A stretch of DNA of 64,000 bases from Quadrisphaera sp. INWT6 (GTDB taxonomy: Bacteria; Actinomycetota; Actinomycetes; Actinomycetales; Quadrisphaeraceae), in contig NZ_VUOH01000005.1 in the NCBI RefSeq assembly GCF_015390235.1, forward strand, positions 1 through 64,000. Reading direction: 5' to 3'. Shown here piece by piece: positions 1 to 64,000 of this stretch; the stretch's first letter is position 1; each line of letters begins with the position of its first letter. The position numbers and the translations under genes were made by a program. A model generated the notes under the pieces. That model searched no databases. It was not told where the DNA came from and saw only the letters and a program-made list of their open reading frames with translations.

Positions 1-314
1 GTGCTGCAGGCCCGCGCCGAGGCCGACCGCGAGCGGACCGCGGCCCGCGCCGAGCGCGACCGCCTCGCCCAGGAGGTCGCCGAGCTGACCCGCCAGCGCG
101 AGGCCGCCGCCGCCGAGCTCGGGCAGCTGTCGGGCATCGTCGACGCCCTGGCCGTGCCCGGTCGCCGCTCCACCAGCCAGCCCCTGCAGCCCCTGCAGCC
201 GGTCGACGCCTCCCGCGTGCGGGCCACGGCGCCGGTCGTCCCCGCGGCCCGACCCGTGTGCGCCAGCACGACCTGGCCGGCTCCGACGACGAGTGGCTGC
301 GCCGCCCCCGCTGA
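1..314 (+). CDS. DivIVA-like coiled-coil protein, 5' partial, probable frameshift
   Basis: The window opens inside a gene. The first 55 or so residues are an Ala/Glu/Arg-rich heptad-like coiled coil ending LGQLSGIVDALAVP, followed by a Pro/Gln linker. The straight frame continues to a stop at 367-369 but turns into unlikely low-complexity residues. In another frame the text from about 258 reads DLAGSDDEWLRRPR and stops at 312-314, which looks like a natural C-terminus. Dropping one GT from GTGTG near 256-260 joins the two. The coiled coil and the DivIVA-like neighbour suggest a polar-growth or septum scaffold protein, but the N-terminal domain lies outside the window, so the family is inferred. 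Confidence 0.55.
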   Translation, partial: AAGPRRGRPRADRGPRRARPPRPGGRRADPPARGRRRRARAAVGHRRRPGRARSPLHQPAPAAPAAGRRLPRAGHGAGRPRGPTRVRQHDLAGSDDEWLRRPR

Positions 315-496
315 CACCCCGGGGCCGTCCTGGCGCCGTCCTGGCGCTGGCGGTCCGCGGCCCCGCTGACCGCTCGCGCGGGTGGGAAGTCCCCCGAGCC
401 GGGGACCCTCCGCCCGCGCGCGGTCGCGTCCCGGTGCACCAGACTGCTGCCGACCGCAGCCGACCGGGCCGCGAGCCCGCCGCCACCGGAGGCACC

Positions 497-1486
497 ATGT
501 CCGACCCCGGACCGTTCCGCTCCGTCCTGCGCGGGTACGACCCCGCCCAGGTCGACCGCCACGTGACCGACCTGGCCGCCGCCCTGGAGGAGGAGCGCGC
601 CGCCTCCGCGGACCTCGCGTTCCAGGTCCGGGCCCTCGAGCAGAGCCTGGCCGAGCGGGCCGCCGAGGACGCCGCGCAGCTGGTCAGCCCGGAGGCGACC
701 GCCCCCAGCTACGCCGACCTCGGCCACCGCGTGGCGCAGATCCTCTCGCTGACCGAGGAGGAGGCGCTCGACCTCCTCGCCCGCGCGCACGCCGACGCCG
801 AGGCGCTGCGCGGCGAGGCCGACGCCCGCGCGAGGCTCGTGCGCGCCGACGCCGACCGGTACGACGAGGCGGTGCGCTCGGACGCCCGCGCCGAGGCCGA
901 GCGGGTCCTGGCGGACGCGCGCCGGCGCGCCGAGGACCTCGTGGACGCCGCCGAGCGCGAGGCCGCGGCGCTGCGCGAGGAGTCGGCCGCAGCCTGGGAG
1001 GACGCCCGGGCGCGCTCCGCCCAGGCCGCCACCGACTTCGAGCTCGCGCTGGCCACCCGTCGCCACCGCACGGAGGTGGAGGCCCAGGAGCTGCACCGCG
1101 AGCGCACCGAGGAGCTGGAGCGCGTGGAGCGGCTCGTGGCGCAGGCCCGCGACCGCGCCGACGCCGCCGACGCGGAGGCCGCGGCCCGGGCCGAGCAGGT
1201 GCTCTCCGACGCCCGCCGCGAGGCCGACGAGCTGGTGGTGGACGCCCGCGACCGCGCCGCCGCGGTGCGCGCGGAGTCGGACCGCGAGCTCGCCGCCGCC
1301 ACGGCCCGGCGCGACAGCATCAACGCCCAGCTGGCCAACGTGCGCCAGATGCTCGCCACGCTGTCCGGCGGGTCGTCCGCGCCGGCGGGCTCGGTCCCGG
1401 TGACGGGCCTGGAGGACGACGGCACCGGCGACTTCGACGTCGACCTGGAGACCGTGCAGCGGGAGCGCACCGCGCAGCAGGCCTGA
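497..1486 (+). CDS. DivIVA/Wag31-like coiled-coil protein
   Basis: 329 aa. The ATG at 497 follows a GGAGG-type site (CCGGAGGCACC). The N-terminus, SVLRGYDPAQVDRHV, matches the DivIVA-type motif F-x-x-x-x-x-G-Y-D-x-x-x-V, which binds membrane at poles and septa in the family. The rest is almost continuous coiled coil rich in Ala, Glu, Arg and Asp (about residues 30-285), followed by a Gly/Ser/Asp-rich tail. The length fits Wag31-like scaffolds. No other division genes are nearby, so this is probably an accessory DivIVA-domain protein rather than the essential Wag31. A perfect palindrome follows the stop codon. Confidence 0.8.
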   Translation: MSDPGPFRSVLRGYDPAQVDRHVTDLAAALEEERAASADLAFQVRALEQSLAERAAEDAAQLVSPEATAPSYADLGHRVAQILSLTEEEALDLLARAHADAEALRGEADARARLVRADADRYDEAVRSDARAEAERVLADARRRAEDLVDAAEREAAALREESAAAWEDARARSAQAATDFELALATRRHRTEVEAQELHRERTEELERVERLVAQARDRADAADAEAAARAEQVLSDARREADELVVDARDRAAAVRAESDRELAAATARRDSINAQLANVRQMLATLSGGSSAPAGSVPVTGLEDDGTGDFDVDLETVQRERTAQQA

Positions 1487-1497
1487 GCGCCCTCGCC

Positions 1498-1539
1498 GTC
1501 AGCCGCCCCGGACCGCTCGAGCGGTCCGGGGCGGCTGAC
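1498..1539. terminator. Perfect 42-nt palindrome, probable bidirectional terminator
   Basis: The two 21-nt arms are perfect inverted repeats centred on CTCGAG at 1516-1521. The element lies between the convergent DivIVA-like gene and flavin reductase gene. No T-run follows, as is common in high-GC actinomycetes. The flavin reductase frame as sequenced reads through it. Confidence 0.7.
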
Positions 1540-1541
1540 GA

Positions 1542-2046
1542 TCAGGACTCCGCGTTGCACCAGGCGGGGGTACGCGCGGGCGTGGTGCACCAGCGGGGTG
1601 CCCCCGGCCACGTCGGTCACCTCGGGACGCACCAGGAGCAGCACGCTGTCACCGGCGTCGACGACGGCGTGGAACGGGCCGGCGAGCCGCGCCACCGCGC
1701 CGTGGAGGCGCGGGAGGCCGGTCTCGTCCCACTCCCAGGAGCCGTCGTCGGGGAAGCGCCCGGCCGCCGGGGCCGCGAAGCGCCGCGCGAGGTGCTCCTG
1801 CGAGTCCGAGAGCAGGTGCACGGCGGCGCGGCCCTCCTGCAGCAGCGCGTCAAGGCTGGAGGAGGTGCGGGAGACGTTGAACGACAGCAGCGGCGGGCAC
1901 ACCGACACCGAGGCCACCGAGATCGCGGTGAAGCCCACGGGGCGCTCCGGGGAGCGGGTGGTCACCACCCAGGCGCTCGAGGCCACGGTCCGGAAGGCCC
2001 CCGGCAGGTCGACGACGGGTGCGGGGCGCGCAGCGGTCACGGTCAC
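1542..2046 (-). CDS. Flavin reductase-like domain protein under a SAM riboswitch
   Basis: About 167 aa of flavin reductase-like (FMN-binding split barrel) protein, from GTG 2046 behind GGAGGAG. The N-terminal half, FRTVASSAWVVTT...PVGFTAISVASVSVCPPLLSFNVS, is the typical fold, followed by LARRFA. Such enzymes make the free FMNH2 used by two-component monooxygenases, and three luciferase/DszC-like partners elsewhere in the window sit behind the same riboswitch type. The sequenced frame has no stop near the expected end. It runs through the palindrome and antisense to the DivIVA-like gene as far as 709. A +1 shift near 1550-1560 gives a stop at 1542-1544, which I take as the true end. Confidence 0.8.
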
Positions 2047-2058
2047 AACTCATCTCCT

Positions 2059-2152
2059 CCATCGGTCCTGGCGGGAGCACCTGCCGTCCCGACGGTGCGG
2101 GGGCTGGTTGCTGCGGCGTCGACGAGCCAGGTCTCTCGGCCGCTCTGGATGG
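2059..2152 (-). promoter_or_regulatory. SAM-I (S-box) riboswitch
   Basis: On the minus strand the P1 arms are CCATC (2148-2152) and GATGG (2059-2063). The conserved S-box core is present: ATCCAGAG, then GAGAGACCTGGCTC, GACGCC, CAGCAACC and, after a P3 stem, GGTGCTCCC. The Shine-Dalgarno of the flavin reductase (GGAGGAG) begins inside the 3' P1 arm. SAM binding should therefore hide it, giving a translational OFF switch. The start codon lies 13 nt beyond P1. Confidence 0.93.
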
Positions 2153-2160
2153 TCGGGGCG

Positions 2161-2189
2161 ATCGTGTCCCGGCGCGCGGCCCGTGTCAA
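2161..2189 (-). promoter_or_regulatory. Sigma-70-type promoter of the riboswitch transcript
   Basis: Minus-strand TTGACA (2184-2189), 17 nt spacer, CACGAT (2161-2166). The expected start of transcription falls at the first base of the riboswitch. Confidence 0.6.
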
Positions 2190-2224
2190 CGCGGAGGCAC
2201 CGGGCGGGCGTCTAGCGTGTCGGC

Positions 2225-2512
2225 GTGCACCCCCTGCTCCTCGGCGTCGCGTCGCTGGTCGTCCTGGGCGCCGTCGCGGGGGTCGCCGGGCTGCTGCTGG
2301 CCCGCGGCCGGCGCGGTCCCGCCGCGTCCACCGCGGTCCTCGTCGGCGTCGTCGCCACCTTCGCGGGGGCCTTCACCGGCTACTTCCTGGGCGCCAAGGG
2401 CGGCGGGGGCGCGTTCCTCACCGGCCCGGCGTGGGCCGGTGCCGCCGCGGGCGCTGTCCTCGCCGTCGTGCTGCTGCTCTCGGTGCTGAGCCGGCGCCGA
2501 CCGCGGGCGTGA
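2225..2512 (+). CDS. Small integral membrane protein
   Basis: 95 aa with three hydrophobic segments (about residues 3-25, 33-57 and 68-88) and short Arg-rich connectors. It has no recognised family motif. GTG 2225 lies 6 nt after TAGCGT (2213-2218), which fits a leaderless transcript. Its stop overlaps the GTG of the YeiH-type exporter gene, so the two are translationally coupled and probably work together. It is divergent from the SAM-controlled flavin reductase. Function unknown. Confidence 0.6.
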   Translation: MHPLLLGVASLVVLGAVAGVAGLLLARGRRGPAASTAVLVGVVATFAGAFTGYFLGAKGGGGAFLTGPAWAGAAAGAVLAVVLLLSVLSRRRPRA

Positions 2513-3567
2513 CCGCCCCGACGGCGCGGGGCGCGGCCGCGTCCGCCCGCCACCTGGCTCCGGGCCTGCTCGCCGCCGCCGTCGCCACCGCCGTCGCCTT
2601 CACCGCCTCCCGCCTCGTGCCGGGCCTGGGGCCGACCACGGTCGCCGTCGTCCTGGGGCTGCTCGTCGCGAACGCCGGCCTCCAGCGCCCGGCGCTGGCC
2701 CCCGGCACCGCCTTCGCGAGCCGGCGGCTGCTGCGGACGGCCGTCGTGCTGCTGGGCCTGCAGCTGCCCCTGTCGGCGCTAGTCGCCCTCGGGTGGGAGG
2801 GCCTGGCGGTGGTGGTCGGCGTCGTCGTCGCCACCTTCGCGGGCACGCTGCTGCTCGGCCGGGCCCTGGGCGTCTCCCCCGCGCGGTCGCTGCTGGTCTC
2901 CACCGGCTTCTCGATCTGCGGGGCGTCGGCGATCGCGGCCGTGGAGCCGCTGTCGAAGGCGCGCAAGGACGACGTGTCCACCGCCGTCGCCCTCGTGACG
3001 CTGTGCGGGAGCCTGGCGATCCTGGTGCTCCCGCCGCTGCGCGGGCCCCTCGGGCTCGACCCGGTGGCGTTCGGCGCCTGGACGGGCGCGAGCGTGCACG
3101 ACGTCGGGCAGGTGGTCGCGACCGCCAGCCGCGTCGACGGCGCCCTGCAGACCGCCGTGGTGGTCAAGCTGGCGCGCGTGGCGGTGCTCGCGCCGCTGGT
3201 GGCGGTGGTCGGGCTGGCGGCCCGCCGCGCCGCGCTGCGCTCCAGTGCCGACGGGGACGACGGGGACGACGGGGACGCCGGCGCCGGCCCGGCCGCGGGT
3301 CGGCGCACGCCCCTGCTGCCGCTGTTCGTGGTCGGCTTCCTCGTGGCCGCTGGGGTGAGGACGGCGGGCGTGCTGCCCGCCGGGGCGCTGGAGGCCGCGC
3401 AGCTCGTGCAGACCGTGCTGCTGGTGGCGGCGCTGTACGCGCTCGGCACCGGCATCCGGCTGGGCGTGCTGGTGCGCACGGGCGGGCGGTCCCTCGTGCT
3501 CGGGCTCACCTCGTGGGTGCTCGTGGCCGGCCTCGCGTACGCCGGGGTGCGCCTGCTCGGCCTGTGA
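2509..3567 (+). CDS. YeiH/UPF0324 family putative sulfate exporter
   Basis: 352 aa from GTG 2509, overlapping the upstream stop as GTGA. It has about ten hydrophobic segments. The central STGFSICGASAIAAVEP followed by SLAILVLPPL and WTGASVHDVGQVVATA is diagnostic for the YeiH family. An acidic linker of GDD repeats (about residues 245-258) separates two membrane halves. YeiH proteins are annotated as putative sulfate exporters without firm biochemistry. Lying divergent from a SAM-riboswitch flavin reductase, it could export sulfite or sulfate released by organosulfur oxidation, but that is inference. Confidence 0.85.
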   Translation: MTAPTARGAAASARHLAPGLLAAAVATAVAFTASRLVPGLGPTTVAVVLGLLVANAGLQRPALAPGTAFASRRLLRTAVVLLGLQLPLSALVALGWEGLAVVVGVVVATFAGTLLLGRALGVSPARSLLVSTGFSICGASAIAAVEPLSKARKDDVSTAVALVTLCGSLAILVLPPLRGPLGLDPVAFGAWTGASVHDVGQVVATASRVDGALQTAVVVKLARVAVLAPLVAVVGLAARRAALRSSADGDDGDDGDAGAGPAAGRRTPLLPLFVVGFLVAAGVRTAGVLPAGALEAAQLVQTVLLVAALYALGTGIRLGVLVRTGGRSLVLGLTSWVLVAGLAYAGVRLLGL

Positions 3568-3580
3568 CCCGCGGCCCGGC

Positions 3581-3657
3581 AGCCACCGGGGAGCCACCGG
3601 GGAGCCGCCGGGGAGCCGCCGGGGAGCCGCCGGGGAGCCGCCGGGGAGCCGCCGGGG
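3581..3657 (+). repeat. Tandem repeat, seven copies of an 11-bp unit
   Basis: Seven head-to-tail copies of AGCCRCCGGGG: two with A and five with G at the fifth base. It lies between the exporter gene and the phosphatase gene. The unit is not a multiple of three, and no frame across it looks like a real protein. Confidence 0.9.
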
Positions 3658-3729
3658 AGCGGGAGGGACGCACCCGGACAGCTCCCAGGGTGCTCCCGGG
3701 GAGTCCCCGCGCCGTGGTTCGATCGCTGC

Positions 3730-5361
3730 GTGGTGGCACGTCAGAGCCGCGGGGCCCGCGACGGCGGGGGCCCGGCGCTCATCCCCGAGGAGTGGTGGCA
3801 GCGCGCCGTCGCGGCGCACCCCGACCCGGTCGCCGTCCTGGGCCCGGGGTGGGAGGTGCTCTGGGTCAGCGACGCCGCCGCGACCGCGAGCGGTGTCGAC
3901 GCCGAGGCCGTGCTCGGGCTGGTGCTGTGGGACGCGGTGCCCGGCACCTCGACCAGCCGCGAGCCCCTGCTGCGCGCCGCGCGCACCGGCCTGACCTCCA
4001 CCTGGGAGGCGCGCATCGGCGGCCCGCGCTGGTACGAGCTGCAGGCGGTGCCGGTCGACGGGCTCGTGCTCGTCATCGCCCGCGACGCCGACCGGCGCCG
4101 GGCCGCGGCCGCCGAGCGCGAGGCGCTGCTCGAGCGCACCCGCACCCTCCTGGAGGTGTCCACCGCCCTGGCCGCGGCGCGCACGCTCGACGAGGTCGCC
4201 GCGACGGTGGTCGAGGTGGCCACCGAGCACCTGGGGGCCGACTACGCCGGGCTCTCGGTGCTCGAGCCGGTGGCCCGGCGGGTGCGCACGATCGCCAGGG
4301 CCCAGCTGCGGCCCGACGTCGAGCAGGCCTGGGCCGACCTGCCCCTGGACCACCCCGGTCCGGCGCCGTGGGTCTGCCGCACGGGGCGCGAGCTGGTCTT
4401 CGACGACCTCACCGCGGTGCGCGCCGCCTTCCCGGAGGTGGCTGAGCGCGTGGAGCGCTCCGGGCTGCGCTCGGGCGCCGTGGTGCCGCTGGTGGCCGAG
4501 GGCGCCGTCGTCGGGTCGCTGACGGTGGGGTGGGCCGCCGAGCACCCCGTCGAGCCCGAGCTCGACGTGGTCAGGGCGTTCGCCGCGTACACGGCTCAGG
4601 CGGTGCGGCGCGCGGTGCTGCTCGCCGACCGGACCAGCGCGGCCGAGGTGCTCCAGCGGGCGCTGCTGGAGCCGCTGCCCAGCTGCCCCGGGGTCGAGCT
4701 GGCAGCCCGGTACCTGCCCGCGGCCCGCGGTGACCACGTGGGTGGCGACTGGCACGACGCCGTCCCGCTCGACGGCGGCCGCCTGGCCCTGGTGGTCGGC
4801 GACGCCGCCGGGCACGACGTCGCCGCGGCGGCGGTCATGGGCCGCGTCAGCGGGAGCCTCCGCTCGTTCCTCCTCGCCGTGGACGGGCCGCCCTCGCGCA
4901 CCCTGCACGCCGTCGACGCCGTCATGGCGCGCCCGGGGCGGTCGGCGCCCACGAGCGCCGTCGTCGGCGTCCTCAGCCCTCCGCGGCCCGACGGGGTGCG
5001 GGCCTGGCGATGGTCGAACGCCGGCCACCCCCCGGCGCTGCTGGTGCTGCCCGACGGGCGGGCCACCGCCCTGGCGCGCACCCCTGAGCTGCTGCTCGGG
5101 GTGGAGGACCACGCGGAGCGCTCCGACCACGTCGTGCCGGTGCCCCCGGGGGCGGTGCTGCTGCTGCACACCGACGGCCTGGTCGAGCGCCGCGACCTCG
5201 ACCTCGACCAGGGCCTGCAGCGCCTGCAGGCGCTCCTCGGCCCCCTGGTGGTCGAGCACGCCAGCGCGCCGCTGGAGGACCTGCTCGACGCGGTGCTGGC
5301 GGCGTGCCTGCCCGAGCGGCCCGAGGACGACGTGGTGCTGCTGGCGGCGCGCACGTCCTGA
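3730..5361 (+). CDS. PAS-GAF-PP2C (SpoIIE/RsbU-type) serine phosphatase
   Basis: 543 aa. A PAS-like domain (about 15-115) contains VLGPGWEVLWVSDAAATASG. A GAF domain (about 135-300) follows, then a PP2C/SpoIIE phosphatase domain (about 320-540) with GDHVGGDWHDAV, LVVGDAAGHDVAAA, NAGHPPALLV and HTDGLVERR, which carry the metal-binding aspartates. Such proteins dephosphorylate anti-anti-sigma factors in partner-switching stress cascades, with PAS/GAF sensing the signal. No anti-sigma partner is adjacent. An RsbW-like ATPase lies at 30.8-32.0 kb. GTG 3730 is chosen; GTG 3733 is equally possible. Confidence 0.88.
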   Translation: MVARQSRGARDGGGPALIPEEWWQRAVAAHPDPVAVLGPGWEVLWVSDAAATASGVDAEAVLGLVLWDAVPGTSTSREPLLRAARTGLTSTWEARIGGPRWYELQAVPVDGLVLVIARDADRRRAAAAEREALLERTRTLLEVSTALAAARTLDEVAATVVEVATEHLGADYAGLSVLEPVARRVRTIARAQLRPDVEQAWADLPLDHPGPAPWVCRTGRELVFDDLTAVRAAFPEVAERVERSGLRSGAVVPLVAEGAVVGSLTVGWAAEHPVEPELDVVRAFAAYTAQAVRRAVLLADRTSAAEVLQRALLEPLPSCPGVELAARYLPAARGDHVGGDWHDAVPLDGGRLALVVGDAAGHDVAAAAVMGRVSGSLRSFLLAVDGPPSRTLHAVDAVMARPGRSAPTSAVVGVLSPPRPDGVRAWRWSNAGHPPALLVLPDGRATALARTPELLLGVEDHAERSDHVVPVPPGAVLLLHTDGLVERRDLDLDQGLQRLQALLGPLVVEHASAPLEDLLDAVLAACLPERPEDDVVLLAARTS

Positions 5362-5515
5362 GCGGCACCCCCGGGACGGCACGGGGGCAGCGGTCGCGGG
5401 GCCGGACGGGGCCGTGCACGATGGCGGCGCACCTCTGGGCGTCCGGCTCCGCCGGGTCCGTCCGTCCGTCAGACCCCGGTCCCGCCGTGCGGGCCGGCCG
5501 CGAGCAGGAGGCCCC

Positions 5516-5836
5516 ATGTCCCTCAGCGACGACGACATCACCACGACGACGGGTGCGGCGGGTGCCGGCGGCGACGCCGACGCCGGCGACTCCGACGCCA
5601 CCCAGGTCGACCCCTCCGGCTCCGACCCCGCGGGCGTGGACCCGGCCGGCGGCTCGGGCGGCGACGCCGACGCCGGCGACTCCGACAGCACCCAGGTCGA
5701 CCCCTCCGGCTCCGACCCGGCCGGCGTGGACCCGGCCGGCGGCTCCGGCGGCGACGCCGACGCCGGCGACTCCGACAGCACCCAGGTCGACCCCTCCGGC
5801 TCCGACCCGGCCGGCGTGGACCCGGCGAACAGCTGA
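5516..5836 (+). CDS. Acidic tandem-repeat peptide, candidate modified-peptide precursor
   Basis: 106 aa from ATG 5516, after GAGCAGGAGG. The first 17 residues, MSLSDDDITTTTGAAGA, are leader-like. The rest is almost three copies of a 30-residue unit (18-47, 48-77, 78-106) built from GGDADAGDSDSTQVDP and SGSDPAGVDPAGGS. It has no Cys, Lys, His, Arg or aromatic residue and is very acidic. It ends 1 nt before a cupin dioxygenase gene that overlaps a sucrase/ferredoxin-like gene. This arrangement resembles a RiPP-like precursor with its modifying enzymes. I recall similar acidic short ORFs annotated BatC in actinobacteria but cannot verify that here. Confidence 0.75.
   Translation: MSLSDDDITTTTGAAGAGGDADAGDSDATQVDPSGSDPAGVDPAGGSGGDADAGDSDSTQVDPSGSDPAGVDPAGGSGGDADAGDSDSTQVDPSGSDPAGVDPANS
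5567..5833 (+). repeat. 90-bp tandem repeat inside the acidic peptide gene
   Basis: Copies at 5567-5656, 5657-5746 and 5747-5833. Copies 2 and 3 are identical until the last codons. Copy 1 differs at a few bases (Ala for Ser at repeat residue 11, plus silent changes), which suggests recent duplication or homogenisation. Confidence 0.95.
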
Positions 5837-5837
5837 C

Positions 5838-7157
5838 GTGACGGCTGAGCTCGAGCGCGAGCTGGCGGCCCCGGTCCCCTCGGGGACCGGGGCCGGCCCG
5901 TCGCCGCTCGCCCGCTGCTTCGAGACGACGCCGGAGCGCTTCGCCGCCGAGCAGTGGAACCGCACGCCGCTGCTGGTGCGGGCCGCCGACCGCGCGTCGT
6001 CACCGGCGCGCGGCTTCGACGACCTCCTCTCCCCCGCCGACGTCGACGCGCTGCTGGGCCCGCGCGGCCTGCGCACGCCGTTCTTCGCCATGGTCAAGGA
6101 CGGCGTCAGCCTGCCGCGCTCGAGCTACACGCGGTCCGCCAACGCGGGCAACCAGCGCCTGGGCGACATGCCCGACCCCGACGGCATCGCGAAGAACCAC
6201 GCCGAGGGCGCGACCATCGTGCTCAACGCGCTGCACCGCGTGTGGCCGGCCCTGGGGGTCTTCTGCCGCGACCTCGCCGCCGAGCTGGGCTGCCAGACGC
6301 AGACCAACGTCTACGTCACCCCGCCCGGCGCGCAGGGCTTCAAGCCCCACCACGACACCCACGACGTGCTGGTGCTGCAGGTCGACGGCCGCAAGCACTG
6401 GACCATCCACCCGCCGGCGGTCGAGCTGCCGCTGCGCACCCAGCCGAGCAAGGACCTGGGCCCCGACCCGGTGGGCGGGCGCGAGCCCCTCATCGACACG
6501 GTGCTGGAGCCGGGCGACGCGCTGTACCTGCCGCGCGGGTACCTGCACTCGGCGCAGACCACCGACGACCGCTCCATCCACCTCACGGTGGGCCTGCTGG
6601 CCACCACCTGGCAGGACGTCCTCACGGACCTCCTCACCAGTGCCGGGAAGGGCGGTGGCGAGGACTCCCTCGCGCTGCGCCGCGCCCTGCCGCTGCCCGT
6701 GGAGGCCGAGGGGCCGACGGGCCTGGAGACCGACGTCGCCGCCTTCCGGCGCGCGGCGCTCGCGTGGCTGGAGCAGCTCGACGACACCGCCGTCGAGCGC
6801 GTGGTCGCCGCGCGCCGTCGTCAGGCGGTGCCGCTGGAGCCCGTGGGCCCGCTCTCACAGGACCGGGCGGCCCGTTCCCTGGGGGCCGACGAGGCCGTGC
6901 GCCCGCGGGTCGGGCTGCACACGCGCGTCCGGACCGCCGGCGAGCGCGTGGAGCTCCTCGTCGGGCAGCGCACCGTGAGCTTCCCCGGGTGGGTGGAGCC
7001 CGCGCTCCGCGCGGCGCTGGCGGGCCCGTCCTCGCCGTCGTCGGTGGCGGGCTCGGGTGTCGCGATCGACCTCGACGACGCGCAGGTGCTGCTGCGGCGC
7101 CTGCTGCGCGAGCGGGTGCTCGTGCCCGCCAGCGGCTCCGCGGAGGGGCTGAGCTGA
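5838..7157 (+). CDS. JmjC/cupin (Cupin_4) 2-oxoglutarate oxygenase-like protein
   Basis: 439 aa from GTG 5838, 1 nt after the peptide gene's stop. The N-terminal ATPERF-like segment and WNRTPLLVR resemble ribosomal oxygenase (ROX/YcfD, MINA/NO66) proteins. The iron site is visible: H171-H-D173 in KPHHDTHDVLVLQVDGRKHW, and H237 in LYLPRGYLHSA. A Thr/Lys-rich strand after the HxD fits 2-oxoglutarate binding. The C-terminal part (about 300-439) is a winged-helix-like region, as in the family. Relatives hydroxylate protein side chains. The likely substrate is the adjacent Asp-rich repeat peptide rather than a ribosomal protein, but this is inferred from gene order only. Confidence 0.85.
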   Translation: MTAELERELAAPVPSGTGAGPSPLARCFETTPERFAAEQWNRTPLLVRAADRASSPARGFDDLLSPADVDALLGPRGLRTPFFAMVKDGVSLPRSSYTRSANAGNQRLGDMPDPDGIAKNHAEGATIVLNALHRVWPALGVFCRDLAAELGCQTQTNVYVTPPGAQGFKPHHDTHDVLVLQVDGRKHWTIHPPAVELPLRTQPSKDLGPDPVGGREPLIDTVLEPGDALYLPRGYLHSAQTTDDRSIHLTVGLLATTWQDVLTDLLTSAGKGGGEDSLALRRALPLPVEAEGPTGLETDVAAFRRAALAWLEQLDDTAVERVVAARRRQAVPLEPVGPLSQDRAARSLGADEAVRPRVGLHTRVRTAGERVELLVGQRTVSFPGWVEPALRAALAGPSSPSSVAGSGVAIDLDDAQVLLRRLLRERVLVPASGSAEGLS

Positions 7158-8182
7158 CGTCCGACCAGCCGGGTGAGCTCCTCGCGACGTCCTACGCGCC
7201 CGAGGGGCTCACCCCCGCTGACCGCCGCTACTCCTGCGCCGCGGAGTCGCAGCTGCGGTCGGAGCCGGTGCTGGGGACCGCCAGCCCCACCCGCGGCTAC
7301 CTGCTGGTGGAGGAGCCCGGCCCGTGGGGCCCCGGCGGCGTGCCCACCTCGCGGCTCGGCGACGCAGCGACCGCCGCGCTCAAGGAAGCCGCGACGGGGA
7401 TGGGCGCCAAGCTGCTGCTGGTGCGCCGGCCCGGGACGAGCGTGCTGCGCGCCGGGCCGTCGAACGCCCCCGGCTTCGACGACCAGCGCGTCCTCATGCG
7501 GGTGTCCGTGCGGCGCGGTCGCGAGCGGGTGCTCGCGCGGAGCTGTGCGGCCGCCGACGTCGTCGAGACCGCCCGCTCGCGCGAGGGGTGGCACGACCTC
7601 GACACCTCCGACGGCGGCCCGCTGCTCGTGTGCACCCACGGCCGCAAGGACTGGTGCTGCGCCCGCCGCGGCCGGCCGCTGGCCGCGGCGCTGGCCGAGC
7701 TCGCGCCCCAGCGGGTGTGGGAGTGCTCCCACCTGGGCGGAGACCGGTTCGCCGCCAACCTGCTGTCGCTGCCGACGGGCTGGACGTACGGCCGGGTCGA
7801 CGTCGACGACGCCGCCTCGGTGGTCGCGGAGACCGCCGCAGGACGGGTGGTGCCGTCGCTGCTGCGCGGTCGCAGCTGCGACGCGATGGTGGTCCAGGCG
7901 GCGGACGTGCTGGCCCGCCAGGAGCTGGGCGTCACCGGGGCGGCGGACCTGGTGCCGGTGTCGGCGGCGCGTGAGGGCGAGGACGGCGACGCGCCGTGGC
8001 GGGTGGTCTTCGACGGCGCCGGCAGCACCTCCAGCACCGGGAGCACCGGCAGCGCTGGCGCCGGCCGTCTGGCGGTGCGGGTGCACCAGCGGCACGTCGA
8101 GAGCCCGCAGCGCCTGACGTGCGGCGCCGCTGCGGAGCAGCACGCCCGCACCTGGCAGCTGCTGGACCTCTCCCCCGCCTGA
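7154..8182 (+). CDS. Sucrase/ferredoxin-like (thioredoxin-fold Fe-S) protein, CTG start
   Basis: 342 aa. Cysteine motifs CTHGRKDWCCARRGRP and WECSHLGGDRFAANLL are those of the sucrase/ferredoxin-like family, expected to bind a [2Fe-2S] cluster. The N-terminal YSCAAESQLRSEPVLGTA is also typical. No ATG, GTG or TTG lies near the expected start in frame. CTG 7154, overlapping the cupin stop as CTGA and preceded by GGAGGGG at a good distance, fits. A Gly/Ser/Thr-rich insertion occurs near residues 290-305. It probably supplies electrons to the cupin oxygenase or acts on its product; the family has no proven role known to me. Confidence 0.82.
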   Translation: MTSDQPGELLATSYAPEGLTPADRRYSCAAESQLRSEPVLGTASPTRGYLLVEEPGPWGPGGVPTSRLGDAATAALKEAATGMGAKLLLVRRPGTSVLRAGPSNAPGFDDQRVLMRVSVRRGRERVLARSCAAADVVETARSREGWHDLDTSDGGPLLVCTHGRKDWCCARRGRPLAAALAELAPQRVWECSHLGGDRFAANLLSLPTGWTYGRVDVDDAASVVAETAAGRVVPSLLRGRSCDAMVVQAADVLARQELGVTGAADLVPVSAAREGEDGDAPWRVVFDGAGSTSSTGSTGSAGAGRLAVRVHQRHVESPQRLTCGAAAEQHARTWQLLDLSPA

Positions 8183-8226
8183 CGGGCTGGCAGGACCGGG
8201 GGGCTCCGTCCTCGACCCCCCTCGAC

Positions 8227-8279
8227 TGGCGCAGGGTGGCCCCGCGCCACTCCCACTGGTGCAGGGCCACCCCGCGACA
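8227..8279 (+). repeat. Dispersed 53-nt hairpin element, copy A
   Basis: Arms of 23 nt (8227-8249 and 8257-8279) pair at 19 of 23 positions around the loop CTCCCAC. It belongs to a family with copies at 8401-8453 and 55263-55315. The 345-bp gap 8183-8528 holds these hairpins and no convincing gene. Confidence 0.8.
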
Positions 8280-8400
8280 CCTCCGTGGTGGCGCAGTTCC
8301 GCCCAGCGCCCGCACGGCGGGGCAGCTCCAGCGACCGGGGTCGAACGGGGCAGGAGACGCCCCCTCCCGCAAGGTGGGTGGATCTGCGCCAGTCCGGGAC

Positions 8401-8453
8401 TGGCGCAGGGTGGCCCTGCGCCACTCCTCCTGGTGCAGGGCCACCCTGCGCCA
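8401..8453 (+). repeat. Dispersed 53-nt hairpin element, copy B
   Basis: Arms 8401-8423 and 8431-8453 pair at 22 of 23 positions around the loop CTCCTCC. Just upstream is a 25-nt palindrome, CTGCGCCAGTCC with its inverse, that ends in the same TGGCGCAG sequence. Confidence 0.85.
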
Positions 8454-8473
8454 ACGGGGGAACCGGCACGCGA

Positions 8474-8511
8474 CGAGGGCCGCCCCCACCTCGCGGTGGG
8501 AGCGGCCCTCG
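8474..8511 (-). terminator. Rho-independent-type terminator hairpin
   Basis: CGAGGGCCGC and GCGGCCCTCG arms with inner CCCACC/GGTGGG pairing, just beyond the stop of the minus-strand aldo/keto reductase gene. Confidence 0.65.
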
Positions 8512-8528
8512 TCAGCGGTCGAGCCCCG

Positions 8529-9410
8529 TCAGCTGGGGACGTAGTCGAAGGTCTCGGGGTTCGGGCCCGTGCGGCCGGCCTCGCCCTTGTCGAGGGCGGA
8601 GATGGCGGCGATGTCGGAGTCGGCCAGCTCGAAGTCGAAGATCTCGAAGTTGGCCTGCATGCGCTCGGTGGTCACCGACTTCGGGAAGACGATGTCACCG
8701 CGCTCGACGTGCCAGCGCAGCGTGACCTGCGCGGTCGACTTGCCGACGCGCTCGGCGACCTCGGAGATGGTCGGGTCGTCCAGGACCTTGCCCTGGGCGA
8801 TCGGCGACCACGCCTCGGTGGCGATCTGGTGCTCGGCGCCGTACTCGCGGACCTCGGAGTTGGTGAAGTAGGGGTGCACCTCGACCTGGTTCACGGCCGG
8901 GGTGACCTCGGTCTCGCGGGCGAGGCGGCGCAGCTGGTGCGGCGTGAAGTTGGAGACGCCGATGGAGCGGGCGCGGCCCTCGCGGTAGAACTCCTCGAGC
9001 ACGCGCCAGGTGGCGGGGAAGTCGCCGTCGTACAGCGTCGGCAGCGGCCAGTGGATGAGGAACAGGTCGACCTGCTCCATCCCCAGCTTGCTCAGCGTCT
9101 CCTCGAAGGCCTTCCGCGCGTCGTCGGGGCGGTGGAAGCCGTTGTTGAGCTTGCTGGTGATGAAGAACTCGTCGCGGTCGATCCCGGAGGCGCGCACGGC
9201 CTCGCCGACGCCCTCCTCGTTGCCGTACATCTCGGCGGTGTCGATGTGGCGGTAGCCGATCTCGATGGCGCGCCCGGTCACCTCGGCGGTGTCCTCCGGC
9301 GGCACCTGGAACACGCCGAACCCCAGCTGCGGGATGGTCCGGCCGTCGTTCAGCGCGATCGTCGGGACGGCCGTCGACGTCTGCGTGGTCTTCTGCGTCG
9401 TGTCGCTCAC
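8529..9410 (-). CDS. Aldo/keto reductase (2,5-diketogluconate reductase-like)
   Basis: 293 aa from GTG 9410, after GGAG. The NAD(P)H-dependent AKR barrel is clear. The catalytic tetrad is visible as Asp and Tyr in HIDTAEMYGNE, Lys in FITSKLNN and His in LIHWPLP. SIGVSNF and the cofactor-binding IVFPKSVTTERM near the C-terminus match the AKR3/AKR5 group that reduces diketogluconate and small aldehydes. It follows a luciferase-like gene on the same strand after 44 bp, so the two may be co-transcribed. A terminator hairpin follows the stop. Substrate unknown. Confidence 0.9.
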   Translation of the reverse strand: MSDTTQKTTQTSTAVPTIALNDGRTIPQLGFGVFQVPPEDTAEVTGRAIEIGYRHIDTAEMYGNEEGVGEAVRASGIDRDEFFITSKLNNGFHRPDDARKAFEETLSKLGMEQVDLFLIHWPLPTLYDGDFPATWRVLEEFYREGRARSIGVSNFTPHQLRRLARETEVTPAVNQVEVHPYFTNSEVREYGAEHQIATEAWSPIAQGKVLDDPTISEVAERVGKSTAQVTLRWHVERGDIVFPKSVTTERMQANFEIFDFELADSDIAAISALDKGEAGRTGPNPETFDYVPS

Positions 9411-9454
9411 GACTGCTCCAGTACCCCGTCGCCGGAGATCCACACCTGTCCGGG

Positions 9455-10363
9455 TCAGACGTCTGACCCGCGGTGCTCGACGATCCGGGCGACCGCGCCG
9501 GCGAGCCTGACGACGTCGAGGGCGTCGCTCCCGTCACCGACCGGCTGGAGGACGACGGACGTCGCTCCGGCCTCCCCGTAGGCGCGCACCAGCGCGGTCA
9601 CCTCGTCGGGCTCCCCCACCAGGGGCGTGGCGGGACGGTGGTTGCCCCACCCGTCGGCCTCGACGTCGATGCGCTCGCGAGCCCCCTCACCCACGGCGGA
9701 CGGCACGAAGACGACGACGCGGAAGGAGGCGTCACCGCCCCGCCCCGTGTGGGCGACCGAGGCCTCGACCTCCTCCGGCGACGGTCCGGCGTCGAGGACG
9801 ACGCCGTCACCGTGCTCACCGGCCAGCGCCAGCGTCTTCGGGCCCCGGGCGCCCACCAGCAGCGGGGGCGCCACCAGCGGCGGGTGGTCGAGCTGCACCC
9901 CGTCAAGGTGCACGTAGCGGCCGTCGACGTCGACGCGCTCCCCGCGCAGCAGCGGCTGCAGCGCCTGGAGGTGCTCGCGGAGCAGGGTCATGGGCGAGGC
10001 CTCGCGGGCGCCGACCTGCCCCATCCAGTCGAGGACCCCGTGCCCGACGCCGGGCAGGAACCGCCCTGGGAAGGCGCGGGCGAGCGCACCCACCTCCATG
10101 GCCGTCAGCGCGGCGTTGCGCAGCGGCACGGGCATGAGACCCAGGCCCACCGAGATCCGCGAGGTCCATGCCAGGGCGAGCGCCGACGAGGTCAGCCCGC
10201 CGGCCCAGAAGCAGTCCTCCCAGAGCCACAGCTCGTGCGCGCCAGCCTCCTCGGCGGTGGTGGCGTGCTCGCGCAGCGCCTCCGGCGGCTGCTGGGGGCG
10301 GACGACGACGCCGACCGCGGGGCCGTTGCCGGGACCGTCCTGGGGGGCTCGTGCGCTCACCAC
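9455..10363 (-). CDS. LLM-class F420/FMN-dependent oxidoreductase
   Basis: 302 aa TIM-barrel protein of the luciferase-like family. Visible features are the Pro-rich N-terminal strand GVVVRPQQPPEAL, LWLWEDCFW, ISVGLGLMPVPLRN, FPGRFLPGVGHG and LLVGARGPKTLALAGEHGDGVV. The last two segments are typical of the F420-dependent N5,N10-methylene-H4MPT reductase-like branch in actinobacteria. Unlike the other luciferase-like genes here, it is not preceded by a SAM riboswitch. It probably reduces or oxidises a small molecule together with the downstream aldo/keto reductase. GTG 10363 and GTG 10360 are both possible starts. Confidence 0.82.
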   Translation of the reverse strand: MVSARAPQDGPGNGPAVGVVVRPQQPPEALREHATTAEEAGAHELWLWEDCFWAGGLTSSALALAWTSRISVGLGLMPVPLRNAALTAMEVGALARAFPGRFLPGVGHGVLDWMGQVGAREASPMTLLREHLQALQPLLRGERVDVDGRYVHLDGVQLDHPPLVAPPLLVGARGPKTLALAGEHGDGVVLDAGPSPEEVEASVAHTGRGGDASFRVVVFVPSAVGEGARERIDVEADGWGNHRPATPLVGEPDEVTALVRAYGEAGATSVVLQPVGDGSDALDVVRLAGAVARIVEHRGSDV

Positions 10364-10419
10364 GGTCCCACCCTGCCAGCACGCGGCCCGGCCGGCACCA
10401 GGCGACCGGTGGGACGACG

Positions 10420-10452
10420 GAGGCCCCGACCGCCGGAGCGGTCGGGGCCTCG
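10420..10452 (-). terminator. Terminator hairpin of the cold-shock gene
   Basis: GAGGCCCCGACCGC and its inverse around a short CGGAG loop, 14 nt beyond the minus-strand stop. Confidence 0.65.
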
Positions 10453-10465
10453 TCAGTGCGTCAGG

Positions 10466-11284
10466 TCAGATGGCCTGGACGGTGTCGGCCTGCGGGCCGC
10501 GCTGGCCCTGGCTGGCCTGGAACTCCACGCGCTGGCCCTCGGTCAGCTCGCGGTAGCCGCCCTGCTCGGCGATGGCCGAGTAGTGGACGAAGACGTCCGG
10601 GCCGCCGTCGTCGGGCTCGAGGAAGCCGAAGCCCTTCTCGGCGTTGAACCACTTCACGGTCGCCTGGCCCTCGGCCACGATCGGGCCGCCGCCGCCGCGG
10701 GGGCGCTCGCCGCCGCCACGGGGCTCGCGCGGGGCGCGGGCAGCCGGGGCCGGGGCAGCGCCGATGGCCTGCACCCAGTCGGCCTGGGGGCCGCGCTGGC
10801 CCGGGCTCGCCTCGAACTCGACGGGCTGGCCCTCGGCCAGCTCGCGGTAGCCGCCGTTGTCGGCGATCGCCGAGAAGTGCACGAAGACGTCGGGGCCGCC
10901 GTCGGACGGCTCGATGAAGCCGAAGCCCTTCTCCGCGTTGAACCACTTCACGGTGCCCTCGCCAGCGGCGCCGCCGCTGCGCTGGGGAGCCGGAGCGGCG
11001 GAGCGACCGCCGCCGAAGCCGCCGTCACGGCCGCCGCGGCCGGCGTCACGGCCGCCACCGCGGGGGGCCACGGGGGCGCCGCCCAGGGGCTGCACGTCCT
11101 CGGCCTGGGGACCGCGCTGGCCGCGGCCCTCGTTGAAGTCGACCCGCTGGCCCTCGTCGAGGGAGCGGAACCCGCCGCTTGCGATCGCCGTGAAGTGGAC
11201 GAACAGGTCAGGCCCGCCGTCGTCCGGCTCGATGAAGCCGAAACCCTTCTCCGCGTTGAACCACTTCACTACGCCCTGGGGCAT
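10466..11284 (-). CDS. Protein with three tandem cold-shock domains
   Basis: 272 aa from ATG 11284 (ACGGAG 8 nt upstream). Three complete cold-shock domains (about 1-68, 110-175 and 207-272) each carry [12 protein letters not shown] with the RNP1 motif, and an FVHF/Y RNP2 motif. They are joined by Gly/Arg/Ala/Pro-rich linkers that resemble RGG-type RNA-binding tails. Ordinary bacterial CspA proteins have one domain of about 67 aa, so the fusion is unusual. It should bind single-stranded RNA or DNA cooperatively and act as an RNA chaperone. The 116-bp upstream gap is long enough for a structured leader, but I recognise no known element there. Confidence 0.92.
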
Positions 11285-11400
11285 CCCACAGTCTCCGTCA
11301 TCTTCGTGTACGTATCCGGCGCGCTGGTAGTACCGGCGGCGCCACCCACCAGTGTGACACCGATCGGGCTCGCTGCACACCACCTGGTGGGGGCGGGTTC

Positions 11401-12939
11401 TCAGCCGAACTCGACGCCCTGCGCCAGGGGCAGCTGGCCGGAGGCGTTGACGGTGTTGGTGGCGCGCCGCATGTAGGCCTGCCAGGAGTCGGTCCCGGAC
11501 TCGCGCCCGCCGCCCGTCTCCTTCTCGCCGCCGAAGGCGCCGCCGATCTCCGCGCCCGACGTCCCGATGTTGACGTTGGCGATGCCGCAGTCCGAGCCGC
11601 CGGCCGACAGGAAGCGCTCGGCCTCCTCCAGGTCGCGCGTGAACACCGCGCTGCTCAGCCCCTGGCGCACGCCGTTGTTGAGGGCGACCGCCTCGTCGAA
11701 GGCGTCGTAGGTGAGCACGTAGACGATCGGCGCGAAGGTCTCCTCCTGCACGACGGCGCTCTGCGCGGGCATGCGCACCACGGCGGGCTCGACGTAGTAG
11801 GCCCCCGGGGCCTCGTCGGCGAGCACGCGCCGCCCGCCCGCGACGACCTCGCCGCCCTCGGCCACGGCCTGCTCCAGCGCCGCCTGCTGCGCCTCGTAGG
11901 CGGCCTTCGAGACCAGGGGGCCGACGAGCACGCCGGAGGCGGTGGGGCTGCCGATCGGCAGGCCCTCGTAGGTGGCGGCGATCCGCTTGACCAGGTCGTC
12001 GGCGATCGAGCGGTGCACGACCAGCCGGCGCAGGGTGGTGCAGCGCTGCCCGGCGGTGCCGGCGGCGGCGAAGACGATGCCGCGCAGCGCCAGGTCGAGG
12101 TCCGCCGAGGGCGCCACGACGGCGGCGTTGTTGCCGCCCAGCTCCAGCAGCACCCGGCCGAAGCGGGCGGCCACGCGCGGGGCCACCTCGCGACCCATGC
12201 GCACCGAGCCGGTGGCGGAGACGAGGGCGACGCGCTCGTCGTCGACCAGCGCCTGACCTGCGGTGCGGTCGGCGAGGACCACGCCGTGCAGCCCCTCGGG
12301 GGCCCCGACCTCGCGCGCGGCGCGGGCCAGCAGGGCGTCGGTGCCGAGGGCGCACAGGTGGGCGGTCTCGGCGGGCTTCCACACCACGGTGTCGCCGCAG
12401 ACCAGCGCGAGGGCGGTGTTCCAGGCGTAGACGGCCACCGGGAAGTTGAAGGCGCTGATGACGCCGACGACGCCGAGCGGGTGCCAGGTCTCGGCCAGGC
12501 GGTGGCCCGGGCGCTCCGAGGGGAGGGTCCTGCCGAACAGCTGGCGGCTCTGGCCGACGGCCAGGTCGCAGATGTCGATCATCTCCTGGACCTCGCCGAG
12601 CGCCTCGGAGCGGATCTTGCCGACCTCGGCCTGCACCAGGGTGGCCAGGTGCTCCTTGTGCTCGGTCAGCAGCTCGCCCCAGCGCTTCACCAGCTGGCCG
12701 CGCACCGGGGCGGGCACGTCGCGCCACGCCGGGAAGGCGGCGGCGGCGGTGGCCACCGCGGCGTCGACGTCGGCGGCGGTGTGCTCGGGGGTGTTCGCGA
12801 GGACCTCGCCGGTGATCGGCGAGCGGCACTCGTGGGAGCCCTCGAGCAGGGTGCGGTCGACGCCGAGCGCGTCGAGGGCGGCGGCGACGTCGGCGGCGAG
12901 CGCGCCGGCGGCGGGGATGGTTCCGGTCAGAGCGGTCAT
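11401..12939 (-). CDS. amaB: L-piperidine-6-carboxylate / aminoadipate-semialdehyde dehydrogenase
   Basis: 512 aa ALDH7-type NAD(P)-dependent dehydrogenase. [12 protein letters not shown] holds the catalytic cysteine and [13 protein letters not shown] the general-base glutamate. [46 protein letters not shown] and the C-terminal YMRR-T-NTVN are typical of antiquitin/AmaB. It oxidises piperideine-6-carboxylate (in equilibrium with aminoadipate semialdehyde) to 2-aminoadipate. Its ATG overlaps the stop of the HglS gene by ATGA, and an FAD oxidase precedes both, which fits pipecolate and lysine breakdown. Length matches the family. Confidence 0.92.
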
Positions 12940-14366
12940 GCGGGGTTCCTCGAGTCGTCAGGGGCGTGCAGGGTCAGGGGCGTGCGCAGCTGGGCGGACA
13001 GCGCGTCCAGCGAGCGCTGCATCTGGTCGGTGGCCAGCGCGACCGGGTCGAGCACGGGCCGCCCGAGGACCGCCGAGAGCCGCTCGGCGTCGTACGCGGC
13101 ACCTCCGGCGTCCTCGTCCTTGGTGCCGGCGCCGGAGAGGTTGGACTGGAAGATCCCCGCCGCGCTGCGCGGCAGGAAGTCCTCGTAGACCACCGGGTCG
13201 ACGACGACGGCGCCCGCCGCCACCAGCTCCGCCACCGAGGTCAGGCCGTCAGCGCGGGACCGGTCGACCAGGCGCACCTCGCCGCAGGCCAGGCCCGCGA
13301 CGACCATCTCGGCCTCGGTGCGCGGCAGGTGCTCGCGCCACACCTCGCGGGCCACGTCGACGCGGGTGCGCGGGTCTCCGGCGGCGCGGCGCGCGTCGAC
13401 CTCGGCGGTGAGCCGGTCGTACAGGTCGCGCCCGGCGGCGGTCAGCGCGACCCCCCGCTGCTCGACCTCGCCGAACCGCACCCGCAGCGAGCCGGTGACC
13501 ACCGAGCCGTCGGCCTCGCGGAAGGTCCGCTCCTCGGCCAGGGCCCGGAAGGAGGTCTGGCGCAGGAGGACGTCGGGGCCCTCCCAGGCGGGCGGGCCCT
13601 GCACCTCGTCGATCATCGCGATGCCGCGCTCGGACATGCGGCGGTAGAGGTCGTCGATGTCGAGCACGCGCGGCGTCAGGTGGTTGATGTGCGTCGCAGG
13701 CACCCCGCCGATGTCGGCCGCGACCGCCGAGATGCGCTCGAGGTGGGCGTACCAGGCGCGGTCGACGGGCTCGGTCGACAGGCGGAACGCGTCGGTGGCC
13801 AGCCGCAGCAGCTGCTCCGCCTCGTCCTGCGGCAGCCCGCCCTCGGCGGCGGCGCGGTCGGCCAGGGCCAGCAGCTCGGGGCCGAAGAGGCGCCGCTCCT
13901 CGACGAAGCGCTCCAGGCGCTCGCGGGTGGGGGCGTCGAAGAAGCGCGCGTCGTCCACGGCGAGCACCGACGTGAACACCCGGAACGGGTTCGCGGCCAG
14001 CTCCGCCGGGTCCGCGGGGCGGAACGCGGTGGAGACCACCGGCACCGAGGAGGCTGAGGCGTCGCGCAGGTCGTAGAAGCCCACCGGGTGCATGCCGAAG
14101 GCGGCGAACACCCGGCCCACCTGCTCCAGCTCTCGCTCGGAGCCGACGCGGATGGCGCCGTGCCGCTCCGCCGTCACCCGCTCGAGCGAGCCGTAGCGAC
14201 CCACCTCCACGCCCTGCTGCGACAGCGCGGCGGCCACGTCGGCGTTCACCGCGCGGCTGACCTCCACGAGCGTCGTGTACGCCGGCACCTCCGCGCCGTA
14301 CATCTCCGCGAGCGCCACCGCGAAGCGCGCGCGCAGCTCCGTCGCGCGCACCAGCACCGCCGTCAT
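12936..14366 (-). CDS. hglS: 2-oxoadipate dioxygenase/decarboxylase (HglS, DUF1338)
   Basis: 476 aa from ATG 14366. The Fe(II) and substrate residues of HglS are conserved: H69 and R73 in [10 protein letters not shown] (H70 and R74 in the Pseudomonas enzyme), a histidine in [14 protein letters not shown], and a glutamate in [12 protein letters not shown]. HglS converts 2-oxoadipate to D-2-hydroxyglutarate and CO2, feeding lysine carbon into 2-oxoglutarate metabolism. It lies between the FAD oxidase and AmaB in one minus-strand operon. The transaminase converting aminoadipate to 2-oxoadipate is not in the window. Confidence 0.92.
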
Positions 14367-14409
14367 CGCCGTCCCCCTCCGCCGCTCCCCTGACCCGTCA
14401 GCCAGCCCA

Positions 14410-15666
14410 TCAGATGATGTGCACCTCCTGCAGCAGGGGTGCTGCGGACCGGGGCGCGAAGCGCTCCGCGCTGAACGGGGCGACGTCGACCAGGGGCTCC
14501 CGGCCGAGCACCAGGTCGCGCACCACCTCCCCGACGGCGGGCGCCTGCAGGAACCCGTGGCCCGAGAAGCCGGTGGCGTAGACCAGCCCCGCGACCTCGC
14601 GCGAGGCGCCGATGAGGGCGTTGTGGTCGGGGGTGTTCTCGTACAGGCCCGCCCAGCCACGGCGCAGCGGCAGCCCGACCAGGCCCGGCGCCACCTCGGC
14701 TGCGGCGGCGTCGAAGGCCGCGACCCAGGAGTCGTCGTAGTCGCGGCCGAAGCCGGGCGCCTGGGCCGGGTCGGAGATGCCGAGGAGGAGGCCGTCGGGC
14801 GAGCCGTGCACGTAGAAGGTGGTCGACAGGTCGAGGGTGAAGGGCAGCGGCCGCCCGCCCGCGCCGACGGAGCCCCGGGCACCGCCGGGGGCGTCCGCGA
14901 AGGCGATCTGACGACGCACGGGCTCGACGGGGAGGTCGACGCCGGCCAGGGCGCCGACCCGGGCCGACCACGCCCCGGTCGCGACGACCAGGTGCTCGCA
15001 GCGCACCTCGCACTCGGGCCCGCCGGGGCCGCCCGCGCGGTACCTCACGGCGGTGACGCGCGCGCCGGCGCCGTCGTCGTGCACCTCGACGCCCGTCACC
15101 TCCGCGCCCTCCACCACGCGGGCGCCCCGCTCGGCGGCGGAGGCGGCCCACGCGGCGACCACGCGGCCCGGCTCGGCGTACCCGTCGCGGGGCGAGAACG
15201 AGGCCGCCACCAGCGCGGACGGGTCCAGGTGGGGGTTCAGCTCGGCCGCGCGGGCGGGGCTGACGACGTCGACCTCCGCCCCCATCGAGCGCTGGAGCGC
15301 CGTGCTGGCCTCGACGGCGAGGGCCTGCCCGTGGGTGCGGGCGCAGAAGAGGTAGCCGACGCGCGCGAGCCCGATGCCGCCGGGCACCGCCTCGTGCAGG
15401 GCGGCGTACCGCTCCAGGCCGCGCAGGCCGAGGGCGATGTTGCCGGGGTCGGAGAAGGTGCCCCGCACCCCGCCGAAGGGCTTGGCGGAGGAGCCGCGCC
15501 CGAGCCGGTCGCGCTCCAGGAGGAGGACGTCGGCGCCGGCGCGCGCCAGCTCGTCAGCGGCGGCGAGCCCCATGACGCCGCCACCGACCACGACCACCTG
15601 GGCCGACGGCGGCGTCGGCCCCTCCCGGAGGGGTTCCACCGCGCCACTGTGCACCCGCAGAGCCAT
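14410..15666 (-). CDS. FAD-dependent D-amino-acid/pipecolate oxidase-like protein
   Basis: 418 aa DAO-family flavoprotein (DadA/SoxB-like). The FAD-binding VVVVGGGVMGLAAADELARAG lies near residues 23-43, followed by the ELER-type VLLLERDRLGRGSSAKPFGG. The C-terminal GFSGHGFLQAPAVGEVV closes the FAD site. Next to AmaB and HglS it most likely oxidises L-pipecolate to piperideine-6-carboxylate (AmaA role). A sarcosine or D-amino acid oxidase is the alternative. ATG 15666 is separated from a divergent LysR gene by only 44 bp, so regulator and operon share a control region. The HglS gene follows after 43 bp. Confidence 0.82.
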   Translation of the reverse strand: MALRVHSGAVEPLREGPTPPSAQVVVVGGGVMGLAAADELARAGADVLLLERDRLGRGSSAKPFGGVRGTFSDPGNIALGLRGLERYAALHEAVPGGIGLARVGYLFCARTHGQALAVEASTALQRSMGAEVDVVSPARAAELNPHLDPSALVAASFSPRDGYAEPGRVVAAWAASAAERGARVVEGAEVTGVEVHDDGAGARVTAVRYRAGGPGGPECEVRCEHLVVATGAWSARVGALAGVDLPVEPVRRQIAFADAPGGARGSVGAGGRPLPFTLDLSTTFYVHGSPDGLLLGISDPAQAPGFGRDYDDSWVAAFDAAAAEVAPGLVGLPLRRGWAGLYENTPDHNALIGASREVAGLVYATGFSGHGFLQAPAVGEVVRDLVLGREPLVDVAPFSAERFAPRSAAPLLQEVHII

Positions 15667-15710
15667 CAGGCACCATCGACGGTCTCTGGGGTCTGTCGTC
15701 AGGAGGTCTG

Positions 15711-16619
15711 ATGGGTTGGACGCTCGAACAGCTGCGCACGCTGGCCGCCCTCGCCGACGGCGGCACCATGGCGGCCGCCGCCGCCGAGCTGGGCTTCACC
15801 CCGGGCGCGGTGTCCCAGCAGATGGCGGCGCTGGCCGCCGCCGCGGGGCGCCCCCTGCTCGTGCGCGTCGGCCGCCGGGTGGAGCTCACCGACGACGGGC
15901 TGCTCCTCCTCGCGGGCGCGCGCGAGGTGCTGGCGGCCGACGAGCGCGCCCGCTCCGCGCTCGCGGCGCCGCGGGCCGACCGCCGCGCCGTCGTCACCCT
16001 CGGCGTCTTCGGGTCCGCGGGCAGCGCGGGCTTCGGACCCACCGCGGCGCTGCTGGCCGCGCGGGCGCCGTGGGTCGACGTGCGCGCGGTCGAGGTCGAC
16101 GTCGAGCGGGCGCTGGACGCCGTGGCGGGCCTCGACGTCGTCCTCGGCCTGGACCACCCCGACTCCCCCGCTCCCCCGGTGGCCGGGGTGGTGGTCACCG
16201 AGCTGCTGCGCGAGGAGTACGCGGTGGTCGGCCGGGCCGGGTCCCTGCCGTCGGACCCCGACCGCCTGCGGGAGGTCCTGGGCGAGGCCGACTGGGTGCT
16301 CCCGCCCCTCGACACGGCCTTCGGGCGCGCGGCGCGCACGGCCTGCGGCCGCGCCGGCGTGGCCCCCGTGGTGCGGCACACCGTCACCGACACGGCCGTC
16401 GCCCTGGCGCTGGCGGAGTCCGGAGCCGGCGTCACGCTGGCGACCCCGCTCATGCGGGCGCTGCGCCCGACGTCGTGCGACGTGCGGCCGCTGCCCGACC
16501 CCTCCGGCGGCCTGCAGCGCCGCGTGGTGGCGCTGGCCCGGGCGACCGCGGCCGAGCGCGAGGCCGTGGCGCTCGTGCTCACCGCCCTGCGCGAGGTCTT
16601 CCGCCGCGATCAGGGGTAG
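15711..16619 (+). CDS. LysR-family transcriptional regulator
   Basis: 302 aa. The N-terminal winged helix contains LRTLAALADGGTMAAAAAEL and FTPGAVSQQMAALAAAAG, the usual LysR recognition region. A periplasmic-binding-like effector domain follows (about 88-295). It is divergent from the FAD oxidase/HglS/AmaB operon across 44 bp and is therefore the probable regulator of pipecolate or lysine catabolism. The effector is not known; pipecolate, lysine or aminoadipate are natural guesses. It is about the usual LysR length. The stop overlaps the Shine-Dalgarno of the DUF1810 gene, which may be co-transcribed. Confidence 0.88.
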   Translation: MGWTLEQLRTLAALADGGTMAAAAAELGFTPGAVSQQMAALAAAAGRPLLVRVGRRVELTDDGLLLLAGAREVLAADERARSALAAPRADRRAVVTLGVFGSAGSAGFGPTAALLAARAPWVDVRAVEVDVERALDAVAGLDVVLGLDHPDSPAPPVAGVVVTELLREEYAVVGRAGSLPSDPDRLREVLGEADWVLPPLDTAFGRAARTACGRAGVAPVVRHTVTDTAVALALAESGAGVTLATPLMRALRPTSCDVRPLPDPSGGLQRRVVALARATAAEREAVALVLTALREVFRRDQG

Positions 16620-16627
16620 GAGGGGGT

Positions 16628-17047
16628 GTGGACTCCAGCGGACTGCAGCGCTTCGTCGAGGCCCAGGGCGGCGGCACCTACGAGGGCGCGCTCGCCGAGC
16701 TGCGCGCGGGCCGCAAGCGCGGCCACTGGATCTGGTTCGTGCTGCCGCAGGTGCGCGGCCTCGGCCTGAGCCCCGCGAGCCAGCACTACGGCCTCACGGG
16801 CGCCGACGAGGCGCGCGCCTACCTGGCGCACCCCGTGCTCGGCGCCCGGCTGCGCGAGTGCTTCGCCGCGCTGCTCGACCTCGACGAGCCCGACCCGGTG
16901 CGCGTGCTCGGCAGCGTCGACGCGGTGAAGCTGCGCTCGTGCGCCACCCTCTTCGAGGCGGCGGCCCCGGAGGAGCCGTCCTTCGCCGCGGTGCTCGACC
17001 GCTGGTACGACGGCGAGCGCGACCCGGCCACCCTCGAGCGCCTCTGA
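16628..17047 (+). CDS. DUF1810 family protein
   Basis: 139 aa from GTG 16628, with TAGGAGGG directly upstream overlapping the LysR stop. RFVEAQGGGTYEGALAELR, GRKRGHWIWFVLPQVRGLG and the HPVLGARLRECFAALL region are characteristic of DUF1810, a small mostly alpha-helical family of unknown function. VDAVKLRSCATLF near residue 100 is also conserved in the family. It probably shares a transcript with the LysR gene. No enzymatic role can be assigned. Confidence 0.88.
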   Translation: MDSSGLQRFVEAQGGGTYEGALAELRAGRKRGHWIWFVLPQVRGLGLSPASQHYGLTGADEARAYLAHPVLGARLRECFAALLDLDEPDPVRVLGSVDAVKLRSCATLFEAAAPEEPSFAAVLDRWYDGERDPATLERL

Positions 17048-17242
17048 ACCGTCCACAGGCCGGGGTGCCCCAGCGGACGGTGTCCGCAGTCCGCCGGGAG
17101 GGCTCCCGGGGGGTCCGGCCACCCGTCCTGGTGACGGGCGCGGACGAGGGGGTGCCCGTCGAGCGCAGGTGCGGACACCGTCCGCCGCTGGCCGCACCGC
17201 CTGTGGACGGCGCGGCCGGCAGCGGCCGGGGAGCTGGAGCGG

Positions 17243-18262
17243 TCAGCGGGCGCGACGGGCGAGGACCGCAGCCGCCACCAGCACCGCGAGCAGCACCAGG
17301 CCGCGGGCGAGGTCCTGCCAGAACGCCGACAGCGCGACGAGGTTCATGCCGTTCGACAGCAGCGTGAAGATCAGCACGCCGACGAGCGAGCCGACCACGC
17401 TGGTGCGCCCGGTGCGGCTGAGGGTCGCCCCGATGAACACCGCGCCGATGGCGTCGAGCACGTAGAGCTGGCCGCTGAAGGGCACGAACCCCGACGACTT
17501 CGACGCCAGCAGCACCCCGGCTAGCCCCGCCACGAGGGCGGCGAGCAGGTAGGCGCTGGCGACGGTCGAGCCGGCGGCGCCGCCCGCGATCCGCGTGGCG
17601 CTGGGCTGGTCGCCCGCGGCGGTGAGCACGCGGCCCCACACGGTGCCCCCGAGGACGGCCGCCACCACCAGGGCGCCGACCAGCGCCGCGGCGACCGGCA
17701 CGTCGAGCCCGAGGACCTGCCCGCCGCCGAGCACCCGGAACCCGTCCGGCGTCTCCCCGCGGGAGAGGTAGATCGGGGCTCCCCCGCCGGTCAGCAGCTG
17801 CTGGGCGCTGGAGCCGATCAGCCAGACCGCCAGCGTGGCCAGGAACGGCCGGATGCCGACCACGGTGACCAGGACCGCGTTGACGGCCCCCACCACCAGC
17901 GCGCACAGCAGGCCCCCGACCACCGCGACCCACGGGACGTAGCCCGCGGCGACGAGCGCGGCCGCGCCGTAGGCGCCCAGGTCGACGGCCACGCCGACGG
18001 ACAGGTCGATGCCCCCGGCGCGCACCACGACCGTCATCGCGACGGCCGCGAGCGCGAGCAGCGCCGACGACGCCAGCACCACCTGGAGGTTGGACCCGGT
18101 GAGGAAGTTCTCGCTGAGCACCCCGAAGGTGACGACGATGGCCGCCAGCGACAGGGGCGCCAGCAGCTGCGCCGGGCGCAGGCGCTTGCGGTGCCGCTCG
18201 GCGCCGGGGCGCGCCCCGGCGGGGGCCGCTCCGCCGGCCGGGCGCTCGGTCGTGGCGGTCAT
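17243..18262 (-). CDS. CUT2 (ribose-type) ABC transporter permease, second
   Basis: 339 aa from ATG 18262, overlapping the first permease gene by ATGA. It has eight to ten hydrophobic segments of the RbsC family (BPD_transp_2). MTVVVRAGGIDLSVGVAVDLGAY and GIRPFLATLAVWLIG are hallmark segments. It is the last gene of a four-gene importer operon read from the SAM-IV riboswitch at 22101-22177. Having two distinct permeases, as in Lsr (AI-2) and Ytf/Yjf systems, is a minority arrangement; many ribose systems use one permease. Substrate unknown; see the finding on this operon. Confidence 0.88.
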   Translation of the reverse strand: MTATTERPAGGAAPAGARPGAERHRKRLRPAQLLAPLSLAAIVVTFGVLSENFLTGSNLQVVLASSALLALAAVAMTVVVRAGGIDLSVGVAVDLGAYGAAALVAAGYVPWVAVVGGLLCALVVGAVNAVLVTVVGIRPFLATLAVWLIGSSAQQLLTGGGAPIYLSRGETPDGFRVLGGGQVLGLDVPVAAALVGALVVAAVLGGTVWGRVLTAAGDQPSATRIAGGAAGSTVASAYLLAALVAGLAGVLLASKSSGFVPFSGQLYVLDAIGAVFIGATLSRTGRTSVVGSLVGVLIFTLLSNGMNLVALSAFWQDLARGLVLLAVLVAAAVLARRAR

Positions 18263-19287
18263 CGCTGCACGCTCCTCTCGCGGACGGCGGCCACGGCGAC
18301 CACCAGCAGGATCAGCACGCCCTTGACCGCGCCGACCCACTGGCTGCCGACGTTCACGAGGGTGAACCCGTTGGTGAGGGCGGCCACGAACAGGGCGCTG
18401 ACCAGCGTCCCGGGGATGGTGACGACCAGCCGGCGGGAGAACACCACCGACATCGACGCGGTGAGGATGACGTCGAGGAGCAGCTGGTCGCCGACGCCGG
18501 GCACGCCCGCCGACAGGCGCGCCGTCAGCAGCAGGCCCGCGAGGCCCGCGAGGAGCGCCGACACCAGGTAGCTGGTGGCCACGTAGCGCTGCACCGGCAC
18601 CCCGGCGACGGCCGCGGCCACGGGGTTCTGCCCCGCGGCGTAGGCGCGCACGCCCCACCGGGTGGCGCCGACCGCCGTCGCCGTGACCGCGAACACCACG
18701 GCCAGCACGACGACGGAGGCGGGCAGCCCCACCACGGAGCCGTCGCGCAGCCAGCCGAAGACGCCGCCGCTCACCGGGACCTTGACGTTCTGCGTGAGCA
18801 CGAGGGTGACGCTGCTGGCGACGGCCCCGGAGGCCAGGGTCGCCAGCAGGGGGCGAACGCCGAGGACCACCGCGGCGGCGTTCACGGCCCCGACCACCAG
18901 CGCCACGAGCAGCGCGACCGGCAGGGCGACCACGGCGGACGTCCCCGCGGCGGTGAGCACCGCCGCGACCACGCCGGACAGCCCCACCACGGCACCGGTC
19001 GACAGGTCGATGCCACCGCGGAGCACGTCGTCGCCCCCGGTGATGAGCACGACCGCCATCCCGAAGCCGGCGATGGCGAGCACCGCGCCCTGGGTGAGGA
19101 CCGTGACGGCGTTGGACGCGGTGGGGAACACCGGGGACAGCAGGGAGAAGGCGACCAGCTGGGCCGCGAGCGCGGCGTAGCCGACCCAGACCAGCCACGG
19201 CGGGGCACCGCGCCGGCGGGGGCGGGCCTGCGCCGGCGCCGCCGACGGGCCCGACGAGGGGGCGGGGGTCTCGGTCACGAGCGTCAT
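18259..19287 (-). CDS. CUT2 (ribose-type) ABC transporter permease, first
   Basis: 342 aa from ATG 19287 behind AGGAGG. It is RbsC-like with about ten membrane segments. GMAVVLITGGDDVLRGGIDLST, with extra residues before the usual GGIDLS, and VLGVRPLLATLASGAVASS mark the family. The N-terminal 30 residues are cytoplasmic and Pro/Arg rich. It overlaps the ATPase gene upstream and the second permease gene downstream by ATGA-type junctions, so all are translated from one message. It should form a heterodimer with the second permease. Confidence 0.88.
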   Translation of the reverse strand: MTLVTETPAPSSGPSAAPAQARPRRRGAPPWLVWVGYAALAAQLVAFSLLSPVFPTASNAVTVLTQGAVLAIAGFGMAVVLITGGDDVLRGGIDLSTGAVVGLSGVVAAVLTAAGTSAVVALPVALLVALVVGAVNAAAVVLGVRPLLATLASGAVASSVTLVLTQNVKVPVSGGVFGWLRDGSVVGLPASVVVLAVVFAVTATAVGATRWGVRAYAAGQNPVAAAVAGVPVQRYVATSYLVSALLAGLAGLLLTARLSAGVPGVGDQLLLDVILTASMSVVFSRRLVVTIPGTLVSALFVAALTNGFTLVNVGSQWVGAVKGVLILLVVAVAAVRERSVQR

Positions 19288-20867
19288 GCGGGGACCTCCT
19301 GGCCCTGTCGCCCGGCGCGCTGGCCGGAGGAGATGGCCAGCAGCCGCTCCACGCCCAGCTCGGCGCGCGGCAGCTCGGCCACCAGCGCGCCGCGGTGCAG
19401 CACGAGGACCCGGTCGGCGAGACCGACGAGCTCCTCCAGGTCGGTGGTGATGAGGAGCACGCCCGCGCCGTCGTCGACCTGCTCCTCGATGCGCGCGTAG
19501 AGCTGCTCGCGGCTGGCGACGTCGACCCCGGCGGTGGGCTGGTCGAGCACGAACAGGCGCGAGCCCCGGGCCAGCCACTTGGCCAGCACGACCTTCTGCT
19601 GGTTGCCGCCGGACAGGGAGCCCGCGAGCGCCTCGGGGTCGGCGGGACGGACGTCGGTCCGCTCCACCCAGCGCTCGGCCACGGCGCGCTCGCGGCGCGG
19701 GAGCAGCAGGCCCCACCGGCTCACCTGGCCGGTGGCGGTCAGGCCGATGTTCTCGCGGACCGTGGCGCGCACGACGATGCCGTCGCGCCGGCGCTGCGCC
19801 GGGACGTGGGCGCCACCGGCCCTCGCGAACGAGCGGCGCGAGCGGACCCGGCGACCGCCGAGACCGACCCGTCCGCCCGCCCCGCGGGCGGTGCCGCCGG
19901 TGGTCACGGCGTCGGCGAGGGCCTCCACGCCGGAGCCGATGAGGCCGGTGACCCCGACCACCTCGCCCGGCAGCACCCGCAGCGACAGGTCGGTGAACGC
20001 GCCGGGGGCGGTCAGGCCGTCGACGGCGAGCAGGGGCTCGCCCCCGGGGCGGCGCTGCTCGCGCTCGCCCAGGCCCGCGACCTGGTGGCCGACCATCAGC
20101 TCGACCACGCGGTCGAGCAGCGCGTGGCGCTCGGCGCCCGCCACGCGCCCGCCGTCGTCGTCGCTCTCTGCGGACCTCAGGGAGACCTCGCCCGCGGTGC
20201 GGCCGTTGCGCAGCACGAGCACGCGGTCGGCCAGGTCGCCGACCTCCTGCAGGTAGTGGGAGATGTAGACGACCGCCACGCCCTCGGCGGCGAGCCGGCG
20301 CACGGCGTCGAACAGGAGCGCCGCCTCGGCCGCGGCCAGCGACGCGGTGGGCTCGTCGAGCACGAGCACGCGGGGACGGGTCAGGACGGCCCGCGCCACC
20401 TGCAGCAGCTGCTGCTCGGCGACGGTCAGGTCGTCGACGAGCGCGTCACCGCGGACGTGCAGCCCGACGCTCGCGGCGAGGTCGCGCTCGGCGCGGCGCA
20501 CCAGCTCGCGGCGGTGCACCAGGCCGCCGCGCCCGCCCTCGTCGCGCCCGAGGTAGAGCTGCTCGGCGACGCTGAGGCGGCCGGCGAGGTGGCGGTCCTG
20601 GTGGACGACGCGGATGCCGAGCGCCTCGGCGTCGCGGGCGGAGGCGACGGACGCGGGGCGCCCGTCGACCTCCAGCACGGCGGTGTCGGCGCGGTGGAAC
20701 CCGGTGAGCACCTTGATGAGCGTCGACTTGCCGGCGCCGTTCTCGCCCACCAGGGCGACGACCTCGCCTGGGGCGACCACGAGGGAGACGTCGTCCAGGA
20801 CGCGCACGGCCCCGAAGGACTTGCGGACCCCGGTGAGGGAGACCCGCGGCGCGACCTCAGCTGCCAA
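19284..20867 (-). CDS. CUT2 ABC transporter ATPase with two nucleotide-binding domains
   Basis: 527 aa RbsA/MglA-type duplicated ATPase. The first domain has Walker A GENGAGKST, a degenerate signature LTVAEQQLLQVARAV and Walker B VLVLDEPTASL. The second lacks a standard Walker A lysine (GLIGSGVEAL), as in the family, but has LSGGNQQKVVLAKWLARG and LFVLDQPTAGVDV. TTG 20867 is the likely start, giving an 11-nt overlap with the substrate-binding protein gene. It powers import through the two downstream permeases. Confidence 0.9.
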   Translation of the reverse strand: MAAEVAPRVSLTGVRKSFGAVRVLDDVSLVVAPGEVVALVGENGAGKSTLIKVLTGFHRADTAVLEVDGRPASVASARDAEALGIRVVHQDRHLAGRLSVAEQLYLGRDEGGRGGLVHRRELVRRAERDLAASVGLHVRGDALVDDLTVAEQQLLQVARAVLTRPRVLVLDEPTASLAAAEAALLFDAVRRLAAEGVAVVYISHYLQEVGDLADRVLVLRNGRTAGEVSLRSAESDDDGGRVAGAERHALLDRVVELMVGHQVAGLGEREQRRPGGEPLLAVDGLTAPGAFTDLSLRVLPGEVVGVTGLIGSGVEALADAVTTGGTARGAGGRVGLGGRRVRSRRSFARAGGAHVPAQRRRDGIVVRATVRENIGLTATGQVSRWGLLLPRRERAVAERWVERTDVRPADPEALAGSLSGGNQQKVVLAKWLARGSRLFVLDQPTAGVDVASREQLYARIEEQVDDGAGVLLITTDLEELVGLADRVLVLHRGALVAELPRAELGVERLLAISSGQRAGRQGQEVPA

Positions 20868-21912
20868 CGGTCAGCCCGAGCTCGGAGACGACCTGGCCGA
20901 CGTTGTCCTTGTCGATGTAGCGCGGCTCCAGGTAGGTGGTCTTCGGCACGTCGGCCTGCTGGCCGCCCAGGTAGCGGGCGACGTTGTCGGCCGACGCCGT
21001 GCCGATGGCCTTCCCCTGCTGCGCCACGGTCGCGGTGTAGGAGCTGTCCGGGTCGGAGATGAGCTCGAGCGCGCCCGGGTCGGCGTCGACGCCGAACACC
21101 TTGACGTCCTTGCGGCCCGCCGCGTCGATGGCCTGCGCGGCACCGATCTCGGGGATGTCCCAGCAGGCCCAGACCGCCGAGAGCTGGCCCTCGGGGTAGC
21201 GCTGGAGGATGTCGTTGGTGGCCGAGCGGGCGAACTCGACGGTGCCCTCGTAGGGCTCGATGAGCTCGGGCTGAACGATCGTGATGTCGGGGTAGTCCTC
21301 GAGCACGAGCTTCAGCTCGTTGTAGCGGATGCGGCACGGGGCGACGCCCGGGAACCCGTTGAAGACCAGCACGTTGCCCTTGCCGCCGATCTCCTCGGCG
21401 AGGTTGCGGGCCAGCGTGGAGCCGATCTGCCAGTTGTCGGACTGCACCTGGTTGACGGCGGCCGGCGTCTGGAAGTCGATGGTGAACAGCGGGATGCCCG
21501 CCGCCTTCACCTTGTCGAGCGTGGCGCTCAGCGTGGTGGCGTCACCGAGGATGACGACGATCGCGTCGGGCTCCTGCGCGATGAGGTTCTCGACGTCGGT
21601 GATGTGCTTCTCGTCGTCGGCCTCGGCCTGCGTGGCGATGACCTCGCCCCCCAGGTCCTCCACCCGCTGCTGCACCGAGTCGTAGAAGACGCGGCTGATG
21701 TCGTGCACCACGTCCTTCGCGGCGATGCCGACGCGCTTGCCGGCCAGGCTCGGCACGTCAGCAGCAGCCGTGGCGGCCACGGGCGCGGCGTCGGACGCCG
21801 CGGTGGTCTGCTGCGCCTGCTCGGTCTTCAGCGAGCAGCCGGACAGCACGAGGGCGGCGGCCAGGGGCGCAGCGGCCAGGGCGAGGGCGCGGCGGAGGGG
21901 GGTGCGGTTCAC
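20857..21912 (-). CDS. CUT2 ABC transporter substrate-binding lipoprotein
   Basis: 351 aa from GTG 21912. A signal peptide ends at lipobox LSGC with Cys26. The mature part is a ribose/AI-2-type periplasmic-binding fold (Peripla_BP_4): RVGIAAKDVVHDISRVFYDS, NLIAQEPDAIVVILGDATTL, AAGIPLFTIDF and VFGVDADPGALELI. Trp and Asp residues in VWACWDIPEIG probably line the ligand pocket. It is first in a four-gene operon whose 188-nt leader holds a SAM-IV riboswitch. That points to a sulfur-related ligand such as methylthioribose, AI-2 or a sulfonated sugar rather than plain ribose. The ligand is inferred, not shown. Confidence 0.88.
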   Translation of the reverse strand: MNRTPLRRALALAAAPLAAALVLSGCSLKTEQAQQTTAASDAAPVAATAAADVPSLAGKRVGIAAKDVVHDISRVFYDSVQQRVEDLGGEVIATQAEADDEKHITDVENLIAQEPDAIVVILGDATTLSATLDKVKAAGIPLFTIDFQTPAAVNQVQSDNWQIGSTLARNLAEEIGGKGNVLVFNGFPGVAPCRIRYNELKLVLEDYPDITIVQPELIEPYEGTVEFARSATNDILQRYPEGQLSAVWACWDIPEIGAAQAIDAAGRKDVKVFGVDADPGALELISDPDSSYTATVAQQGKAIGTASADNVARYLGGQQADVPKTTYLEPRYIDKDNVGQVVSELGLTVGS

Positions 21913-22100
21913 GGAGGTTCTCCAGGGGTCGTCGACGGGCGGGCGCGCACGGGCGCGCCGCGGCCCGGGGGCGGCGGGGCGGGCGGTGCTGCGTCCCCGC
22001 AGCAGGTGCGGGGGCGGGGCTGACGCGGTCAGCGGGCGTGACGACAGCGCACGGTCGTGGTCCTCGGGTCCGTCCTTACCTGGGCGGTCGCCTCAGGTCG

Positions 22101-22177
22101 GGTCATCACCCGGAGCACCCCACGACGTGGAGGGTTGCCGTCCAGCGAGCCGGGGCTTGTCGCTGGAACTCATGACC
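22101..22177 (-). promoter_or_regulatory. SAM-IV riboswitch
   Basis: The minus-strand RNA begins GGTCATGAG and ends GTGATGACC, forming P1. Between them are CCAGCGACAAGCCCCGGC, GCTGG, CGGCAACCCTCCA and GTGGGGTGCTCCGGG, matching the known SAM-IV consensus almost base for base. It lies 188 nt upstream of the substrate-binding protein GTG. SAM binding should repress the whole transporter operon. A hairpin at 21987-22004 may belong to the expression platform. Confidence 0.95.
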
Positions 22178-22186
22178 TGGGGCCGG

Positions 22187-22215
22187 AAACTAGGGGTGCT
22201 GACATGCCCTGTCAA
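22187..22215 (-). promoter_or_regulatory. Sigma-70-type promoter of the SAM-IV transcript
   Basis: Minus-strand TTGACA (22210-22215), 17 nt spacer, TAGTTT (22187-22192). Transcription would start within a few bases of the riboswitch 5' end. Confidence 0.7.
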
Positions 22216-22280
22216 GCACCTGCGCGCGCCCTCGGCGACCCGCCCGGCGCGCCCCCGCAGGTGCGCTACTGTCCCGCCCA

Positions 22281-22374
22281 CCATCCAGAGTGGCTGAGAG
22301 ACCCGGCTCGCTGACGCCACAGCAACCACCCCACGACCCGTCGTGGGCGCAGGTGCTACCGCCGGGACCGATGG
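22281..22374 (+). promoter_or_regulatory. SAM-I (S-box) riboswitch
   Basis: P1 is CCATC (22281-22285) with GATGG (22370-22374). The core shows ATCCAGAG, GAGAGACCCGGCTC, GACGCC, CAGCAACC, a strong P3 (CCACGAC/GTCGTGG) and GGTGCTACC. TACTGT at 22267-22272 is a likely -10 box with a poor -35. GAGGAG follows P1, ahead of GTG 22395. The 482-bp gap 21913-22394 is fully used by this and the divergent SAM-IV element. Confidence 0.95.
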
Positions 22375-22394
22375 AGCGAGGAGCCCCACGCGTC

Positions 22395-23873
22395 GTGACG
22401 AGCCATGGTGTCCCCAAGGACCGGATCTTCCTCAACGCCTTCGACATGACGTGCGTCGCGCACCAGTCGCCGGGGCTGTGGCGGGTGCCGGGCGACCAGT
22501 CCCACCGCTACAACGACCTGGCGTACTGGACCGACCTCGCGAGGCTGCTCGACGGCGGCGGGTTCGACGTCCTCTTCATCGCCGACGTGCTCGGCGTCTA
22601 CGACGTCTACAAGGGCGGCCCCGAGACGGCCCTGACCGAGGGCACGCAGGTGCCGGTGGGCGACCCGCTGCTCGCGGCCTCGGCGATGGCCGCGGTCACC
22701 GAGCGCCTCGGGTTCGCCCTGACGGTCTCGCTGACCTACGAGAAGCCGTACGCGCTGGCGCGCGACTTCTCCACGCTCGACCACTACACCCGCGGCCGGG
22801 TCGGCTGGAACGTCGTGACCTCCTACCTCGAGAGCGCGGCGCGCAACCTCGGGCTCGACACGCAGGTCGGCCACGACGAGCGGTACGAGCTGGCCGAGGA
22901 GTTCCTGGACGTCACCTACCAGCTGTGGGAGGGCTCCTGGGAGGACGACGCGGTGGTGCGCGACGCCGCCCGCGGCGTCTACACCGACCCGGCGCGCGTC
23001 CACCCCGTCGAGCACCACGGCCGGTACTTCGACGTGCCGGGCATCGCCCTCACCGAGCCGAGCCCGCAGCGCACGCCGTTCGTCTTCCAGGCCGGCGCGT
23101 CGAAGCGGGGCGTGGAGTTCGCCGCCAAGCACGCCGAGGCGGTCTTCAACACCGCGACGCGCACCGAGGTGATGCGCCCGCAGGTGGACAGGCTGCGCGC
23201 GGAGATCGCGAAGAACGGCCGCGACCCGCGCGCCGTGAAGGTGTTCTCGCTGCTCACGGTCATCACCGCCGCCACCGACGAGGAGGCGTGGGCGAAGTAC
23301 GAGGACCTGAGGTCGTACGTCTCCTGCGACGGCGCGCTGGCGCTGTACGCCGGCTGGAGCGGGCTCGACCTGTCGGCCTACCCGCCGGACGAGCCGCTGG
23401 AGCACACCGACACCCAGGCGATCCAGTCGGCCGTCGCCGCCTTCTCCACCGCTGACCCGGACCGCCGCTGGACCCCGCGCGACATCGCCACCTGGGTGGG
23501 CCTGGGCGGGATGGGCGTCGTGGTGGTCGGCGGTCCGCAGACCGTCGCCGACGAGCTGGAGCGGTGGGTCCGCGAGGCCGACGTCGACGGCTTCAACCTC
23601 GCCTACGCCACCACCCCGGGCACCTTCGAGGACGTCGTCGAGCACGTCGTCCCCGAGCTGCGCCGGCGCGGCCTGGTGCCCACCCAGGAGCAGCGCGACG
23701 CCCTGCCGGCCGGCCTGACCCTGCGCGAGGTCGTCCAGGGCGTCGGCCACCGCCGCATCGCCGACGACCACCCCGCCGCCGTCCACCGGCGCGCCCTGCA
23801 CGCGAAGGCCGCGGCGCGCGCCGCCGCCGAGGACCCCACCGCCACCACGACCGAGGAGGTCGCGCCCCGATGA
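22395..23873 (+). CDS. FMNH2-dependent monooxygenase, DszA/NtaA/SnaA family
   Basis: 492 aa from GTG 22395. It is a luciferase-fold TIM barrel of the DszA/NtaA/SnaA branch, shown by RIFLNAFDMTCVAHQSPGLW, DHYTRGRVGWNVVTSYLESA, ARNLGLD, HHGRYFDVPG and PFVFQAGASKRGVEFAAKHA. These enzymes use FMNH2 from a separate reductase to cleave C-S or C-N bonds; DszA opens dibenzothiophene sulfone. It is read from an S-box riboswitch and overlaps the DszC-like gene by ATGA. The flavin reductase at 1.5-2.0 kb shares the riboswitch type and may be its partner. It is probably part of organosulfur scavenging; the exact substrate is unknown. Confidence 0.9.
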   Translation: MTSHGVPKDRIFLNAFDMTCVAHQSPGLWRVPGDQSHRYNDLAYWTDLARLLDGGGFDVLFIADVLGVYDVYKGGPETALTEGTQVPVGDPLLAASAMAAVTERLGFALTVSLTYEKPYALARDFSTLDHYTRGRVGWNVVTSYLESAARNLGLDTQVGHDERYELAEEFLDVTYQLWEGSWEDDAVVRDAARGVYTDPARVHPVEHHGRYFDVPGIALTEPSPQRTPFVFQAGASKRGVEFAAKHAEAVFNTATRTEVMRPQVDRLRAEIAKNGRDPRAVKVFSLLTVITAATDEEAWAKYEDLRSYVSCDGALALYAGWSGLDLSAYPPDEPLEHTDTQAIQSAVAAFSTADPDRRWTPRDIATWVGLGGMGVVVVGGPQTVADELERWVREADVDGFNLAYATTPGTFEDVVEHVVPELRRRGLVPTQEQRDALPAGLTLREVVQGVGHRRIADDHPAAVHRRALHAKAAARAAAEDPTATTTEEVAPR

Positions 23874-25051
23874 CCACCGCCAGCTCCACCGACTGGGCCC
23901 TCGCCGCCCGCGACGCCGCCGCGAAGCTCGCCGTCGACGCGCTGGAGCGCGACCGCGCCAACGCCGAGCCGCTGGCCGAGGCGCAGCTGCTGCGCGATCA
24001 CGGCCTGCCGAGCCTGCTGCTGCCCGCCGAGGTGGGTGGGGGTGGCGGCACCTGGGCCGACGCGCTGCGCGCCGTCCGCGAGGTGGCCGTGGCCGACGGG
24101 TCCATCGCCCAGCTGCTCGGCTACCACTACGTCAACCAGGCGAACCTCGCGTGGGTGGCCGACGAGCCGACCCGCCGCCGCTGGCAGGAGCGGACCGGCC
24201 CGCCGCAGTGGCTCTGGGGTGACGCCGTCAACCCGGTCGACCCCGACCTGGCGCTCACGCCCCGGGGTGACGGCGGGTACCGCCTCAGCGGCCGCAAGAG
24301 CTTCGCCACCGGTGTGAGCAGCGGTGACGTCTCGGTCGTCTCCGGGCACGACAGCGGCTCCGGTCGCTCGGTGCTCGTCGTCGTCGAGCGCGGGGCCGCG
24401 GGCGTCCAGCCCGGCGGCGACTGGGACAACCTGGGCCAGCGCCTCTCCGCCTCGGGCAGCGTCACCTTCACCGACGTCGAGGTGCCCGCCGAGAACGTGC
24501 TCGGGTTCCTCGACGGCGAGGCCGCCACCCCGCGCGCCTCGCTGGTGACCCCGGCGATCCAGGCCGTGTTCGGCAACTTCTACGTCGGCGTCGTGCGCGG
24601 GGCCCTGCAGACCGCGGCCGAGTACACGCGTACCACGTCGCGGGCGTGGCTGCTGTCGGACTCCCCCAGCGCCGCGCAGGACCCGTACGTGCTGGCCAGC
24701 TACGGCCGCCTGGTCGCGCGGCTGCGCGCCGCCGAGGCGCTGGCCGACCAGGTCGGCGTCGCCCTCGTGGCCGCCGACGAGGCCGGCGACGCCCTGACCT
24801 GGGAGGAGCGCGGGGAGCTGGCCGAGCTGATCGCGGCGCTGAAGGTGGTCTCCTCCGACCTGGCGGTCGAGGCGACGTCGGCGGTGTTCGAGGTCACCGG
24901 CGCCCGCGCCACGAGCAACCGCGTGGGGCTGGACCGGTTCTGGCGCAACGTGCGCACCCACACGCTGCACGACCCGGTGCAGTACAAGGCCCGCGAGGTG
25001 GGCGACCACTTCCTGAACGGCACCCACCCGGAGTTCACGCTCTACACCTGA
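23870..25051 (+). CDS. DszC/SfnB-like acyl-CoA-dehydrogenase-fold monooxygenase
   Basis: 393 aa from ATG 23870. It has the acyl-CoA dehydrogenase fold with alpha domains flanking a beta domain (about 115-225: YRLSGRKSFATGVSSGDVSV, VTFTDVEVPAENVLG). The C-terminal FWRNVRTHTLHDPVQYK is characteristic of DszC, TdsC and SfnB flavin monooxygenases and supplies the conserved His of their active site. Such enzymes oxidise thioethers or sulfur heterocycles with FMNH2 and O2. Translational coupling to the DszA-like gene and SAM riboswitch control indicate sulfur acquisition. True desulfurisation of dibenzothiophene is not implied; no DszB-like gene is present. Confidence 0.9.
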   Translation: MTTASSTDWALAARDAAAKLAVDALERDRANAEPLAEAQLLRDHGLPSLLLPAEVGGGGGTWADALRAVREVAVADGSIAQLLGYHYVNQANLAWVADEPTRRRWQERTGPPQWLWGDAVNPVDPDLALTPRGDGGYRLSGRKSFATGVSSGDVSVVSGHDSGSGRSVLVVVERGAAGVQPGGDWDNLGQRLSASGSVTFTDVEVPAENVLGFLDGEAATPRASLVTPAIQAVFGNFYVGVVRGALQTAAEYTRTTSRAWLLSDSPSAAQDPYVLASYGRLVARLRAAEALADQVGVALVAADEAGDALTWEERGELAELIAALKVVSSDLAVEATSAVFEVTGARATSNRVGLDRFWRNVRTHTLHDPVQYKAREVGDHFLNGTHPEFTLYT

Positions 25052-25059
25052 GCCCCCCA

Positions 25060-25117
25060 GGGTGGCGGACGCCCATGATCACGGTCTTCGAGTCGTGATC
25101 ATGGGCGTCCGCCACCC
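25060..25117. terminator. Perfect 24-bp inverted repeat, bidirectional terminator
   Basis: Arms 25060-25083 and 25094-25117, loop GTCTTCGAGT, between convergent genes. A 23-nt identical copy of the right arm occurs alone at 55211-55233, so this is also a dispersed repeat. Confidence 0.8.
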
Positions 25118-25125
25118 CTCGGGTG

Positions 25126-26647
25126 TCAGGTGGTCGGGACGGGGCTGCGCATCCCGGCGAGCGACCCGCCGTGCAGCGGTGCGGTGACCCAGCGGGCGCG
25201 GGCGCTCAGCGCCTCGCGCTCGGCGGAGACCACCAGGCGGTGGGGGGTCTGGAGGAAACCGCACCTCGACGCGCAGCGACTCCGCGCCCGCGGCGCCGAC
25301 CCAGCCGCCGCTGAGGGAGACCGGGACCACGGCGCCACCCTCGCTGACGGGGACCTCGGTGGTCGTCCACGTGCCGGCGGTGAAGGGCGCGTCGAGCACC
25401 CAGCCCTCGGCGCCGTCGGGGCCGTCGGGCTCGCGCAGCACCAGGTGCCAGGCCTCCCCGCGGCGCTCGGCGCGGACGTCGCGCACCGCGGTGTCGCCCG
25501 CGCGGGCCAGGTGCGTCGGGGTGAAGAGCACGCCGTCCCAGTCCGCGGGGTCGGCAGGGGCGGCCTCGCCCGGTGCCGGGGGTGCCGCCAGGCGAGCCGT
25601 CCGCTCCGCGAGCTCGGCGTCGGCGGCGAGGGCCGCGTCGTCGTCGAGCGGGGCGGCGGTCATCGCGGGCAGCAGGTGCGTCCAGACGGCGTCGAGCACC
25701 GCCTGCATGTCGGGGGTGTCAGCGGTGATCGCGAGCACGGCGTCGTGCTCGGGGAGCACCACGCAGAACTGGCCGTAGGCGCCGTCGCCGCGGTACCCGT
25801 GGCGCTGGGTCCAGAACTGGTAGCCGTAGCCCTGGCGCCAGTCGAGCTCCGCCTCGTGCGGGGTGGTGACGTGCGGGCGCACGGCCTCGTCGACCCACGC
25901 CGCGGGCAGCAGCTGCTCGCCCTGCCACTCGCCACGCTGCAGGTGGAGCAGCCCGAGCTTGACGACGGCGTCGGTGGTGGCGTGCAGCCCGCTGAAGCCG
26001 AGGTCGCGGCCTGCGGGGTGCTGCTGCCACCCGGTGCTCTCGAGCCCCGCGACGCCGAGGGGCTCGAGGAGGCGGGTGCGCAGGTGCTCGAGCAGCGTCT
26101 GCCCGGTGGCGCGCTGCACGGCGGCCGCGACGGCGTGGGTGCACGGCTGGTTGTAGGCGAAGGCGGTGCCGGGCTCGCGCTCCGGCTCGATGCCGAGGAA
26201 CCCGCGCAGCGGCTCCCCGGGGTCGGCGGCGACGGCGCGGTCCCAGGTCTCGGCGAGGTGGCCGCTGCTCATGGCGGCGAGGTCGCGCAGCCGGAGCGAG
26301 CGCGCCCGCTCGCCGGTGGCGGCGTCCGCCAGCTCGGGGAGGACGTCGACGAGCCGGTCGTCGAGGGAGAGCAGCCCGTCCGCGACCGCCAGCCCCAGCG
26401 CGGCCGAGGTGAACGACTTGCTGAGCGAGTACAGGAGGTGCGGCTGCTCGGGGGTGAACGGCGCCCACCAGCCCTGGGCGACCGCGCGGCCGTGCCGCAC
26501 GAGCACCAGGCCGTGCGGGTCGACGAGCGGGTGGGCCTCCAGCGCGTCCAGGAGGCCGAGGACGCCGCGGGCGTCGACCCCCTGCGCGGAGGGCGCTGAC
26601 GTCGGGAGGGGTCGGCCGGAGCGGGCGGCGCGAGCGGCGTCGGTCAC
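25126..26647 (-). CDS. Serine hydrolase, beta-lactamase/D-Ala-D-Ala peptidase family, frameshifted
   Basis: About 506 aa when corrected. GTG 26647 follows TAGCGT by 7 nt (leaderless type). The class C beta-lactamase fold shows LLYSLSKSFTSAALGLAVADG with the S-x-x-K nucleophile, and FAYNQPCTHAVAA with the Y-x-N motif. GFSGLHATTDAVVKLG and GYGYQFW are also typical. After RVEVRF the sequenced frame becomes proline-rich and runs to 25079. Removing one T from TTTCC near 25258-25262 restores LQTPHRLVVSAEREAL and a stop at 25126-25128. No signal peptide is seen, so it may be a cytoplasmic esterase or 6-aminohexanoate-oligomer-hydrolase-like enzyme. Confidence 0.8.
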
Positions 26648-26766
26648 AGCGGTGACGCTAGCCCGGCCGCTCGCACGCCGCCCTCTGGACGCGACGGCGA
26701 GGGCCACCGGCCGGCGCGGGGTGCGCCGGCCGGTGGCTCTCGTGAGCGCTCCGGTCGGTCCGGGAC

Positions 26767-28356
26767 TCAGACGGTGAAGCGCCCCGTGAGCTCCTGCAGC
26801 CTGCCGGCGGAGGCGGCCAGGGACCCGGCCGTGGCCGCGGTCTGGCCGGCGCCCTCGCGGTTCTGCTCGGTGCCCCGGGCCATGTCCGAGACGTTCGCGG
26901 AGATCTGCTCGGACCCGGTGGAGATCTCGGTGACGTTGCGGACCATCTCCGAGGTCGTCGCCGACTGCTCCTCCACCGCGGCGGCGATGGTCGACTGCAC
27001 GGCGTCGATCCTGGCGATCACGTCGGCGATCTCGGTCACCGCCGCAGCCGCGGCAGCGGCGTCGCCCTGGGTGGCCGAGACCTTCTCGACGATCTCCTCC
27101 GTGGCACGAGCCGTCTGGCGCGCCAGCTCCTTGACCTCGCCGGCGACGACGGCGAAGCCCTTGCCCAGCTCGCCGGCGCGGGCGGCCTCGATGGTCGCGT
27201 TCAGGGCCAGCAGGTTGGTCTGCTCGGCGATGGAGGTGATCAGCTTCACGACGTCGCCGATCTCCCGGCTGGAGCCGCCGAGGCGCTCGATGGCACCGCC
27301 GGCCGAGCCGGCGGCGGTGACGGCGCTGGAGGCCATCTGGGAGGCCTCGCTCGTGGCGGAGGCGATCTGCCCGATCGCGGCCGTCACCTCCTCCCCCGCG
27401 GCGGCGACGGTGGCGATGCTCGCCGTGACCTCCTCGGAGGCGGCGGAGACGACCTGGGTCTGGGCGGCGGCCTCCTCGGCGCTGGACGCCATCTGCGCGG
27501 AGGTGCTGGACAGCCCGGCCGAGGCGGTGGCCAGGGTGCGGGCCTCCTCGGTGATCGCGCGCATCGCGGTGGACAGGGAGTCCAGCGAGGCGTCGGTCGA
27601 GCTGGCCAGCTGGCCGAGCTCGTCCTGGCGGGTCAGCCCGACGCGGCGGTCCAGGCGGCCGGCGGCGACGTCGGCCATCACGGAGACCACCGCGCTCAGG
27701 GCCGGGTGACCGAGCGGGCCACGACCACCCCGATGGCGACGGCGACGAGGACGGCCAGCAGCGAGCAGCCCACCAGCAGCGCGACCGCCGAGCGGTGCGC
27801 CGCGCGGGACTCCGCCGCCACCGCCAGGGCGGCGTCCTTCTCGGTGACGGTGATCGCGTCGAGCGCCTTGATCGCCACGCCCGCGACGGGGACGACGTCG
27901 GCGTCGCGCACCGCGACCCAGCCGGCCAGGTCGTTGCTCATGGCCAGCGGGTTGAGCTGCTGCTCGACGACGGCGCGGTACTGGGCCAGGGCGGAGGTGA
28001 AGGCCTCCTGCTGGGGCCGCGGTGCTGGCCGGGTCGCTCGCCAGGTACGCCTGCCACTGCTCGTCGAGGGCCTGCTGGTCGGCGGCGGTCGTGGCCAGGA
28101 CCTTCTGCTTGCTCTCCGCGTCGGGGACCGCGGCGAGGGCGGTCAGGTCGAGGCGGACCTTCAGGAAGGCGGAGACGGTGCTGCCGGACGCGTCGACCGC
28201 CTCGAGGCCGCTGGTGGCGAGGTCGTTGAGGTCGTCCTGCGCCGACTGCAGGCGCACGAGGCCGATCGCGCTGACCGTGAGCAGCAGCAGGCACACCACT
28301 CCGAAGCCGAGACCGAGCTTGAGGGCGATCTTCAGGTCTGCCAGACGACGCAGCAC
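26767..28356 (-). CDS. Methyl-accepting chemotaxis protein with two compensating indels
   Basis: About 529 aa from GTG 28356. Transmembrane helix 1 is at about 12-33, followed by a four-helix-bundle ligand domain, a second helix ([20 protein letters not shown]), HAMP ([20 protein letters not shown]) and a signalling domain with hairpin tip [20 protein letters not shown]. The sequenced frame shifts within the sensor domain. An extra C at 28013-28016 and a missing C at 27703-27705 place 27706-28012 in another frame. That other frame encodes the rest of the bundle and the second membrane helix, so correcting both restores a normal receptor. No che genes are nearby. Confidence 0.88.
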
Positions 28357-28577
28357 GGGCTCTCCAGGGAGGTGGGTCGGGGACGGGAGGGGTGCGCCCT
28401 CTGCTTCAGCCGCTGGGGATCACCGCTTGAGCGGTCTCCGCCGCGGCGCCTCGGCGTGTCGCCGCCGTTCACTCGAACCCCTTGGATAACTTGAGTCACA
28501 CGGGCCACACCGATGACGCGGTGGCCCGCAGCACCGCACCACCCGCCGTCCCCTCCTGCTGAGAGCCAGGTGCGCCC

Positions 28578-28985
28578 GTGACCTCGACGACGTCCTCCCC
28601 CGTGCCGTCCCCCTCGTTCCTCGTGAGGCTCCGCGCGCGAGCCCGCCGCAGCGGCGTCGAGCTGGAGCTGCCCGAGGACCACTGGCACGCCGGGGACCCG
28701 CGGGTGGTCGACGGGACCCTCGCGCTCGCCGCGAGCGACGTGCCCTCCCCCCGGGCGCCCGTGGACCGGCGCTGGCTCAGCGCGGTGCGCGAGGTCGACG
28801 TGCGCGACACCGCCGTGCTCGACCTGCGGCCCAAGGCGCTCGGCACGGGGGTGCTCCCGGTGACCCTCCCTCCGGCGCCGTCCCCGTCCCGTGCGCCCGG
28901 GCTCCCCGCCGCCGCCGCGCCCGAGACCGCGAGACCGCCGGCCGAGCCCGCGGAGTGCTCGGAGACCAGCACCTGGCTGGGCTGA
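28578..28985 (+). CDS. Hypothetical protein
   Basis: 135 aa from GTG 28578; AGAGCCAGGTG upstream is a weak ribosome site. The N-terminal half is Arg-rich, with LVRLRARARRSGVELELPEDHW. The C-terminal third is Pro/Ala rich and probably disordered. No family recognised. It is divergent from the chemoreceptor across 221 bp and convergent with the sensor kinase, whose stop lies 21 bp away. Codon use (third-position GC) looks like its neighbours, which supports a real gene. Confidence 0.5.
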   Translation: MTSTTSSPVPSPSFLVRLRARARRSGVELELPEDHWHAGDPRVVDGTLALAASDVPSPRAPVDRRWLSAVREVDVRDTAVLDLRPKALGTGVLPVTLPPAPSPSRAPGLPAAAAPETARPPAEPAECSETSTWLG

Positions 28986-29006
28986 CCGGCTGACCGGTCG
29001 CGGGCG

Positions 29007-30743
29007 TCAGGCGGCGGGCGCGCCGGCGAGGGTGAACAGCACCGTCGCGCCGCCGCCGGGGGTCTCCTCGAGCCAGACGCGGCCGCCGTGGCGCTCGACC
29101 ACGCGCTGGCAGGTGGCCAGACCGATGCCGTGGCCGCTGCGGCGCTGGGGCGCTGACCCGTCGGCCGGCGCGGGCGCCAGCGACGTGAACACCTCGAACA
29201 CGCGGGCCCGGTCCTCGGGGAGGACGCCGGGGCCGTCGTCGGCCACCGAGAAGACCCACCCGCCGCCCCCGCCCGCCGCGGGGCGCGCCGAGACGACCAC
29301 GCGGCAGCTGCGCCCGGGACGGCGGTGGTGCACGGCGTTCGCCACGAGGTTCTGCAGCAGCTGGCGGACGGCGACCGGGTCGCACGGCACCGACGGCAGC
29401 GGCTCCACCTCCACGACGGCGCCGGCCTCCTCGACCGCCGCCGCCAGGTCGCTGAGGGCCTCGCGGGCCAGCGCTGCGACGTCGGTGAGCTCCAGCGGCC
29501 GCGCGGGAGCGCCCGCCGCGGCGTAGTCGAGCAGCGAGGAGGTCAGGTGCTGCATCCGGCGCACGCCGCGGCGCCCGGCGGCCACCCACCCGGCCTGGAG
29601 CGCGGGCCCCTCGGCCAGCTCGTCCTCCAGCAGCTCCAGGTAGCCGTCGACGACGGTCAGCGGCGCCCGCAGGTCGTGGCTGGCGACCGCGGCGAAGCGC
29701 GCCAGCTCGGCGTTCGACCGCTCCAGCTCCGCCCCGCGGTCGGCGAGCTCCGCGTGCAGCTCCTCCAGCGCGCGGGTGTGCTCGCGCGCCGCGGTGACGT
29801 CGCTCATGACCACCACGGCGCCCAGCGGCGAGCCGTCGGCGCGGGCCATGGCCCGGCCCGAGGCGAGCACCGTGCGCGGCTGGCGGCCGAGGGAGGCGAT
29901 GACCATCTCCTCGCTGACCACCTCGCCCTCGTGCAGCGCCCGGTGCAGCGGCACGCGCTCGGCGGTCATCGGGGTCACGCCGTCGGCCTCCACCAGCGCG
30001 TACCGCGCGGCGTGCTCCTCCGGAGCGGCCGACGGGTCGGCGTCCACCTCGTGCCAGCGCTGCGCGCTGCGGTTGAACAGGGTGAGCCGCCCGTCGGGCC
30101 CGGCGGCGACGACCGCCACGTCGATGGTGTCGAGCACGGCCTCGACCAGCTCGGTGCGCTCCTCCAGCACCTCCATCGCGGCGCTCGCCACCCGGCGCTG
30201 CCGCTGCACCTCGGCGTGGGCGGCCTCGGTGGTGCGCACCTGGCGCTGCCGCTCGAAGAGGGAGAGGAGCACGCGACCCAGGTCGCCGAGGCGCTCCAGC
30301 TGGTCGGCGGTGAGCGCACCGGGGCGGGTGTCGAAGACGCAGAGGCTGCCCAGCGCGTCGCCGTCAGCGGTCACCAGGGGCACCGAGGCGTAGAGCCTCA
30401 CGGTGGCGAACCGACCGTCGACCCACGGGTTGCGCGCGTAGCGGGGGTCCAGCGAGGCGTCCGCGAGGTGGACCGTGCGGCCCTCCTCGAAGTGCAGGGC
30501 GCACATCGAGTCGGCGCGGGCGCTCGTGGAGCCCTCGAAGCCGGTGGAGGTGAGCTGGCACTGCCGGTCGGCGTCGATGAGGTTGAGCGTCGCGAACGGC
30601 ACCCCGGCCACGGCCGCGGCCACCCGGACCACCGCCTGCAGCTCGTCGTCGGCGGGGGCGTCGAGCAGCCCGAGCAGGTGCAGCGCGACCAGGCGCTGCT
30701 CCTCGGTGCGCCTCACCGGACCGGCGACGACGTCACTGCTCAC
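29007..30743 (-). CDS. GAF-PAS sensor histidine kinase
   Basis: 578 aa from GTG 30743, behind GGAGG. An N-terminal GAF domain (about 20-165) is of the LGLLDAPADDELQAVVR type. A PAS domain (about 200-330) and a short coiled coil follow. The HisKA domain has the phosphoacceptor His in FAAVASHDLRAPL. The HATPase domain has N box LLQNLVANAVHH, G1 VADDGPGV and G2 GHGIGLATC. It has no membrane helices, so it is a soluble kinase sensing a cytoplasmic or diffusible signal. Its response regulator is not adjacent; the RR-Hpt protein at 33.7-34.4 kb is a possible partner. An RsbW-like gene lies 67 bp upstream. Confidence 0.9.
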   Translation of the reverse strand: MSSDVVAGPVRRTEEQRLVALHLLGLLDAPADDELQAVVRVAAAVAGVPFATLNLIDADRQCQLTSTGFEGSTSARADSMCALHFEEGRTVHLADASLDPRYARNPWVDGRFATVRLYASVPLVTADGDALGSLCVFDTRPGALTADQLERLGDLGRVLLSLFERQRQVRTTEAAHAEVQRQRRVASAAMEVLEERTELVEAVLDTIDVAVVAAGPDGRLTLFNRSAQRWHEVDADPSAAPEEHAARYALVEADGVTPMTAERVPLHRALHEGEVVSEEMVIASLGRQPRTVLASGRAMARADGSPLGAVVVMSDVTAAREHTRALEELHAELADRGAELERSNAELARFAAVASHDLRAPLTVVDGYLELLEDELAEGPALQAGWVAAGRRGVRRMQHLTSSLLDYAAAGAPARPLELTDVAALAREALSDLAAAVEEAGAVVEVEPLPSVPCDPVAVRQLLQNLVANAVHHRRPGRSCRVVVSARPAAGGGGGWVFSVADDGPGVLPEDRARVFEVFTSLAPAPADGSAPQRRSGHGIGLATCQRVVERHGGRVWLEETPGGGATVLFTLAGAPAA

Positions 30744-30810
30744 TGCGGGACCTCCAGGCGTGCACGACGGGTCTCCTCCCATCGGCACCCGGGCCCCCCG
30801 GCTGGAGCGG

Positions 30811-31956
30811 TCAGCCCGGGAGCTGGCGGACGACCTCGTCGAGGTAGCGGCGGCGGACGTCGGCGTGGGTGCGCTGGCCGTCGACCGCCACGAGCAGCTG
30901 GCCGGTGCGGTCGAGGTCGGCGGCGGCGTCGGCGGCCTCGCGGTAGTCCTGCGCCGCGCGCCGGGCCGACGCGGGCAGCTGCAGCACCAGGGTGACCACC
31001 GCCTCGCCGGAGGCCGCGGCCTGCGCCGCCTGCTCGCGGACCTGGCGGCGCCCCGACTCGAAGGAGCGCGCCGCCGCGTCGAGGCGGGCGGCCACCCCCA
31101 GCCCCGCAGCGTGGCCGGCGGGGTCGGCGCGGCGGTGCAGCGACAGCCCGCCCGTGGCGGCGCTGATGCCCGCGGCGGGCGTGGCCAGCAGCAGCAGCTG
31201 CAGCTCGCGGAGCAGGTCGTCCATGGACTCCTCCGCGCCGAGCAGCTCGGCCACGGGCAGGTCGCGCAGCAGCACCTCGTGCGTGGGCTCCACGGCCACC
31301 ATCGACGAGGTGATGATCCCCGCGGTGGGCGGGTGCGCACCCGCTGCGGGCACGTCGACCACCGGGGGTGCGGAGGCCCGCGGTGCGGTGCGCACCGGCG
31401 CCGAGGGGTGGCCCACCGGCATGTCGGGCCCGTCGTCGTCGCTCCACAGGGCCAGCAGCTGGGCGGTGTCGAGGTCGGGGGCGACCAGCGCCTCGGCGTT
31501 CTCGACCTCGAACCACACCACCTTGCCCGCGCCGTGCGGGTGGCTGCCCCAGCGCACCGCCGTGCAGGCGACCAGGTCGAGGCCGCGGCCGCTCATCGCG
31601 CTGGCCGAGTGCGGCGTGCGCACGGGCGGCAGGGGCGAGGCGTCGGCCACCTCGACCCGCACCCCGCCCTCCAGCGTGGGGCGCAGGTGCACCGCGAAGC
31701 CGCTGCGGGCGTGCAGCACGGCGTTGGCGGCCAGCTCGGAGACCAGCAGGCCGGCGTCGTCGGCGCAGCCGTCCAGACCCACCGCCTCGACCACCGACAG
31801 CACGAAGCGGCGCGCCAGGCGCACCGACTCCAGCTGTGCGGGGTAGGACGGCGAGGCGACGTGCGCCTCACGCTCCCACGCCGCGACGGCGCCCGGGTCG
31901 CTGACCATCTGCTGCTCTGCCTGCCTCGGGGTCATCTGGTGGCCGGAGGTGCCCAC
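30811..31956 (-). CDS. RsbW-like HATPase protein with C-terminal helical extension
   Basis: 381 aa from GTG 31956. The N-terminal part (about 35-150) is an anti-sigma-factor-type HATPase, with N box LVSELAANAVLHARSG, DASPLPP and SGRGLDLV. The remaining 230 residues are an Ala/Leu/Glu-rich helical region not usual for RsbW, perhaps a partner-binding or sensory part. It is likely co-transcribed with the downstream sensor kinase. It may act with PP2C phosphatases such as the one at 3.7-5.4 kb, but no anti-anti-sigma gene is present here. Confidence 0.8.
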   Translation of the reverse strand: MGTSGHQMTPRQAEQQMVSDPGAVAAWEREAHVASPSYPAQLESVRLARRFVLSVVEAVGLDGCADDAGLLVSELAANAVLHARSGFAVHLRPTLEGGVRVEVADASPLPPVRTPHSASAMSGRGLDLVACTAVRWGSHPHGAGKVVWFEVENAEALVAPDLDTAQLLALWSDDDGPDMPVGHPSAPVRTAPRASAPPVVDVPAAGAHPPTAGIITSSMVAVEPTHEVLLRDLPVAELLGAEESMDDLLRELQLLLLATPAAGISAATGGLSLHRRADPAGHAAGLGVAARLDAAARSFESGRRQVREQAAQAAASGEAVVTLVLQLPASARRAAQDYREAADAAADLDRTGQLLVAVDGQRTHADVRRRYLDEVVRQLPG

Positions 31957-31994
31957 GGTAGGTGATGAGGGGCGCGCGCGTGGGCCAGATGCTG

Positions 31995-32909
31995 TCAGAG
32001 CGCTCCCGACGCCAGGTGCTCGAGCACCAGAGCCGCTCCGTCGTGCTCGACGGACCTCGTGACCAGGTGCGCACCGGCGCGCACGCGCTCGGGGGCCTGG
32101 CCCATCGCCACCCCGGTGCCGGCCGCGTCGAGCATGGAGAGGTCGTTCAGGCCGTCACCCAGCGCCAGGACCCGCGCGAGCGGGACGCCGGTGCGCCGCG
32201 ACCACCACCGCAGCGCCGCGCCCTTGGTGACCCCGGGCGCGGTGGCGTTGAGCACCGGGACGCCGGGGAAGAACGGGGCCGAGGAGCGCTCGACGTGCAG
32301 GCCCAGGCCCTCGAACACGGCGACCGCCTCGGCCGTGCGCTCCACCTCGAAGCAGTTGACGGTCACCTTCTCGACCTCCAGCGCGCGCCCCGCCCCCGCG
32401 AGCAGGTCGGTGCTGTCGCCGTCGGGCGGGCCGCTGACCTCGTCCCAGCTGACCCGCGCGGCCTCGCGCCGGTCGGTGACGAAGAGGCGGCGGCCGCAGT
32501 AGAGCTCGGCGTAGACGCCCTCGGCCGCGCACCAGCGCGCCAGCGCCTCGGCGGCCGGGCGCGGCAGCGGCCAGGAGGCCACGGCCCCGTCGCGACCGAC
32601 CACGGCGGCGCCGTTGTGGACGACGTCGACGACGTCCGCGCCGCCAGCGCCACCAGCACCGCCACCGGGCCAGCCGAGCTGCTCGCGCAGGTGCGCCACG
32701 CCCTGGGGCGGGCGGCCGGTGGCGAAGCCCAGCCGCACCCCCGCGGCCGCCGCGCGCGCGAACCCCGCGGCCACGGCCGGCGACGCGGCGGGCTCGTGCT
32801 CGGTGGTGGTGCCGTCGACGTCGAAGAACGCGGCCAGCGCACCCGGACCGGCCCAGGCCGCGGCGCGGCCCCCGGCCGCCATCCCCTCCGGCACCCCGTG
32901 GGCGCTCAC
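31995..32909 (-). CDS. HAD-superfamily Cof-type phosphatase
   Basis: 304 aa from GTG 32909, which overlaps the DtxR-family stop as GTGA. The C2-cap HAD hydrolase signature is FFDVDGTTTEHEP (motif I with nucleophile Asp), FATGRPPQG (II), VTKGAALRWW (III) and LALGDGLNDLSMLDAAG (IV). A Gly/Ala stretch near residue 85 is a local expansion. Cof-type enzymes dephosphorylate sugar phosphates, flavin phosphates or pyridoxal phosphate. Translational coupling to a metal regulator may be incidental. Confidence 0.88.
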   Translation of the reverse strand: MSAHGVPEGMAAGGRAAAWAGPGALAAFFDVDGTTTEHEPAASPAVAAGFARAAAAGVRLGFATGRPPQGVAHLREQLGWPGGGAGGAGGADVVDVVHNGAAVVGRDGAVASWPLPRPAAEALARWCAAEGVYAELYCGRRLFVTDRREAARVSWDEVSGPPDGDSTDLLAGAGRALEVEKVTVNCFEVERTAEAVAVFEGLGLHVERSSAPFFPGVPVLNATAPGVTKGAALRWWSRRTGVPLARVLALGDGLNDLSMLDAAGTGVAMGQAPERVRAGAHLVTRSVEHDGAALVLEHLASGAL

Positions 32910-33625
32910 GCGGCGCCCACGGGCTGCGCAGCGCTGACGCGCACGGCCGCTGCCTCGGCGGCGGACAGCTCCAGCACGCCGGCGCCGACGACCTCGACCA
33001 CCAGCACCGCGGTGCCACCACCGGCGGCCCCCGCCGCCACCGACGGCTCGCGCACCACCAGCGCGGCGTCGAGCACGACGCCGGAGTCGGCGAGGCGGCG
33101 CAGCAGCTCGGGGTCGGTGTCGGAGATGCGCACCACCCGCACCGCGCCGGCGGAGGGGCACTCGCTGAGGAGCACCGCCTCGGGGCGCTCGTAGACGCCG
33201 TCCGCCGAGGGGATGGGGTCGCCGTGGGGGTCGCGGCGGGGCGAGCCGAGCAGCGCGTCGACCCGCTCCAGGAACAGGTCGGAGACCACGTGCTCGAGCA
33301 CCTCGGCCTCCTCGTGCACCTGGTCCCAGCCGTACCCGAGGTGCTCGACCAGGTAGGTCTCCAGCAGCCGGTGGCGGCGCACCACGCGCAGGGCGTGGAC
33401 CCGCCCGGCGTCGGTCAGCTCCACGGGGCGGTAGGGCGCCGGGACCACCAGGCCGGCGTCGACGAGGCGCTTGACCTGCTCGGAGACGGTCGAGGCGGCC
33501 AGGCCCAGGCGGGCGGCCAGCGCGGTGGTGGTCACCGGGGCGTCGTCCCACTCCTGGGCCGACCACACGGCCTTGAGGTAGTCCTCGGCGGCGGGGGTCA
33601 CGCTGTCGCGGCTGCGGTCGGGCAC
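32906..33625 (-). CDS. DtxR/MntR-family metal-dependent regulator
   Basis: 239 aa. The N-terminal winged helix contains VTPAAEDYLKAVWSA and LGLAASTVSEQVKRL. The dimerisation and metal-binding region has HRLLETYLVEHLGYGWDQVHEEAEVLEHVVS and the HxDP-like DPHGDPIP. A C-terminal FeoA/SH3-like domain begins near 150. The DxxxE-H-H spacing and the Asp/Glu ligands favour an MntR-type Mn(II) regulator, though DtxR-like iron control cannot be excluded. No metal transporter is adjacent. Confidence 0.88.
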   Translation of the reverse strand: MPDRSRDSVTPAAEDYLKAVWSAQEWDDAPVTTTALAARLGLAASTVSEQVKRLVDAGLVVPAPYRPVELTDAGRVHALRVVRRHRLLETYLVEHLGYGWDQVHEEAEVLEHVVSDLFLERVDALLGSPRRDPHGDPIPSADGVYERPEAVLLSECPSAGAVRVVRISDTDPELLRRLADSGVVLDAALVVREPSVAAGAAGGGTAVLVVEVVGAGVLELSAAEAAAVRVSAAQPVGAA

Positions 33626-33683
33626 GCGGACGATCGTCCCGCACCCGGCGCCGTCCCCCGAGCCACCCCCGGAGCGGCGGTCG

Positions 33684-34409
33684 TCAGGCCAGGTCGCGCG
33701 CCACCCGCAGCAGGACGGCGGTCACGAGGGCCGCCTCGGCGCGCAGCGGCTGGAGGTCGGCGTCGCGGAGCCGCTGGCCGCGGGCGGCCGCGCCCTCCAG
33801 CTCGCGCAGCAGGAGCGACACGCGCGCGGCGCCCAGGTTGGCGGCGCCTCCGGCCAGGCGGTGGGCGACGGCCTCGACCTCGGCCGCGTCGCGGGTGCGG
33901 ACCGCGGTCGTCAGCGTCCCGGTGCCCGCGGGCAGCTGCTCGGCGAAGCTCGTGAGCAGCTGGGCGAACAGGGCGCGCTCCTCGGGCTCGTCGAGGTCGC
34001 CCAGCTCGGCCAGGCGCCGCCGCACGGCGGCCTCCAGCGCCGACCCCCGCGAGCCGGCGGCCTCGGAGACGGCGTCGAGCAGCGCGCTGACGGCGAAGGG
34101 CTTGCGCAGGTACGTCGACCCGAGGGCGAGGCCCGCCTCGACGTCGGCGGGCAGCGCCCGCCCGGAGAGGAAGACCACCGGCAGGTCGGCGGTGGGAGGG
34201 TCCGAGCGCAGGTCGGCCACGAGGCCCAGCCCGCTGCCGCCAGGCATGAACATGTCGCTGACCAGCACGTCGGGGACCAGGTCGGCCATCATCCGCCGCG
34301 CCTCGGGCGCCGAGCGCGCGGCGCGGACGTCGTGCCCGGCGCGCTGCAGCCGCGAGGCGACGAGCTCGCGGGACACGTCGTCGTCCTCGACGACGATGAC
34401 GCTGATCAC
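33684..34409 (-). CDS. Response regulator fused to a histidine phosphotransfer domain
   Basis: 241 aa from GTG 34409 behind AGGAGG. The receiver (about 1-122) has acidic pair EDDD, phosphoacceptor Asp in DVLVSDMFMPGGSG, the switch residue region FLSGRA and Lys in LRKPF. The C-terminal Hpt domain (about 140-225) has its His in VEAVAHRLAGGAANLGA. With no output DNA-binding domain, it should pass phosphate in a multistep relay, receiving it from a hybrid or orphan kinase such as the one at 29.0-30.7 kb. Confidence 0.87.
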   Translation of the reverse strand: MISVIVVEDDDVSRELVASRLQRAGHDVRAARSAPEARRMMADLVPDVLVSDMFMPGGSGLGLVADLRSDPPTADLPVVFLSGRALPADVEAGLALGSTYLRKPFAVSALLDAVSEAAGSRGSALEAAVRRRLAELGDLDEPEERALFAQLLTSFAEQLPAGTGTLTTAVRTRDAAEVEAVAHRLAGGAANLGAARVSLLLRELEGAAARGQRLRDADLQPLRAEAALVTAVLLRVARDLA

Positions 34410-34583
34410 GGGTCCTCCTGCGGGGGCTGGCTCACTCCTCGGGAGCATCGGCACGCGGTGCCCGTCACCTGAGCGCCACGCGCTGTGCACCCGGACGCAG
34501 GCGTGGACCCGGCCCCGGCGGGGAACACCCCGGTCGACCGCGAGCCCACCGGGCCCACCGGCCCCCCGAGCACAGGAGCAGCC

Positions 34584-35726
34584 GTGCCCCTCCCCCGCAC
34601 CGCAGCAGCCGCCACCGCCGTCGTCCTCACCGCCGGCTCGCTCGTGGCGTCCGCCCCGGCGGCCCTCGCGGCGCCCGCAGCCCCGGGAGCGCCCGGAGCG
34701 CCCGCGGCGCTGACCGACGAGCTGCTGGTCGTCGGCCACCGCGGCGCCAGCGCCTACCGCCCCGAGCACACCCTCGCCGCCTACGAGCTGGCCGCGCGGA
34801 TGGGCGCGGACATGATCGAGCCCGACCTGGTGATGACCGCCGACGGCGTCCTGGTCGACCGGCACGAGCCGGAGATCTCCGGCACCACCGACGTGGCCGA
34901 CCACCCCGAGCTGGCCGACCGGAAGACCACCAAGACGATCGACGGCACCTCCTACACCGGGTGGTTCACCGAGGACCTCACCCTCGCCGAGCTCAAGACC
35001 CTGCGCGCCGTGGAGCGCGTGCCCGAGCTGCGCCAGCGCAACACCCCCTACGACGGCGCCTACGAGGTCCCGACCTTCGAGGAGGTGCTGCAGCTGCGCG
35101 AGCGCCTCTCGGCCGAGCTGGGGCGCGAGGTCGGCGTCATCCCCGAGATCAAGCACGGCACGTACTTCGACTCCCTCGGCCTGTCGATGGAGGAGGCCGT
35201 GGTCGCCGCGCTGCGCGAGCACGGCCTCGACGGCGCCGGCGCACCGGCGGCGGTGCAGTCGTTCGAGACGGCGAACCTGCGCGAGCTGGACGGCGAGGTC
35301 GACGTCCCCCTCGTGCAGCTGACCTCCCCCACCGGGGCGCCCGCGGACCTCGTGGCCGCGGGCGACCCGCGCACCTGGGCCGACGTCGTCAGCCCCGCCG
35401 GCCTGGCCGACGTCGCCGGGTACGCGGACGTGCTCGGCCCGGACAAGGCGCAGGTGATCCCCCTCGCCGCCGACGCCACGCTCGGCGAGCCGACGTCGCT
35501 GGTCACCGACGCGCACGCCGTCGGCCTGCTGGTGGTGCCCTACACGTTCCGCCCGGAGAACGAGTACCTGCCGGCCGAGCTCGACCTCGGGACCGACCCC
35601 GCGGCGCACGGCCTGGCCGACGCCGAGCTGGCGGCCTTCTGGCGCGCGGGGGTCGACGGCGTCTTCACCGACGCCCCCGACACCGGCGTCGAGAGCCGCG
35701 CGGCCTTCCTGGCCGAGCGCGCCTGA
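34584..35726 (+). CDS. glpQ: Secreted glycerophosphodiester phosphodiesterase
   Basis: 380 aa from GTG 34584 after AGGAG. A Sec signal peptide (about 1-30, hydrophobic AVVLTAGSLVASAPAALAA) precedes an Ala/Pro/Gly linker. The GDPD domain has HRGASAYRPEHTLAAY with the catalytic His, and EPDLVMTADGVLVDRHE with the metal-binding Glu/Asp and second His. VIPEIKHG and FRPENEYLP are family segments. It hydrolyses glycerophosphodiesters outside the cell to glycerol 3-phosphate and an alcohol, for carbon or phosphate use. No glp transporter is adjacent. Confidence 0.92.
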   Translation: MPLPRTAAAATAVVLTAGSLVASAPAALAAPAAPGAPGAPAALTDELLVVGHRGASAYRPEHTLAAYELAARMGADMIEPDLVMTADGVLVDRHEPEISGTTDVADHPELADRKTTKTIDGTSYTGWFTEDLTLAELKTLRAVERVPELRQRNTPYDGAYEVPTFEEVLQLRERLSAELGREVGVIPEIKHGTYFDSLGLSMEEAVVAALREHGLDGAGAPAAVQSFETANLRELDGEVDVPLVQLTSPTGAPADLVAAGDPRTWADVVSPAGLADVAGYADVLGPDKAQVIPLAADATLGEPTSLVTDAHAVGLLVVPYTFRPENEYLPAELDLGTDPAAHGLADAELAAFWRAGVDGVFTDAPDTGVESRAAFLAERA

Positions 35727-35744
35727 CCCCTCGCCCCCTGACGT

Positions 35745-35790
35745 CCACGCACCTGCGCGTGGTCGTCGCGGGTGGGGCGCAGGTGCGTGG
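35745..35790. terminator. Terminator hairpin between convergent genes
   Basis: CCACGCACCTGCGC (35745-35758) and its exact inverse (35777-35790) around an 18-nt loop. The GTGGTCGTCGCGGG segment is repeated on both sides of the right arm. Confidence 0.7.
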
Positions 35791-35814
35791 TCGTCGCGGG
35801 GTGGGGCGGCGCGG

Positions 35815-37167
35815 TCAGGAGCCGAAGAGGTTCGCGCGGGCCCCGCCGTCGCCGGCGCCGGGGCCCGGGTCGGTGCGCAGCACGCCGCGCCGCCGCAGCT
35901 CGGGGACCAGGTCGTCGAGGAGGCGGTGCAGCGTCACGGGGTGCAGGTCTCCCGAGAGCAGCACCCCATCGCTGCCGGCGTCGTCGCCCAGCTCCTGGAC
36001 CAGGTCGGCGACCTGCTCGGCGGTGCCGACCAGGCCCTCGCCCTTCGAGACGAGCCCCTTGCGGGAGCGCCGGGTGAGCACCTCGCGCAGCGGCGTGGAG
36101 CCCGGCTCGCCGACGCCCGCGAACAGGCCCTTGAGGGTGCCGCGGGAGACGTGCTGCCCGAAGGCCTCGGGGGGCAGCGGGCGGTCGAGGTCGTGCAGGG
36201 TCAGGTCGGTCTCGAGGTCGCTCGACCACGCGGCGGCGACGGCGAGCAGGTCGGCGTCGGTGGGGTGCCGCGAGGCGGCGACCACGCGCTCGGCCTCCTC
36301 GCGGCTGGCCACCACCTCGGCCTTGACCCAGAACAGCACCTTGACGGCGTCGGGGCTGCGGCCCGCAGCGACCGCTGCCGCGCGCACCTTCTCGCGGTAG
36401 GAGCGGACGCTGGCGACGTCGAGCGGGGCGTAGGCCAGCTGGACGTCCGAGTGGGCGCCCGCGAAGGCGATCCCCCGCGGCGAGCCCCCCGGGGAGACGA
36501 CGAGGGGCTCGCCGTCGCGGCCGCCGTCGAACGGCGGCGCGTTGAGCGGTCCGGTCACGTCGAAGTAGGTGCCCCGGTGGTGGTGCGCGGAGATGCGCGT
36601 GCCGTCGGCGTAGCGCCCCGTCGGGGAGTGGCCGTCGGTGGCGAGGAGGGCGCCGTCATCCCACGAGCGCCACAGGTCGCGCAGCAGCGAGGTCCACTCG
36701 TCGGCGCGGTCGTAGGCGGCGTCGTGGTCCAGCGGCGGAGCCCCGCTCACGTGCCTGGCGCTGCCGGTGTCGGTGACCACGTTGAGGCCGAACCGCCCGC
36801 CGGAGAGGTGCTGGAGCGTGGCCGCCTGGCGCGCCGCGAGGTAGGGCGGCGTGATCCCGGCGTTCACGGTGGGGACGACGGCGAGGCGCCGGGTGGCGGC
36901 GAACAGGTACGGCGCGAGCAGGAGCGGGTCGAGCTTGGGGCCGCCGTAGGCGCCGCGCACGCGCAGGTCGAGGGTCTCCGGGCTGCCCAGGGAGACCGCG
37001 TCCTCGACGACGAGCAGGTCGACGCCCGCCTGCTCCAGCTCGCGGACCGCCTGCTGGTAGACCTCCGGGCGGCGCCAGTCCCAGCCCCAGCGGTGGTCGG
37101 GGCGCCCCCAGCCCTGCGGCCCGAAGCCGCGGGAGAAGAAGTACCCGACGTGCTGCTGGCGGCTCAC
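35815..37167 (-). CDS. FMNH2-dependent monooxygenase, DszA/NtaA/SnaA family (second)
   Basis: 450 aa from GTG 37167, overlapping the MetY stop as GTGA. It has the luciferase fold, with GYFFSRGFGPQGWG, LSGGRFGLNVVTDTGSARH, DRADEWTSLLRDLWRSW, HHHRGTYFDVTGPLNAPP and VSPGGSPRGIAFAGAHSD. It resembles NtaA/SnaA-type two-component monooxygenases but diverges from the 22.4-kb gene. Because it is the second gene after an S-box riboswitch and MetY, it probably releases sulfite from an organosulfur compound that, after reduction to sulfide, feeds MetY. The reductase at 1.5-2.0 kb is a possible FMNH2 source. Confidence 0.88.
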   Translation of the reverse strand: MSRQQHVGYFFSRGFGPQGWGRPDHRWGWDWRRPEVYQQAVRELEQAGVDLLVVEDAVSLGSPETLDLRVRGAYGGPKLDPLLLAPYLFAATRRLAVVPTVNAGITPPYLAARQAATLQHLSGGRFGLNVVTDTGSARHVSGAPPLDHDAAYDRADEWTSLLRDLWRSWDDGALLATDGHSPTGRYADGTRISAHHHRGTYFDVTGPLNAPPFDGGRDGEPLVVSPGGSPRGIAFAGAHSDVQLAYAPLDVASVRSYREKVRAAAVAAGRSPDAVKVLFWVKAEVVASREEAERVVAASRHPTDADLLAVAAAWSSDLETDLTLHDLDRPLPPEAFGQHVSRGTLKGLFAGVGEPGSTPLREVLTRRSRKGLVSKGEGLVGTAEQVADLVQELGDDAGSDGVLLSGDLHPVTLHRLLDDLVPELRRRGVLRTDPGPGAGDGGARANLFGS

Positions 37168-38660
37168 GCGGCGCCCTCCGCCCTGGCGCCGGTCGCCGCG
37201 GTCGCCGAGGTCGCGGCTGCCGCGGCGGTCGCCAGCGCGGCGGCGGCGAGGCCGCGGGCCAGGTCGGCCTGCAGGTCCTCGACGTCCTCGATGCCGACGC
37301 TGAGGCGCACGGTGCCGGCGGTGATGCCGGAGCGGTCGAGGTCGGCGGGGTCGCGGTGCGCGTGCGTGGTCGACGCGGGGTGCACCACCAGGGAGCGCAC
37401 GTCGCCCAGGTGCGTCATGTGCGTGAACACCTCGAGCTCCTCGATGAGCGCCTTCGCGGCGGGCCAGCCCCCGTGCAGGGTCACCGCGACCACCGCGCCG
37501 GAGCCGCGCGGCAGGTAGCGGCGGGCGCGCTCCGCGGACGGGCTGGAGGCCAGGCTCGCGTGGTGCACCTGCGCCACCTCCGGCTGCCGCTCCAGCCAGC
37601 CGGCGAGCAGCGCGGCGGACCGGCAGTGCTGCGCCATCCGCAGCGACAGCGTCTCGACGCCCTGCGTGACGAGGAAGGCGCTGAAGGGCGACAGCACCGG
37701 ACCGAAGCGGGCGGCGACGACGTGCCGGGTGCGCTCGACGTAGGCCCGGGCGCCGTGGACGTCGTGCCAGCTGCGGCCGCCCAGCAGGTCGGAGGGGTCG
37801 GTGAGCAGCGGGAACAGCGACTCGCCCGTGGTCGAGCCACCCCACGGCCCGAGGCCGGGCTCGAAGCCCTCTCCCACGACGACGACCCCTCCCAGGGCGG
37901 TGCCGTGACCGGCGAGGAACTTGCTGGCCGAGTGGACGACGACGTCGGCGCCGTGCTCCAGCGGCCGCAGGAGGTACGGGGTGGCCAGGGTGTTGTCGAC
38001 CACCAGCGGCAGGCCCCTGCGGTGGGCGACCGCCGCGACCGAGGCGATGTCCAGCACCTCGTTGAGGGGGTTCGAGATGCTCTCGGCGAAGAGCGCGCGC
38101 GTCGTCGGCCGCAGCAGCGCGCGCCAGGCGCGCGGGTCGGCGGCGTCGTCCACGAAGTCGACGTCGATGCCGAGCGCGGCGAAGTTCTCCCGGAACAGGC
38201 CGCGGGACCCCTCGTAGAGGTTCGCCGAGGCGAGGAGGTGGTCTCCGGCCCGCAGCAGCCCGAGCAGCGCGGTGGTGACCGCCGCCTGCCCCGACCCGAC
38301 GACGACCGCCTCCGTGCCGCCCTCCAGCACCGCGAGGCGCCGCTCGAGCGCCGCGGTGGTCGGGTTGCCGACGCGCGAGTAGACGTACCCGCCGCCGTCG
38401 CCGGAGAAGCGCGCCGCGGCGTCCTCGGCGTCGTCGAACCGGAAGCCCGCGCTCAGGTGCAGCGGGGCCACGCGGGCGCCGTGGCCGTGGTCGCGGGCGT
38501 CGCGGGGGTCGTCACCGCCGTGCACCTGCTGGGTGCTGAAGCCCCGGTGCGGACCGGCTGCCGCGCGCGCCGCGGGGTGCGGGGCGGGACCGGGCAGCGC
38601 GGGCTGCACCGGTCGCACGGCGTGGGAGGGGCGGGGCAGGGCGAGGGTGGAGTCGACCAC
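37164..38660 (-). CDS. metY: O-acetylhomoserine sulfhydrylase-like PLP enzyme
   Basis: 498 aa from GTG 38660. It is a Cys/Met-metabolism PLP enzyme with GFSTQQVHGG, YSRVGNPTTAALERRLAVLE, SGQAAVTTALL and the PLP lysine in SASKFLAGHG. EALE-type TLATPYLLRPLEHGADVV and THLGDVRSLVVHPASTTH are also typical. The length (family 420-440) reflects a Pro/His-rich N-terminus of about 45 residues and an Ala-rich tail. It makes homocysteine from O-acetyl- or O-succinylhomoserine and sulfide. It lies behind an S-box riboswitch and a leader peptide, as expected for methionine synthesis. MetZ or cystathionine gamma-synthase remain alternatives. Confidence 0.88.
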   Translation of the reverse strand: MVDSTLALPRPSHAVRPVQPALPGPAPHPAARAAAGPHRGFSTQQVHGGDDPRDARDHGHGARVAPLHLSAGFRFDDAEDAAARFSGDGGGYVYSRVGNPTTAALERRLAVLEGGTEAVVVGSGQAAVTTALLGLLRAGDHLLASANLYEGSRGLFRENFAALGIDVDFVDDAADPRAWRALLRPTTRALFAESISNPLNEVLDIASVAAVAHRRGLPLVVDNTLATPYLLRPLEHGADVVVHSASKFLAGHGTALGGVVVVGEGFEPGLGPWGGSTTGESLFPLLTDPSDLLGGRSWHDVHGARAYVERTRHVVAARFGPVLSPFSAFLVTQGVETLSLRMAQHCRSAALLAGWLERQPEVAQVHHASLASSPSAERARRYLPRGSGAVVAVTLHGGWPAAKALIEELEVFTHMTHLGDVRSLVVHPASTTHAHRDPADLDRSGITAGTVRLSVGIEDVEDLQADLARGLAAAALATAAAAATSATAATGARAEGAA

Positions 38661-38750
38661 GGGGAGACCTCTCGGGGGTGCGCCCGGGTGACCGCAGCGG
38701 CGCTGCGGTGCTGGAGGGGGCGCGGGGTGGCGGGGTGGGCGGGGCGCTGG

Positions 38751-38843
38751 TCAGCGCCGACAGCCACCGGTGGCCGCGAGGGCGAGGTCGATGTGGAGGC
38801 GTCGCACGAGGCGAGGCAGGGCGGGGTCCGGGCGGCGGTTCAC
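38751..38843 (-). CDS. Putative leader peptide of the R-x-H-x-D-L family
   Basis: 30 aa from GTG 38843, 9 nt after the riboswitch P1, with GGAGGAG overlapping P1. The peptide has RRLHIDLALAATGGCRR near its end, matching the actinobacterial leader-peptide pattern R-x-H-x-D-L followed by a late Cys. Such peptides commonly precede sulfur-metabolism genes and are thought to sense cysteine by attenuation. It ends 90 bp before MetY. The riboswitch thus appears to control translation of this peptide first, and MetY indirectly. Confidence 0.7.
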   Translation of the reverse strand: MNRRPDPALPRLVRRLHIDLALAATGGCRR

Positions 38844-38852
38844 GGTGCTCCT

Positions 38853-38945
38853 CCATCGGCGTGGCGGAAGCACCTGGCGCTGCCCGCGAGGGAGCGCTGG
38901 TTGCTGCGGCGTCGACGAGCCACGTCTCTCGGCCGCTCTGGATGG
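38853..38945 (-). promoter_or_regulatory. SAM-I (S-box) riboswitch
   Basis: The minus-strand P1 arms are CCATC (38941-38945) and GATGG (38853-38857). The core has ATCCAGAG, GAGAGACGTGGCTC, GACGCC, CAGCAACC and GGTGCTTCCGCC, nearly identical to the copy at 2059-2152. The Shine-Dalgarno of the leader peptide is inside and just after the 3' P1 arm. Confidence 0.94.
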
Positions 38946-38953
38946 TGGAGGTG

Positions 38954-38983
38954 ACGGTAGGGGGCGCGCGATCACACCGTCAA
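38954..38983 (-). promoter_or_regulatory. Sigma-70-type promoter of the MetY leader transcript
   Basis: Minus-strand TTGACG (38978-38983), 18 nt spacer, TACCGT (38954-38959). The start would fall close to the riboswitch 5' end. Confidence 0.6.
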
Positions 38984-39021
38984 GGTCGGCGTGCCCGCGC
39001 GCCCCCACCGGCTCGGCGCGG

Positions 39022-39486
39022 TCAGGACAGGGGCAGGCGCTTCCAGTCGCTGGTGTAGGCCAGGCCGCTGCGCTTGAACATCTGCGTCACGGGGCAGCGG
39101 CGCTCGGTCTCGGAGGAGAAGGTGGCGAACTGCTCCTCGGTGGCGTCGGTCTCGACCGAGACCTGCACGGCCACCTTGTCGAAGTTGGCGTTGCCCTCGG
39201 CGCCGCCGGCGATGACCGACGGGTCGAGGTCGCCCTGGATGTGGAACGACCAGCGGCCGACCTCGATGCCCAGGCCGGAGGCCACGAGGCTCCCGGTGAC
39301 CTGGTTGCAGCTGGTCAGCGCGCCCAGCAGGTAGCTCAGCGGGCTGGGGGCGGCGTCCTCGCCGCCGAAGGAGGGGAGGCTGTCGGTGGAGAAGACGTGC
39401 TCGTGCTCGCCGGCGGCCACGAGGCGCTGGGCGACGCCGGTCCCCTCGGCGTCGACGACGAACGGCACGGTCTGCTTGATGGGCAT
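39022..39486 (-). CDS. OsmC-family protein
   Basis: 154 aa from ATG 39486. The OsmC/Ohr fold shows FGGEDAAPSPLSYLLGALTSCNQVTG with the peroxidatic-position Cys, and a second Cys in ERRCPVTQMFKRSG. In OsmC and Ohr these two cysteines reduce organic hydroperoxides with a lipoyl or thiol partner. The YhfA/OsmC-like branch may have another role. It lies next to the SAM-controlled MetY unit but has its own upstream region (GGATATTCT before the ATG). Confidence 0.88.
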   Translation of the reverse strand: MPIKQTVPFVVDAEGTGVAQRLVAAGEHEHVFSTDSLPSFGGEDAAPSPLSYLLGALTSCNQVTGSLVASGLGIEVGRWSFHIQGDLDPSVIAGGAEGNANFDKVAVQVSVETDATEEQFATFSSETERRCPVTQMFKRSGLAYTSDWKRLPLS

Positions 39487-39598
39487 GTCGCCGAGAATAT
39501 CCGTCGTGCGCGATCCGTCTACCACGTGATCCTCCCGGTCTCCGCCACCACCCTGCACCACGGCGGGCGCCCGCGGCGCCGGCGGCGCACGATGGCCG

Positions 39599-39996
39599 GT
39601 GCCGACCCCGCTCCCCCCGGCCCTGATCGACCTGCTGCGCCGTCCGGCGCCGTGCTTCGTGGCCACGCTGATGCCCGACGGGTCCCCCCAGCTCACCGAG
39701 ACCTGGGTCGACACCGACGGCGAGAACGTCGTCATCAACGTCGTCGACGGCATGCAGAAGGCCCGCAACGTGGCGCGCGACCCCCGCGTGGCCGTGAACG
39801 TGGTCGACCCCGACGACGTCTTCAGCTTCTTCCAGGTCCGCGGCCGGGTGGTGCGGGCCACGCACGAGGGCGGCGAGGAGGGCATCGACGCGCTCTCGAT
39901 GAAGTACCTCGGGCGCCCCTACCCGCGGTTCGACGGCGGCGGACCCGCCTGGTGCTCACGATCGCCGCCGACTCGGTGACGTCCCCCCGGCACTGA
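39599..39996 (+). CDS. Pyridoxamine 5'-phosphate oxidase-like (F420/FMN split-barrel) protein, frameshifted
   Basis: About 132 aa from GTG 39599. The split-barrel fold shows LLRRPAPCFVATLMPDGSPQ, TWVDTDGENVVINVVDG and KARNVARDPRVAVNVVDP, typical of the actinobacterial PPOX-class F420-dependent group. After RPYPRFDGG the sequenced frame ends at 39979 with unlikely residues. In the next frame RLVLTIAADSVTSPRH runs to a stop at 39994-39996, the expected C-terminus. One indel near 39940 joins them. Substrate unknown; relatives reduce heme-derived or quinone-like molecules with F420H2. Confidence 0.8.
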
Positions 39997-40071
39997 CCCC
40001 CGACCCCCCGTGATCTTGGGCTTCCCGAACAGCGCTGGACCCCGGGCGCCCCGGGAGGCCACCCTGGCGCG

Positions 40072-41382
40072 GTGAGCGCTGCGGAGCGGACCACCTGCGC
40101 CGTCGTCGGGGGCGGACCGGCGGGCGTGGTGCTCGGCCTGCTGCTCGCGAGGGCGGGCGTCGAGGTCACCGTGCTCGAGGCGCACGCCGACTTCCGCCGC
40201 GACTTCCGCGGCGACACGGTGCACCCCAGCACGCTGGCCCTCCTCGACGACCTGGGCCTCTGCGAGCGGTTCGACGCCCTCCCCCAGACCGCGGTGCGCA
40301 CCGTCGAGCTGGTCGGTGCGGACGACGTCGTCGTCGCCGACCTCGACCGGCTCGGGCGGCTGCTCGGCGGGGTGCTGCCGGTGCTGCGCCACCCCCGCAT
40401 CGCCCTGGTGCCCCAGTGGGACCTGCTCGACCTGCTGGCCACCGCGGCGCAGGAGGAGCCGACCTTCACCCTGCGCCGCAGCACCCGGGTCACCGGGCTG
40501 CTCACCGGCCCGGCCCGCGAGACGCCCACCGGCAGCCGCGTCACCGGCGTGCGCTGGACCAGCACCGACGGCAGCGGGGCCACCGGTGAGCTGGAGGCCG
40601 ACCTGGTGGTCGCGTGCGACGGGCGCTGGTCGACGGCGCGGGGCGCGGCCGAGCTCGCCCTCCGGGAGCGGCCGGTCCCCTTCGACGTGTGGTGGTTCCG
40701 CCTGCCGTTGCCCGACGACGACGCCGACGCGCGCCTCCTGCCCGTCACCGCGCCGGGGAGGGCGCTCGTCGTCATCCCCCGCCGCACCGACGAGGGCCGG
40801 TACCTGCAGATCGCCTACCTGGGCCCGAAGGGCGCGGACGCGGCGCTGAGGGCCCGGGGCGTCGAGGCGTTCCGCCGCGACGTCGCCGAGCTGCTGCCCG
40901 ACAGGGCCGGCACGGCGCTCGACCCGGGCGCGATCCGGTCGATGGACGACGTCTCCGTGCTCGACGTGCGGCTCTCGCGCCTGCCGCTGTGGCACCGCGA
41001 GGGCCTGCTGTGCCTCGGCGACGCCGCCCACGCGATGTCACCGGTGGGCGGCGTGGGCATCAACCTGGCGGTGCAGGACGCCGTCGCAGCCGCCCGCGTG
41101 CTGGCGCGCCCGCTGCGCGAGGGGCGCGTGCGGCGGGCCCACCTCGCGCGGGTGCAGCGGCGGCGGGCCCTCCCCGCGGCGCTGGTGCAGGTGGCCCAGC
41201 ACGCGGCGCACCAGCGGGTGCTCGCGCCGGTGCTCGCCGGGCGGCGGGCGGGCCCGCCGCGCGCCGTCGTCGCCCTGCTGCGACGGCTGCCGTGGCTGGC
41301 GGTGGTGCCGGCGTACGCGGTGGGGGTCGGGGCGCGCCCCGAGCGCGCACCCCGCTGGGCCCGCCGGCCCCCGGCCCCCTGA
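40072..41382 (+). CDS. FAD-dependent monooxygenase (PHBH fold)
   Basis: 436 aa from GTG 40072. The FAD-binding N-terminus is CAVVGGGPAGVVLGLLLARAG. RRDFRGDTVHPSTLALLDDLG holds the conserved Arg. ADLVVACDGRWSTAR is the DG motif, and LCLGDAAHAMSPVGGVGINLAVQDAV is the second FAD-ribityl motif. It is a class A aromatic-type hydroxylase or an oxidoreductase of unknown substrate. The C-terminal 60 residues are Arg/Ala/Pro-rich. It is convergent with the glucosidase gene, and its stop codon lies in a shared terminator hairpin. Confidence 0.88.
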   Translation: MSAAERTTCAVVGGGPAGVVLGLLLARAGVEVTVLEAHADFRRDFRGDTVHPSTLALLDDLGLCERFDALPQTAVRTVELVGADDVVVADLDRLGRLLGGVLPVLRHPRIALVPQWDLLDLLATAAQEEPTFTLRRSTRVTGLLTGPARETPTGSRVTGVRWTSTDGSGATGELEADLVVACDGRWSTARGAAELALRERPVPFDVWWFRLPLPDDDADARLLPVTAPGRALVVIPRRTDEGRYLQIAYLGPKGADAALRARGVEAFRRDVAELLPDRAGTALDPGAIRSMDDVSVLDVRLSRLPLWHREGLLCLGDAAHAMSPVGGVGINLAVQDAVAAARVLARPLREGRVRRAHLARVQRRRALPAALVQVAQHAAHQRVLAPVLAGRRAGPPRAVVALLRRLPWLAVVPAYAVGVGARPERAPRWARRPPAP

Positions 41383-41404
41383 CACCCCCGCGGGGGGTCA
41401 GGGG
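41376..41404. terminator. Bidirectional terminator containing both stop codons
   Basis: CCCCTGAC and GTCAGGGG arms with inner CCCCC/GGGGG pairing. The TGA in each arm is the stop codon of the flanking convergent gene (41380-41382 and 41398-41400). Confidence 0.75.
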
Positions 41405-43170
41405 ACGAGCACCCAGGCGGTGGTCGAGGGCGGCAGGTGGCCGGCGTCGTCGAGCGGCCCGCTCGTCAGCAGGAGCCGGCCGGCCGGCAGGGGCACCACG
41501 GCTCCGGACCCGTCGGCGCCACCGGCGTTGACGACGCAGTGCCACCGGCCGCCCTCCTCGCCTCCGCCGCCGCCCTGCGGCGGGCCGGCGGGGCGCGACC
41601 AGTGGAGCACCCCCTCGGGGGCCTCCTCCCAGGTCAGCTCCTCCGGGCCGAGCACGTCGCGCCGCACGCGCAGGGCGTGCCGGTGCAGGTGCAGCGCCGA
41701 GGTGGGGTCGGCCTCCTGGACCGCCACCGACGCCCCGGCGAACCAGGCCGGCTGGGGCAGGTGCGGCGGTGACGGTGCAGCGCCGCCCTCGAGGTCGTCG
41801 GGGCCGAAGCCGAACGACGGGCCCGTGGGCGTCCAGGGCAGCGGCACCCGGCAGCCGTCACGACCCTTCTCCGCCCCCTCGGACCGGAACGCCATCGGGT
41901 CCTGGAGCACCTCGGGGGGCAGGTCGGGCACCTCCCGCAGGCCCAGCTCCTCACCCTGGTAGAGGTAGGTCGAGCCGGGCAGGGCCAGCTCCAGCAGCAC
42001 CCCCGCGCGGGCGCGGGCCAGGCCCAGCGGGGCGTCCAGCTCGGGGCTGGCGCCGTGGCGGGTCACCCACGCCTTGGAGGCCGGGTGGGAGCGCTGCTCG
42101 TGGTCGGGCGGCAGGCCGTAGCGGCTGGCGGCGCGCACGCAGTCGTGGTTGGCGAGCGTCCAGGTGCACGAGGCGCCCACCTCGAGCTGCTCCAGGCCCA
42201 GCTCGACGCCGCGGCGCAGCTCGGCGGCGTCCCACGCGGCCTCGAAGAGGTCGAACGTGAAGGCCTGTCCCAGCGAGGACGGGTCGGAGTAGCGCCAGCG
42301 CCGGGAGGGGTGCACCGAGGCCTCGGCCACCGCGGCGAGCGGCGGGTCGTAGGTGTCGAAGAGCTGGCGCCACTCCCGGTAGACGTCCACCAGCTCGTCG
42401 CGGTCCCACAGCGGGTGGCTGCCGTCGTCCACCGCCCCCGTGTGCGTGGTGGCGAAGTCGACGTGGAGGTTGTTGTCGACGTCGCGCACGAGCCCGTGGG
42501 CGACGTCGACGCGGAAGCCGTCGACGCCGCGGTCGGCCCAGAACCCCAGCGTCTGGAGGAAGTCGTCGCGGACCTCGCGGTTCGACCACTCCAGGTCGGG
42601 CTGCTCCCGGGCGAACGCGTGCAGGTACCACTGGCCGTCGCCGACGGGCTCCCACGCCGAGCCGCCGAACAGCGACCTCCAGGACGACGGCGGCTCGCTC
42701 ATGGGCCCGGCCGGGCCGTCGCGCCCGTCGCGGAAGACGTAGCGCCCGCGGGCGGCCGAGCCCCGGGGGGAGGCGAGCGCCTCGCGGAACCAGCGGTGCC
42801 GGTCGGAGGTGTGGTTCGGGACGATGTCGACGACGACTCGGAGGCCCGCGGCGTGCAGCGCCGCCGTCATCTCGTCGAAGTCGGCCAGGGTGCCGAGCTT
42901 CGGGTCGACGTCGCGGTGGTCGTCGACGTCGTACCCGCCGTCGGCCAGCGCCGAGGGGTAGAACGGCGACAGCCACACGGCGTCGACGCCCAGGTCGGCG
43001 AGGTAGGACACCCGGGACGTGACGCCGCGCAGGTCGCCCAGGCCGTCACCGTCCGCGTCCGCGAAGGACCGGGGGTAGACCTGGTAGACGACGGCCTGGC
43101 GCCACCACGGGGTGGTGGCGCCAGGGTGCCCGTCGTGACGAGCGGTGGAGCGGTGGCGCGGGGAGGTCAC
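41398..43170 (-). CDS. GH13 alpha-glucosidase (oligo-1,6-glucosidase-like)
   Basis: 590 aa from GTG 43170, overlapping the permease stop as GTGA. It is an alpha-amylase-family barrel: VYQVYPRSFADADGDGLGDL, VDIVPNHTSDRHRWF, GFRVDVAHGLVRD with the nucleophile Asp, and ANHDCVRAASRYG with the transition-state Asp. The acid/base Glu is probably in AVAEASVHPS. QVYPRSF and GDGLGDLxG fit the GH13_30/23-type glucosidases. It has no signal peptide, so it cleaves imported oligosaccharides inside the cell. It ends a CUT1 transporter operon, implying a maltose-, isomaltose- or trehalose-like substrate. Confidence 0.92.
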   Translation of the reverse strand: MTSPRHRSTARHDGHPGATTPWWRQAVVYQVYPRSFADADGDGLGDLRGVTSRVSYLADLGVDAVWLSPFYPSALADGGYDVDDHRDVDPKLGTLADFDEMTAALHAAGLRVVVDIVPNHTSDRHRWFREALASPRGSAARGRYVFRDGRDGPAGPMSEPPSSWRSLFGGSAWEPVGDGQWYLHAFAREQPDLEWSNREVRDDFLQTLGFWADRGVDGFRVDVAHGLVRDVDNNLHVDFATTHTGAVDDGSHPLWDRDELVDVYREWRQLFDTYDPPLAAVAEASVHPSRRWRYSDPSSLGQAFTFDLFEAAWDAAELRRGVELGLEQLEVGASCTWTLANHDCVRAASRYGLPPDHEQRSHPASKAWVTRHGASPELDAPLGLARARAGVLLELALPGSTYLYQGEELGLREVPDLPPEVLQDPMAFRSEGAEKGRDGCRVPLPWTPTGPSFGFGPDDLEGGAAPSPPHLPQPAWFAGASVAVQEADPTSALHLHRHALRVRRDVLGPEELTWEEAPEGVLHWSRPAGPPQGGGGGEEGGRWHCVVNAGGADGSGAVVPLPAGRLLLTSGPLDDAGHLPPSTTAWVLVP

Positions 43171-44087
43171 TTGATGGCACCCCGCGTGACGCCGGACATG
43201 ACCCACCGCTGGGCGAGGACGTACACGATGATCGTCGGCGCCATCGCCATGAGGTAGCTCGCGAACGCGACGTTGTAGTCGGTGGAGAACGAGGTCTGGA
43301 ACAGCTTCTGGACGACGGGGATCGTCTGCATGCTCGCGTCAGAGGTGATGAGCGCCGGCATCATGTAGTCGTTCCAGGCTGCGAGGAAGGCGAAGATGCC
43401 GACCGTCGCGTTCATGGGCGCCAGCAGCGGGAAGATCAGCTTCCAGAACACCTGCCACGTGGTGGCGCCGTCGATCCGGGCGCTCTCCTCCAGCTCGCCG
43501 GGGATGGAGCGCAGGAACGCGGTGTAGAGGAGCACGCTGAACGACAGCTGGAACATGACGTGGAGCACCGCGACGCCCACGGGGTTGTCGATCCCCAGCG
43601 ACGCGGTCAGCTTGACCTGCGGCAGCGCGATCACCGGGAAGGGGATGAACATCGCCCCGAGCAGGTAGAAGTAGCTGTACCGGAAGAGCTTGCGGTCCCA
43701 GTTGCGCATGATCGCGTACGAGGCCAGTGAGGACAGGACGATCGCCCCGGCGACGCTGACCACCGCGATCAGCAGGGAGATGACGAACGCGCGGGGGAAG
43801 CCCACGAGGTTCCAGGCCTGGGCGAAGCTGCCGGGGTTGAACGGCGCGGGCAGGGAGAAGCCGTTGCCGTCCACCGACTGCGTCGGCGTCTTGAAGGCCA
43901 TCACCACGGTGAGGTAGAGCGGCAGGAGCACGGACAGGCCGCACAGGAGAAGCCCCCCCGTGACCAGCCAGCTGCGGCGGCGGGCACGGCGGGACTCGCC
44001 GGACCCCACCGCGTCGTGGCGCTGACCGCTGCGGCGCGCTCCTCGCGCCGCAGCCTCCGCGGTCGCCGGGTCGAGTGAGACGGCCAT
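43167..44087 (-). CDS. CUT1 sugar ABC transporter permease (MalG-like)
   Basis: 306 aa from ATG 44087, overlapping the MalF-like stop by one base (TGATG). Six membrane helices follow a 40-residue Arg-rich cytoplasmic N-terminus. The EAA loop is ELEESARIDGATTWQVFWKLIFPLL, the contact site for the ATPase. No ATPase gene is in the operon, so a shared MsiK-type ATPase encoded elsewhere is expected, as is common in actinobacteria. It works with the MalF-like permease and the lipoprotein upstream. Confidence 0.9.
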   Translation of the reverse strand: MAVSLDPATAEAAARGARRSGQRHDAVGSGESRRARRRSWLVTGGLLLCGLSVLLPLYLTVVMAFKTPTQSVDGNGFSLPAPFNPGSFAQAWNLVGFPRAFVISLLIAVVSVAGAIVLSSLASYAIMRNWDRKLFRYSYFYLLGAMFIPFPVIALPQVKLTASLGIDNPVGVAVLHVMFQLSFSVLLYTAFLRSIPGELEESARIDGATTWQVFWKLIFPLLAPMNATVGIFAFLAAWNDYMMPALITSDASMQTIPVVQKLFQTSFSTDYNVAFASYLMAMAPTIIVYVLAQRWVMSGVTRGAIK

Positions 44088-45016
44088 CAGAGCGACACCC
44101 CCCTGCCGTTGATGAGGCGCAGCTGCGCGAGCGAGATGAGCACGGTGATGACGAAGAAGACGACGGCGTTCGCCATCTGGTACGCGTAGTCACCGGTCTG
44201 GAAGCCGGTGAAGATGGTCATGGCCACCGAGTACGTCGACGTCCCGGGCCCGCCGTCGGTCAGGCCGACGATGATGTCGTAGGCGTTGAGGAAGTTCTTG
44301 AAGCCGAGCACGGTGTTGATCACGACGTAGCCCGCCACCAGCGGCAGCGTGATCGCCGTGAACTGGCGCCACGGGCTGGCCCCGTCGAGCGAGGAGGCCT
44401 CGTAGACCTCCTCGGGGATGGCCAGGAGTCCGGCGAGGTAGATGATCAGCGCCGACGGGATCGCCTGCCACGCGGTGACGATGACGACGCCGACCCACGC
44501 CCAGCTGGGGTTCGCCAGGATGCTCGTGCCCCACGCGTCGATGCCGAGCGAGGTGAAGACCGCCGGCAGCGAGTTCGAGAAGATGTAGTTGAAGACGTAG
44601 GCGATGACGATGCCGGACACGACCATCGGCACGAAGAACACGCCGCGCAGCGCCGTCTTGAAGCGGATCTTCGCGTTCAGGCCGACCGCCAGGAGCAGGC
44701 CGAGCGCGTTCACCAGCAGCACGGTCACGATCGAGAAGCCGATCGTGAAGCCGTACGAGGTGAGGATCCGCGGGTCGGTGAAGAGCACCAGGAAGTTGTT
44801 CAGCCCGATGAACGAGTACTCGCCGTAGCCGACGTAGTTCGTCACCGAGAAGAACATGCCGGCGAGAGCCGGTCCGACGATGAGCACCGTGAACAGCGCC
44901 AGCGCCGGCAGGAGCATCACGTAGAAGGCCGTGTCGACCCGGCTCTTCGACCGGCGCGTGGGCGGCGGCGCGGCGGGTGGGGTGGTCCCGGTGCGCACCG
45001 GGGCGTCAGCGCTCAT
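44087..45016 (-). CDS. CUT1 sugar ABC transporter permease (MalF-like)
   Basis: 309 aa from ATG 45016, overlapping the binding-protein stop. It has six membrane helices. The EAA motif is EVYEASSLDGASPWRQFTAITLPL, and NALGLLLAVGLNAKIRFKTALRGVFF is the typical TM2-3 region. The first cytoplasmic segment is short. It forms the membrane heterodimer with the downstream MalG-like protein. Confidence 0.9.
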   Translation of the reverse strand: MSADAPVRTGTTPPAAPPPTRRSKSRVDTAFYVMLLPALALFTVLIVGPALAGMFFSVTNYVGYGEYSFIGLNNFLVLFTDPRILTSYGFTIGFSIVTVLLVNALGLLLAVGLNAKIRFKTALRGVFFVPMVVSGIVIAYVFNYIFSNSLPAVFTSLGIDAWGTSILANPSWAWVGVVIVTAWQAIPSALIIYLAGLLAIPEEVYEASSLDGASPWRQFTAITLPLVAGYVVINTVLGFKNFLNAYDIIVGLTDGGPGTSTYSVAMTIFTGFQTGDYAYQMANAVVFFVITVLISLAQLRLINGRGVSL

Positions 45017-46308
45017 GAGAGGGCCGACCGCTTGGCGAGGCGGTCCCAGTCGGCGTCGAGGGTGCGGAGCATCCCCTCAGCGTCGCCGTCGACCAGTGCG
45101 CCCTGGATGTAGTTGGCCAGCGGGATGGTGTTCGGCACGAAGGTCCCTGCTCCCTGGTAGATCGCTCCGGCCTCGAGGTACGGCGCCAGGCCCGCGGTGC
45201 GCGGATCGGTGGTTCCGGTTGCTCCCTGGATGGGCGAGAAGGCGAGGTTCTGCTGGTTGTAGCCGTTGCAGATGTCGGGCTGCATGAGCCACTGGACGAA
45301 GGCCTTCGCGTCGCCGACGCTCCGGCTGGCGGTGGGCACCCAGAGCGCGAGGTCGAGGTTGACGCGCACCGCGCGGTCGTCGGGGTCCTCCGTCATGGGC
45401 AGGGAGAAGGTGCCCAGCTCGAGATCGGGGTCCGTCTTGGCGATCTCCCCCAGGGCCCACGGGCCCTGCAGGTACATGGCGACCTTGCCCTGACCCATCG
45501 CGAGGTTCCCGTCCGCGTACTGGCGGGAGGGGAAGTCGGGGTTGAAGTAGGTGCGCAGGGCGATGGCGTCGCTCCACGGCTTCGAGAACGTCTCCAGGAA
45601 GGTCGGGCCCTGGCCGGCATCCGCGGCGAGCTTCTCCTCGAAGAACGCCGGCACGTCCGCGCCGCTGCCGGTCGCGTAGTCCCAGATGCCCTGGAGCAGG
45701 CTCCACGTGGCGGCCGCCGTCGTGTAGATCGGCGTCACCCCGGCGGCCTGGAACTTCTGGCACGCGGCGGTCAGCTCGGCGTAGGTGGTGGGCACCTCGA
45801 CGCCGTTGTCGGCGAAGAGCTCCACGTTGTAGATGACACCCGCCGCGGTGACCGACCACGGGAGCACGCTGGTCTGCCCCTCGAAGTCCGCGTACTGGGT
45901 GACCAGGTCCTGGTAGGCGGGGTTGATCGTCTTGGCCTCGGGCAGCGGCGCGAGGTCCTCCAGGACGCCGCCGCGCACGTAGTTCGACGTCTCGAGGTTG
46001 TAGTTGTAGCAGGCGACGTCCGGCGGGGCCCCGCGCACGAACTGGGGCACGATCGACGCCTGGGTGCCGTCGTGAGCGATCGTCACCGCGCTCTGGCTGG
46101 CGTTGTACTGGGCCGCGAGCTCGTCGAAAGCCGCCAGCACCTCGGGCTTGTTGGCGAGCCACCGCAGCGACGTCGTCCCGCTCGAGCCGCCGGCCCCGGC
46201 GCAGCCGGACAGCGACAGCGGCAGCGCGCCGGCCGCCGCCCCCAGACCGGCGATCTTGAGCAGCGAGCGGCGGCTGATGCCGCCGCGGGGAGGTCCGTCC
46301 ACGAGCAC
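45013..46308 (-). CDS. CUT1 sugar ABC transporter substrate-binding lipoprotein
   Basis: 431 aa from GTG 46308. The signal peptide has a twin-arginine-like ISRRSLLKIAG and lipobox LSGC with Cys36, so it may be a Tat-exported lipoprotein. The mature SBP_bac_1-type domain has LGDAYNASQ-like repeats, GKVAMYLQGPWALGEI and DICNGYNQQNLAFSPIQG. It is first in the operon with two permeases and a GH13 glucosidase. It is divergent from a ROK regulator across 72 bp, probably its repressor. Ligand expected: an alpha-glucoside. Confidence 0.9.
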   Translation of the reverse strand: MLVDGPPRGGISRRSLLKIAGLGAAAGALPLSLSGCAGAGGSSGTTSLRWLANKPEVLAAFDELAAQYNASQSAVTIAHDGTQASIVPQFVRGAPPDVACYNYNLETSNYVRGGVLEDLAPLPEAKTINPAYQDLVTQYADFEGQTSVLPWSVTAAGVIYNVELFADNGVEVPTTYAELTAACQKFQAAGVTPIYTTAAATWSLLQGIWDYATGSGADVPAFFEEKLAADAGQGPTFLETFSKPWSDAIALRTYFNPDFPSRQYADGNLAMGQGKVAMYLQGPWALGEIAKTDPDLELGTFSLPMTEDPDDRAVRVNLDLALWVPTASRSVGDAKAFVQWLMQPDICNGYNQQNLAFSPIQGATGTTDPRTAGLAPYLEAGAIYQGAGTFVPNTIPLANYIQGALVDGDAEGMLRTLDADWDRLAKRSALS

Positions 46309-46335
46309 CCCTTCGTGCCTGGCCCCCGGGTCGGG

Positions 46336-46359
46336 GGTATTTGATTGACGATCTATAGG
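46336..46359. promoter_or_regulatory. AT-rich divergent promoter/operator
   Basis: GTATTTGATTG ACGATCTATAGG is a rare AT-rich block in the 72-bp gap between the binding-protein and ROK genes. TATTTGATTG and the inverse of CGATCTATA form an imperfect inverted repeat, a plausible ROK operator. A clear promoter pair cannot be fixed for either direction. Confidence 0.4.
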
Positions 46360-46380
46360 AAGTCGGGAGAGAGTGGCACC

Positions 46381-47670
46381 GTGACCGCCGTAGAGTCAAG
46401 GGCCGTGCGCGTCGGCCGGCCGAGGTCACAGCCCGTGACCTCGACGAGGGCGCTGCGCCGCGCCTCCACCACGGCGGTGCTCGAGGCCGTCTGGGCCGGG
46501 GAGCCGGTCACCGGCAGCGACCTCATCGCCACCACCGGGCTGACCCGCGCGACCGTCCACGACGTCTGCGCCGACCTGATCGCCGCCGGGTGGGTCGAGG
46601 AGCTGGCCGACCAGCGCGCCCACGGCAGCTACGAGCGGGGTCGCCCCGCCCGGCGCTACGGCCTGCGCGCCCGGGCTGCGGTGGTCGTCGGCGTCGACGC
46701 CGGCACCGCGCGCGTCACCGCGCTGGTCACCGACCTGCGCGGCCAGGTGCTGGGCCGCGCCGAGGCGCCGGTGCGGCGCACCGCGGAGCACCGGCGGTCG
46801 GTCGCGGCGCGCGTCGTGGAGGCCGCGCTCGCCGTCGCCGAGGCCGCTCCCGGCGAGGTGCTCGCCTGCACGGCGGCCCTGCCCGCCCCCGTGGCGGCCT
46901 CGGGCCGCATGGAGGTGACCAGCAACCGGTTCTGGCTGGCCATGGACGCGGGGCTGGCGGGGCACCTCCACGGCCTGCTCGGCTGCCCCGTCGCCATCGC
47001 CAACGACGCCGACCTCGCCGCCCTCGCCGAGGGCCGCCGGGGGGCCGCCGCCGGCAGCAGCGACCACATCAGCCTCCTGGTCGACGGCGGCTTCGGCGCC
47101 GGCGTGGTCTCCGGCGGGGCGCTCGTGCGCGGCCGCTACGGCCGCGGCGGCGAGATGCGCTGGCTCGACCTCGTCTCCGACGTGGGGGCACCCGTCGGTC
47201 TCGCGCCGCTCCTGGCCCACTGGGCCAGCCACGGCGTCGACGCCCCGCCGCCGGGAGACCCCGCCGCCGACGCCGAGCCCGGCAGCGGCGACCCCGAGGC
47301 CGACCTCGCCGCGGCGCGAGCGGTGCTGCGGAGCGCTGCGACCGGCGGCGCGGCGGCCACCGCCATCACCGCGCGGGCGGGGAGGCACCTGGCGCGCATC
47401 GTCGCGACCGCCGGCGGCCTGCTCGACCCCGAGCTGGTGGTGCTCACCGGGCAGCTCGCCCCCGACCTGGGGCCGGTCGTCTCGGTGGTAGAGCAGCAGC
47501 TGCCGCTCATGCTCGACGCCCCCGTGCCGCGCGTGGCGACGTCGCTGCTGGGACCCGACGCGGTGGCGCTGGGGGCGGCGCAGCAGGCGCTCGACCACGT
47601 GCACGAGCACGCGCTCGAGCTCGCCCTGCCCGGAGCCGCTCCTCGGACCTCGGAGCCGGCGGGCCCGTGA
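46381..47670 (+). CDS. ROK-family transcriptional repressor
   Basis: 429 aa from GTG 46381 after GGGAGAG. An upstream TTG at 46345 is in frame but lies in the operator. The N-terminal winged helix (about 15-85) contains VTGSDLIATTGLTRATVHDV and ERGRPARRYGL. The ROK domain has VVVGVDAGTARVTALVTDL and IANDADLAALAEGRRGAA. The zinc-binding CxCGxxGC motif of ROK kinases is missing at the expected place (RGRYGRGGEMRWLDL), so it is a regulator, not a kinase. It probably represses the divergent sugar transport and glucosidase operon until a sugar binds. Confidence 0.88.
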   Translation: MTAVESRAVRVGRPRSQPVTSTRALRRASTTAVLEAVWAGEPVTGSDLIATTGLTRATVHDVCADLIAAGWVEELADQRAHGSYERGRPARRYGLRARAAVVVGVDAGTARVTALVTDLRGQVLGRAEAPVRRTAEHRRSVAARVVEAALAVAEAAPGEVLACTAALPAPVAASGRMEVTSNRFWLAMDAGLAGHLHGLLGCPVAIANDADLAALAEGRRGAAAGSSDHISLLVDGGFGAGVVSGGALVRGRYGRGGEMRWLDLVSDVGAPVGLAPLLAHWASHGVDAPPPGDPAADAEPGSGDPEADLAAARAVLRSAATGGAAATAITARAGRHLARIVATAGGLLDPELVVLTGQLAPDLGPVVSVVEQQLPLMLDAPVPRVATSLLGPDAVALGAAQQALDHVHEHALELALPGAAPRTSEPAGP

Positions 47671-47680
47671 CACCCCCTCC

Positions 47681-47753
47681 GAGCGCACTTCCCGCGGAGA
47701 GTGCGCTCCGGCCCCCCCTCCCGAACCGCACCCTCCGCGGAGCGTGCGGTTCG
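47681..47753. terminator. Two adjacent terminator hairpins
   Basis: First GAGCGCACT/AGTGCGCTC (47681-47708), then CGAACCGCAC/GTGCGGTTCG (47722-47753), between the convergent ROK and GlpX genes. Confidence 0.7.
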
Positions 47754-47797
47754 AGGGGGACGCGGCGGCCCCGCGGCGGCCGGGCGGCCTCAGGCGG

Positions 47798-48808
47798 TCA
47801 GAGCCACTTCGACGCGGGGTGCTCGGCGATGACGCGGCGCACCGTGCCCGACTTGGTGCGCAGCACGATCGACTCGGTGCGGATGATGCCGTCGATGTGG
47901 CGGACGCCCTCGAGCAGACCGCTGTCGGTGACGCCGGTGGCCACGAAGAAGGCGTTCTCGCCGGCCACCAGGTCGTCGACCTCGTAGACGTGGTCCATGC
48001 GCAGGCCGGCGGCCAGGCCGCGCTCGCGCTCGGCGTCGTCCTTCGGGGCGAGCACGCCCTGCATGAACCCGCCGAGGGCCTTGACGGCGCACGCGGTGGT
48101 GACGCCCTCGGGGCTGCCGCCGATGCCGACGCACATGTCGATGCGGGTGCCGGGGCGCGCGGCGTTGATGCCGCCGGCGACGTCGCCGTCGAGCAGCAGG
48201 CGCGTCCCGGCGCCGGCCTCGCGGATCTGCCGGACCAGGTCCTCGTGGCGGGGCCGGTCGAGGATGGCCACGACGACCTCCTCCGGCTGCTTGCCCAGCG
48301 CTCCGGCCAGGGCGCGGATGTTCTCGCCGACGGGCTTGCGGATGTCGACGACGCCGCGGCCCTCGGGCCCGGTGACGAGCTTGTCCATGTAGAAGACGGA
48401 CGAGGCGTCGAGCATGGCGCCGCGGTCGGAGACGGCGATGACCGACAGCGCGTTCTGGCGGCCGGCGGCGGCCATCGAGGTGCCGTCGACGGGGTCGACC
48501 GCGACGTCGCACGCGGGCCCCTCGCCGTTGCCGACCTTCTCGCCGTTGAAGAGCATCGGCGCCTCGTCCTTCTCGCCCTCGCCGATGACGACGACGCCGT
48601 CGAAGGAGACGGTGGCGAGGAAGGCGCGCATCGCGTCGACCGCGGCCCTGTCGACGGCGATCTTGTCGCCCTTGCCGATGAAGGGGACCGCGCGGATGGC
48701 GGCGGCCTCGGTCGCGCGGACGAGCTCCAGCGCGAGGTTGCGGTCGGGGACCCCGGCGACGGGCGCCTGGCCCTGGTCGGTGGTGGCGGGCGGGGTGGCG
48801 TGCGTCAC
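47798..48808 (-). CDS. glpX: Class II fructose-1,6-bisphosphatase
   Basis: 336 aa from GTG 48808. GlpX hallmarks are visible: FIGKGDKIAVDRAAVDAMR, VVVIGEGEKDEAPML, the metal-binding AVDPVDGTSMAAAG and DRPRHEDLVRQIREAG. CVGIGGSPEGVTTACAVKALGG and NAFFVATGVTDSGLLEGV also match. In actinobacteria GlpX is the main gluconeogenic enzyme turning fructose 1,6-bisphosphate into fructose 6-phosphate. It stands alone here, divergent from the ArsR gene. Confidence 0.96.
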   Translation of the reverse strand: MTHATPPATTDQGQAPVAGVPDRNLALELVRATEAAAIRAVPFIGKGDKIAVDRAAVDAMRAFLATVSFDGVVVIGEGEKDEAPMLFNGEKVGNGEGPACDVAVDPVDGTSMAAAGRQNALSVIAVSDRGAMLDASSVFYMDKLVTGPEGRGVVDIRKPVGENIRALAGALGKQPEEVVVAILDRPRHEDLVRQIREAGAGTRLLLDGDVAGGINAARPGTRIDMCVGIGGSPEGVTTACAVKALGGFMQGVLAPKDDAERERGLAAGLRMDHVYEVDDLVAGENAFFVATGVTDSGLLEGVRHIDGIIRTESIVLRTKSGTVRRVIAEHPASKWL

Positions 48809-48965
48809 TGCGTCGTTCCTCCGTCTGCGGCTCCCGGCCTGGTCTGCCGGGTGTCTGCCGCCAGGCTGTCAGGCGCGCCCGCGGGCCGCCAGGTGCGGGG
48901 GCCGATCCGACGCCCCGGACCTGCGGAGGGTGCCGACGGTTCACCCGTGGCTGTATGGTCCTGGT

Positions 48966-49262
48966 GTGCCCGCAGCCGCCGCCACCGCCACCTCCGCGGA
49001 GGCGCTCGCCCGCTTCGGCCACGCCCTGTCCGACCCGACGCGCGCCCGGCTGCTGCTGGCGCTGCGCGACGCCCCCGGGTACCCGGCGGACCTGGCCGAC
49101 CGGCTCGGCACCACGCGGCAGAACCTGTCGAACCACCTCGCGTGCCTGCGGGGCTGCGGCCTGGTCACCACCGCGCCCGAGGGCCGCCGCGTGCGCTACG
49201 AGCTGGCCGACGAGGCCGTGGGCCACGCCCTGGACGACCTGCTGCAGGCGGTGGGCTCGTGA
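48966..49262 (+). CDS. ArsR/SmtB-family metal-responsive repressor
   Basis: 98 aa from GTG 48966. The winged helix LARFGHALSDPTRARLLLAL...DLADRLGTTRQNLSNHLACL carries the DNA-recognition helix. The LACLRGCGLV segment places Cys residues near the alpha-3 metal site, as in cadmium or zinc sensors of the CmtR type. TATGGT about 8 nt before the GTG suggests a leaderless transcript. GTGA overlap with the CDF exporter gene shows it is autoregulated together with metal efflux. Confidence 0.9.
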   Translation: MPAAAATATSAEALARFGHALSDPTRARLLLALRDAPGYPADLADRLGTTRQNLSNHLACLRGCGLVTTAPEGRRVRYELADEAVGHALDDLLQAVGS

Positions 49263-50248
49263 GCCACGGGCACGGGCACTCCCACGGCGCCGGCGGCGAC
49301 CGGCGCCGGCTGGCGCTCGCTCTGGGCATCACCCTCGTGGTGCTCGTCAGCGGCGTGGTCGGCGGCCTCGTCACCGGCTCGCTGGCGCTCCTGGCCGACG
49401 CCGGCCACATGCTCACCGACGCCGCCGGCCTCGGGGTGGCGCTGCTCGCCAGCAGCCTGGCCCTGCGCCCCGCCACCGCCGCCCGGACCTGGGGCCTCGG
49501 GCGCGCCGAGGTCCTCGCCGCGGTGCTGCAGGCGGCGCTGCTGCTCGCCGTCGGCGTCCTCATCGCCGTCGAGGGGGTGCGGCGCCTGCTCGACCCGCCC
49601 GACGTGGCCTCCTCGGGGATGCTGGTGTTCGGCGCCGTCGGCCTCGTCGGCAACGCGCTGGCCCTGTGGGTGCTCACGCGCCCCGAGCGCCCGCGGGCGC
49701 ACCAGCACGCCGACCACGACGAGCACGGCGCCCACGACGACGCCGAGCACGCCCCCGCGCCGATGGGGATGAACCGCCGCGCCGCCGTCCTCGAGGTGGT
49801 CAACGACGCGCTCGGCTCGGTCGCGGTGCTCGTGGCGGCCGGCGTCATCGCGCTGACCGGGTGGACCCGCGCCGACGCCGTCGTGTCCCTGCTCATCGGG
49901 GTGCTGATCGTGCCGCGCACCCTGCTGCTGCTGCGCGAGGCCACCGACGTGCTGCTGGAGTCGGTGCCGAAGGGCCTCGACCTCACGGCCGTGCGCGAGC
50001 ACCTGCTGGAGCAGCCGCACGTCCTCGCCGTCCACGACCTCCACGCCACGCAGATCACCAGCGGCCTGCCGGTGCTCACGGCGCACGTGGTGCTCGACGA
50101 CTCCTGCTTCGTGGACGGGCACGTCCCCGAGGTCCTCGACCAGCTCCAGGCCTGCGTCCGCGGGCACTTCCCCGTCAGCATCACCCACTCCACCTTCCAG
50201 GTGGAGCCCGCCAGCCACGCAGACCACGAGCACGGGGTGCACGCATGA
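49259..50248 (+). CDS. CDF-family heavy-metal efflux transporter
   Basis: 329 aa from GTG 49259. The His-rich N-terminus (SHGHGHSHG) precedes six membrane helices. LLADAGHMLTDAAGLGVAL and LEVVNDALGSVAVLVAAGVI carry the transport-site HxxxD-type residues on helices 2 and 5. A His/Asp loop (HQHADHDEHGAHDDAEH) links helices 4 and 5. The C-terminal cytoplasmic domain has HVLAVHDLHATQITSGLP. It exports Zn(II), Cd(II) or Co(II) against protons. ArsR control and overlap with a thioredoxin-fold gene complete the operon. Confidence 0.92.
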   Translation: MSHGHGHSHGAGGDRRRLALALGITLVVLVSGVVGGLVTGSLALLADAGHMLTDAAGLGVALLASSLALRPATAARTWGLGRAEVLAAVLQAALLLAVGVLIAVEGVRRLLDPPDVASSGMLVFGAVGLVGNALALWVLTRPERPRAHQHADHDEHGAHDDAEHAPAPMGMNRRAAVLEVVNDALGSVAVLVAAGVIALTGWTRADAVVSLLIGVLIVPRTLLLLREATDVLLESVPKGLDLTAVREHLLEQPHVLAVHDLHATQITSGLPVLTAHVVLDDSCFVDGHVPEVLDQLQACVRGHFPVSITHSTFQVEPASHADHEHGVHA

Positions 50249-50955
50249 CCAGACGCAGGCCCCTGTCCCGCTCGAGCAAGCTCGGGCTCCTCGTGGCGAG
50301 CACCACCGTCGCGAGCGTCCTCTCGGTCGCCTTCGTCGGCGGGTCGACCCTCGCCACGGGCGCCCCGGTGCTGGTGCGCTGGGACAGCCACCGCCTCACC
50401 CCGGCGCCCGACGCCGTCGGGGGGACCGCCACCGGGTTCGGGGCCAGCACGGCCGCGGCCGAGACCGTGCAGCTGGTGGAGTTCGTCGACTTCGAGTGCA
50501 GCCGCTGCCGCGGTGCCCACCCCTTCGTCGAGCAGCTGCGCCGCGACTACGCCGGCCAGGTCGACTTCGTGGTGCGGTACTTCCCGCTGCCGGGGCACGT
50601 CAGCTCGACGCACGCCGCGATCGCCGTCGAGGCCGCCGCCCAGCAGGGCGCCTTCGAGGAGATGGCCGACCTCCTGTGGAGCACCCACGACCAGTGGGGC
50701 GGCTCGAAGGAGCCGCAGACGGCGCTGTTCCGCGCCTTCGCCGCCGACCTGGGCCTCGACCTCGCCGCCTACGACGCCGCCGTCGCCGACCCGGCCACCG
50801 AGGCCCGGGTGCGCAAGGACTTCGAGGACGGCGTGGCGCTCGGCGTCGCCGGCACGCCCACGTACTTCCTGGACGGCGAGCTGGTGCGCCCCCTCGACGA
50901 GGCGCACTTCCGCGAGCTGCTCGACGGGGCCATCGCGGCGCAGGACGCCGGCTGA
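50245..50955 (+). CDS. Membrane-anchored DsbA-like thioredoxin-fold protein
   Basis: 236 aa from ATG 50245, overlapping the exporter stop as ATGA. One N-terminal membrane helix (about 13-38) anchors a DsbA-like domain with the redox motif in VEFVDFECSRCRGAHPFVEQ (CSRC). The cis-Pro is in VAGTPTYFLDGELV. Facing outward, it would form or shuffle disulfides in exported proteins, as for the actinobacterial DsbA_4/Thioredoxin_4 family. Its place behind a metal exporter suggests help with metal-stressed extracytoplasmic thiols, which is inference. Confidence 0.88.
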   Translation: MTRRRPLSRSSKLGLLVASTTVASVLSVAFVGGSTLATGAPVLVRWDSHRLTPAPDAVGGTATGFGASTAAAETVQLVEFVDFECSRCRGAHPFVEQLRRDYAGQVDFVVRYFPLPGHVSSTHAAIAVEAAAQQGAFEEMADLLWSTHDQWGGSKEPQTALFRAFAADLGLDLAAYDAAVADPATEARVRKDFEDGVALGVAGTPTYFLDGELVRPLDEAHFRELLDGAIAAQDAG

Positions 50956-50970
50956 CCGCGACCTGAGGCG

Positions 50971-51000
50971 TTCAGGGTTTACGCAACGTCAAGGTAGGAT
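50971..51000 (+). promoter_or_regulatory. Probable promoter of the SulP transporter gene
   Basis: TTCAGG (50971-50976), 18 nt spacer, TAGGAT (50995-51000). GTG 51004 and GTG 51010 follow immediately, so the transcript is probably leaderless. Confidence 0.45.
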
Positions 51001-51003
51001 CTC

Positions 51004-52524
51004 GTGCTCGTGAGCTCCTCCACCCTCGCCCGGCCCGGCGACGCGACGGGTCGTGCGCCGCGCAGGACCCGTCGGCCGGCCTGGCTGTCGCCGCGCGTGC
51101 TCCGCACGGAGGTCCTGGCGGGCCTGGTGGTGGCCCTGGCACTGATCCCCGAGGCGATCTCCTTCTCGATCATCGCCGGGGTCGACCCGCGGGTCGGGCT
51201 GTTCTCCGCCTTCACGATGGCCGTCACCATCGCGGTCGTCGGCGGCCGTCCCGCGATGATCAGCGCGGCCACCGGGGCGGTCGCGCTCGTCGTCGCCCCC
51301 CTGGTCCGCGAGCACGGGTACGACCACCTGGTCGCCGCGGTGCTGCTCGGGGGTGCCGTGCAGGTGGTGCTCGGCGTGCTGGGCGTGGCGAGGCTGATGC
51401 GCTTCGTGCCGCGCAGCGTGATGACGGGCTTCGTCAACGCGCTCGCGATCCTCATCTTCGTCGCGCAGGTGCCGTACTTCGTGGGCGTGCCGTGGGCGGT
51501 CTACCCCACGGCCGCCGTCGCGATCCTCATCATGGTCCTCCTGCCCCGCGTGACCACGGCGGTGCCCGCACCGCTCGTCGCCATCGTGGTCCTGACCGCG
51601 GCGACGGCGCTGGCGAGCCTGGCCCTGCCCGACGTCGGCGACCAGGGCGCCCTGCCCGAGAGCCTCCCGTCGCTGTTCTGGCCCGACGTCCCCGCCACCT
51701 GGGACACCCTGCGGATCATCGCCCCCTACGCCCTCGGCATCGCCATGGTCGGCCTGCTCGAGTCGCTGATGACCGCCAAGCTGGTCGACGAGATCACCGA
51801 CACCCCCTCCCGCAAGGGCCGCGAGGCGTGGGGCCAGGGTGTCGCGAACCTCGTCACCGGCGCCTTCGGCGGCATGGGCGGCTGCGCGATGATCGGCCAG
51901 ACGATGATCAACGTCCGCTCCGGGGCCCGCACCCGGCTGTCGACGTTCCTCGCCGGCGCCCTGCTCCTGGTCCTCGTGGTGGGGCTGGGCGACGTGGTCG
52001 CCACCATCCCGATGGCGGTGCTGGCCGCCGTGATGGTGATGGTCTCGGTGGCCACCTTCGACTGGCGCTCGGTGCGCCCCTCGACCCTGCGCCGCATGCC
52101 CCGCTCCGAGACGGCGGTGATGGTCGTGACCGTCGCCGTCGTGGTGGCCACGCACAACCTCGCGATCGGCGTCCTCGTGGGCGTCGTGGTCGCGGCGCTG
52201 CTCTTCGCCCGCCGCGTGGCCCACCTGGTGACGGTGACCCGCGCGCTGGAGGACGACGGGCGCACGGCCCGGTACCGGGTGGAGGGGGCGCTGTTCTTCG
52301 CGTCCAGCAACGACCTCGTCTCGCAGTTCTCCTACGGCGACGACCCGGCCGACGTCGTCGTCGACCTGTCGGGCTCGCACGTGTGGGACGCGTCCACCGT
52401 GGCCGCGCTCGACGCCGTGGAGGCCAAGTACGCCTCGCGCGGCAAGCGGCTGCGCATCGAGGGGCTCAACGAGGCCAGCGCCGACATGCACGGCCGCCTC
52501 GCGGGCCACCTCAGCGCCCACTGA
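51004..52524 (+). CDS. SulP-family anion transporter with STAS domain
   Basis: 506 aa; GTG 51010 is an equally good start. About twelve membrane segments (35-400) include LVVALALIPEAISFSIIAGV, the SulP signature region, and GGMGGCAMIGQTMINV. A C-terminal STAS domain (about 425-500) has ADVVVDLSGSHVWDASTVAAL. SulP proteins carry sulfate, bicarbonate or other anions with Na+ or H+. The sulfur theme of the window is suggestive, but no SAM riboswitch precedes it, and the compact sequence is equally like BicA-type bicarbonate carriers. Confidence 0.92.
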   Translation: MLVSSSTLARPGDATGRAPRRTRRPAWLSPRVLRTEVLAGLVVALALIPEAISFSIIAGVDPRVGLFSAFTMAVTIAVVGGRPAMISAATGAVALVVAPLVREHGYDHLVAAVLLGGAVQVVLGVLGVARLMRFVPRSVMTGFVNALAILIFVAQVPYFVGVPWAVYPTAAVAILIMVLLPRVTTAVPAPLVAIVVLTAATALASLALPDVGDQGALPESLPSLFWPDVPATWDTLRIIAPYALGIAMVGLLESLMTAKLVDEITDTPSRKGREAWGQGVANLVTGAFGGMGGCAMIGQTMINVRSGARTRLSTFLAGALLLVLVVGLGDVVATIPMAVLAAVMVMVSVATFDWRSVRPSTLRRMPRSETAVMVVTVAVVVATHNLAIGVLVGVVVAALLFARRVAHLVTVTRALEDDGRTARYRVEGALFFASSNDLVSQFSYGDDPADVVVDLSGSHVWDASTVAALDAVEAKYASRGKRLRIEGLNEASADMHGRLAGHLSAH

Positions 52525-52556
52525 CCCCACCCCCTCCCCGCGACGATCACGCGCCT

Positions 52557-52598
52557 GAGCGCCACCACCGCCTCGCAGCCGCCGGCGGTGTGGCGCTC
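52557..52598. terminator. Terminator hairpin between SulP and copper ATPase genes
   Basis: GAGCGCCAC and GTGGCGCTC arms, flanked by GATCACG and CATGACCGTC. It serves both convergent genes. Confidence 0.6.
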
Positions 52599-52626
52599 AC
52601 GTGCATGACCGTCACCGGGCCGGGTG

Positions 52627-54987
52627 TCAGAGGGGGGTGCGCCGCAGGCGCAGGGCGTTGCCGATGACGCTGACGGAGCTCAGCGCCATCGCGGCGGCCG
52701 CGACCACCGGCGAGAGCAGCACGCCCACCACCGGGTACAGCACCCCGGCGGCCAGGGGGATGCCCAGGCCGTTGTAGGCGAACGCGAACCAGAGGTTCTG
52801 CCGCACGTTGCGCATCGTGGCCCGCGACAGCGCCCGCACCCGCACGAGCGCCTGCAGGTCGCTGTGCAGCAGCACCACGCCGGCGCCCTCGACCGCGACG
52901 TCGGTGCCCGACCCCATCGCCACCCCGACGTCGGCGGCCGCGAGCGCGGGAGCGTCGTTGACGCCGTCGCCGACCATCGCCACCACGCGGCCCTGCGCGC
53001 GCAGGTCGGCGACCACGCGGGCCTTGTCCTCGGGGCGCACCTCGGCCTCGACGCGCTCGATGCCGAGGCGCCCGGCGACGGCCTCGGCGGTGGCCCGCGC
53101 GTCGCCGGTGAGCACCACGAGCTCGAGGCCCTGCGCCCGCAGGGCGTCCAGGGCGGCGGGCGTGCTCTCGCGCACCGGGTCCGTGACCGCGAGGAGGCCC
53201 ACCGCCGCCCCGTCGACCGCGACGAGCACCGCCGTGCCCCCCTCGGCGCGCAGCGCGTCCACCTCCGCGTCGAAGGCGCCGGCACCGCGCGCGCCGCTCC
53301 CGGCGAGGAAGGCGGGGCTGCCCACGAGGACGCGCCGCCCCTCCACGACCGCGCTCACGCCGCGTCCCGCGGGCGCCTCGAAGTCGCTGGCCGCCGGGAC
53401 CGCGAGCCCGCGCTCCGCGGCGGCCGCCTCGACGGCGCGCGCGAGGGGGTGCTCGCTGCCGCGCTCGGCCGCGGCGGCCCAGCGGAGCACGTCGTCACCC
53501 CCGGCCCCGCCGGTCGTCGCGACCAGCTCGGCGCGCGGAGCGCCCTGCGTGAGGGTGCCGGTCTTGTCGAGCACGACGACGTCGACCCGCTCCAGCAGCT
53601 CCAGGGCCTCGGCGTCGCGCACGAGCACCCCCAGCCCCGCCCCGCGGCCGACGCCCACGCCGATCGACATCGGCGTGGCCAGCCCGAGGGCGCACGGGCA
53701 GGCGATGATCAGCACGGACACCGCCACGACGAGGGCGTGCGGCAGCCTCGGCTCGGGCCCCGCGAGCGCCCACACGAGGAACGCGGCGAGGGCGACGGCC
53801 ACGACCACCGGCACGAAGACCGACGAGACGCGGTCGGCCACGCGCTGCACGGGGGCCTTGGAGCGCTGCGCCGCGGAGACCGAGGCGACGATCCTGGCGA
53901 GCACGGTGTCGCGGCCCACCCCCTCGGCACGCATGACGAACCCGCCGCCGGAGGCGGTGGTGCCGCCGACCACGGCGTCGCCCTCGCCCTTGGTGACGGG
54001 CATCGGCTCGCCGGTGACCATCGACTGGTCGACGCTGGCGCGCCCCTCGACCACGACGCCGTCGACGGGGACCCGCTCCCCCGGGCGCACGCGCAGCAGG
54101 TCGCCGACGGCCACCTGGTCGAGGGGGACCTCGACCTCGTCACCAGCCGACGGGGAGTGACCGCACGCCGTGCGGGGGCTGACGCGCAGCGCGGTGGGCG
54201 GCGCGAGGCCCAGCAGGGCGCGCACGGCGCCCGAGGTGCGCTCCCGCGCCCGCAGCTCGAGCACCTGGCCGACGAGCACCAGCGCGACGACCACCGCGGC
54301 GGGCTCGAAGTAGGTGTCCGGCGTGCCGTGGTCGCCGCGCAGCGCGGGCGGGAAGGCTCCCGGCGCGACGGTGGCGACGACGCTGTAGAGCCACGCGACG
54401 CCGACCCCCAGGGCGATGAGCGTGAACATGTTGAGGTTCGCCCCCCGGCGGAACGGGTGCACCGAGGCCCACCCGCGCTGCAGGAACGGCCACCCCGCCC
54501 ACAGCACCACCGGCGTCGCGAGGGCCAGCTGCAGCCACGCCGACACCGCCGGCGGCACGACGTCGTGCACCGCAGGCACGAGGTGGCTCCCCATCTCCAG
54601 GACGACGACGGGCGCCGCCAGCAGGGCCGCGACCCGCAGGCGGCGGGTCATGTCGTCGAGCTCGTGGTTCGGGCCCGCCTCGGCCGTGACCTCGAGCGGC
54701 TCCAGGGCCATGCCGCACTGCGGGCAGCTGCCCGGGCCCTGCTGGCGGACCTCGGGGTGCATCGGGCAGGTGTGGGTGGCGGTCGGGTCCTCCTCCGCGC
54801 GGCCGCCGCCGTGGCCGGCGTGGCCACCGGCTCCGTCGACGAAGCGGTGGCGGCAGTGCTCGGAGCAGAAGGCGTACCGCTGCCCGTCGCGCTCAGCGGT
54901 GATCGGCCCGTCGGGGTCGACGGTCATGCCGCAGACCGGGTCGAGCCCGGTCGCGGGCGCCGTGGAGGTGCCGCCGTCGGTGCGCAT
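52627..54987 (-). CDS. Copper-translocating P1B-type ATPase
   Basis: 786 aa from ATG 54987. Instead of a typical CXXC heavy-metal domain, the N-terminus has a YHS domain (about 14-50, [11 protein letters not shown] and CSEHCRHRF). A TCPMHPEV...[11 protein letters not shown] metal-binding segment follows (72-97). Eight helices follow with [13 protein letters not shown] (CPC motif), [13 protein letters not shown] (phosphorylated Asp), GSEHPLA and [10 protein letters not shown]. It exports Cu(I), or transports it for cuproenzyme assembly. A palindromic copper-operator-like site covers the upstream region. No copZ or csoR is in the window. Confidence 0.94.
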
Positions 54988-54995
54988 GTCGTCCA

Positions 54996-55016
54996 GGGTA
55001 CCCCCGGGGGGTACCC
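54996..55016. promoter_or_regulatory. CsoR-like palindromic operator
   Basis: GGGTACCCCCGGGGGGTACCC lies 8 bp upstream of the copper ATPase ATG. It is a near-perfect palindrome like the G-tract CsoR operators (TACCC...GGGTA) of actinobacterial copper genes. Confidence 0.6.
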
Positions 55017-55109
55017 GCGGCGAGGGGCCGAGCGCGCCGGCAGCGGCGTCGACTGCCCGGCTGGGGCGCGTTCACGCCCCTTCGCCGCAGTCGACGCCCC
55101 TTCGGGGTC

Positions 55110-55169
55110 GCGGAAGGGGTGTCAGCTGCGCGGAAGGGGCGTCAAGTGCGCGGAAGGGGCGTGAGGTGC
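55110..55169 (+). repeat. Three tandem copies of a 20-bp unit
   Basis: Units at 55110-55129, 55130-55149 and 55150-55169 share GCGGAAGGGGYGT. Inverse copies of the CGCCCCTTC core occur at 55072-55105. No gene is seen in 55017-55373; the gap is filled with repeats. Confidence 0.85.
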
Positions 55170-55210
55170 GGGGAGAAGACGCCGTTGGGCGGCACCGCCA
55201 CCCTCTCGCC

Positions 55211-55233
55211 CGTGATCATGGGCGTCCGCCACC
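55211..55233 (+). repeat. Solo half of the 25.1-kb palindrome
   Basis: 23 nt identical to the right arm of the hairpin at 25094-25117 (bases 1-23), here without a partner arm. Confidence 0.85.
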
Positions 55234-55262
55234 TCGCGGAGCGGTGACACCCCTCCGCTCGA

Positions 55263-55315
55263 TGGCGCAGGGCCACCCCGTGCCAGTAGGAGTGGCACGG
55301 GGTGGCCCTGCGCCA
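55263..55315 (-). repeat. Dispersed 53-nt hairpin element, copy C
   Basis: Arms 55263-55285 and 55293-55315 are a perfect 23-bp inverted repeat with loop GTAGGAG. Read on the minus strand, the loop is CTCCTAC, matching the loops of copies A and B. Confidence 0.9.
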
Positions 55316-55373
55316 GTCCGGCAGTGGTGCAGGTCCACCCGCTGGAGGGCGCCGGGGGCGCGGAGCACCCCGG

Positions 55374-56432
55374 TCAGCGCGGGACGACGACCTCCTCCAC
55401 GCGCCCCGACGCCGCCGACCGCGCCGCGGCCTCCGCGATCGCGAGGCTCGCCAGGTTGTCCCGGCCGCTGGTCTCGGGAGCGAGCCCGCCCGCGACGGCG
55501 CGGGCGAACTGCCGCAGGCCCGCGGCGCGGCCCCACAGGTCGGGCACCTCCAGCGCGACCGCCGTCGTCGCGCCGTCGGCGTCGCGCACCACCACGGAGT
55601 CGGTGGTCGGCGGCACCGCCTGGCCGTGGGTGCGGCTGGTGAAGGCCAGCTCGCCGCGCTCGCCGCTGACGCGCCACTCACCCGCCCAGGGCGTCGGGGT
55701 GCCGCGCGAGAGCCAGCTGCCCCGGTAGCTGACCACCAGACCGCCGCTCGTCTCCATCGTCAGGACGCCGACGGGCGCCTCGGTGAACTTGCTGAAGGGC
55801 GGCTGCGAGGTGACGGCGTGCACGCGCACGACGTCCTGCCCGGTGACCAGGCGCAGCAGGTCGAAGTGGTGGATCGCCATGTCGAACAGCAGCGGCTGCG
55901 GGAACCGGTAGTGGGGGTGCGTGGCGGCGGGCGCGTCGTTGGCCCACTGGCGGAAGTCGACGTCGATGCCGGTCACCTCGCCCAGCGCGCCCTCGTCGAG
56001 CAGGCGGCGCACCGCTCGCGGCGCCGGGTAGTGACGGTAGTTCTGGCTGACCTGCAGGACCAGGCCCAGCTGCTCGGCGCGCTCCACCGCGGTGAGCGCC
56101 TCGGCGACGGTCGGCGCGAACGGCTTCTCCACCAGCACGTGCAGCCCCGCCTCCAGCGCCTCCAGCGCCAGCGGCACGTGGAAGCCGACCGGCGCGGTGA
56201 TGAGCACGGCCTCGGGGGCCCGGTCGCCGCGGAGCTGGCCGAGCAGCTGCGCGAGCGACGGCGCGCACGCGGCGTCCGGCAGGTCGTTCTCGGCGCGGAA
56301 CGCCTCCAGCACCGCCGCGTTCGGCTCGACGACGCCGACCCGGTCGACCTCGGGCACCCGCGGCACCGCGTTGCGCTCCCAGTCCGATCCCCAGCCGCCC
56401 AGCCCGACGTGCGCGAGTCGCAGAGTGCTCAT
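55374..56432 (-). CDS. Gfo/Idh/MocA-family oxidoreductase
   Basis: 352 aa from ATG 56432. The NAD(P)-binding Rossmann domain is LRLAHVGLGGWGSDWERN, followed by the conserved EKP in LHVLVEKPFAPT. The C-terminal alpha/beta domain contains DMAIHHFDLLRLVTGQDV with the usual His. The family oxidises or reduces sugars, inositols and related cyclic alcohols. No sugar transporter is adjacent and the substrate is unknown. A second member of the family begins at 63867. No transmembrane or signal sequence is present. Confidence 0.9.
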   Translation of the reverse strand: MSTLRLAHVGLGGWGSDWERNAVPRVPEVDRVGVVEPNAAVLEAFRAENDLPDAACAPSLAQLLGQLRGDRAPEAVLITAPVGFHVPLALEALEAGLHVLVEKPFAPTVAEALTAVERAEQLGLVLQVSQNYRHYPAPRAVRRLLDEGALGEVTGIDVDFRQWANDAPAATHPHYRFPQPLLFDMAIHHFDLLRLVTGQDVVRVHAVTSQPPFSKFTEAPVGVLTMETSGGLVVSYRGSWLSRGTPTPWAGEWRVSGERGELAFTSRTHGQAVPPTTDSVVVRDADGATTAVALEVPDLWGRAAGLRQFARAVAGGLAPETSGRDNLASLAIAEAAARSAASGRVEEVVVPR

Positions 56433-56490
56433 GCACCGAGCCTCCCGCACCCCTGGCGCGGCGCGCACGGGGGCGGCTACCGTCGCCGTC

Positions 56491-56532
56491 GTGACCTGCG
56501 CGACCCGCTGCTGGTGGTGGCTGCCCTCCTAG
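56491..56532 (+). CDS. Possible 13-residue leader ORF with three Trp codons
   Basis: GTG ACC TGC ... TGG TGG TGG CTG CCC TCC TAG encodes a 13-aa peptide with C-W-W-W near its end. TACCGT lies 7 nt before the GTG, fitting a leaderless transcript. Runs of Trp codons occur in trp attenuator leaders. The next gene, 117 bp on, is a tautomerase-like gene, not a trp gene, and no clear attenuator hairpin is visible. It may be chance. Confidence 0.2.
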   Translation: MTCATRCWWWLPS

Positions 56533-56649
56533 GGCGGCGACTCCCGCACGCGCACCCCCGCGCCGGCACGGTCCCCAGCCCCCTCCGGCTGACGGACCCC
56601 GCGCGAGAGGCGGAGACGGCCCAGCCGGCCGACCTCCCAGGAGCCTCCC

Positions 56650-57045
56650 GTGGTCCTCTTCACCACCTACGGCCAGCGCCACGTCCTCGGCGCCGTGCGC
56701 GCCGACCTGTCCGACCTGCTGCACGACGCCGCGACCGCGGCCCTCGACGCGCCGCCGGGGCGCTACCAGCGGTTCGTGCCCCTCGACGCGCAGGACTTCC
56801 CGATCCCGCCCGGCCGCAGCGCGCGGTACACCGTGGTGGAGGCGGTGCTGGTCCAGGGCAGGTCCGTGGCGGCCAAGGAGGAGTTCTACCGGCGGCTGTA
56901 CGACGGCGCGGCCGCGCTCGGCATCGCAGCCGCGGACCTCGAGGTGGTGCTGCTGGAGGTGCCCGCGCACGACGTCGCCGTCCGCGGGCGCTCGATCGCC
57001 GCCACCGCGCCCTCGCGCGCGCCTGACCGCGCCCGTCGATGGTGA
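56650..57045 (+). CDS. Tautomerase-like protein without visible Pro-1
   Basis: 131 aa from GTG 56650. LSDLLHDAATAALDAPPGRYQRFVPLD and VEAVLVQGRSVAAKEEFYRRLYDG match the Tautomerase_2 (4-oxalocrotonate tautomerase-like, MSAD/CaaD-related) fold. The family depends on Pro-1 after removal of Met, but here the start reads Met-Val-Leu-Phe. A Pro codon sits immediately before the GTG, so either the true start is unusual or the protein is not a classical tautomerase. The last 20 residues are Arg/Ala-rich. It is convergent with the repeat-protein gene. Confidence 0.7.
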   Translation: MVLFTTYGQRHVLGAVRADLSDLLHDAATAALDAPPGRYQRFVPLDAQDFPIPPGRSARYTVVEAVLVQGRSVAAKEEFYRRLYDGAAALGIAAADLEVVLLEVPAHDVAVRGRSIAATAPSRAPDRARRW

Positions 57046-57069
57046 TCACGGACTCCCGGGTCGCGGTCA

Positions 57070-57114
57070 CGGGGTTCTGGAGGCGTCGCCCCGGAGCCAG
57101 CTCCCGGAACCCCG
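57070..57114. terminator. Terminator hairpin between convergent genes
   Basis: CGGGGTTCTGGAG pairs with CTCCCGGAACCCCG, one mismatch/bulge, between 57045 and 57137. Confidence 0.55.
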
Positions 57115-57136
57115 CGATCGACGGACGGGCAGGCCG

Positions 57137-58075
57137 TCAGAGGGGGGCGGTGCCCTCGGCGACCTGCGCCGGGTGGTGCCGCGACAGGAACGTGCGCAGG
57201 TTCTTGGCGGCCACCGGGTCTCCGGCGCGCACCCCGCGGGAGAGCATCCGGCGGGCCTCGACGACGCGCCCGCGCCGCTCCAGCAGCAGACCGAGGTTGT
57301 TCCAGGCGCGGGGCTCGCCGCCCTCCGCGAGCGCCCGCAGCACGGACTCGGCGCCGTCGAGGTCGCGGCGGTCGTCCTGCAGCAGGAGGGCGAGCCGGAT
57401 GGCGCTGGTGGTGTCGCCGTCGGCCCAGCCGGAGCGCAGCAGGGGCTCGGCCTCGTCGAGGGCCCCGCGGCAGCGCAGCAGCCAGCCCAGGTCGGAACGG
57501 GCGTCGACGTCGTCGGCGGCGCCGCGGCGCAGCAGGTGCTCGACCTCGGAGCCGGGCGGCAGGTCGCGCAGGCGCTCCTCGTGCTCGGGCGACGGGCCCG
57601 CGAGGTCGGCGAAGAGCCAGGAGCCCAGTGCTGCTGCGGCCTCGGCGTCTCCGGCGGCGACGGCGTCGCGCAGGAGGTCGCGGGCCTCCTCGGCGCTGCG
57701 GGCCAGCTCGGACCGCTCGCCGTGGAAGCGCCACAGCTCGGCGAGCCAGCGCACCGCGCGGGGGTCGCCGAGCTCTCGTGCCCGCAGGTAGGCGCGCTCG
57801 GCGCCGCCCCAGTCCTCCAGGTCCTCCAGGGCCAGGCCCCAGTTGAGGACGGCCATCTCGTCACCGGCCTCGACGGCGCGGCGGTAGGCGTCAGCGGCTC
57901 CGGCCGGGTCGCCGAGCTCGAGGCGGGCGTTGCCGAGGCCCAGCAGCGCGTCGCGCTCGCCGAGGTCCGCGGCCCGCTGGAAGGCGGCCGCGGCGTCGTC
58001 GTAGCGGCCGGCCGCGGCGGCGTCGACCCCGCGGTCGTGCCACTCGGTGGCGGTGGCCTGCGCGTCGTCCTGCAC
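57137..58075 (-). CDS. TPR/Sel1-like repeat protein
   Basis: 312 aa from GTG 58075. Successive 34-36-residue helical repeats (for example RYDDAAAAFQRAADLGERDA, DPAGAADAYRRAVEAGDEMA, DWGGAERAYLRARELGDPRA and RVVEARRMLSRGVRAGDPVA) are tetratricopeptide/Sel1 type. They should form a superhelical protein-binding scaffold. It is all cytoplasmic, with no enzymatic domain. It is divergent from the DUF402 gene; the 48-bp gap holds the promoter of both. Partner proteins unknown. Confidence 0.85.
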   Translation of the reverse strand: MQDDAQATATEWHDRGVDAAAAGRYDDAAAAFQRAADLGERDALLGLGNARLELGDPAGAADAYRRAVEAGDEMAVLNWGLALEDLEDWGGAERAYLRARELGDPRAVRWLAELWRFHGERSELARSAEEARDLLRDAVAAGDAEAAAALGSWLFADLAGPSPEHEERLRDLPPGSEVEHLLRRGAADDVDARSDLGWLLRCRGALDEAEPLLRSGWADGDTTSAIRLALLLQDDRRDLDGAESVLRALAEGGEPRAWNNLGLLLERRGRVVEARRMLSRGVRAGDPVAAKNLRTFLSRHHPAQVAEGTAPL

Positions 58076-58123
58076 CCGGACACTCTGCCCGAGGGGTGGG
58101 ACGGCGCGGCTACGGTGCGTGGC

Positions 58124-58672
58124 GTGGCCACCGATCCGCCCGTCGAGGTCAGGTTCACCAAGTGGGACGGTGCCGAGCACTGGCACGTGCCGGCCGAGCG
58201 GCTCGGCGAGGACGAGCACGGCACCTGGCTGCACGTCGCCCCCGGTCGGCGCACGTGGCGCCCCGGAGCGGGGTTCCGCCACCGCCGCGCCTCGGTGGTG
58301 TGCGTCCCCCGTGACGCCTGGTGGGTCGCCACCTTCTACGACGCCTACACCCCCGGCCGGGTGGAGGTCTACGTCGACGTGGCCACCCCGGCGACGTGGG
58401 CGGTGGAGGACGACGGCGACGGCGCCCGGCGCTCCGTGGCGCACGTGGTCGACCTGGACCTCGACGTCGTGCGGCCCCTCGGCGGAGCGGCGTTCGTCGA
58501 CGACGAGGACGAGTTCGCCGAGAGGACGGTGTCGCTGGCCTACCCGCCGCACGTCGTGGCGGCGGCGCGGGCCTCGGCCGACGCGCTGCTGGTGGACGTC
58601 GAGGAGCGGGCCGCCCCCTTCGACGACGCGACCTGGCGCACCTGGCTGGACCGGGGCGCCGCGGGCGCCTAG
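58124..58672 (+). CDS. DUF402 domain protein
   Basis: 182 aa from GTG 58124, with TACGGT 7 nt before it (leaderless type). PVEVRFTKWDGAEHWHVPAE is followed by GAGFRHRRASVVCVPRDAWWVA, FYVDVATPATW-type and VVDLDLDVVRPLGGAAFVDD. This is the DUF402/FomD-like phosphatase-type fold with conserved Asp/Glu metal ligands. Family members include nucleoside di/triphosphate phosphatases and FomD. No substrate can be assigned. Its TAG stop overlaps the opposing gene's stop in the tetranucleotide CTAG (58669-58672). Confidence 0.82.
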   Translation: MATDPPVEVRFTKWDGAEHWHVPAERLGEDEHGTWLHVAPGRRTWRPGAGFRHRRASVVCVPRDAWWVATFYDAYTPGRVEVYVDVATPATWAVEDDGDGARRSVAHVVDLDLDVVRPLGGAAFVDDEDEFAERTVSLAYPPHVVAAARASADALLVDVEERAAPFDDATWRTWLDRGAAGA

Positions 58673-59073
58673 CCCCGGTCGAGCGCGGTCAGGTACCGGG
58701 CGTCGCGGACCCAGTCCAGCAGGAAGGCGCCCCACGCGAGGCACAGCACCCCCATGACCGCCACCCCCCAGAGCACGGGGTCCTCCCAGCCGGTGGGGGC
58801 CAGCAGGGCCAGCGCCCCCACCAGTGCGAACACCCCCAGCCCCAGGTAGCACCACGCCACGGCCGCGGGAGCGCTCCGCTGGTACCAGCGGGGTCCCCGG
58901 GGAGCGAGGCCCACCCGGGTGAACGCGACCGCGGCCACCACGGCGGCCTCGTCGCGGTGGCGCTCACCGCGCTTCGCGGCGCGGAGCACCTCGAGGCGGC
59001 GCCGGTGCGGCACCGCCCGCCAGGCGCGGGCCGCGTCAGCGCGCTCCTGCCTGCTGACGACGTCCGAGCTCAT
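58669..59073 (-). CDS. Small two-helix membrane protein
   Basis: 134 aa from ATG 59073. The soluble N-terminal part is helical with RRRLEVLRAAKRGERHRDEA. Two membrane helices (about 77-98 and 103-122) contain AVAWCYLGLGVFALVGALAL and LWGVAVMGVLCLAWGAFLL. No family recognised. In the sequenced frame it is joined to the preceding gene because that gene's stop is lost by a frameshift; the ATG at 59073 and an independent architecture argue for separate genes. Confidence 0.65.
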   Translation of the reverse strand: MSSDVVSRQERADAARAWRAVPHRRRLEVLRAAKRGERHRDEAAVVAAVAFTRVGLAPRGPRWYQRSAPAAVAWCYLGLGVFALVGALALLAPTGWEDPVLWGVAVMGVLCLAWGAFLLDWVRDARYLTALDRG

Positions 59074-59080
59074 CGACGGG

Positions 59081-59487
59081 TCAGACGACCGACATCGGGC
59101 CGGTGCTGGTGTCCTCGTACGAGCGGCGCTGGCGGGCAGGGCGCCAGCGGTCTCGGGCAGGTCGACCACGAAGGCCGGCTCCACGCGCGCGGCGGGGCGC
59201 GGGATGACCGGGCGCGCGGCGGCGGCCAGCGCCTCGGCGTCGCGGCGGGCCGCAGCGCGGCGGTCGAGCACGATGCGCACCACGCCGACGGCCCCGCACA
59301 GCGCGGCGGCACCGAGGACGGCGGCGCCCACGGCCACCGGCACGGCCGCGACGGCCAGGAAGAGCGCCGCCTCGGCGCTCACCACGACCGAGGCGCCGAC
59401 CAGCGACCACGCGCTGAACACCCGCCGGACGAGGGGGCGGTCCGCGCTGAGCGCGCCGCGGGGGGCAGAGCCTGCGTCACCAGCCAT
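59081..59487 (-). CDS. Small membrane protein, frameshifted near its end
   Basis: About 135 aa from ATG 59487. Two hydrophobic helices (about 24-48 and 50-70) contain SAWSLVGASVVVSAEAALFLA and AVGAAVLGAAALCGAVGVV. A soluble tail, VIPRPAARVEPAFVVDLPET, follows. The sequenced frame then passes into the next gene. A one-base shift near 59130 gives QRRSYEDTSTGPMSVV and a stop at 59081-59083, a believable end. Function unknown; probably paired with the following membrane protein. Confidence 0.6.
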
Positions 59488-59564
59488 CGCCCCAGTGTGC
59501 TGCGCAGGAGCGCGTCGACGGCGGCGACACGCGGGAGCGCCCCGCCGCGCCTAGCCTCGGGGAG

Positions 59565-60931
<1,367 letters not shown>

Positions 60932-61004
60932 CCCTCGACGCTACGGCGTGTGACGAGTGCGTTTCGGCGGCCCCACGGCGCTGCGGCGCGGCCGACGATC
61001 TCCC

Positions 61005-61373
61005 ATGGCCCTCCTCGACCAGCCCGTCTCCACGAGCCCCGGCCCCGCGAGCCCCGCATCCCTGCGGCCCCCCCGCCCCGCCGACCTGGTGCGGGTCGAG
61101 CACCTGCCCGCGCAGCGGCGGTTCGTCCTGCACGTCGGTGCGCGGCGCGCGGGGTTCACGGAGTACTTCGAGGCCGACGGACGGCGGGCGTTCGTGCACA
61201 CCGAGGTCGGCCAGCCGTTCACCGGGCGCGGCCTGGCGAGCGTGCTGGTGCGCGCCGCGATGACCACCACCCGCGCCGACGGGCTGCAGGTGGTGGCCCT
61301 GTGCCCGTACGTGCGGCGCTGGGTGGAGGGGCACCCCGGCTACGAGGACCTGGTCGTGGCGCCCCGGCCCTGA
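61005..61373 (+). CDS. GNAT-type N-acetyltransferase (YjdJ-like)
   Basis: 122 aa from ATG 61005. The compact GNAT_like domain (about 28-118) has FTEYFEADGRRAFVHTEVG, then FTGRGLASVLVRAAM, the acetyl-CoA-binding Q/RxxGxG/A-type loop, and LCPYVRRWVEGHPGYEDLV. The family (YjdJ/GTLF-like) is widespread; targets are unknown. It sits alone between an unrelated hypothetical gene and aspA. Confidence 0.88.
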   Translation: MALLDQPVSTSPGPASPASLRPPRPADLVRVEHLPAQRRFVLHVGARRAGFTEYFEADGRRAFVHTEVGQPFTGRGLASVLVRAAMTTTRADGLQVVALCPYVRRWVEGHPGYEDLVVAPRP

Positions 61374-61404
61374 CGGCGGCGCAGGCGTCGGCTCAGACGT
61401 CGGC

Positions 61405-62838
<1,434 letters not shown>

Positions 62839-62848
62839 GGCCGCGAGC

Positions 62849-63673
62849 CTAGCCAGGCAGGCCGGGCTGGGCCCCTTCGTGCTGGACCGTCAGGGCGGCC
62901 GCGGCGCTCGCCGCCTCGACCGCCTCGCGGGGGGTCGCGCCGCGCGCGAGGTGCGCAGCCAGCACGCCGCAGTAGGAGTCACCGGCGCCGGTGGTGTCGA
63001 CGACGTCGTCGACGCGCGTCCCCTCGACCTCGACGTCGCCCCAGCGCGAGCCCTCGGCGCCCAGGGTCACCAGCAGCGACGGCGCCCCGAGGCCCGCCGC
63101 GGCCAGCTGCGCGCCCTCGTGCTCGTTGACCACCACGGGGTCGCACAGCGCCAGCACGTCGGCGTCGAGGTCTGCGTACGGCGCGAGGTTCAGCACCACG
63201 CGCGCGCCGCGGGCGGCGGCGCGGCGGACGCCGTCCGCGACGACGTCGAGCGGGAGCTCCAGCTGGGCGAGGAGCACGTCACCGGGCTCCAGCGCGTCGA
63301 GGGGGGCGAGGTCGTCAGCGGTCACGCGGTGGTTCGCACCGGGCGAGACGAGGATGAGGTTGTCGCCGTCGGCGTCGTTGCAGACCACGGCGGTGCCGGT
63401 GCTGACGCCCTCGACGGTCCTGACGCCGGAGACGTCCACCCCGAAGGCCGTGAGCCGCTCGACGTACTCGCGGCCCGCGGCGTCGTCGCCGACGGCCCCC
63501 ACGAGCGCCGTCGCGGCTCCGGCGCGCGCCGCGGCCACGGCCTGGTTGCCGCCCTTGCCGCCGGAGCGGCGCTCCAGGTCGGAGGCCATCACGGTCTCGC
63601 CGGTGCGCGGGTGGCGCTCGACGTGCAGGTGGAGGTCCTGGTTGAGGGACCCGAGGACGACGACACGACCCAT
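62849..63673 (-). CDS. rbsK: Ribokinase-like PfkB-family sugar kinase
   Basis: 274 aa from ATG 63673. PfkB motifs are visible: GSLNQDLHLHVERHPRTGET, ERRSGGKGGNQAVAAARAGA (substrate site) and DTTGAGDSYCGVLAAHLARG with the catalytic Asp. It phosphorylates ribose or a related sugar at the 5' or 1 position. No ribose transporter is adjacent. The SAM-IV-controlled CUT2 importer is 41 kb away, and a functional link would be speculation. It lies 16 bp downstream of the tRNA-Thr gene. Confidence 0.9.
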   Translation of the reverse strand: MGRVVVLGSLNQDLHLHVERHPRTGETVMASDLERRSGGKGGNQAVAAARAGAATALVGAVGDDAAGREYVERLTAFGVDVSGVRTVEGVSTGTAVVCNDADGDNLILVSPGANHRVTADDLAPLDALEPGDVLLAQLELPLDVVADGVRRAAARGARVVLNLAPYADLDADVLALCDPVVVNEHEGAQLAAAGLGAPSLLVTLGAEGSRWGDVEVEGTRVDDVVDTTGAGDSYCGVLAAHLARGATPREAVEAASAAAALTVQHEGAQPGLPG

Positions 63674-63689
63674 GCCGGGGAGCCTACGG

Positions 63690-63762
63690 AGCCAGCAGCG
63701 GGACTCGAACCCGCAACCGCCCGATTACAAGTCGGGTGCGCTACCAGTTGCGCCATGCTGGC
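63690..63762 (-). tRNA. tRNA-Thr, anticodon TGT
   Basis: 73 nt on the minus strand. The acceptor arms are GCCAGCA and TGCTGGC. The D arm is GCGC-AACTGGTA-GCGC, the anticodon arm CCCGA-CTTGTAA-TCGGG, and the T arm GCGGG-TTCGAGT-CCCGC. The CCA end is not encoded. Confidence 0.96.
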
Positions 63763-63866
63763 CCGCGCCGCCGCGGGAGCGCCGGTGCGTCCGCACAGCC
63801 TAGGGCTCGCCGCCCGCGCGGGTGCCGCCTCGCCGGGCCGGTCCGCCCCCTGGTAGACCGGAGTGC

Positions 63867-64000
63867 GTGTCAGACACCGGTGTCCTGAGAGTCGGCGTGG
63901 TCGGGCTGGGGTGGGCGGGCCAGCAGCACCTGGAAGCCTTCGCCGCTCTCGACGGGGTCGAGGTGGTGGCCCTGGCGGGCATGGAGGCGGAGCAGCTGGC
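63867..64000 (+). CDS. Gfo/Idh/MocA-family oxidoreductase, 3' partial
   Basis: Only the first 44 residues are in the window, from GTG 63867 behind CGGAG. LRVGVVGLGWAGQQHLEAF is the NAD(P)-binding glycine motif of the family, followed by DGVEVVALAGMEAE. The rest lies beyond the edge, so the substrate class cannot be judged. Confidence 0.85.
   Translation, partial: MSDTGVLRVGVVGLGWAGQQHLEAFAALDGVEVVALAGMEAEQL

Follow-up and report, generated by a model that had tools for sequence, protein, structure and literature searches.

A conserved cassette of an acidic repeat peptide, a JmjC-type oxygenase and a Suc_Fer-like protein in actinobacteria points to an uncharacterized family of modified peptides

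The locus in Quadrisphaera sp. INWT6

The stretch analyzed here, referred to as the window, comprises positions 1 to 64,000 of contig NZ_VUOH01000005.1 from Quadrisphaera sp. INWT6 (GCF_015390235.1). It contains three closely packed genes on the + strand, encoding a 106-aa acidic repeat peptide with the appearance of a precursor (5516-5836), a 439-aa NO66-like oxygenase of the JmjC_2/Cupin_4 type (5838-7157; hereafter the cupin), and a Suc_Fer-like protein with a thioredoxin-like [2Fe-2S] ferredoxin domain (7154-8182). A first-pass annotation had described a peptide free of Cys and aromatic residues, built of three near-identical 30-residue units, and reading of the open reading frame together with Tandem Repeats Finder reproduced this description; the peptide also contains no His. 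An AGGAGG lies immediately 5' of its ATG, the leader-like N-terminus (MSLSDDDITTTT) occupies 5516-5551 (+), and the three 90-bp units (5556-5645, 5646-5735 and 5736-5826, all +) span 5556-5826 with 95% matches. Units 2 and 3 differ from each other by 1 nt, and unit 1 differs from either by 9-10 nt. No Pfam or NCBIfam model matched the window peptide, and no second peptide of this type was found in the genome beyond the cassette's own.

The tight gene spacing claimed in the same annotation was likewise recovered. A single nucleotide separates the stop codon of the peptide gene from the GTG of the cupin gene at 5838, and the Suc_Fer gene likely starts with the CTG at 7154, giving a 4-nt overlap (CTGA) with the cupin gene. 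This start was assigned because no ATG, GTG or TTG is located near the expected position (the first in frame falls far inside the cupin gene) and because two related loci, L003 and L004, also read LTSDQ. A scan for sigma-70 promoters and terminators detected none, and IdeR-box matches 5' of the peptide gene were no better than those in shuffled sequence, so there is no sign of iron regulation.

The cassette is bordered by a phosphatase-like gene on its 5' side (3730-5361, +) and an aldo/keto reductase-like gene on its 3' side (8529-9443, -). Within the genus of the window, genomes G001 and G002 carry the cassette between these same two genes; G003 and G004 have no cupin, and their matches to the flanking genes lie only 16 bp and 20 bp apart, respectively. 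Since the flanks abut in these two sister genomes, the segment from 5362 to 8531 (no strand assigned) is present or absent as a unit, and the three genes have been gained or lost together. Two further repeats mark the neighborhood. A 56-nt REP-like palindromic element (TGGCGCAGGGTGGCCCYGCGCCA) occurs twice just 3' of the cassette (8224-8279 and 8398-8453), its core being found at only four places in the genome, and an 11-bp tandem repeat (AGCCGCCGGGG; 7.3 copies, 98% matches) is located at 3581-3660, 5' of the phosphatase-like gene.

The oxygenase and its Suc_Fer partner

The cupin matches Pfam JmjC_2 (PF08007) at 1.5e-29, and its best PDB relative is NO66, by sequence (phmmer, 4e-29) as well as by fold. 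Its AF2 model (pLDDT 90) matches human NO66 along the entire length in Foldseek, and end-to-end matches extend to MINA53 and YcfD. The iron site H171-x-D173...H237 and K186, a probable 2-oxoglutarate lysine (6348-6548, +), are invariant in 39 relatives and are kept in peptide-free homologues too, while three basic positions, R79, R134 and R421, distinguish the peptide-associated group. With a JmjC fold, the HxD...H triad and a lysine for 2-oxoglutarate, the protein has the features of a ROX/NO66-type enzyme, and the earlier proposal of a ROX-type oxygenase with an intact iron site is borne out. The Foldseek alignment to NO66 and the AF2 secondary structure also identify a C-terminal winged-helix domain, whose final helix carries R421 in the model; AF2 secondary structure, alignment and this group-specific residue together single out a segment of the gene at 6897-7127 (+). 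The order of strands and helices in this domain fits the RRE fold as described in PMC12710340, and the region with RRE-like order in the AF2 model also matches the winged helix of NO66. No similarity to the PqqD profile was found for the domain (hhalign probability below 1%), nor did Pfam return a match, and a leader-binding, RRE-like role is therefore only a suggestion.

The product of the third gene matches the Suc_Fer-like family PF06999 at 2e-19. No solved relative was found by sequence; one emerged by fold only, when the AF2 model (pLDDT 86) was compared by Foldseek and its C-terminal domain aligned with the thioredoxin-like [2Fe-2S] ferredoxin of Aquifex (TM 0.7 by target, probability 1.00, E about 0.007). 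Five Cys and two His (C27, C159, H161, C167, C168, H192 and C322) are invariant, and family match, fold and these conserved residues together predict a [2Fe-2S] cluster.

Distribution and gene linkage

The cassette of acidic peptide, JmjC oxygenase and, usually, Suc_Fer protein recurs across the Actinomycetota, in dozens of genera from several classes. Across the surveys below, an Asp-rich and mostly repetitive peptide gene precedes the cupin in about 115 of 115 evaluable orthologous loci; cupin genes of this group without an upstream peptide, which the first-pass annotation had named as evidence against its proposal, were not encountered. A search of 119 relatives recovered the cupin in 32 genomes, nearly all of which have an acidic repetitive open reading frame 5' of it and most of which have Suc_Fer 3' of it. 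A wider genome scan with one genome per species returned more than 530 relatives, and the best 80 of these were examined. They include Kineococcus, Quadrisphaera, Geodermatophilaceae, Curtobacterium, Cellulomonas, Agromyces, Gordonia, Rhodococcus, Dietzia, Williamsia, Mycobacterium/Mycolicibacterium, Pseudonocardia and others, and at all 78 evaluable loci the peptide lies directly 5' of the cupin (two of the 78, affected by masked bases or a contig edge, were judged by eye). No natural peptide-cupin fusion occurred among these best 80 loci. Many of the carrier genera are cultured, among them Geodermatophilus, Modestobacter, Curtobacterium, Cellulomonas, Gordonia, Rhodococcus and Mycolicibacterium. 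In an even sample of the phylum, the cupin was detected in 58 of 396 genomes and the peptide was present at every evaluable locus, other classes included, where the repeats take different forms (DGDASDA, DADSTDAD, DGTDGDS, SADGTDQGVEGGTYGPRDA).

Linkage was also followed toward the limits of the family. Among 20 further loci, the 12 with mid-range cupin scores had the peptide in 10 cases and a contig edge in the other 2, and the eight most distant cupins (L142-L149) had neither Suc_Fer nor an acidic peptide. When the peptide itself was used as query against 149 genomes of the order, four matched, each immediately beside a cupin, and there were no matches in cupin-less genomes. On plasmids, the search gave distant cupins and no others, and none of them spanned 80% of the query at a single location. 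Two loci with more distant cupins and no Suc_Fer, L030 and L031, belong to genomes with several cupin copies; a different short acidic peptide (MSNQEISPEEPETDEVLAHSAEEDEDGAGCVGQFNAA) lies upstream of the L030 cupin and is perhaps another cupin-linked precursor family. Two record titles look taxonomically misassigned: L032, 'Streptomyces sp. NP160', has a 95% identical cupin that groups with the window/Kineococcus clade, and L090, 'Bacillus sp. AZ43', groups with Blastococcus.

To compare neighborhoods, one locus per genus was taken, giving 27 genus representatives. What these have in common is limited to the cupin and Suc_Fer genes, together with the peptide, which was seen separately; the remaining neighbors reflect synteny at the family level. 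This shared trio and the empty site in G003 and G004 substantiate the claim that peptide, cupin and Fe-S gene form a conserved unit. A short precursor-like gene beside a candidate modifying enzyme, conserved across taxa, is a feature by which RiPP systems are recognized, and the cassette shows it. A leader protease and/or exporter is usual in RiPP clusters without being universal, and across the 27 representatives no conserved protease or transporter/exporter neighbor was found.

The place of Suc_Fer within the unit is looser. It lies 3' of the cupin on the same strand in 73 of the 80 best loci; three of the other seven end at contig edges, and four (L042, L098, L104 and L107) have no Suc_Fer in the available sequence. 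Four genomes that have peptide and cupin and no adjacent Suc_Fer encode no Suc_Fer anywhere, so the protein is not a requirement and is probably a helper. The Fe-S partner envisaged at the outset belongs to the conserved unit, but its dispensability weakens that part of the proposal. Among the loci outside the usual arrangement, the L129 peptide stands apart in having Tyr and Arg in its repeats (SADGTDQGVEGGTYGPRDA), and its genome has no Suc_Fer. L020 and L027/L116, from one genus, have no adjacent Suc_Fer and a Suc_Fer gene elsewhere in their genomes; they are among the few members whose peptides are acidic and not repetitive, ending in ...DLxEDQxxGxGPTxEPGA.

These patterns bear on whether the cupin is simply an ordinary ribosomal oxygenase that modifies a ribosomal protein and happens to adjoin a functionally unlinked peptide, as its end-to-end fold match to NO66, MINA53 and YcfD could imply. 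A ribosomal modifier would need no such linkage, and we consider this explanation very improbable in view of the strict association, the empty site in sister genomes, and the lack of the peptide both in cupin-less genomes and beside more distant cupins. The gene context argues for the peptide over a ribosomal protein as the probable substrate of the cupin.

A conserved leader and variable acidic cores

The 117 peptides compared range from 40 to 183 aa (median 84 aa), and their composition is dominated by Gly (29%), Asp (20%) and Ala (17%), with Cys in none of them. At the N-terminus most carry the motif [LI]-x-D-[DE]-D-[IM]-x-T, represented by LSDDDITT in the window and by INDDDITT, LDDDDMTS and LSDDDIET elsewhere. 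The downstream cores fall into three main kinds: GDADSGDSDSTQVDP in the clade of the window, EGPADGGxNPxGHDGGADG or DGGADGG, and DxD repeats. A leader-like motif retained while tandem cores vary is the pattern of RiPP precursors, and it sustains the earlier view of the peptide as precursor-like.

Pooled within 12 genera, pS is 0.353 and pN is 0.051 (pN/pS 0.145), and by this measure purifying selection acts on the amino-acid sequence of the peptide. A short, repetitive frame 1 nt before the cupin start could otherwise be taken for a regulatory leader ORF, or for a chance low-complexity frame in high-GC DNA. Selection on the amino acids, an N-terminus conserved despite widely different repeats in other classes, and lengths of 40-183 aa leave that explanation scarcely credible; its presence at about 115 of 115 evaluable orthologous loci, together with purifying selection, makes the peptide more than a product of chance.

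Repeat type follows the enzyme phylogeny: the cupin tree requires 8 changes of type, compared with a mean of 37 for shuffled labels, a difference to which near-identical relatives contribute. Such co-variation is relevant to the possibility that the peptide is a partner of the enzyme and not its substrate, acting as an acidic metal buffer or metallochaperone that gives Fe(II) to both iron proteins while the cupin modifies some other target. The very high Asp content of the peptide and its position next to two iron proteins, the cupin and Suc_Fer, suit this role, but repeat sequence and copy number vary with enzyme clade while the short N-terminal motif is kept, which is the usual leader-plus-core pattern, and we judge a metallochaperone decidedly unlikely.

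Asp occurs in all 117 cores, Ala in all and Gly in all but one, and many cores consist of D/G/A/S/T only. His, Pro, Gln and Asn were each considered as a universal target and rejected, every one of them being missing from some cores. Asp, Pro and Gln had been put forward initially as candidate residues; since many cores lack Pro and Gln, Asp remains the sole common target of the three. Known JmjC hydroxylases attack side-chain carbons, namely those of His, Arg, Asn, Asp and Orn, and NO66-type enzymes are best known for hydroxylation of His and Arg, the first of which the window peptide does not contain. Of the side chains known as JmjC targets, only Asp is common to all cores.

Proposed mechanism

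The observations above directly show that the genes are linked as a unit and are present or absent together, that purifying selection acts on the peptide, that repeat type varies with enzyme clade, and that the catalytic site is intact in a NO66-like fold. We propose, with a probability of roughly 60%, a RiPP-like cassette whose JmjC enzyme binds the leader and hydroxylates the recurring Asp residues at the beta position, Suc_Fer serving as an optional helper. The NO66-type enzyme would recognize the acidic, conserved start of the peptide, perhaps by way of the C-terminal winged helix of the enzyme, and, with Fe(II), O2 and 2-oxoglutarate, would hydroxylate repeated core Asp residues at the beta-carbon; Suc_Fer would most likely keep the iron of the oxygenase reduced or deliver electrons.

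A related explanation retains the peptide as substrate and changes the chemistry, to oxidation of Gly or Ala, desaturation, cross-linking, or a modification completed by Suc_Fer. It draws on the presence of Ala in all cores and of Gly in all but one, comparable to that of Asp, on the five invariant Cys and two invariant His of Suc_Fer, which could do more than transfer electrons, and on macrocyclization by 2OG enzymes in RiPPs, as indicated by the title of a paper cited in PMC12710340 (Xia et al. 2025). Known JmjC hydroxylases, on the other hand, target side-chain carbons, and we know of no JmjC chemistry on Gly or Ala. On balance we regard such alternative chemistry as unlikely, and retain beta-hydroxylation of Asp as the preferred reading.

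Under Asp hydroxylation, the likeliest product would be an intracellular, highly anionic, hydroxylated Asp-repeat polypeptide, since no conserved protease, exporter or iron-box motif was found. With no protease or transporter in the cassette, there is no indication of a secreted RiPP product, which may instead remain intracellular, and a secreted siderophore is unsupported by iron-box or exporter evidence. That the product binds metals or other cations is a tentative guess from composition. The cassette points to a widespread, uncharacterized family of modified peptides; a more ambitious extension, which we hold to be doubtful, is a phylum-wide, undescribed RiPP class in which a NO66-like JmjC enzyme makes genetically encoded peptides of the poly(beta-hydroxy-aspartate) type. 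These would bind metals or other cations multivalently inside the cell, and the 2OG oxygenase would have its own [2Fe-2S] redox partner. If the proposal is true, a NO66-like enzyme devoted to one peptide substrate would connect ribosomal oxygenases with RiPP maturases, and its two or three genes could serve as a simple system for placing hydroxylated Asp at many positions of a designed polypeptide. Bacterial Suc_Fer proteins are poorly understood, and the cassette gives them a testable role.

Comparison with known systems

The cassette is real, occurs widely and is, to the extent of the literature searched, undescribed: no description of a peptide-JmjC-Suc_Fer cassette was found in freely accessible papers. 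The cupin shares with NO66, MINA53 and YcfD a JmjC core with HxD...H, a helical middle domain and a C-terminal winged helix. It differs from them in its low identity (only about 22%), in its group-specific Arg residues, in sharing an operon with the genes for its own acidic peptide and for an Fe-S protein, and in its likely substrate, an Asp-rich peptide that in the window has neither His nor Arg. A JmjC/cupin gene beside a ribosomal precursor peptide is also found for BipG (PMC12707348) and PbsQ (PMC12257519), gamma-ornithine hydroxylases of biphenomycin-type RiPPs that act on their precursors. Those clusters include MNIO, B12-radical SAM, arginase and TldD-type enzymes and a single FRF core, whereas the window cassette has one oxygenase and tandem Asp-rich cores. 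JmjC (PF08007) proteins with RRE-like folds, with bacterial homologues in RiPP-like contexts, are described in PMC12710340, whose main text gives no cluster details and mentions no precursor of the window type; unlike the RRE-dependent RiPP systems treated there, the window cupin has no PqqD sequence match. The Suc_Fer protein resembles sucrase/ferredoxin-like proteins and thioredoxin-like [2Fe-2S] ferredoxins (Aquifex ferredoxin, Azotobacter FeSI) in its PF06999 match and C-terminal fold match, and it differs from these in an extra N-terminal part, a conserved H-x-G-G-D, its five invariant Cys and its physical linkage to a JmjC oxygenase.

Follow-up and report, generated by a model that had tools for sequence, protein, structure and literature searches.

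Cysteine-responsive attenuators of mycobacteria are reportedly leaderless and, going by the title of Canestrari 2020, poly-cysteine. In their accessible parts, two reports describe cysteine-responsive attenuation by upstream ORFs (uORFs) in mycobacteria (PMC13236596, PMC9094748), a third presents candidate cys leader peptides that have Cys codons near the stop and for which Rho was suggested (PMC1262725), and a fourth reports that cysS of Rhodobacterales is preceded by a Cys uORF (PMC8632094). Riboswitches of Actinobacteria lay their base stem over the initiation site, again as far as the accessible text goes (PMC1262725). Combinations of a riboswitch and a uORF before a main gene occur in Mycobacterium tuberculosis, where B12 riboswitches (PMC11260477) and an Mbox followed by the rv1805A uORF, with involvement of Rho (PMC12810186), respond to other ligands; the uORFs are not presented as amino acid sensors in the portions of these papers at hand. 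The tandem attenuators of Salmonella mgtCBR read two signals, ATP and the charging of tRNA-Pro, in one leader mRNA, through two ORFs that the available excerpt describes as independent and additive, the amino acid ORF having no riboswitch gating (PMC3641672). A study of S. lividans lists its leader peptides separately from its SAM riboswitches (PMC8079986).

The locus described here lies in a 64,000-nucleotide stretch of Quadrisphaera sp. INWT6 (contig NZ_VUOH01000005.1, positions 1 to 64,000), referred to below as the window (Table 1). Like the mycobacterial and candidate cys leaders, so far as these are described in the accessible texts, it places a Cys-containing short ORF before sulfur genes and has no clear terminator; those leaders stand alone, whereas the window leader starts within the expression platform of an S-box and belongs to a type that often has a single UGU near the stop. 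Its S-box shares the overlap of base stem and initiation site with other actinobacterial S-box and SAM-IV riboswitches, but the masked site belongs to a leader peptide and not to an enzyme gene.

Table 1. Features of the metY locus and of the SAM-IV locus in the window
Feature	Position	Strand	Basis or remark
S-box (SAM-I) aptamer, RF00162	38948-38850	-	cmscan 51.7 bits, gathering cut-off 44.4
Leader ORF, GTG start, 30 aa, peptide MNRRPDPALPRLVRRLHIDLALAATGGCRR (V/M-NRRPDPALPRLVRRLHIDLALAATGGCRR)	38843-38751	-	ORF call, conservation, purifying selection
Linker, C-rich, with hairpins	38750-38661	-	composition and folding
metY (O-acetylhomoserine/O-acetylserine sulfhydrylase family), GTG start, 498 aa	38660-37164	-	PF01053
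SAM-IV riboswitch, RF00634	22177-22067	-	92.5 bits
7-codon leader VRCRHAR, Cys codon UGU, behind SAM-IV	22052-22029	-	counterpart MRCRHSR in a genome of the same genus (L231)
Peripla_BP_4 binding-protein gene after the VRCRHAR leader	21912-20857	-	PF13407

The S-box match in the cmscan of the window is full length (model positions 1-108) and passes the gathering threshold. P1 pairs a 5' strand, CCACCAUC, with a 3' strand, GAUGGAGG (38857-38850), at 7 of 8 positions, with one A.A mismatch. The Shine-Dalgarno (SD) sequence of the leader, GGAGG, sits in the 3' strand with four of its five bases paired, and the leader GTG stands 6 nt past it; across relatives the outer P1 pairs are variable, and only the first two G residues of GGAGG are paired in all. 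The metY start has GAGAGG upstream and lies 90 nt beyond the leader stop; the best NCBIfam matches of metY, NF005872 and TIGR01326, each fall under their cut-offs. Both the masked SD of a 30-aa ORF and the 90-bp spacing had been proposed in the initial annotation, and both are borne out. Because the S-box overlaps the start of the leader and not that of metY, it could act directly on the leader and on metY only via the leader or the linker, which agrees with the earlier proposal that it gates a cysteine-type leader rather than MetY itself.

The window leader has UGU as its last Cys codon, with two further codons before the UGA stop. The peptide shares the RxHxDL...C motif of the NCBIfam family NF042934 (cis_reg_atten, putative leader peptide) but reaches 17.4 bits against a cut-off of 27, over model positions 2-11 of 19. 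The motif and the near-stop UGU are both common to stand-alone actinobacterial leaders and support its placement among cysteine-type leaders.

An S-box followed by a leader is kept at the metY place in all six genomes of the genus, that of the window included. The core RRLH[IV]DLAL....GGC[RQ]R, or a similar one, is found in the other five (L051, L060, L063, L074, and L069); in L069 the contig stops at the leader end, with TGG at the stop-codon position. In Nei-Gojobori counts, pN/pS for these six leaders was 0.60 in the proposed frame versus 1.66 and 1.41 in the other two. Pooled over 11 groups (53 leaders), it was 0.65 in frame versus 1.15 and 1.36 off frame, and the proposed frame had the lowest value in 10 of the 11, the exception being a class of 8-codon S-box leaders in which coding constraint was absent (1.01). 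By this measure, the leader ORFs are under coding constraint in the proposed frame.

S-boxes were surveyed in 59 genomes (the window's own, its family, and its order), with 95 places listed and 85 classified. By script, 39 of the 85 open short ORFs, 4 have no start, and the other 42 open something else, in most cases a long gene, with a few of them cut or misparsed. A short Cys-bearing ORF is gated by 33 of the 85: 31 with a Cys codon among the last 12, one with Cys 14 codons before the stop (L090), and the one cut by the contig end (L069). One of the 31 (L055) additionally overlaps a possible start (ATGA). Seven short ORFs remain without a near-end Cys. Six of these (L007, L016, L017, L020, L033, and L086) lack Cys altogether and have their stop over the main start (NTGA, as ATGA or GTGA), which suggests plain translational coupling. 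The seventh (L066, in G004) represents a disrupted ABC-type gene, with a frame of 26 codons against the 277 aa of its G002 counterpart (L067). The +1 frame of the same stretches has a Cys codon among the last 12 in 22 of 39 cases; because one off-frame is this rich in Cys, merely having a Cys codon is weak evidence.

A pattern scan of named genomes (the 3' part of the S-box, then RTCGACCT, with no requirement for Cys) returned 53 loci, of which 45 carry a Cys leader, 6 lack the S-box core (L116, L123, L124, L130, L135, and L136), and 2 open a flavin reductase directly (L105 and L118), the last two groups being left out. The 45 come from Quadrisphaera, Kineococcus, Kineosporia, Blastococcus, Geodermatophilus, Pseudonocardia, Rhodococcus/Rhodococcoides, Williamsia, Ornithinimicrobium, and some MAGs. 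On a contig labelled Streptomyces sp. NP160, the leader is that of G002, a genome of the window's genus. None of the best 30 S-boxes by score in a class-wide sample had a Cys leader: 28 open a long ORF, L200 has no ATG or GTG start preceded by an SD, and L216 could not be placed. The contrast between 33 of 85 in relatives and 0 in the class-wide best 30 indicates that the arrangement is limited to a compact type of S-box before sulfur genes and does not extend to all actinobacterial S-boxes.

The genes under the leaders are mostly of sulfur type. Downstream clusters of a set of 78 leaders comprise 13 ABC ATPases (MetN, sulfonate, and other types), 12 family-5 solute-binding proteins, 10 MetY-like proteins, two of which are duplicates, 5 flavin reductases, and 4 members of the sulfite/nitrite reductase family; the remainder includes MetQ-like lipoproteins, rhodanese, and an NtaA/DmoA monooxygenase. 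A Rhodococcus/Williamsia group (7) presumably encodes a transport permease, and of a binding-protein-like group (6), the one member scanned (L045) had no NCBIfam match. Flavin reductase genes follow an S-box without a leader in the window's genus and an S-box with a leader elsewhere (L009, L095, L114, L138, and L143), which indicates that S-box and leader modules combine freely. In the window itself, an S-box at 2056-2155(-) gates a flavin reductase directly. Very short leaders with both Cys and Met codons (SxCMxxR, TCRM, and RMC; L045, L046, L047, and L052; L157, L158, and L163) were also seen, and perhaps both amino acids are sensed there.

The cysteine codon itself has two recurrent properties. 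In 50 of the 78 leaders, the interval between the last Cys codon and the stop is one or two codons long. After removal of four duplicates (L104, L106, L131, and L144), the last Cys codon is UGU in 60 of 74, compared with 20 of 86 earlier Cys codons in the same leaders and 4 of 104 Cys codons in downstream genes, where UGC is preferred and UGU is rare in these genomes. The same bias appears in stand-alone leaders (15 of 17), among them NF042934 members in related genomes. An attenuator would benefit from having a slow, rare codon where it senses the amino acid, and this codon ties the riboswitch-gated ORFs to the stand-alone family. With the Cys codon so near the stop, a ribosome that stalls would cover nearly the same RNA as one that terminates; the difference between them more likely lies in dwell time than in position.

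A second class of SAM riboswitch also precedes such leaders. In addition to the SAM-IV locus of the window, leaders gated by SAM-IV in relatives include MTQPPTPQRTVLTARRHIDLQRTDSAVCPR (L172), VHLSPVSHCQTLTASRRRHVDLRRTASAVCRAA (L230), and VAGSRTAGSAHAALVLVSRRHVDLQRVSSATCCC (L236), drawn from about half of the listed SAM-IV sites; many other SAM-IV sites open a long gene directly. Conversely, 14 of 33 NF042934 leader matches in the 59 genomes lie behind an S-box or SAM-IV: a same-strand upstream riboswitch is present in 11 of the 30 with loci, L253 has an S-box below threshold, and two of the three without loci are behind S-boxes. L250, whose riboswitch is on the opposite strand, was left out of the 14. 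Some S-box-gated leaders in relatives exceed the NF042934 cut-off of 27 (e.g., L242, L243, and L257).

Neither an intrinsic terminator (a G+C hairpin with a U run) nor a sigma-70-like promoter was found in a scan of 38600-39100. Linkers have a mean C content of 0.506 and a mean G content of 0.291, with C exceeding G in 52 of 53, and this bias is stronger than in either of two references, 27 other 5' stretches of the window (P = 3e-8) and the approximately 110 nt upstream of the aptamers at the same loci (P = 3e-18). Rho loads on untranslated RNA that is rich in C and poor in G. Folding with and without a stalled ribosome gave leader-specific masking of the main SD no support beyond chance: in 26 of 55 loci the real leader outdid its shuffled control (P = 0.89). 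Simple reinitiation at the main gene was rejected, the distance from Cys leader to main start (41-305 nt, median 123, 55 loci) being too long. The absence of a terminator in the scan, the C-rich linkers, and the negative masking test together favor Rho as the output step, with release of the ribosome binding site as the alternative.

Whole linkers are slightly more stable than their shuffles (mean z of -0.71, n = 53), and the whole-leader fold is ordinary (z of -0.47). At the metY locus of the window, a hairpin, GGCGCU-GACC-AGCGCC, overlaps the leader end. Across the genus, the five metY loci that are complete give it z scores between -1.6 and -7.1; because the mean over 65 leaders is only -0.34, the hairpin is a detail of metY only. 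By eye, it has one G-C/A-U double change (two species) and one broken pair (one species); the DNA alignment has no gapped loop, and covariation was left uncounted.

What can be read from the sequence is the S-box with the leader SD in its P1, the coding leader and its bias in Cys codon choice, the C richness of the linkers, and the recurrence of the arrangement. On this basis, we consider that the metY leader is probably a cysteine attenuator under SAM gating that switches on once both SAM and charged tRNA-Cys run low. When SAM is plentiful, P1 would close over the leader SD, leaving the leader untranslated and metY low. Low SAM would permit translation of the leader, and a simultaneous shortage of charged tRNA-Cys would make the ribosome stall at the rare near-stop UGU and remain on the leader end. 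There it would prevent the C-rich linker from ending transcription, most likely through Rho, and/or keep the metY start open. With plentiful cysteine, the ribosome would finish and leave, and metY would be shut down, so that expression would require both low SAM and low cysteine. What we infer in this scheme is that the leader is translated, that the ribosome stalls at Cys, in which direction each signal acts, and how the output is produced. Its extension to a regulon in Actinobacteria, with S-box and SAM-IV riboswitches repeatedly joined to Cys (in some cases Cys/Met) leaders as an AND gate for low SAM and low charged tRNA-Cys, near-stop UGU as the sensor, and Rho on the C-rich linker as the output, is put forward tentatively.

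Other readings of the locus differ in what they ask of the leader. It might be translated under S-box control as a mere relay that shields the linker from Rho or opens a structure, with no sensing of cysteine. PPE2 of M. tuberculosis, which lies behind a B12 riboswitch and needs translation of its uORF in the account given in the accessible part of PMC11260477, offers a precedent, and the C-rich linkers and the six coupling-like ORFs without Cys would fit as well. Counting against a relay, the near-stop Cys and its rare UGU persist where other positions vary and recur in stand-alone leaders, and the Cys leaders end at distances from the main start beyond ordinary reinitiation; we regard it as unlikely.

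A leader that represses, its translating or stalled ribosome lowering metY expression, would resemble the metE uORF of M. tuberculosis, whose translation suppresses MetE according to the available text (PMC11260477). That uORF is inside the aptamer, whereas the window leader comes after P1, and SAM and leader would here oppose each other on a gene of the pathway to a SAM precursor, which makes such a role very improbable. We give the least credence to a fortuitous ORF, in which case the S-box would reach metY through long-range RNA folding or solely through Rho: the frequent Cys codons in one off-frame of such GC-rich DNA would favor this reading, but the frame-specific coding constraint, the conserved motif, and the recurrence before different sulfur genes speak against it.

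Taken together, the arrangement of S-box and Cys leader is real and recurrent, and the sequence evidence backs both halves of the earlier suggestion that SAM sensing and cysteine sensing are joined in one leader. The pairing of SAM with cysteine, of which the earlier note knew no described case, looks new: in the literature searched, outside which most subscription papers fall, no SAM riboswitch was described as controlling a Cys leader. Riboswitch-controlled uORFs as such are known in M. tuberculosis (PMC11260477, PMC12810186), and so are Cys attenuators. If correct, the two-input reading would describe a natural and widespread logic gate in which a single leader RNA senses both SAM and cysteine, and would account for numerous short ORFs downstream of SAM riboswitches, possibly missed in annotation. 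Supposed direct targets of S-boxes would then be peptide mediated, which would change how their regulation is to be tested, and the rare-codon signature offers a simple way to look for further cases.

Two further observations concern the neighborhood of these elements. A stand-alone leader, LTRRLHVDLLRTASDRCR, is present in the window's own genome (L036, C2:514594) in a 3-kb locus without an Rfam riboswitch. At 22067-22377 of the window, the SAM-IV riboswitch (-) and an S-box (+) lie back to back in a single intergenic region, and similar divergent riboswitch pairs occur elsewhere in the same genome (C6, 23376/23624) and in relatives (G003 C31 and G005 C221).
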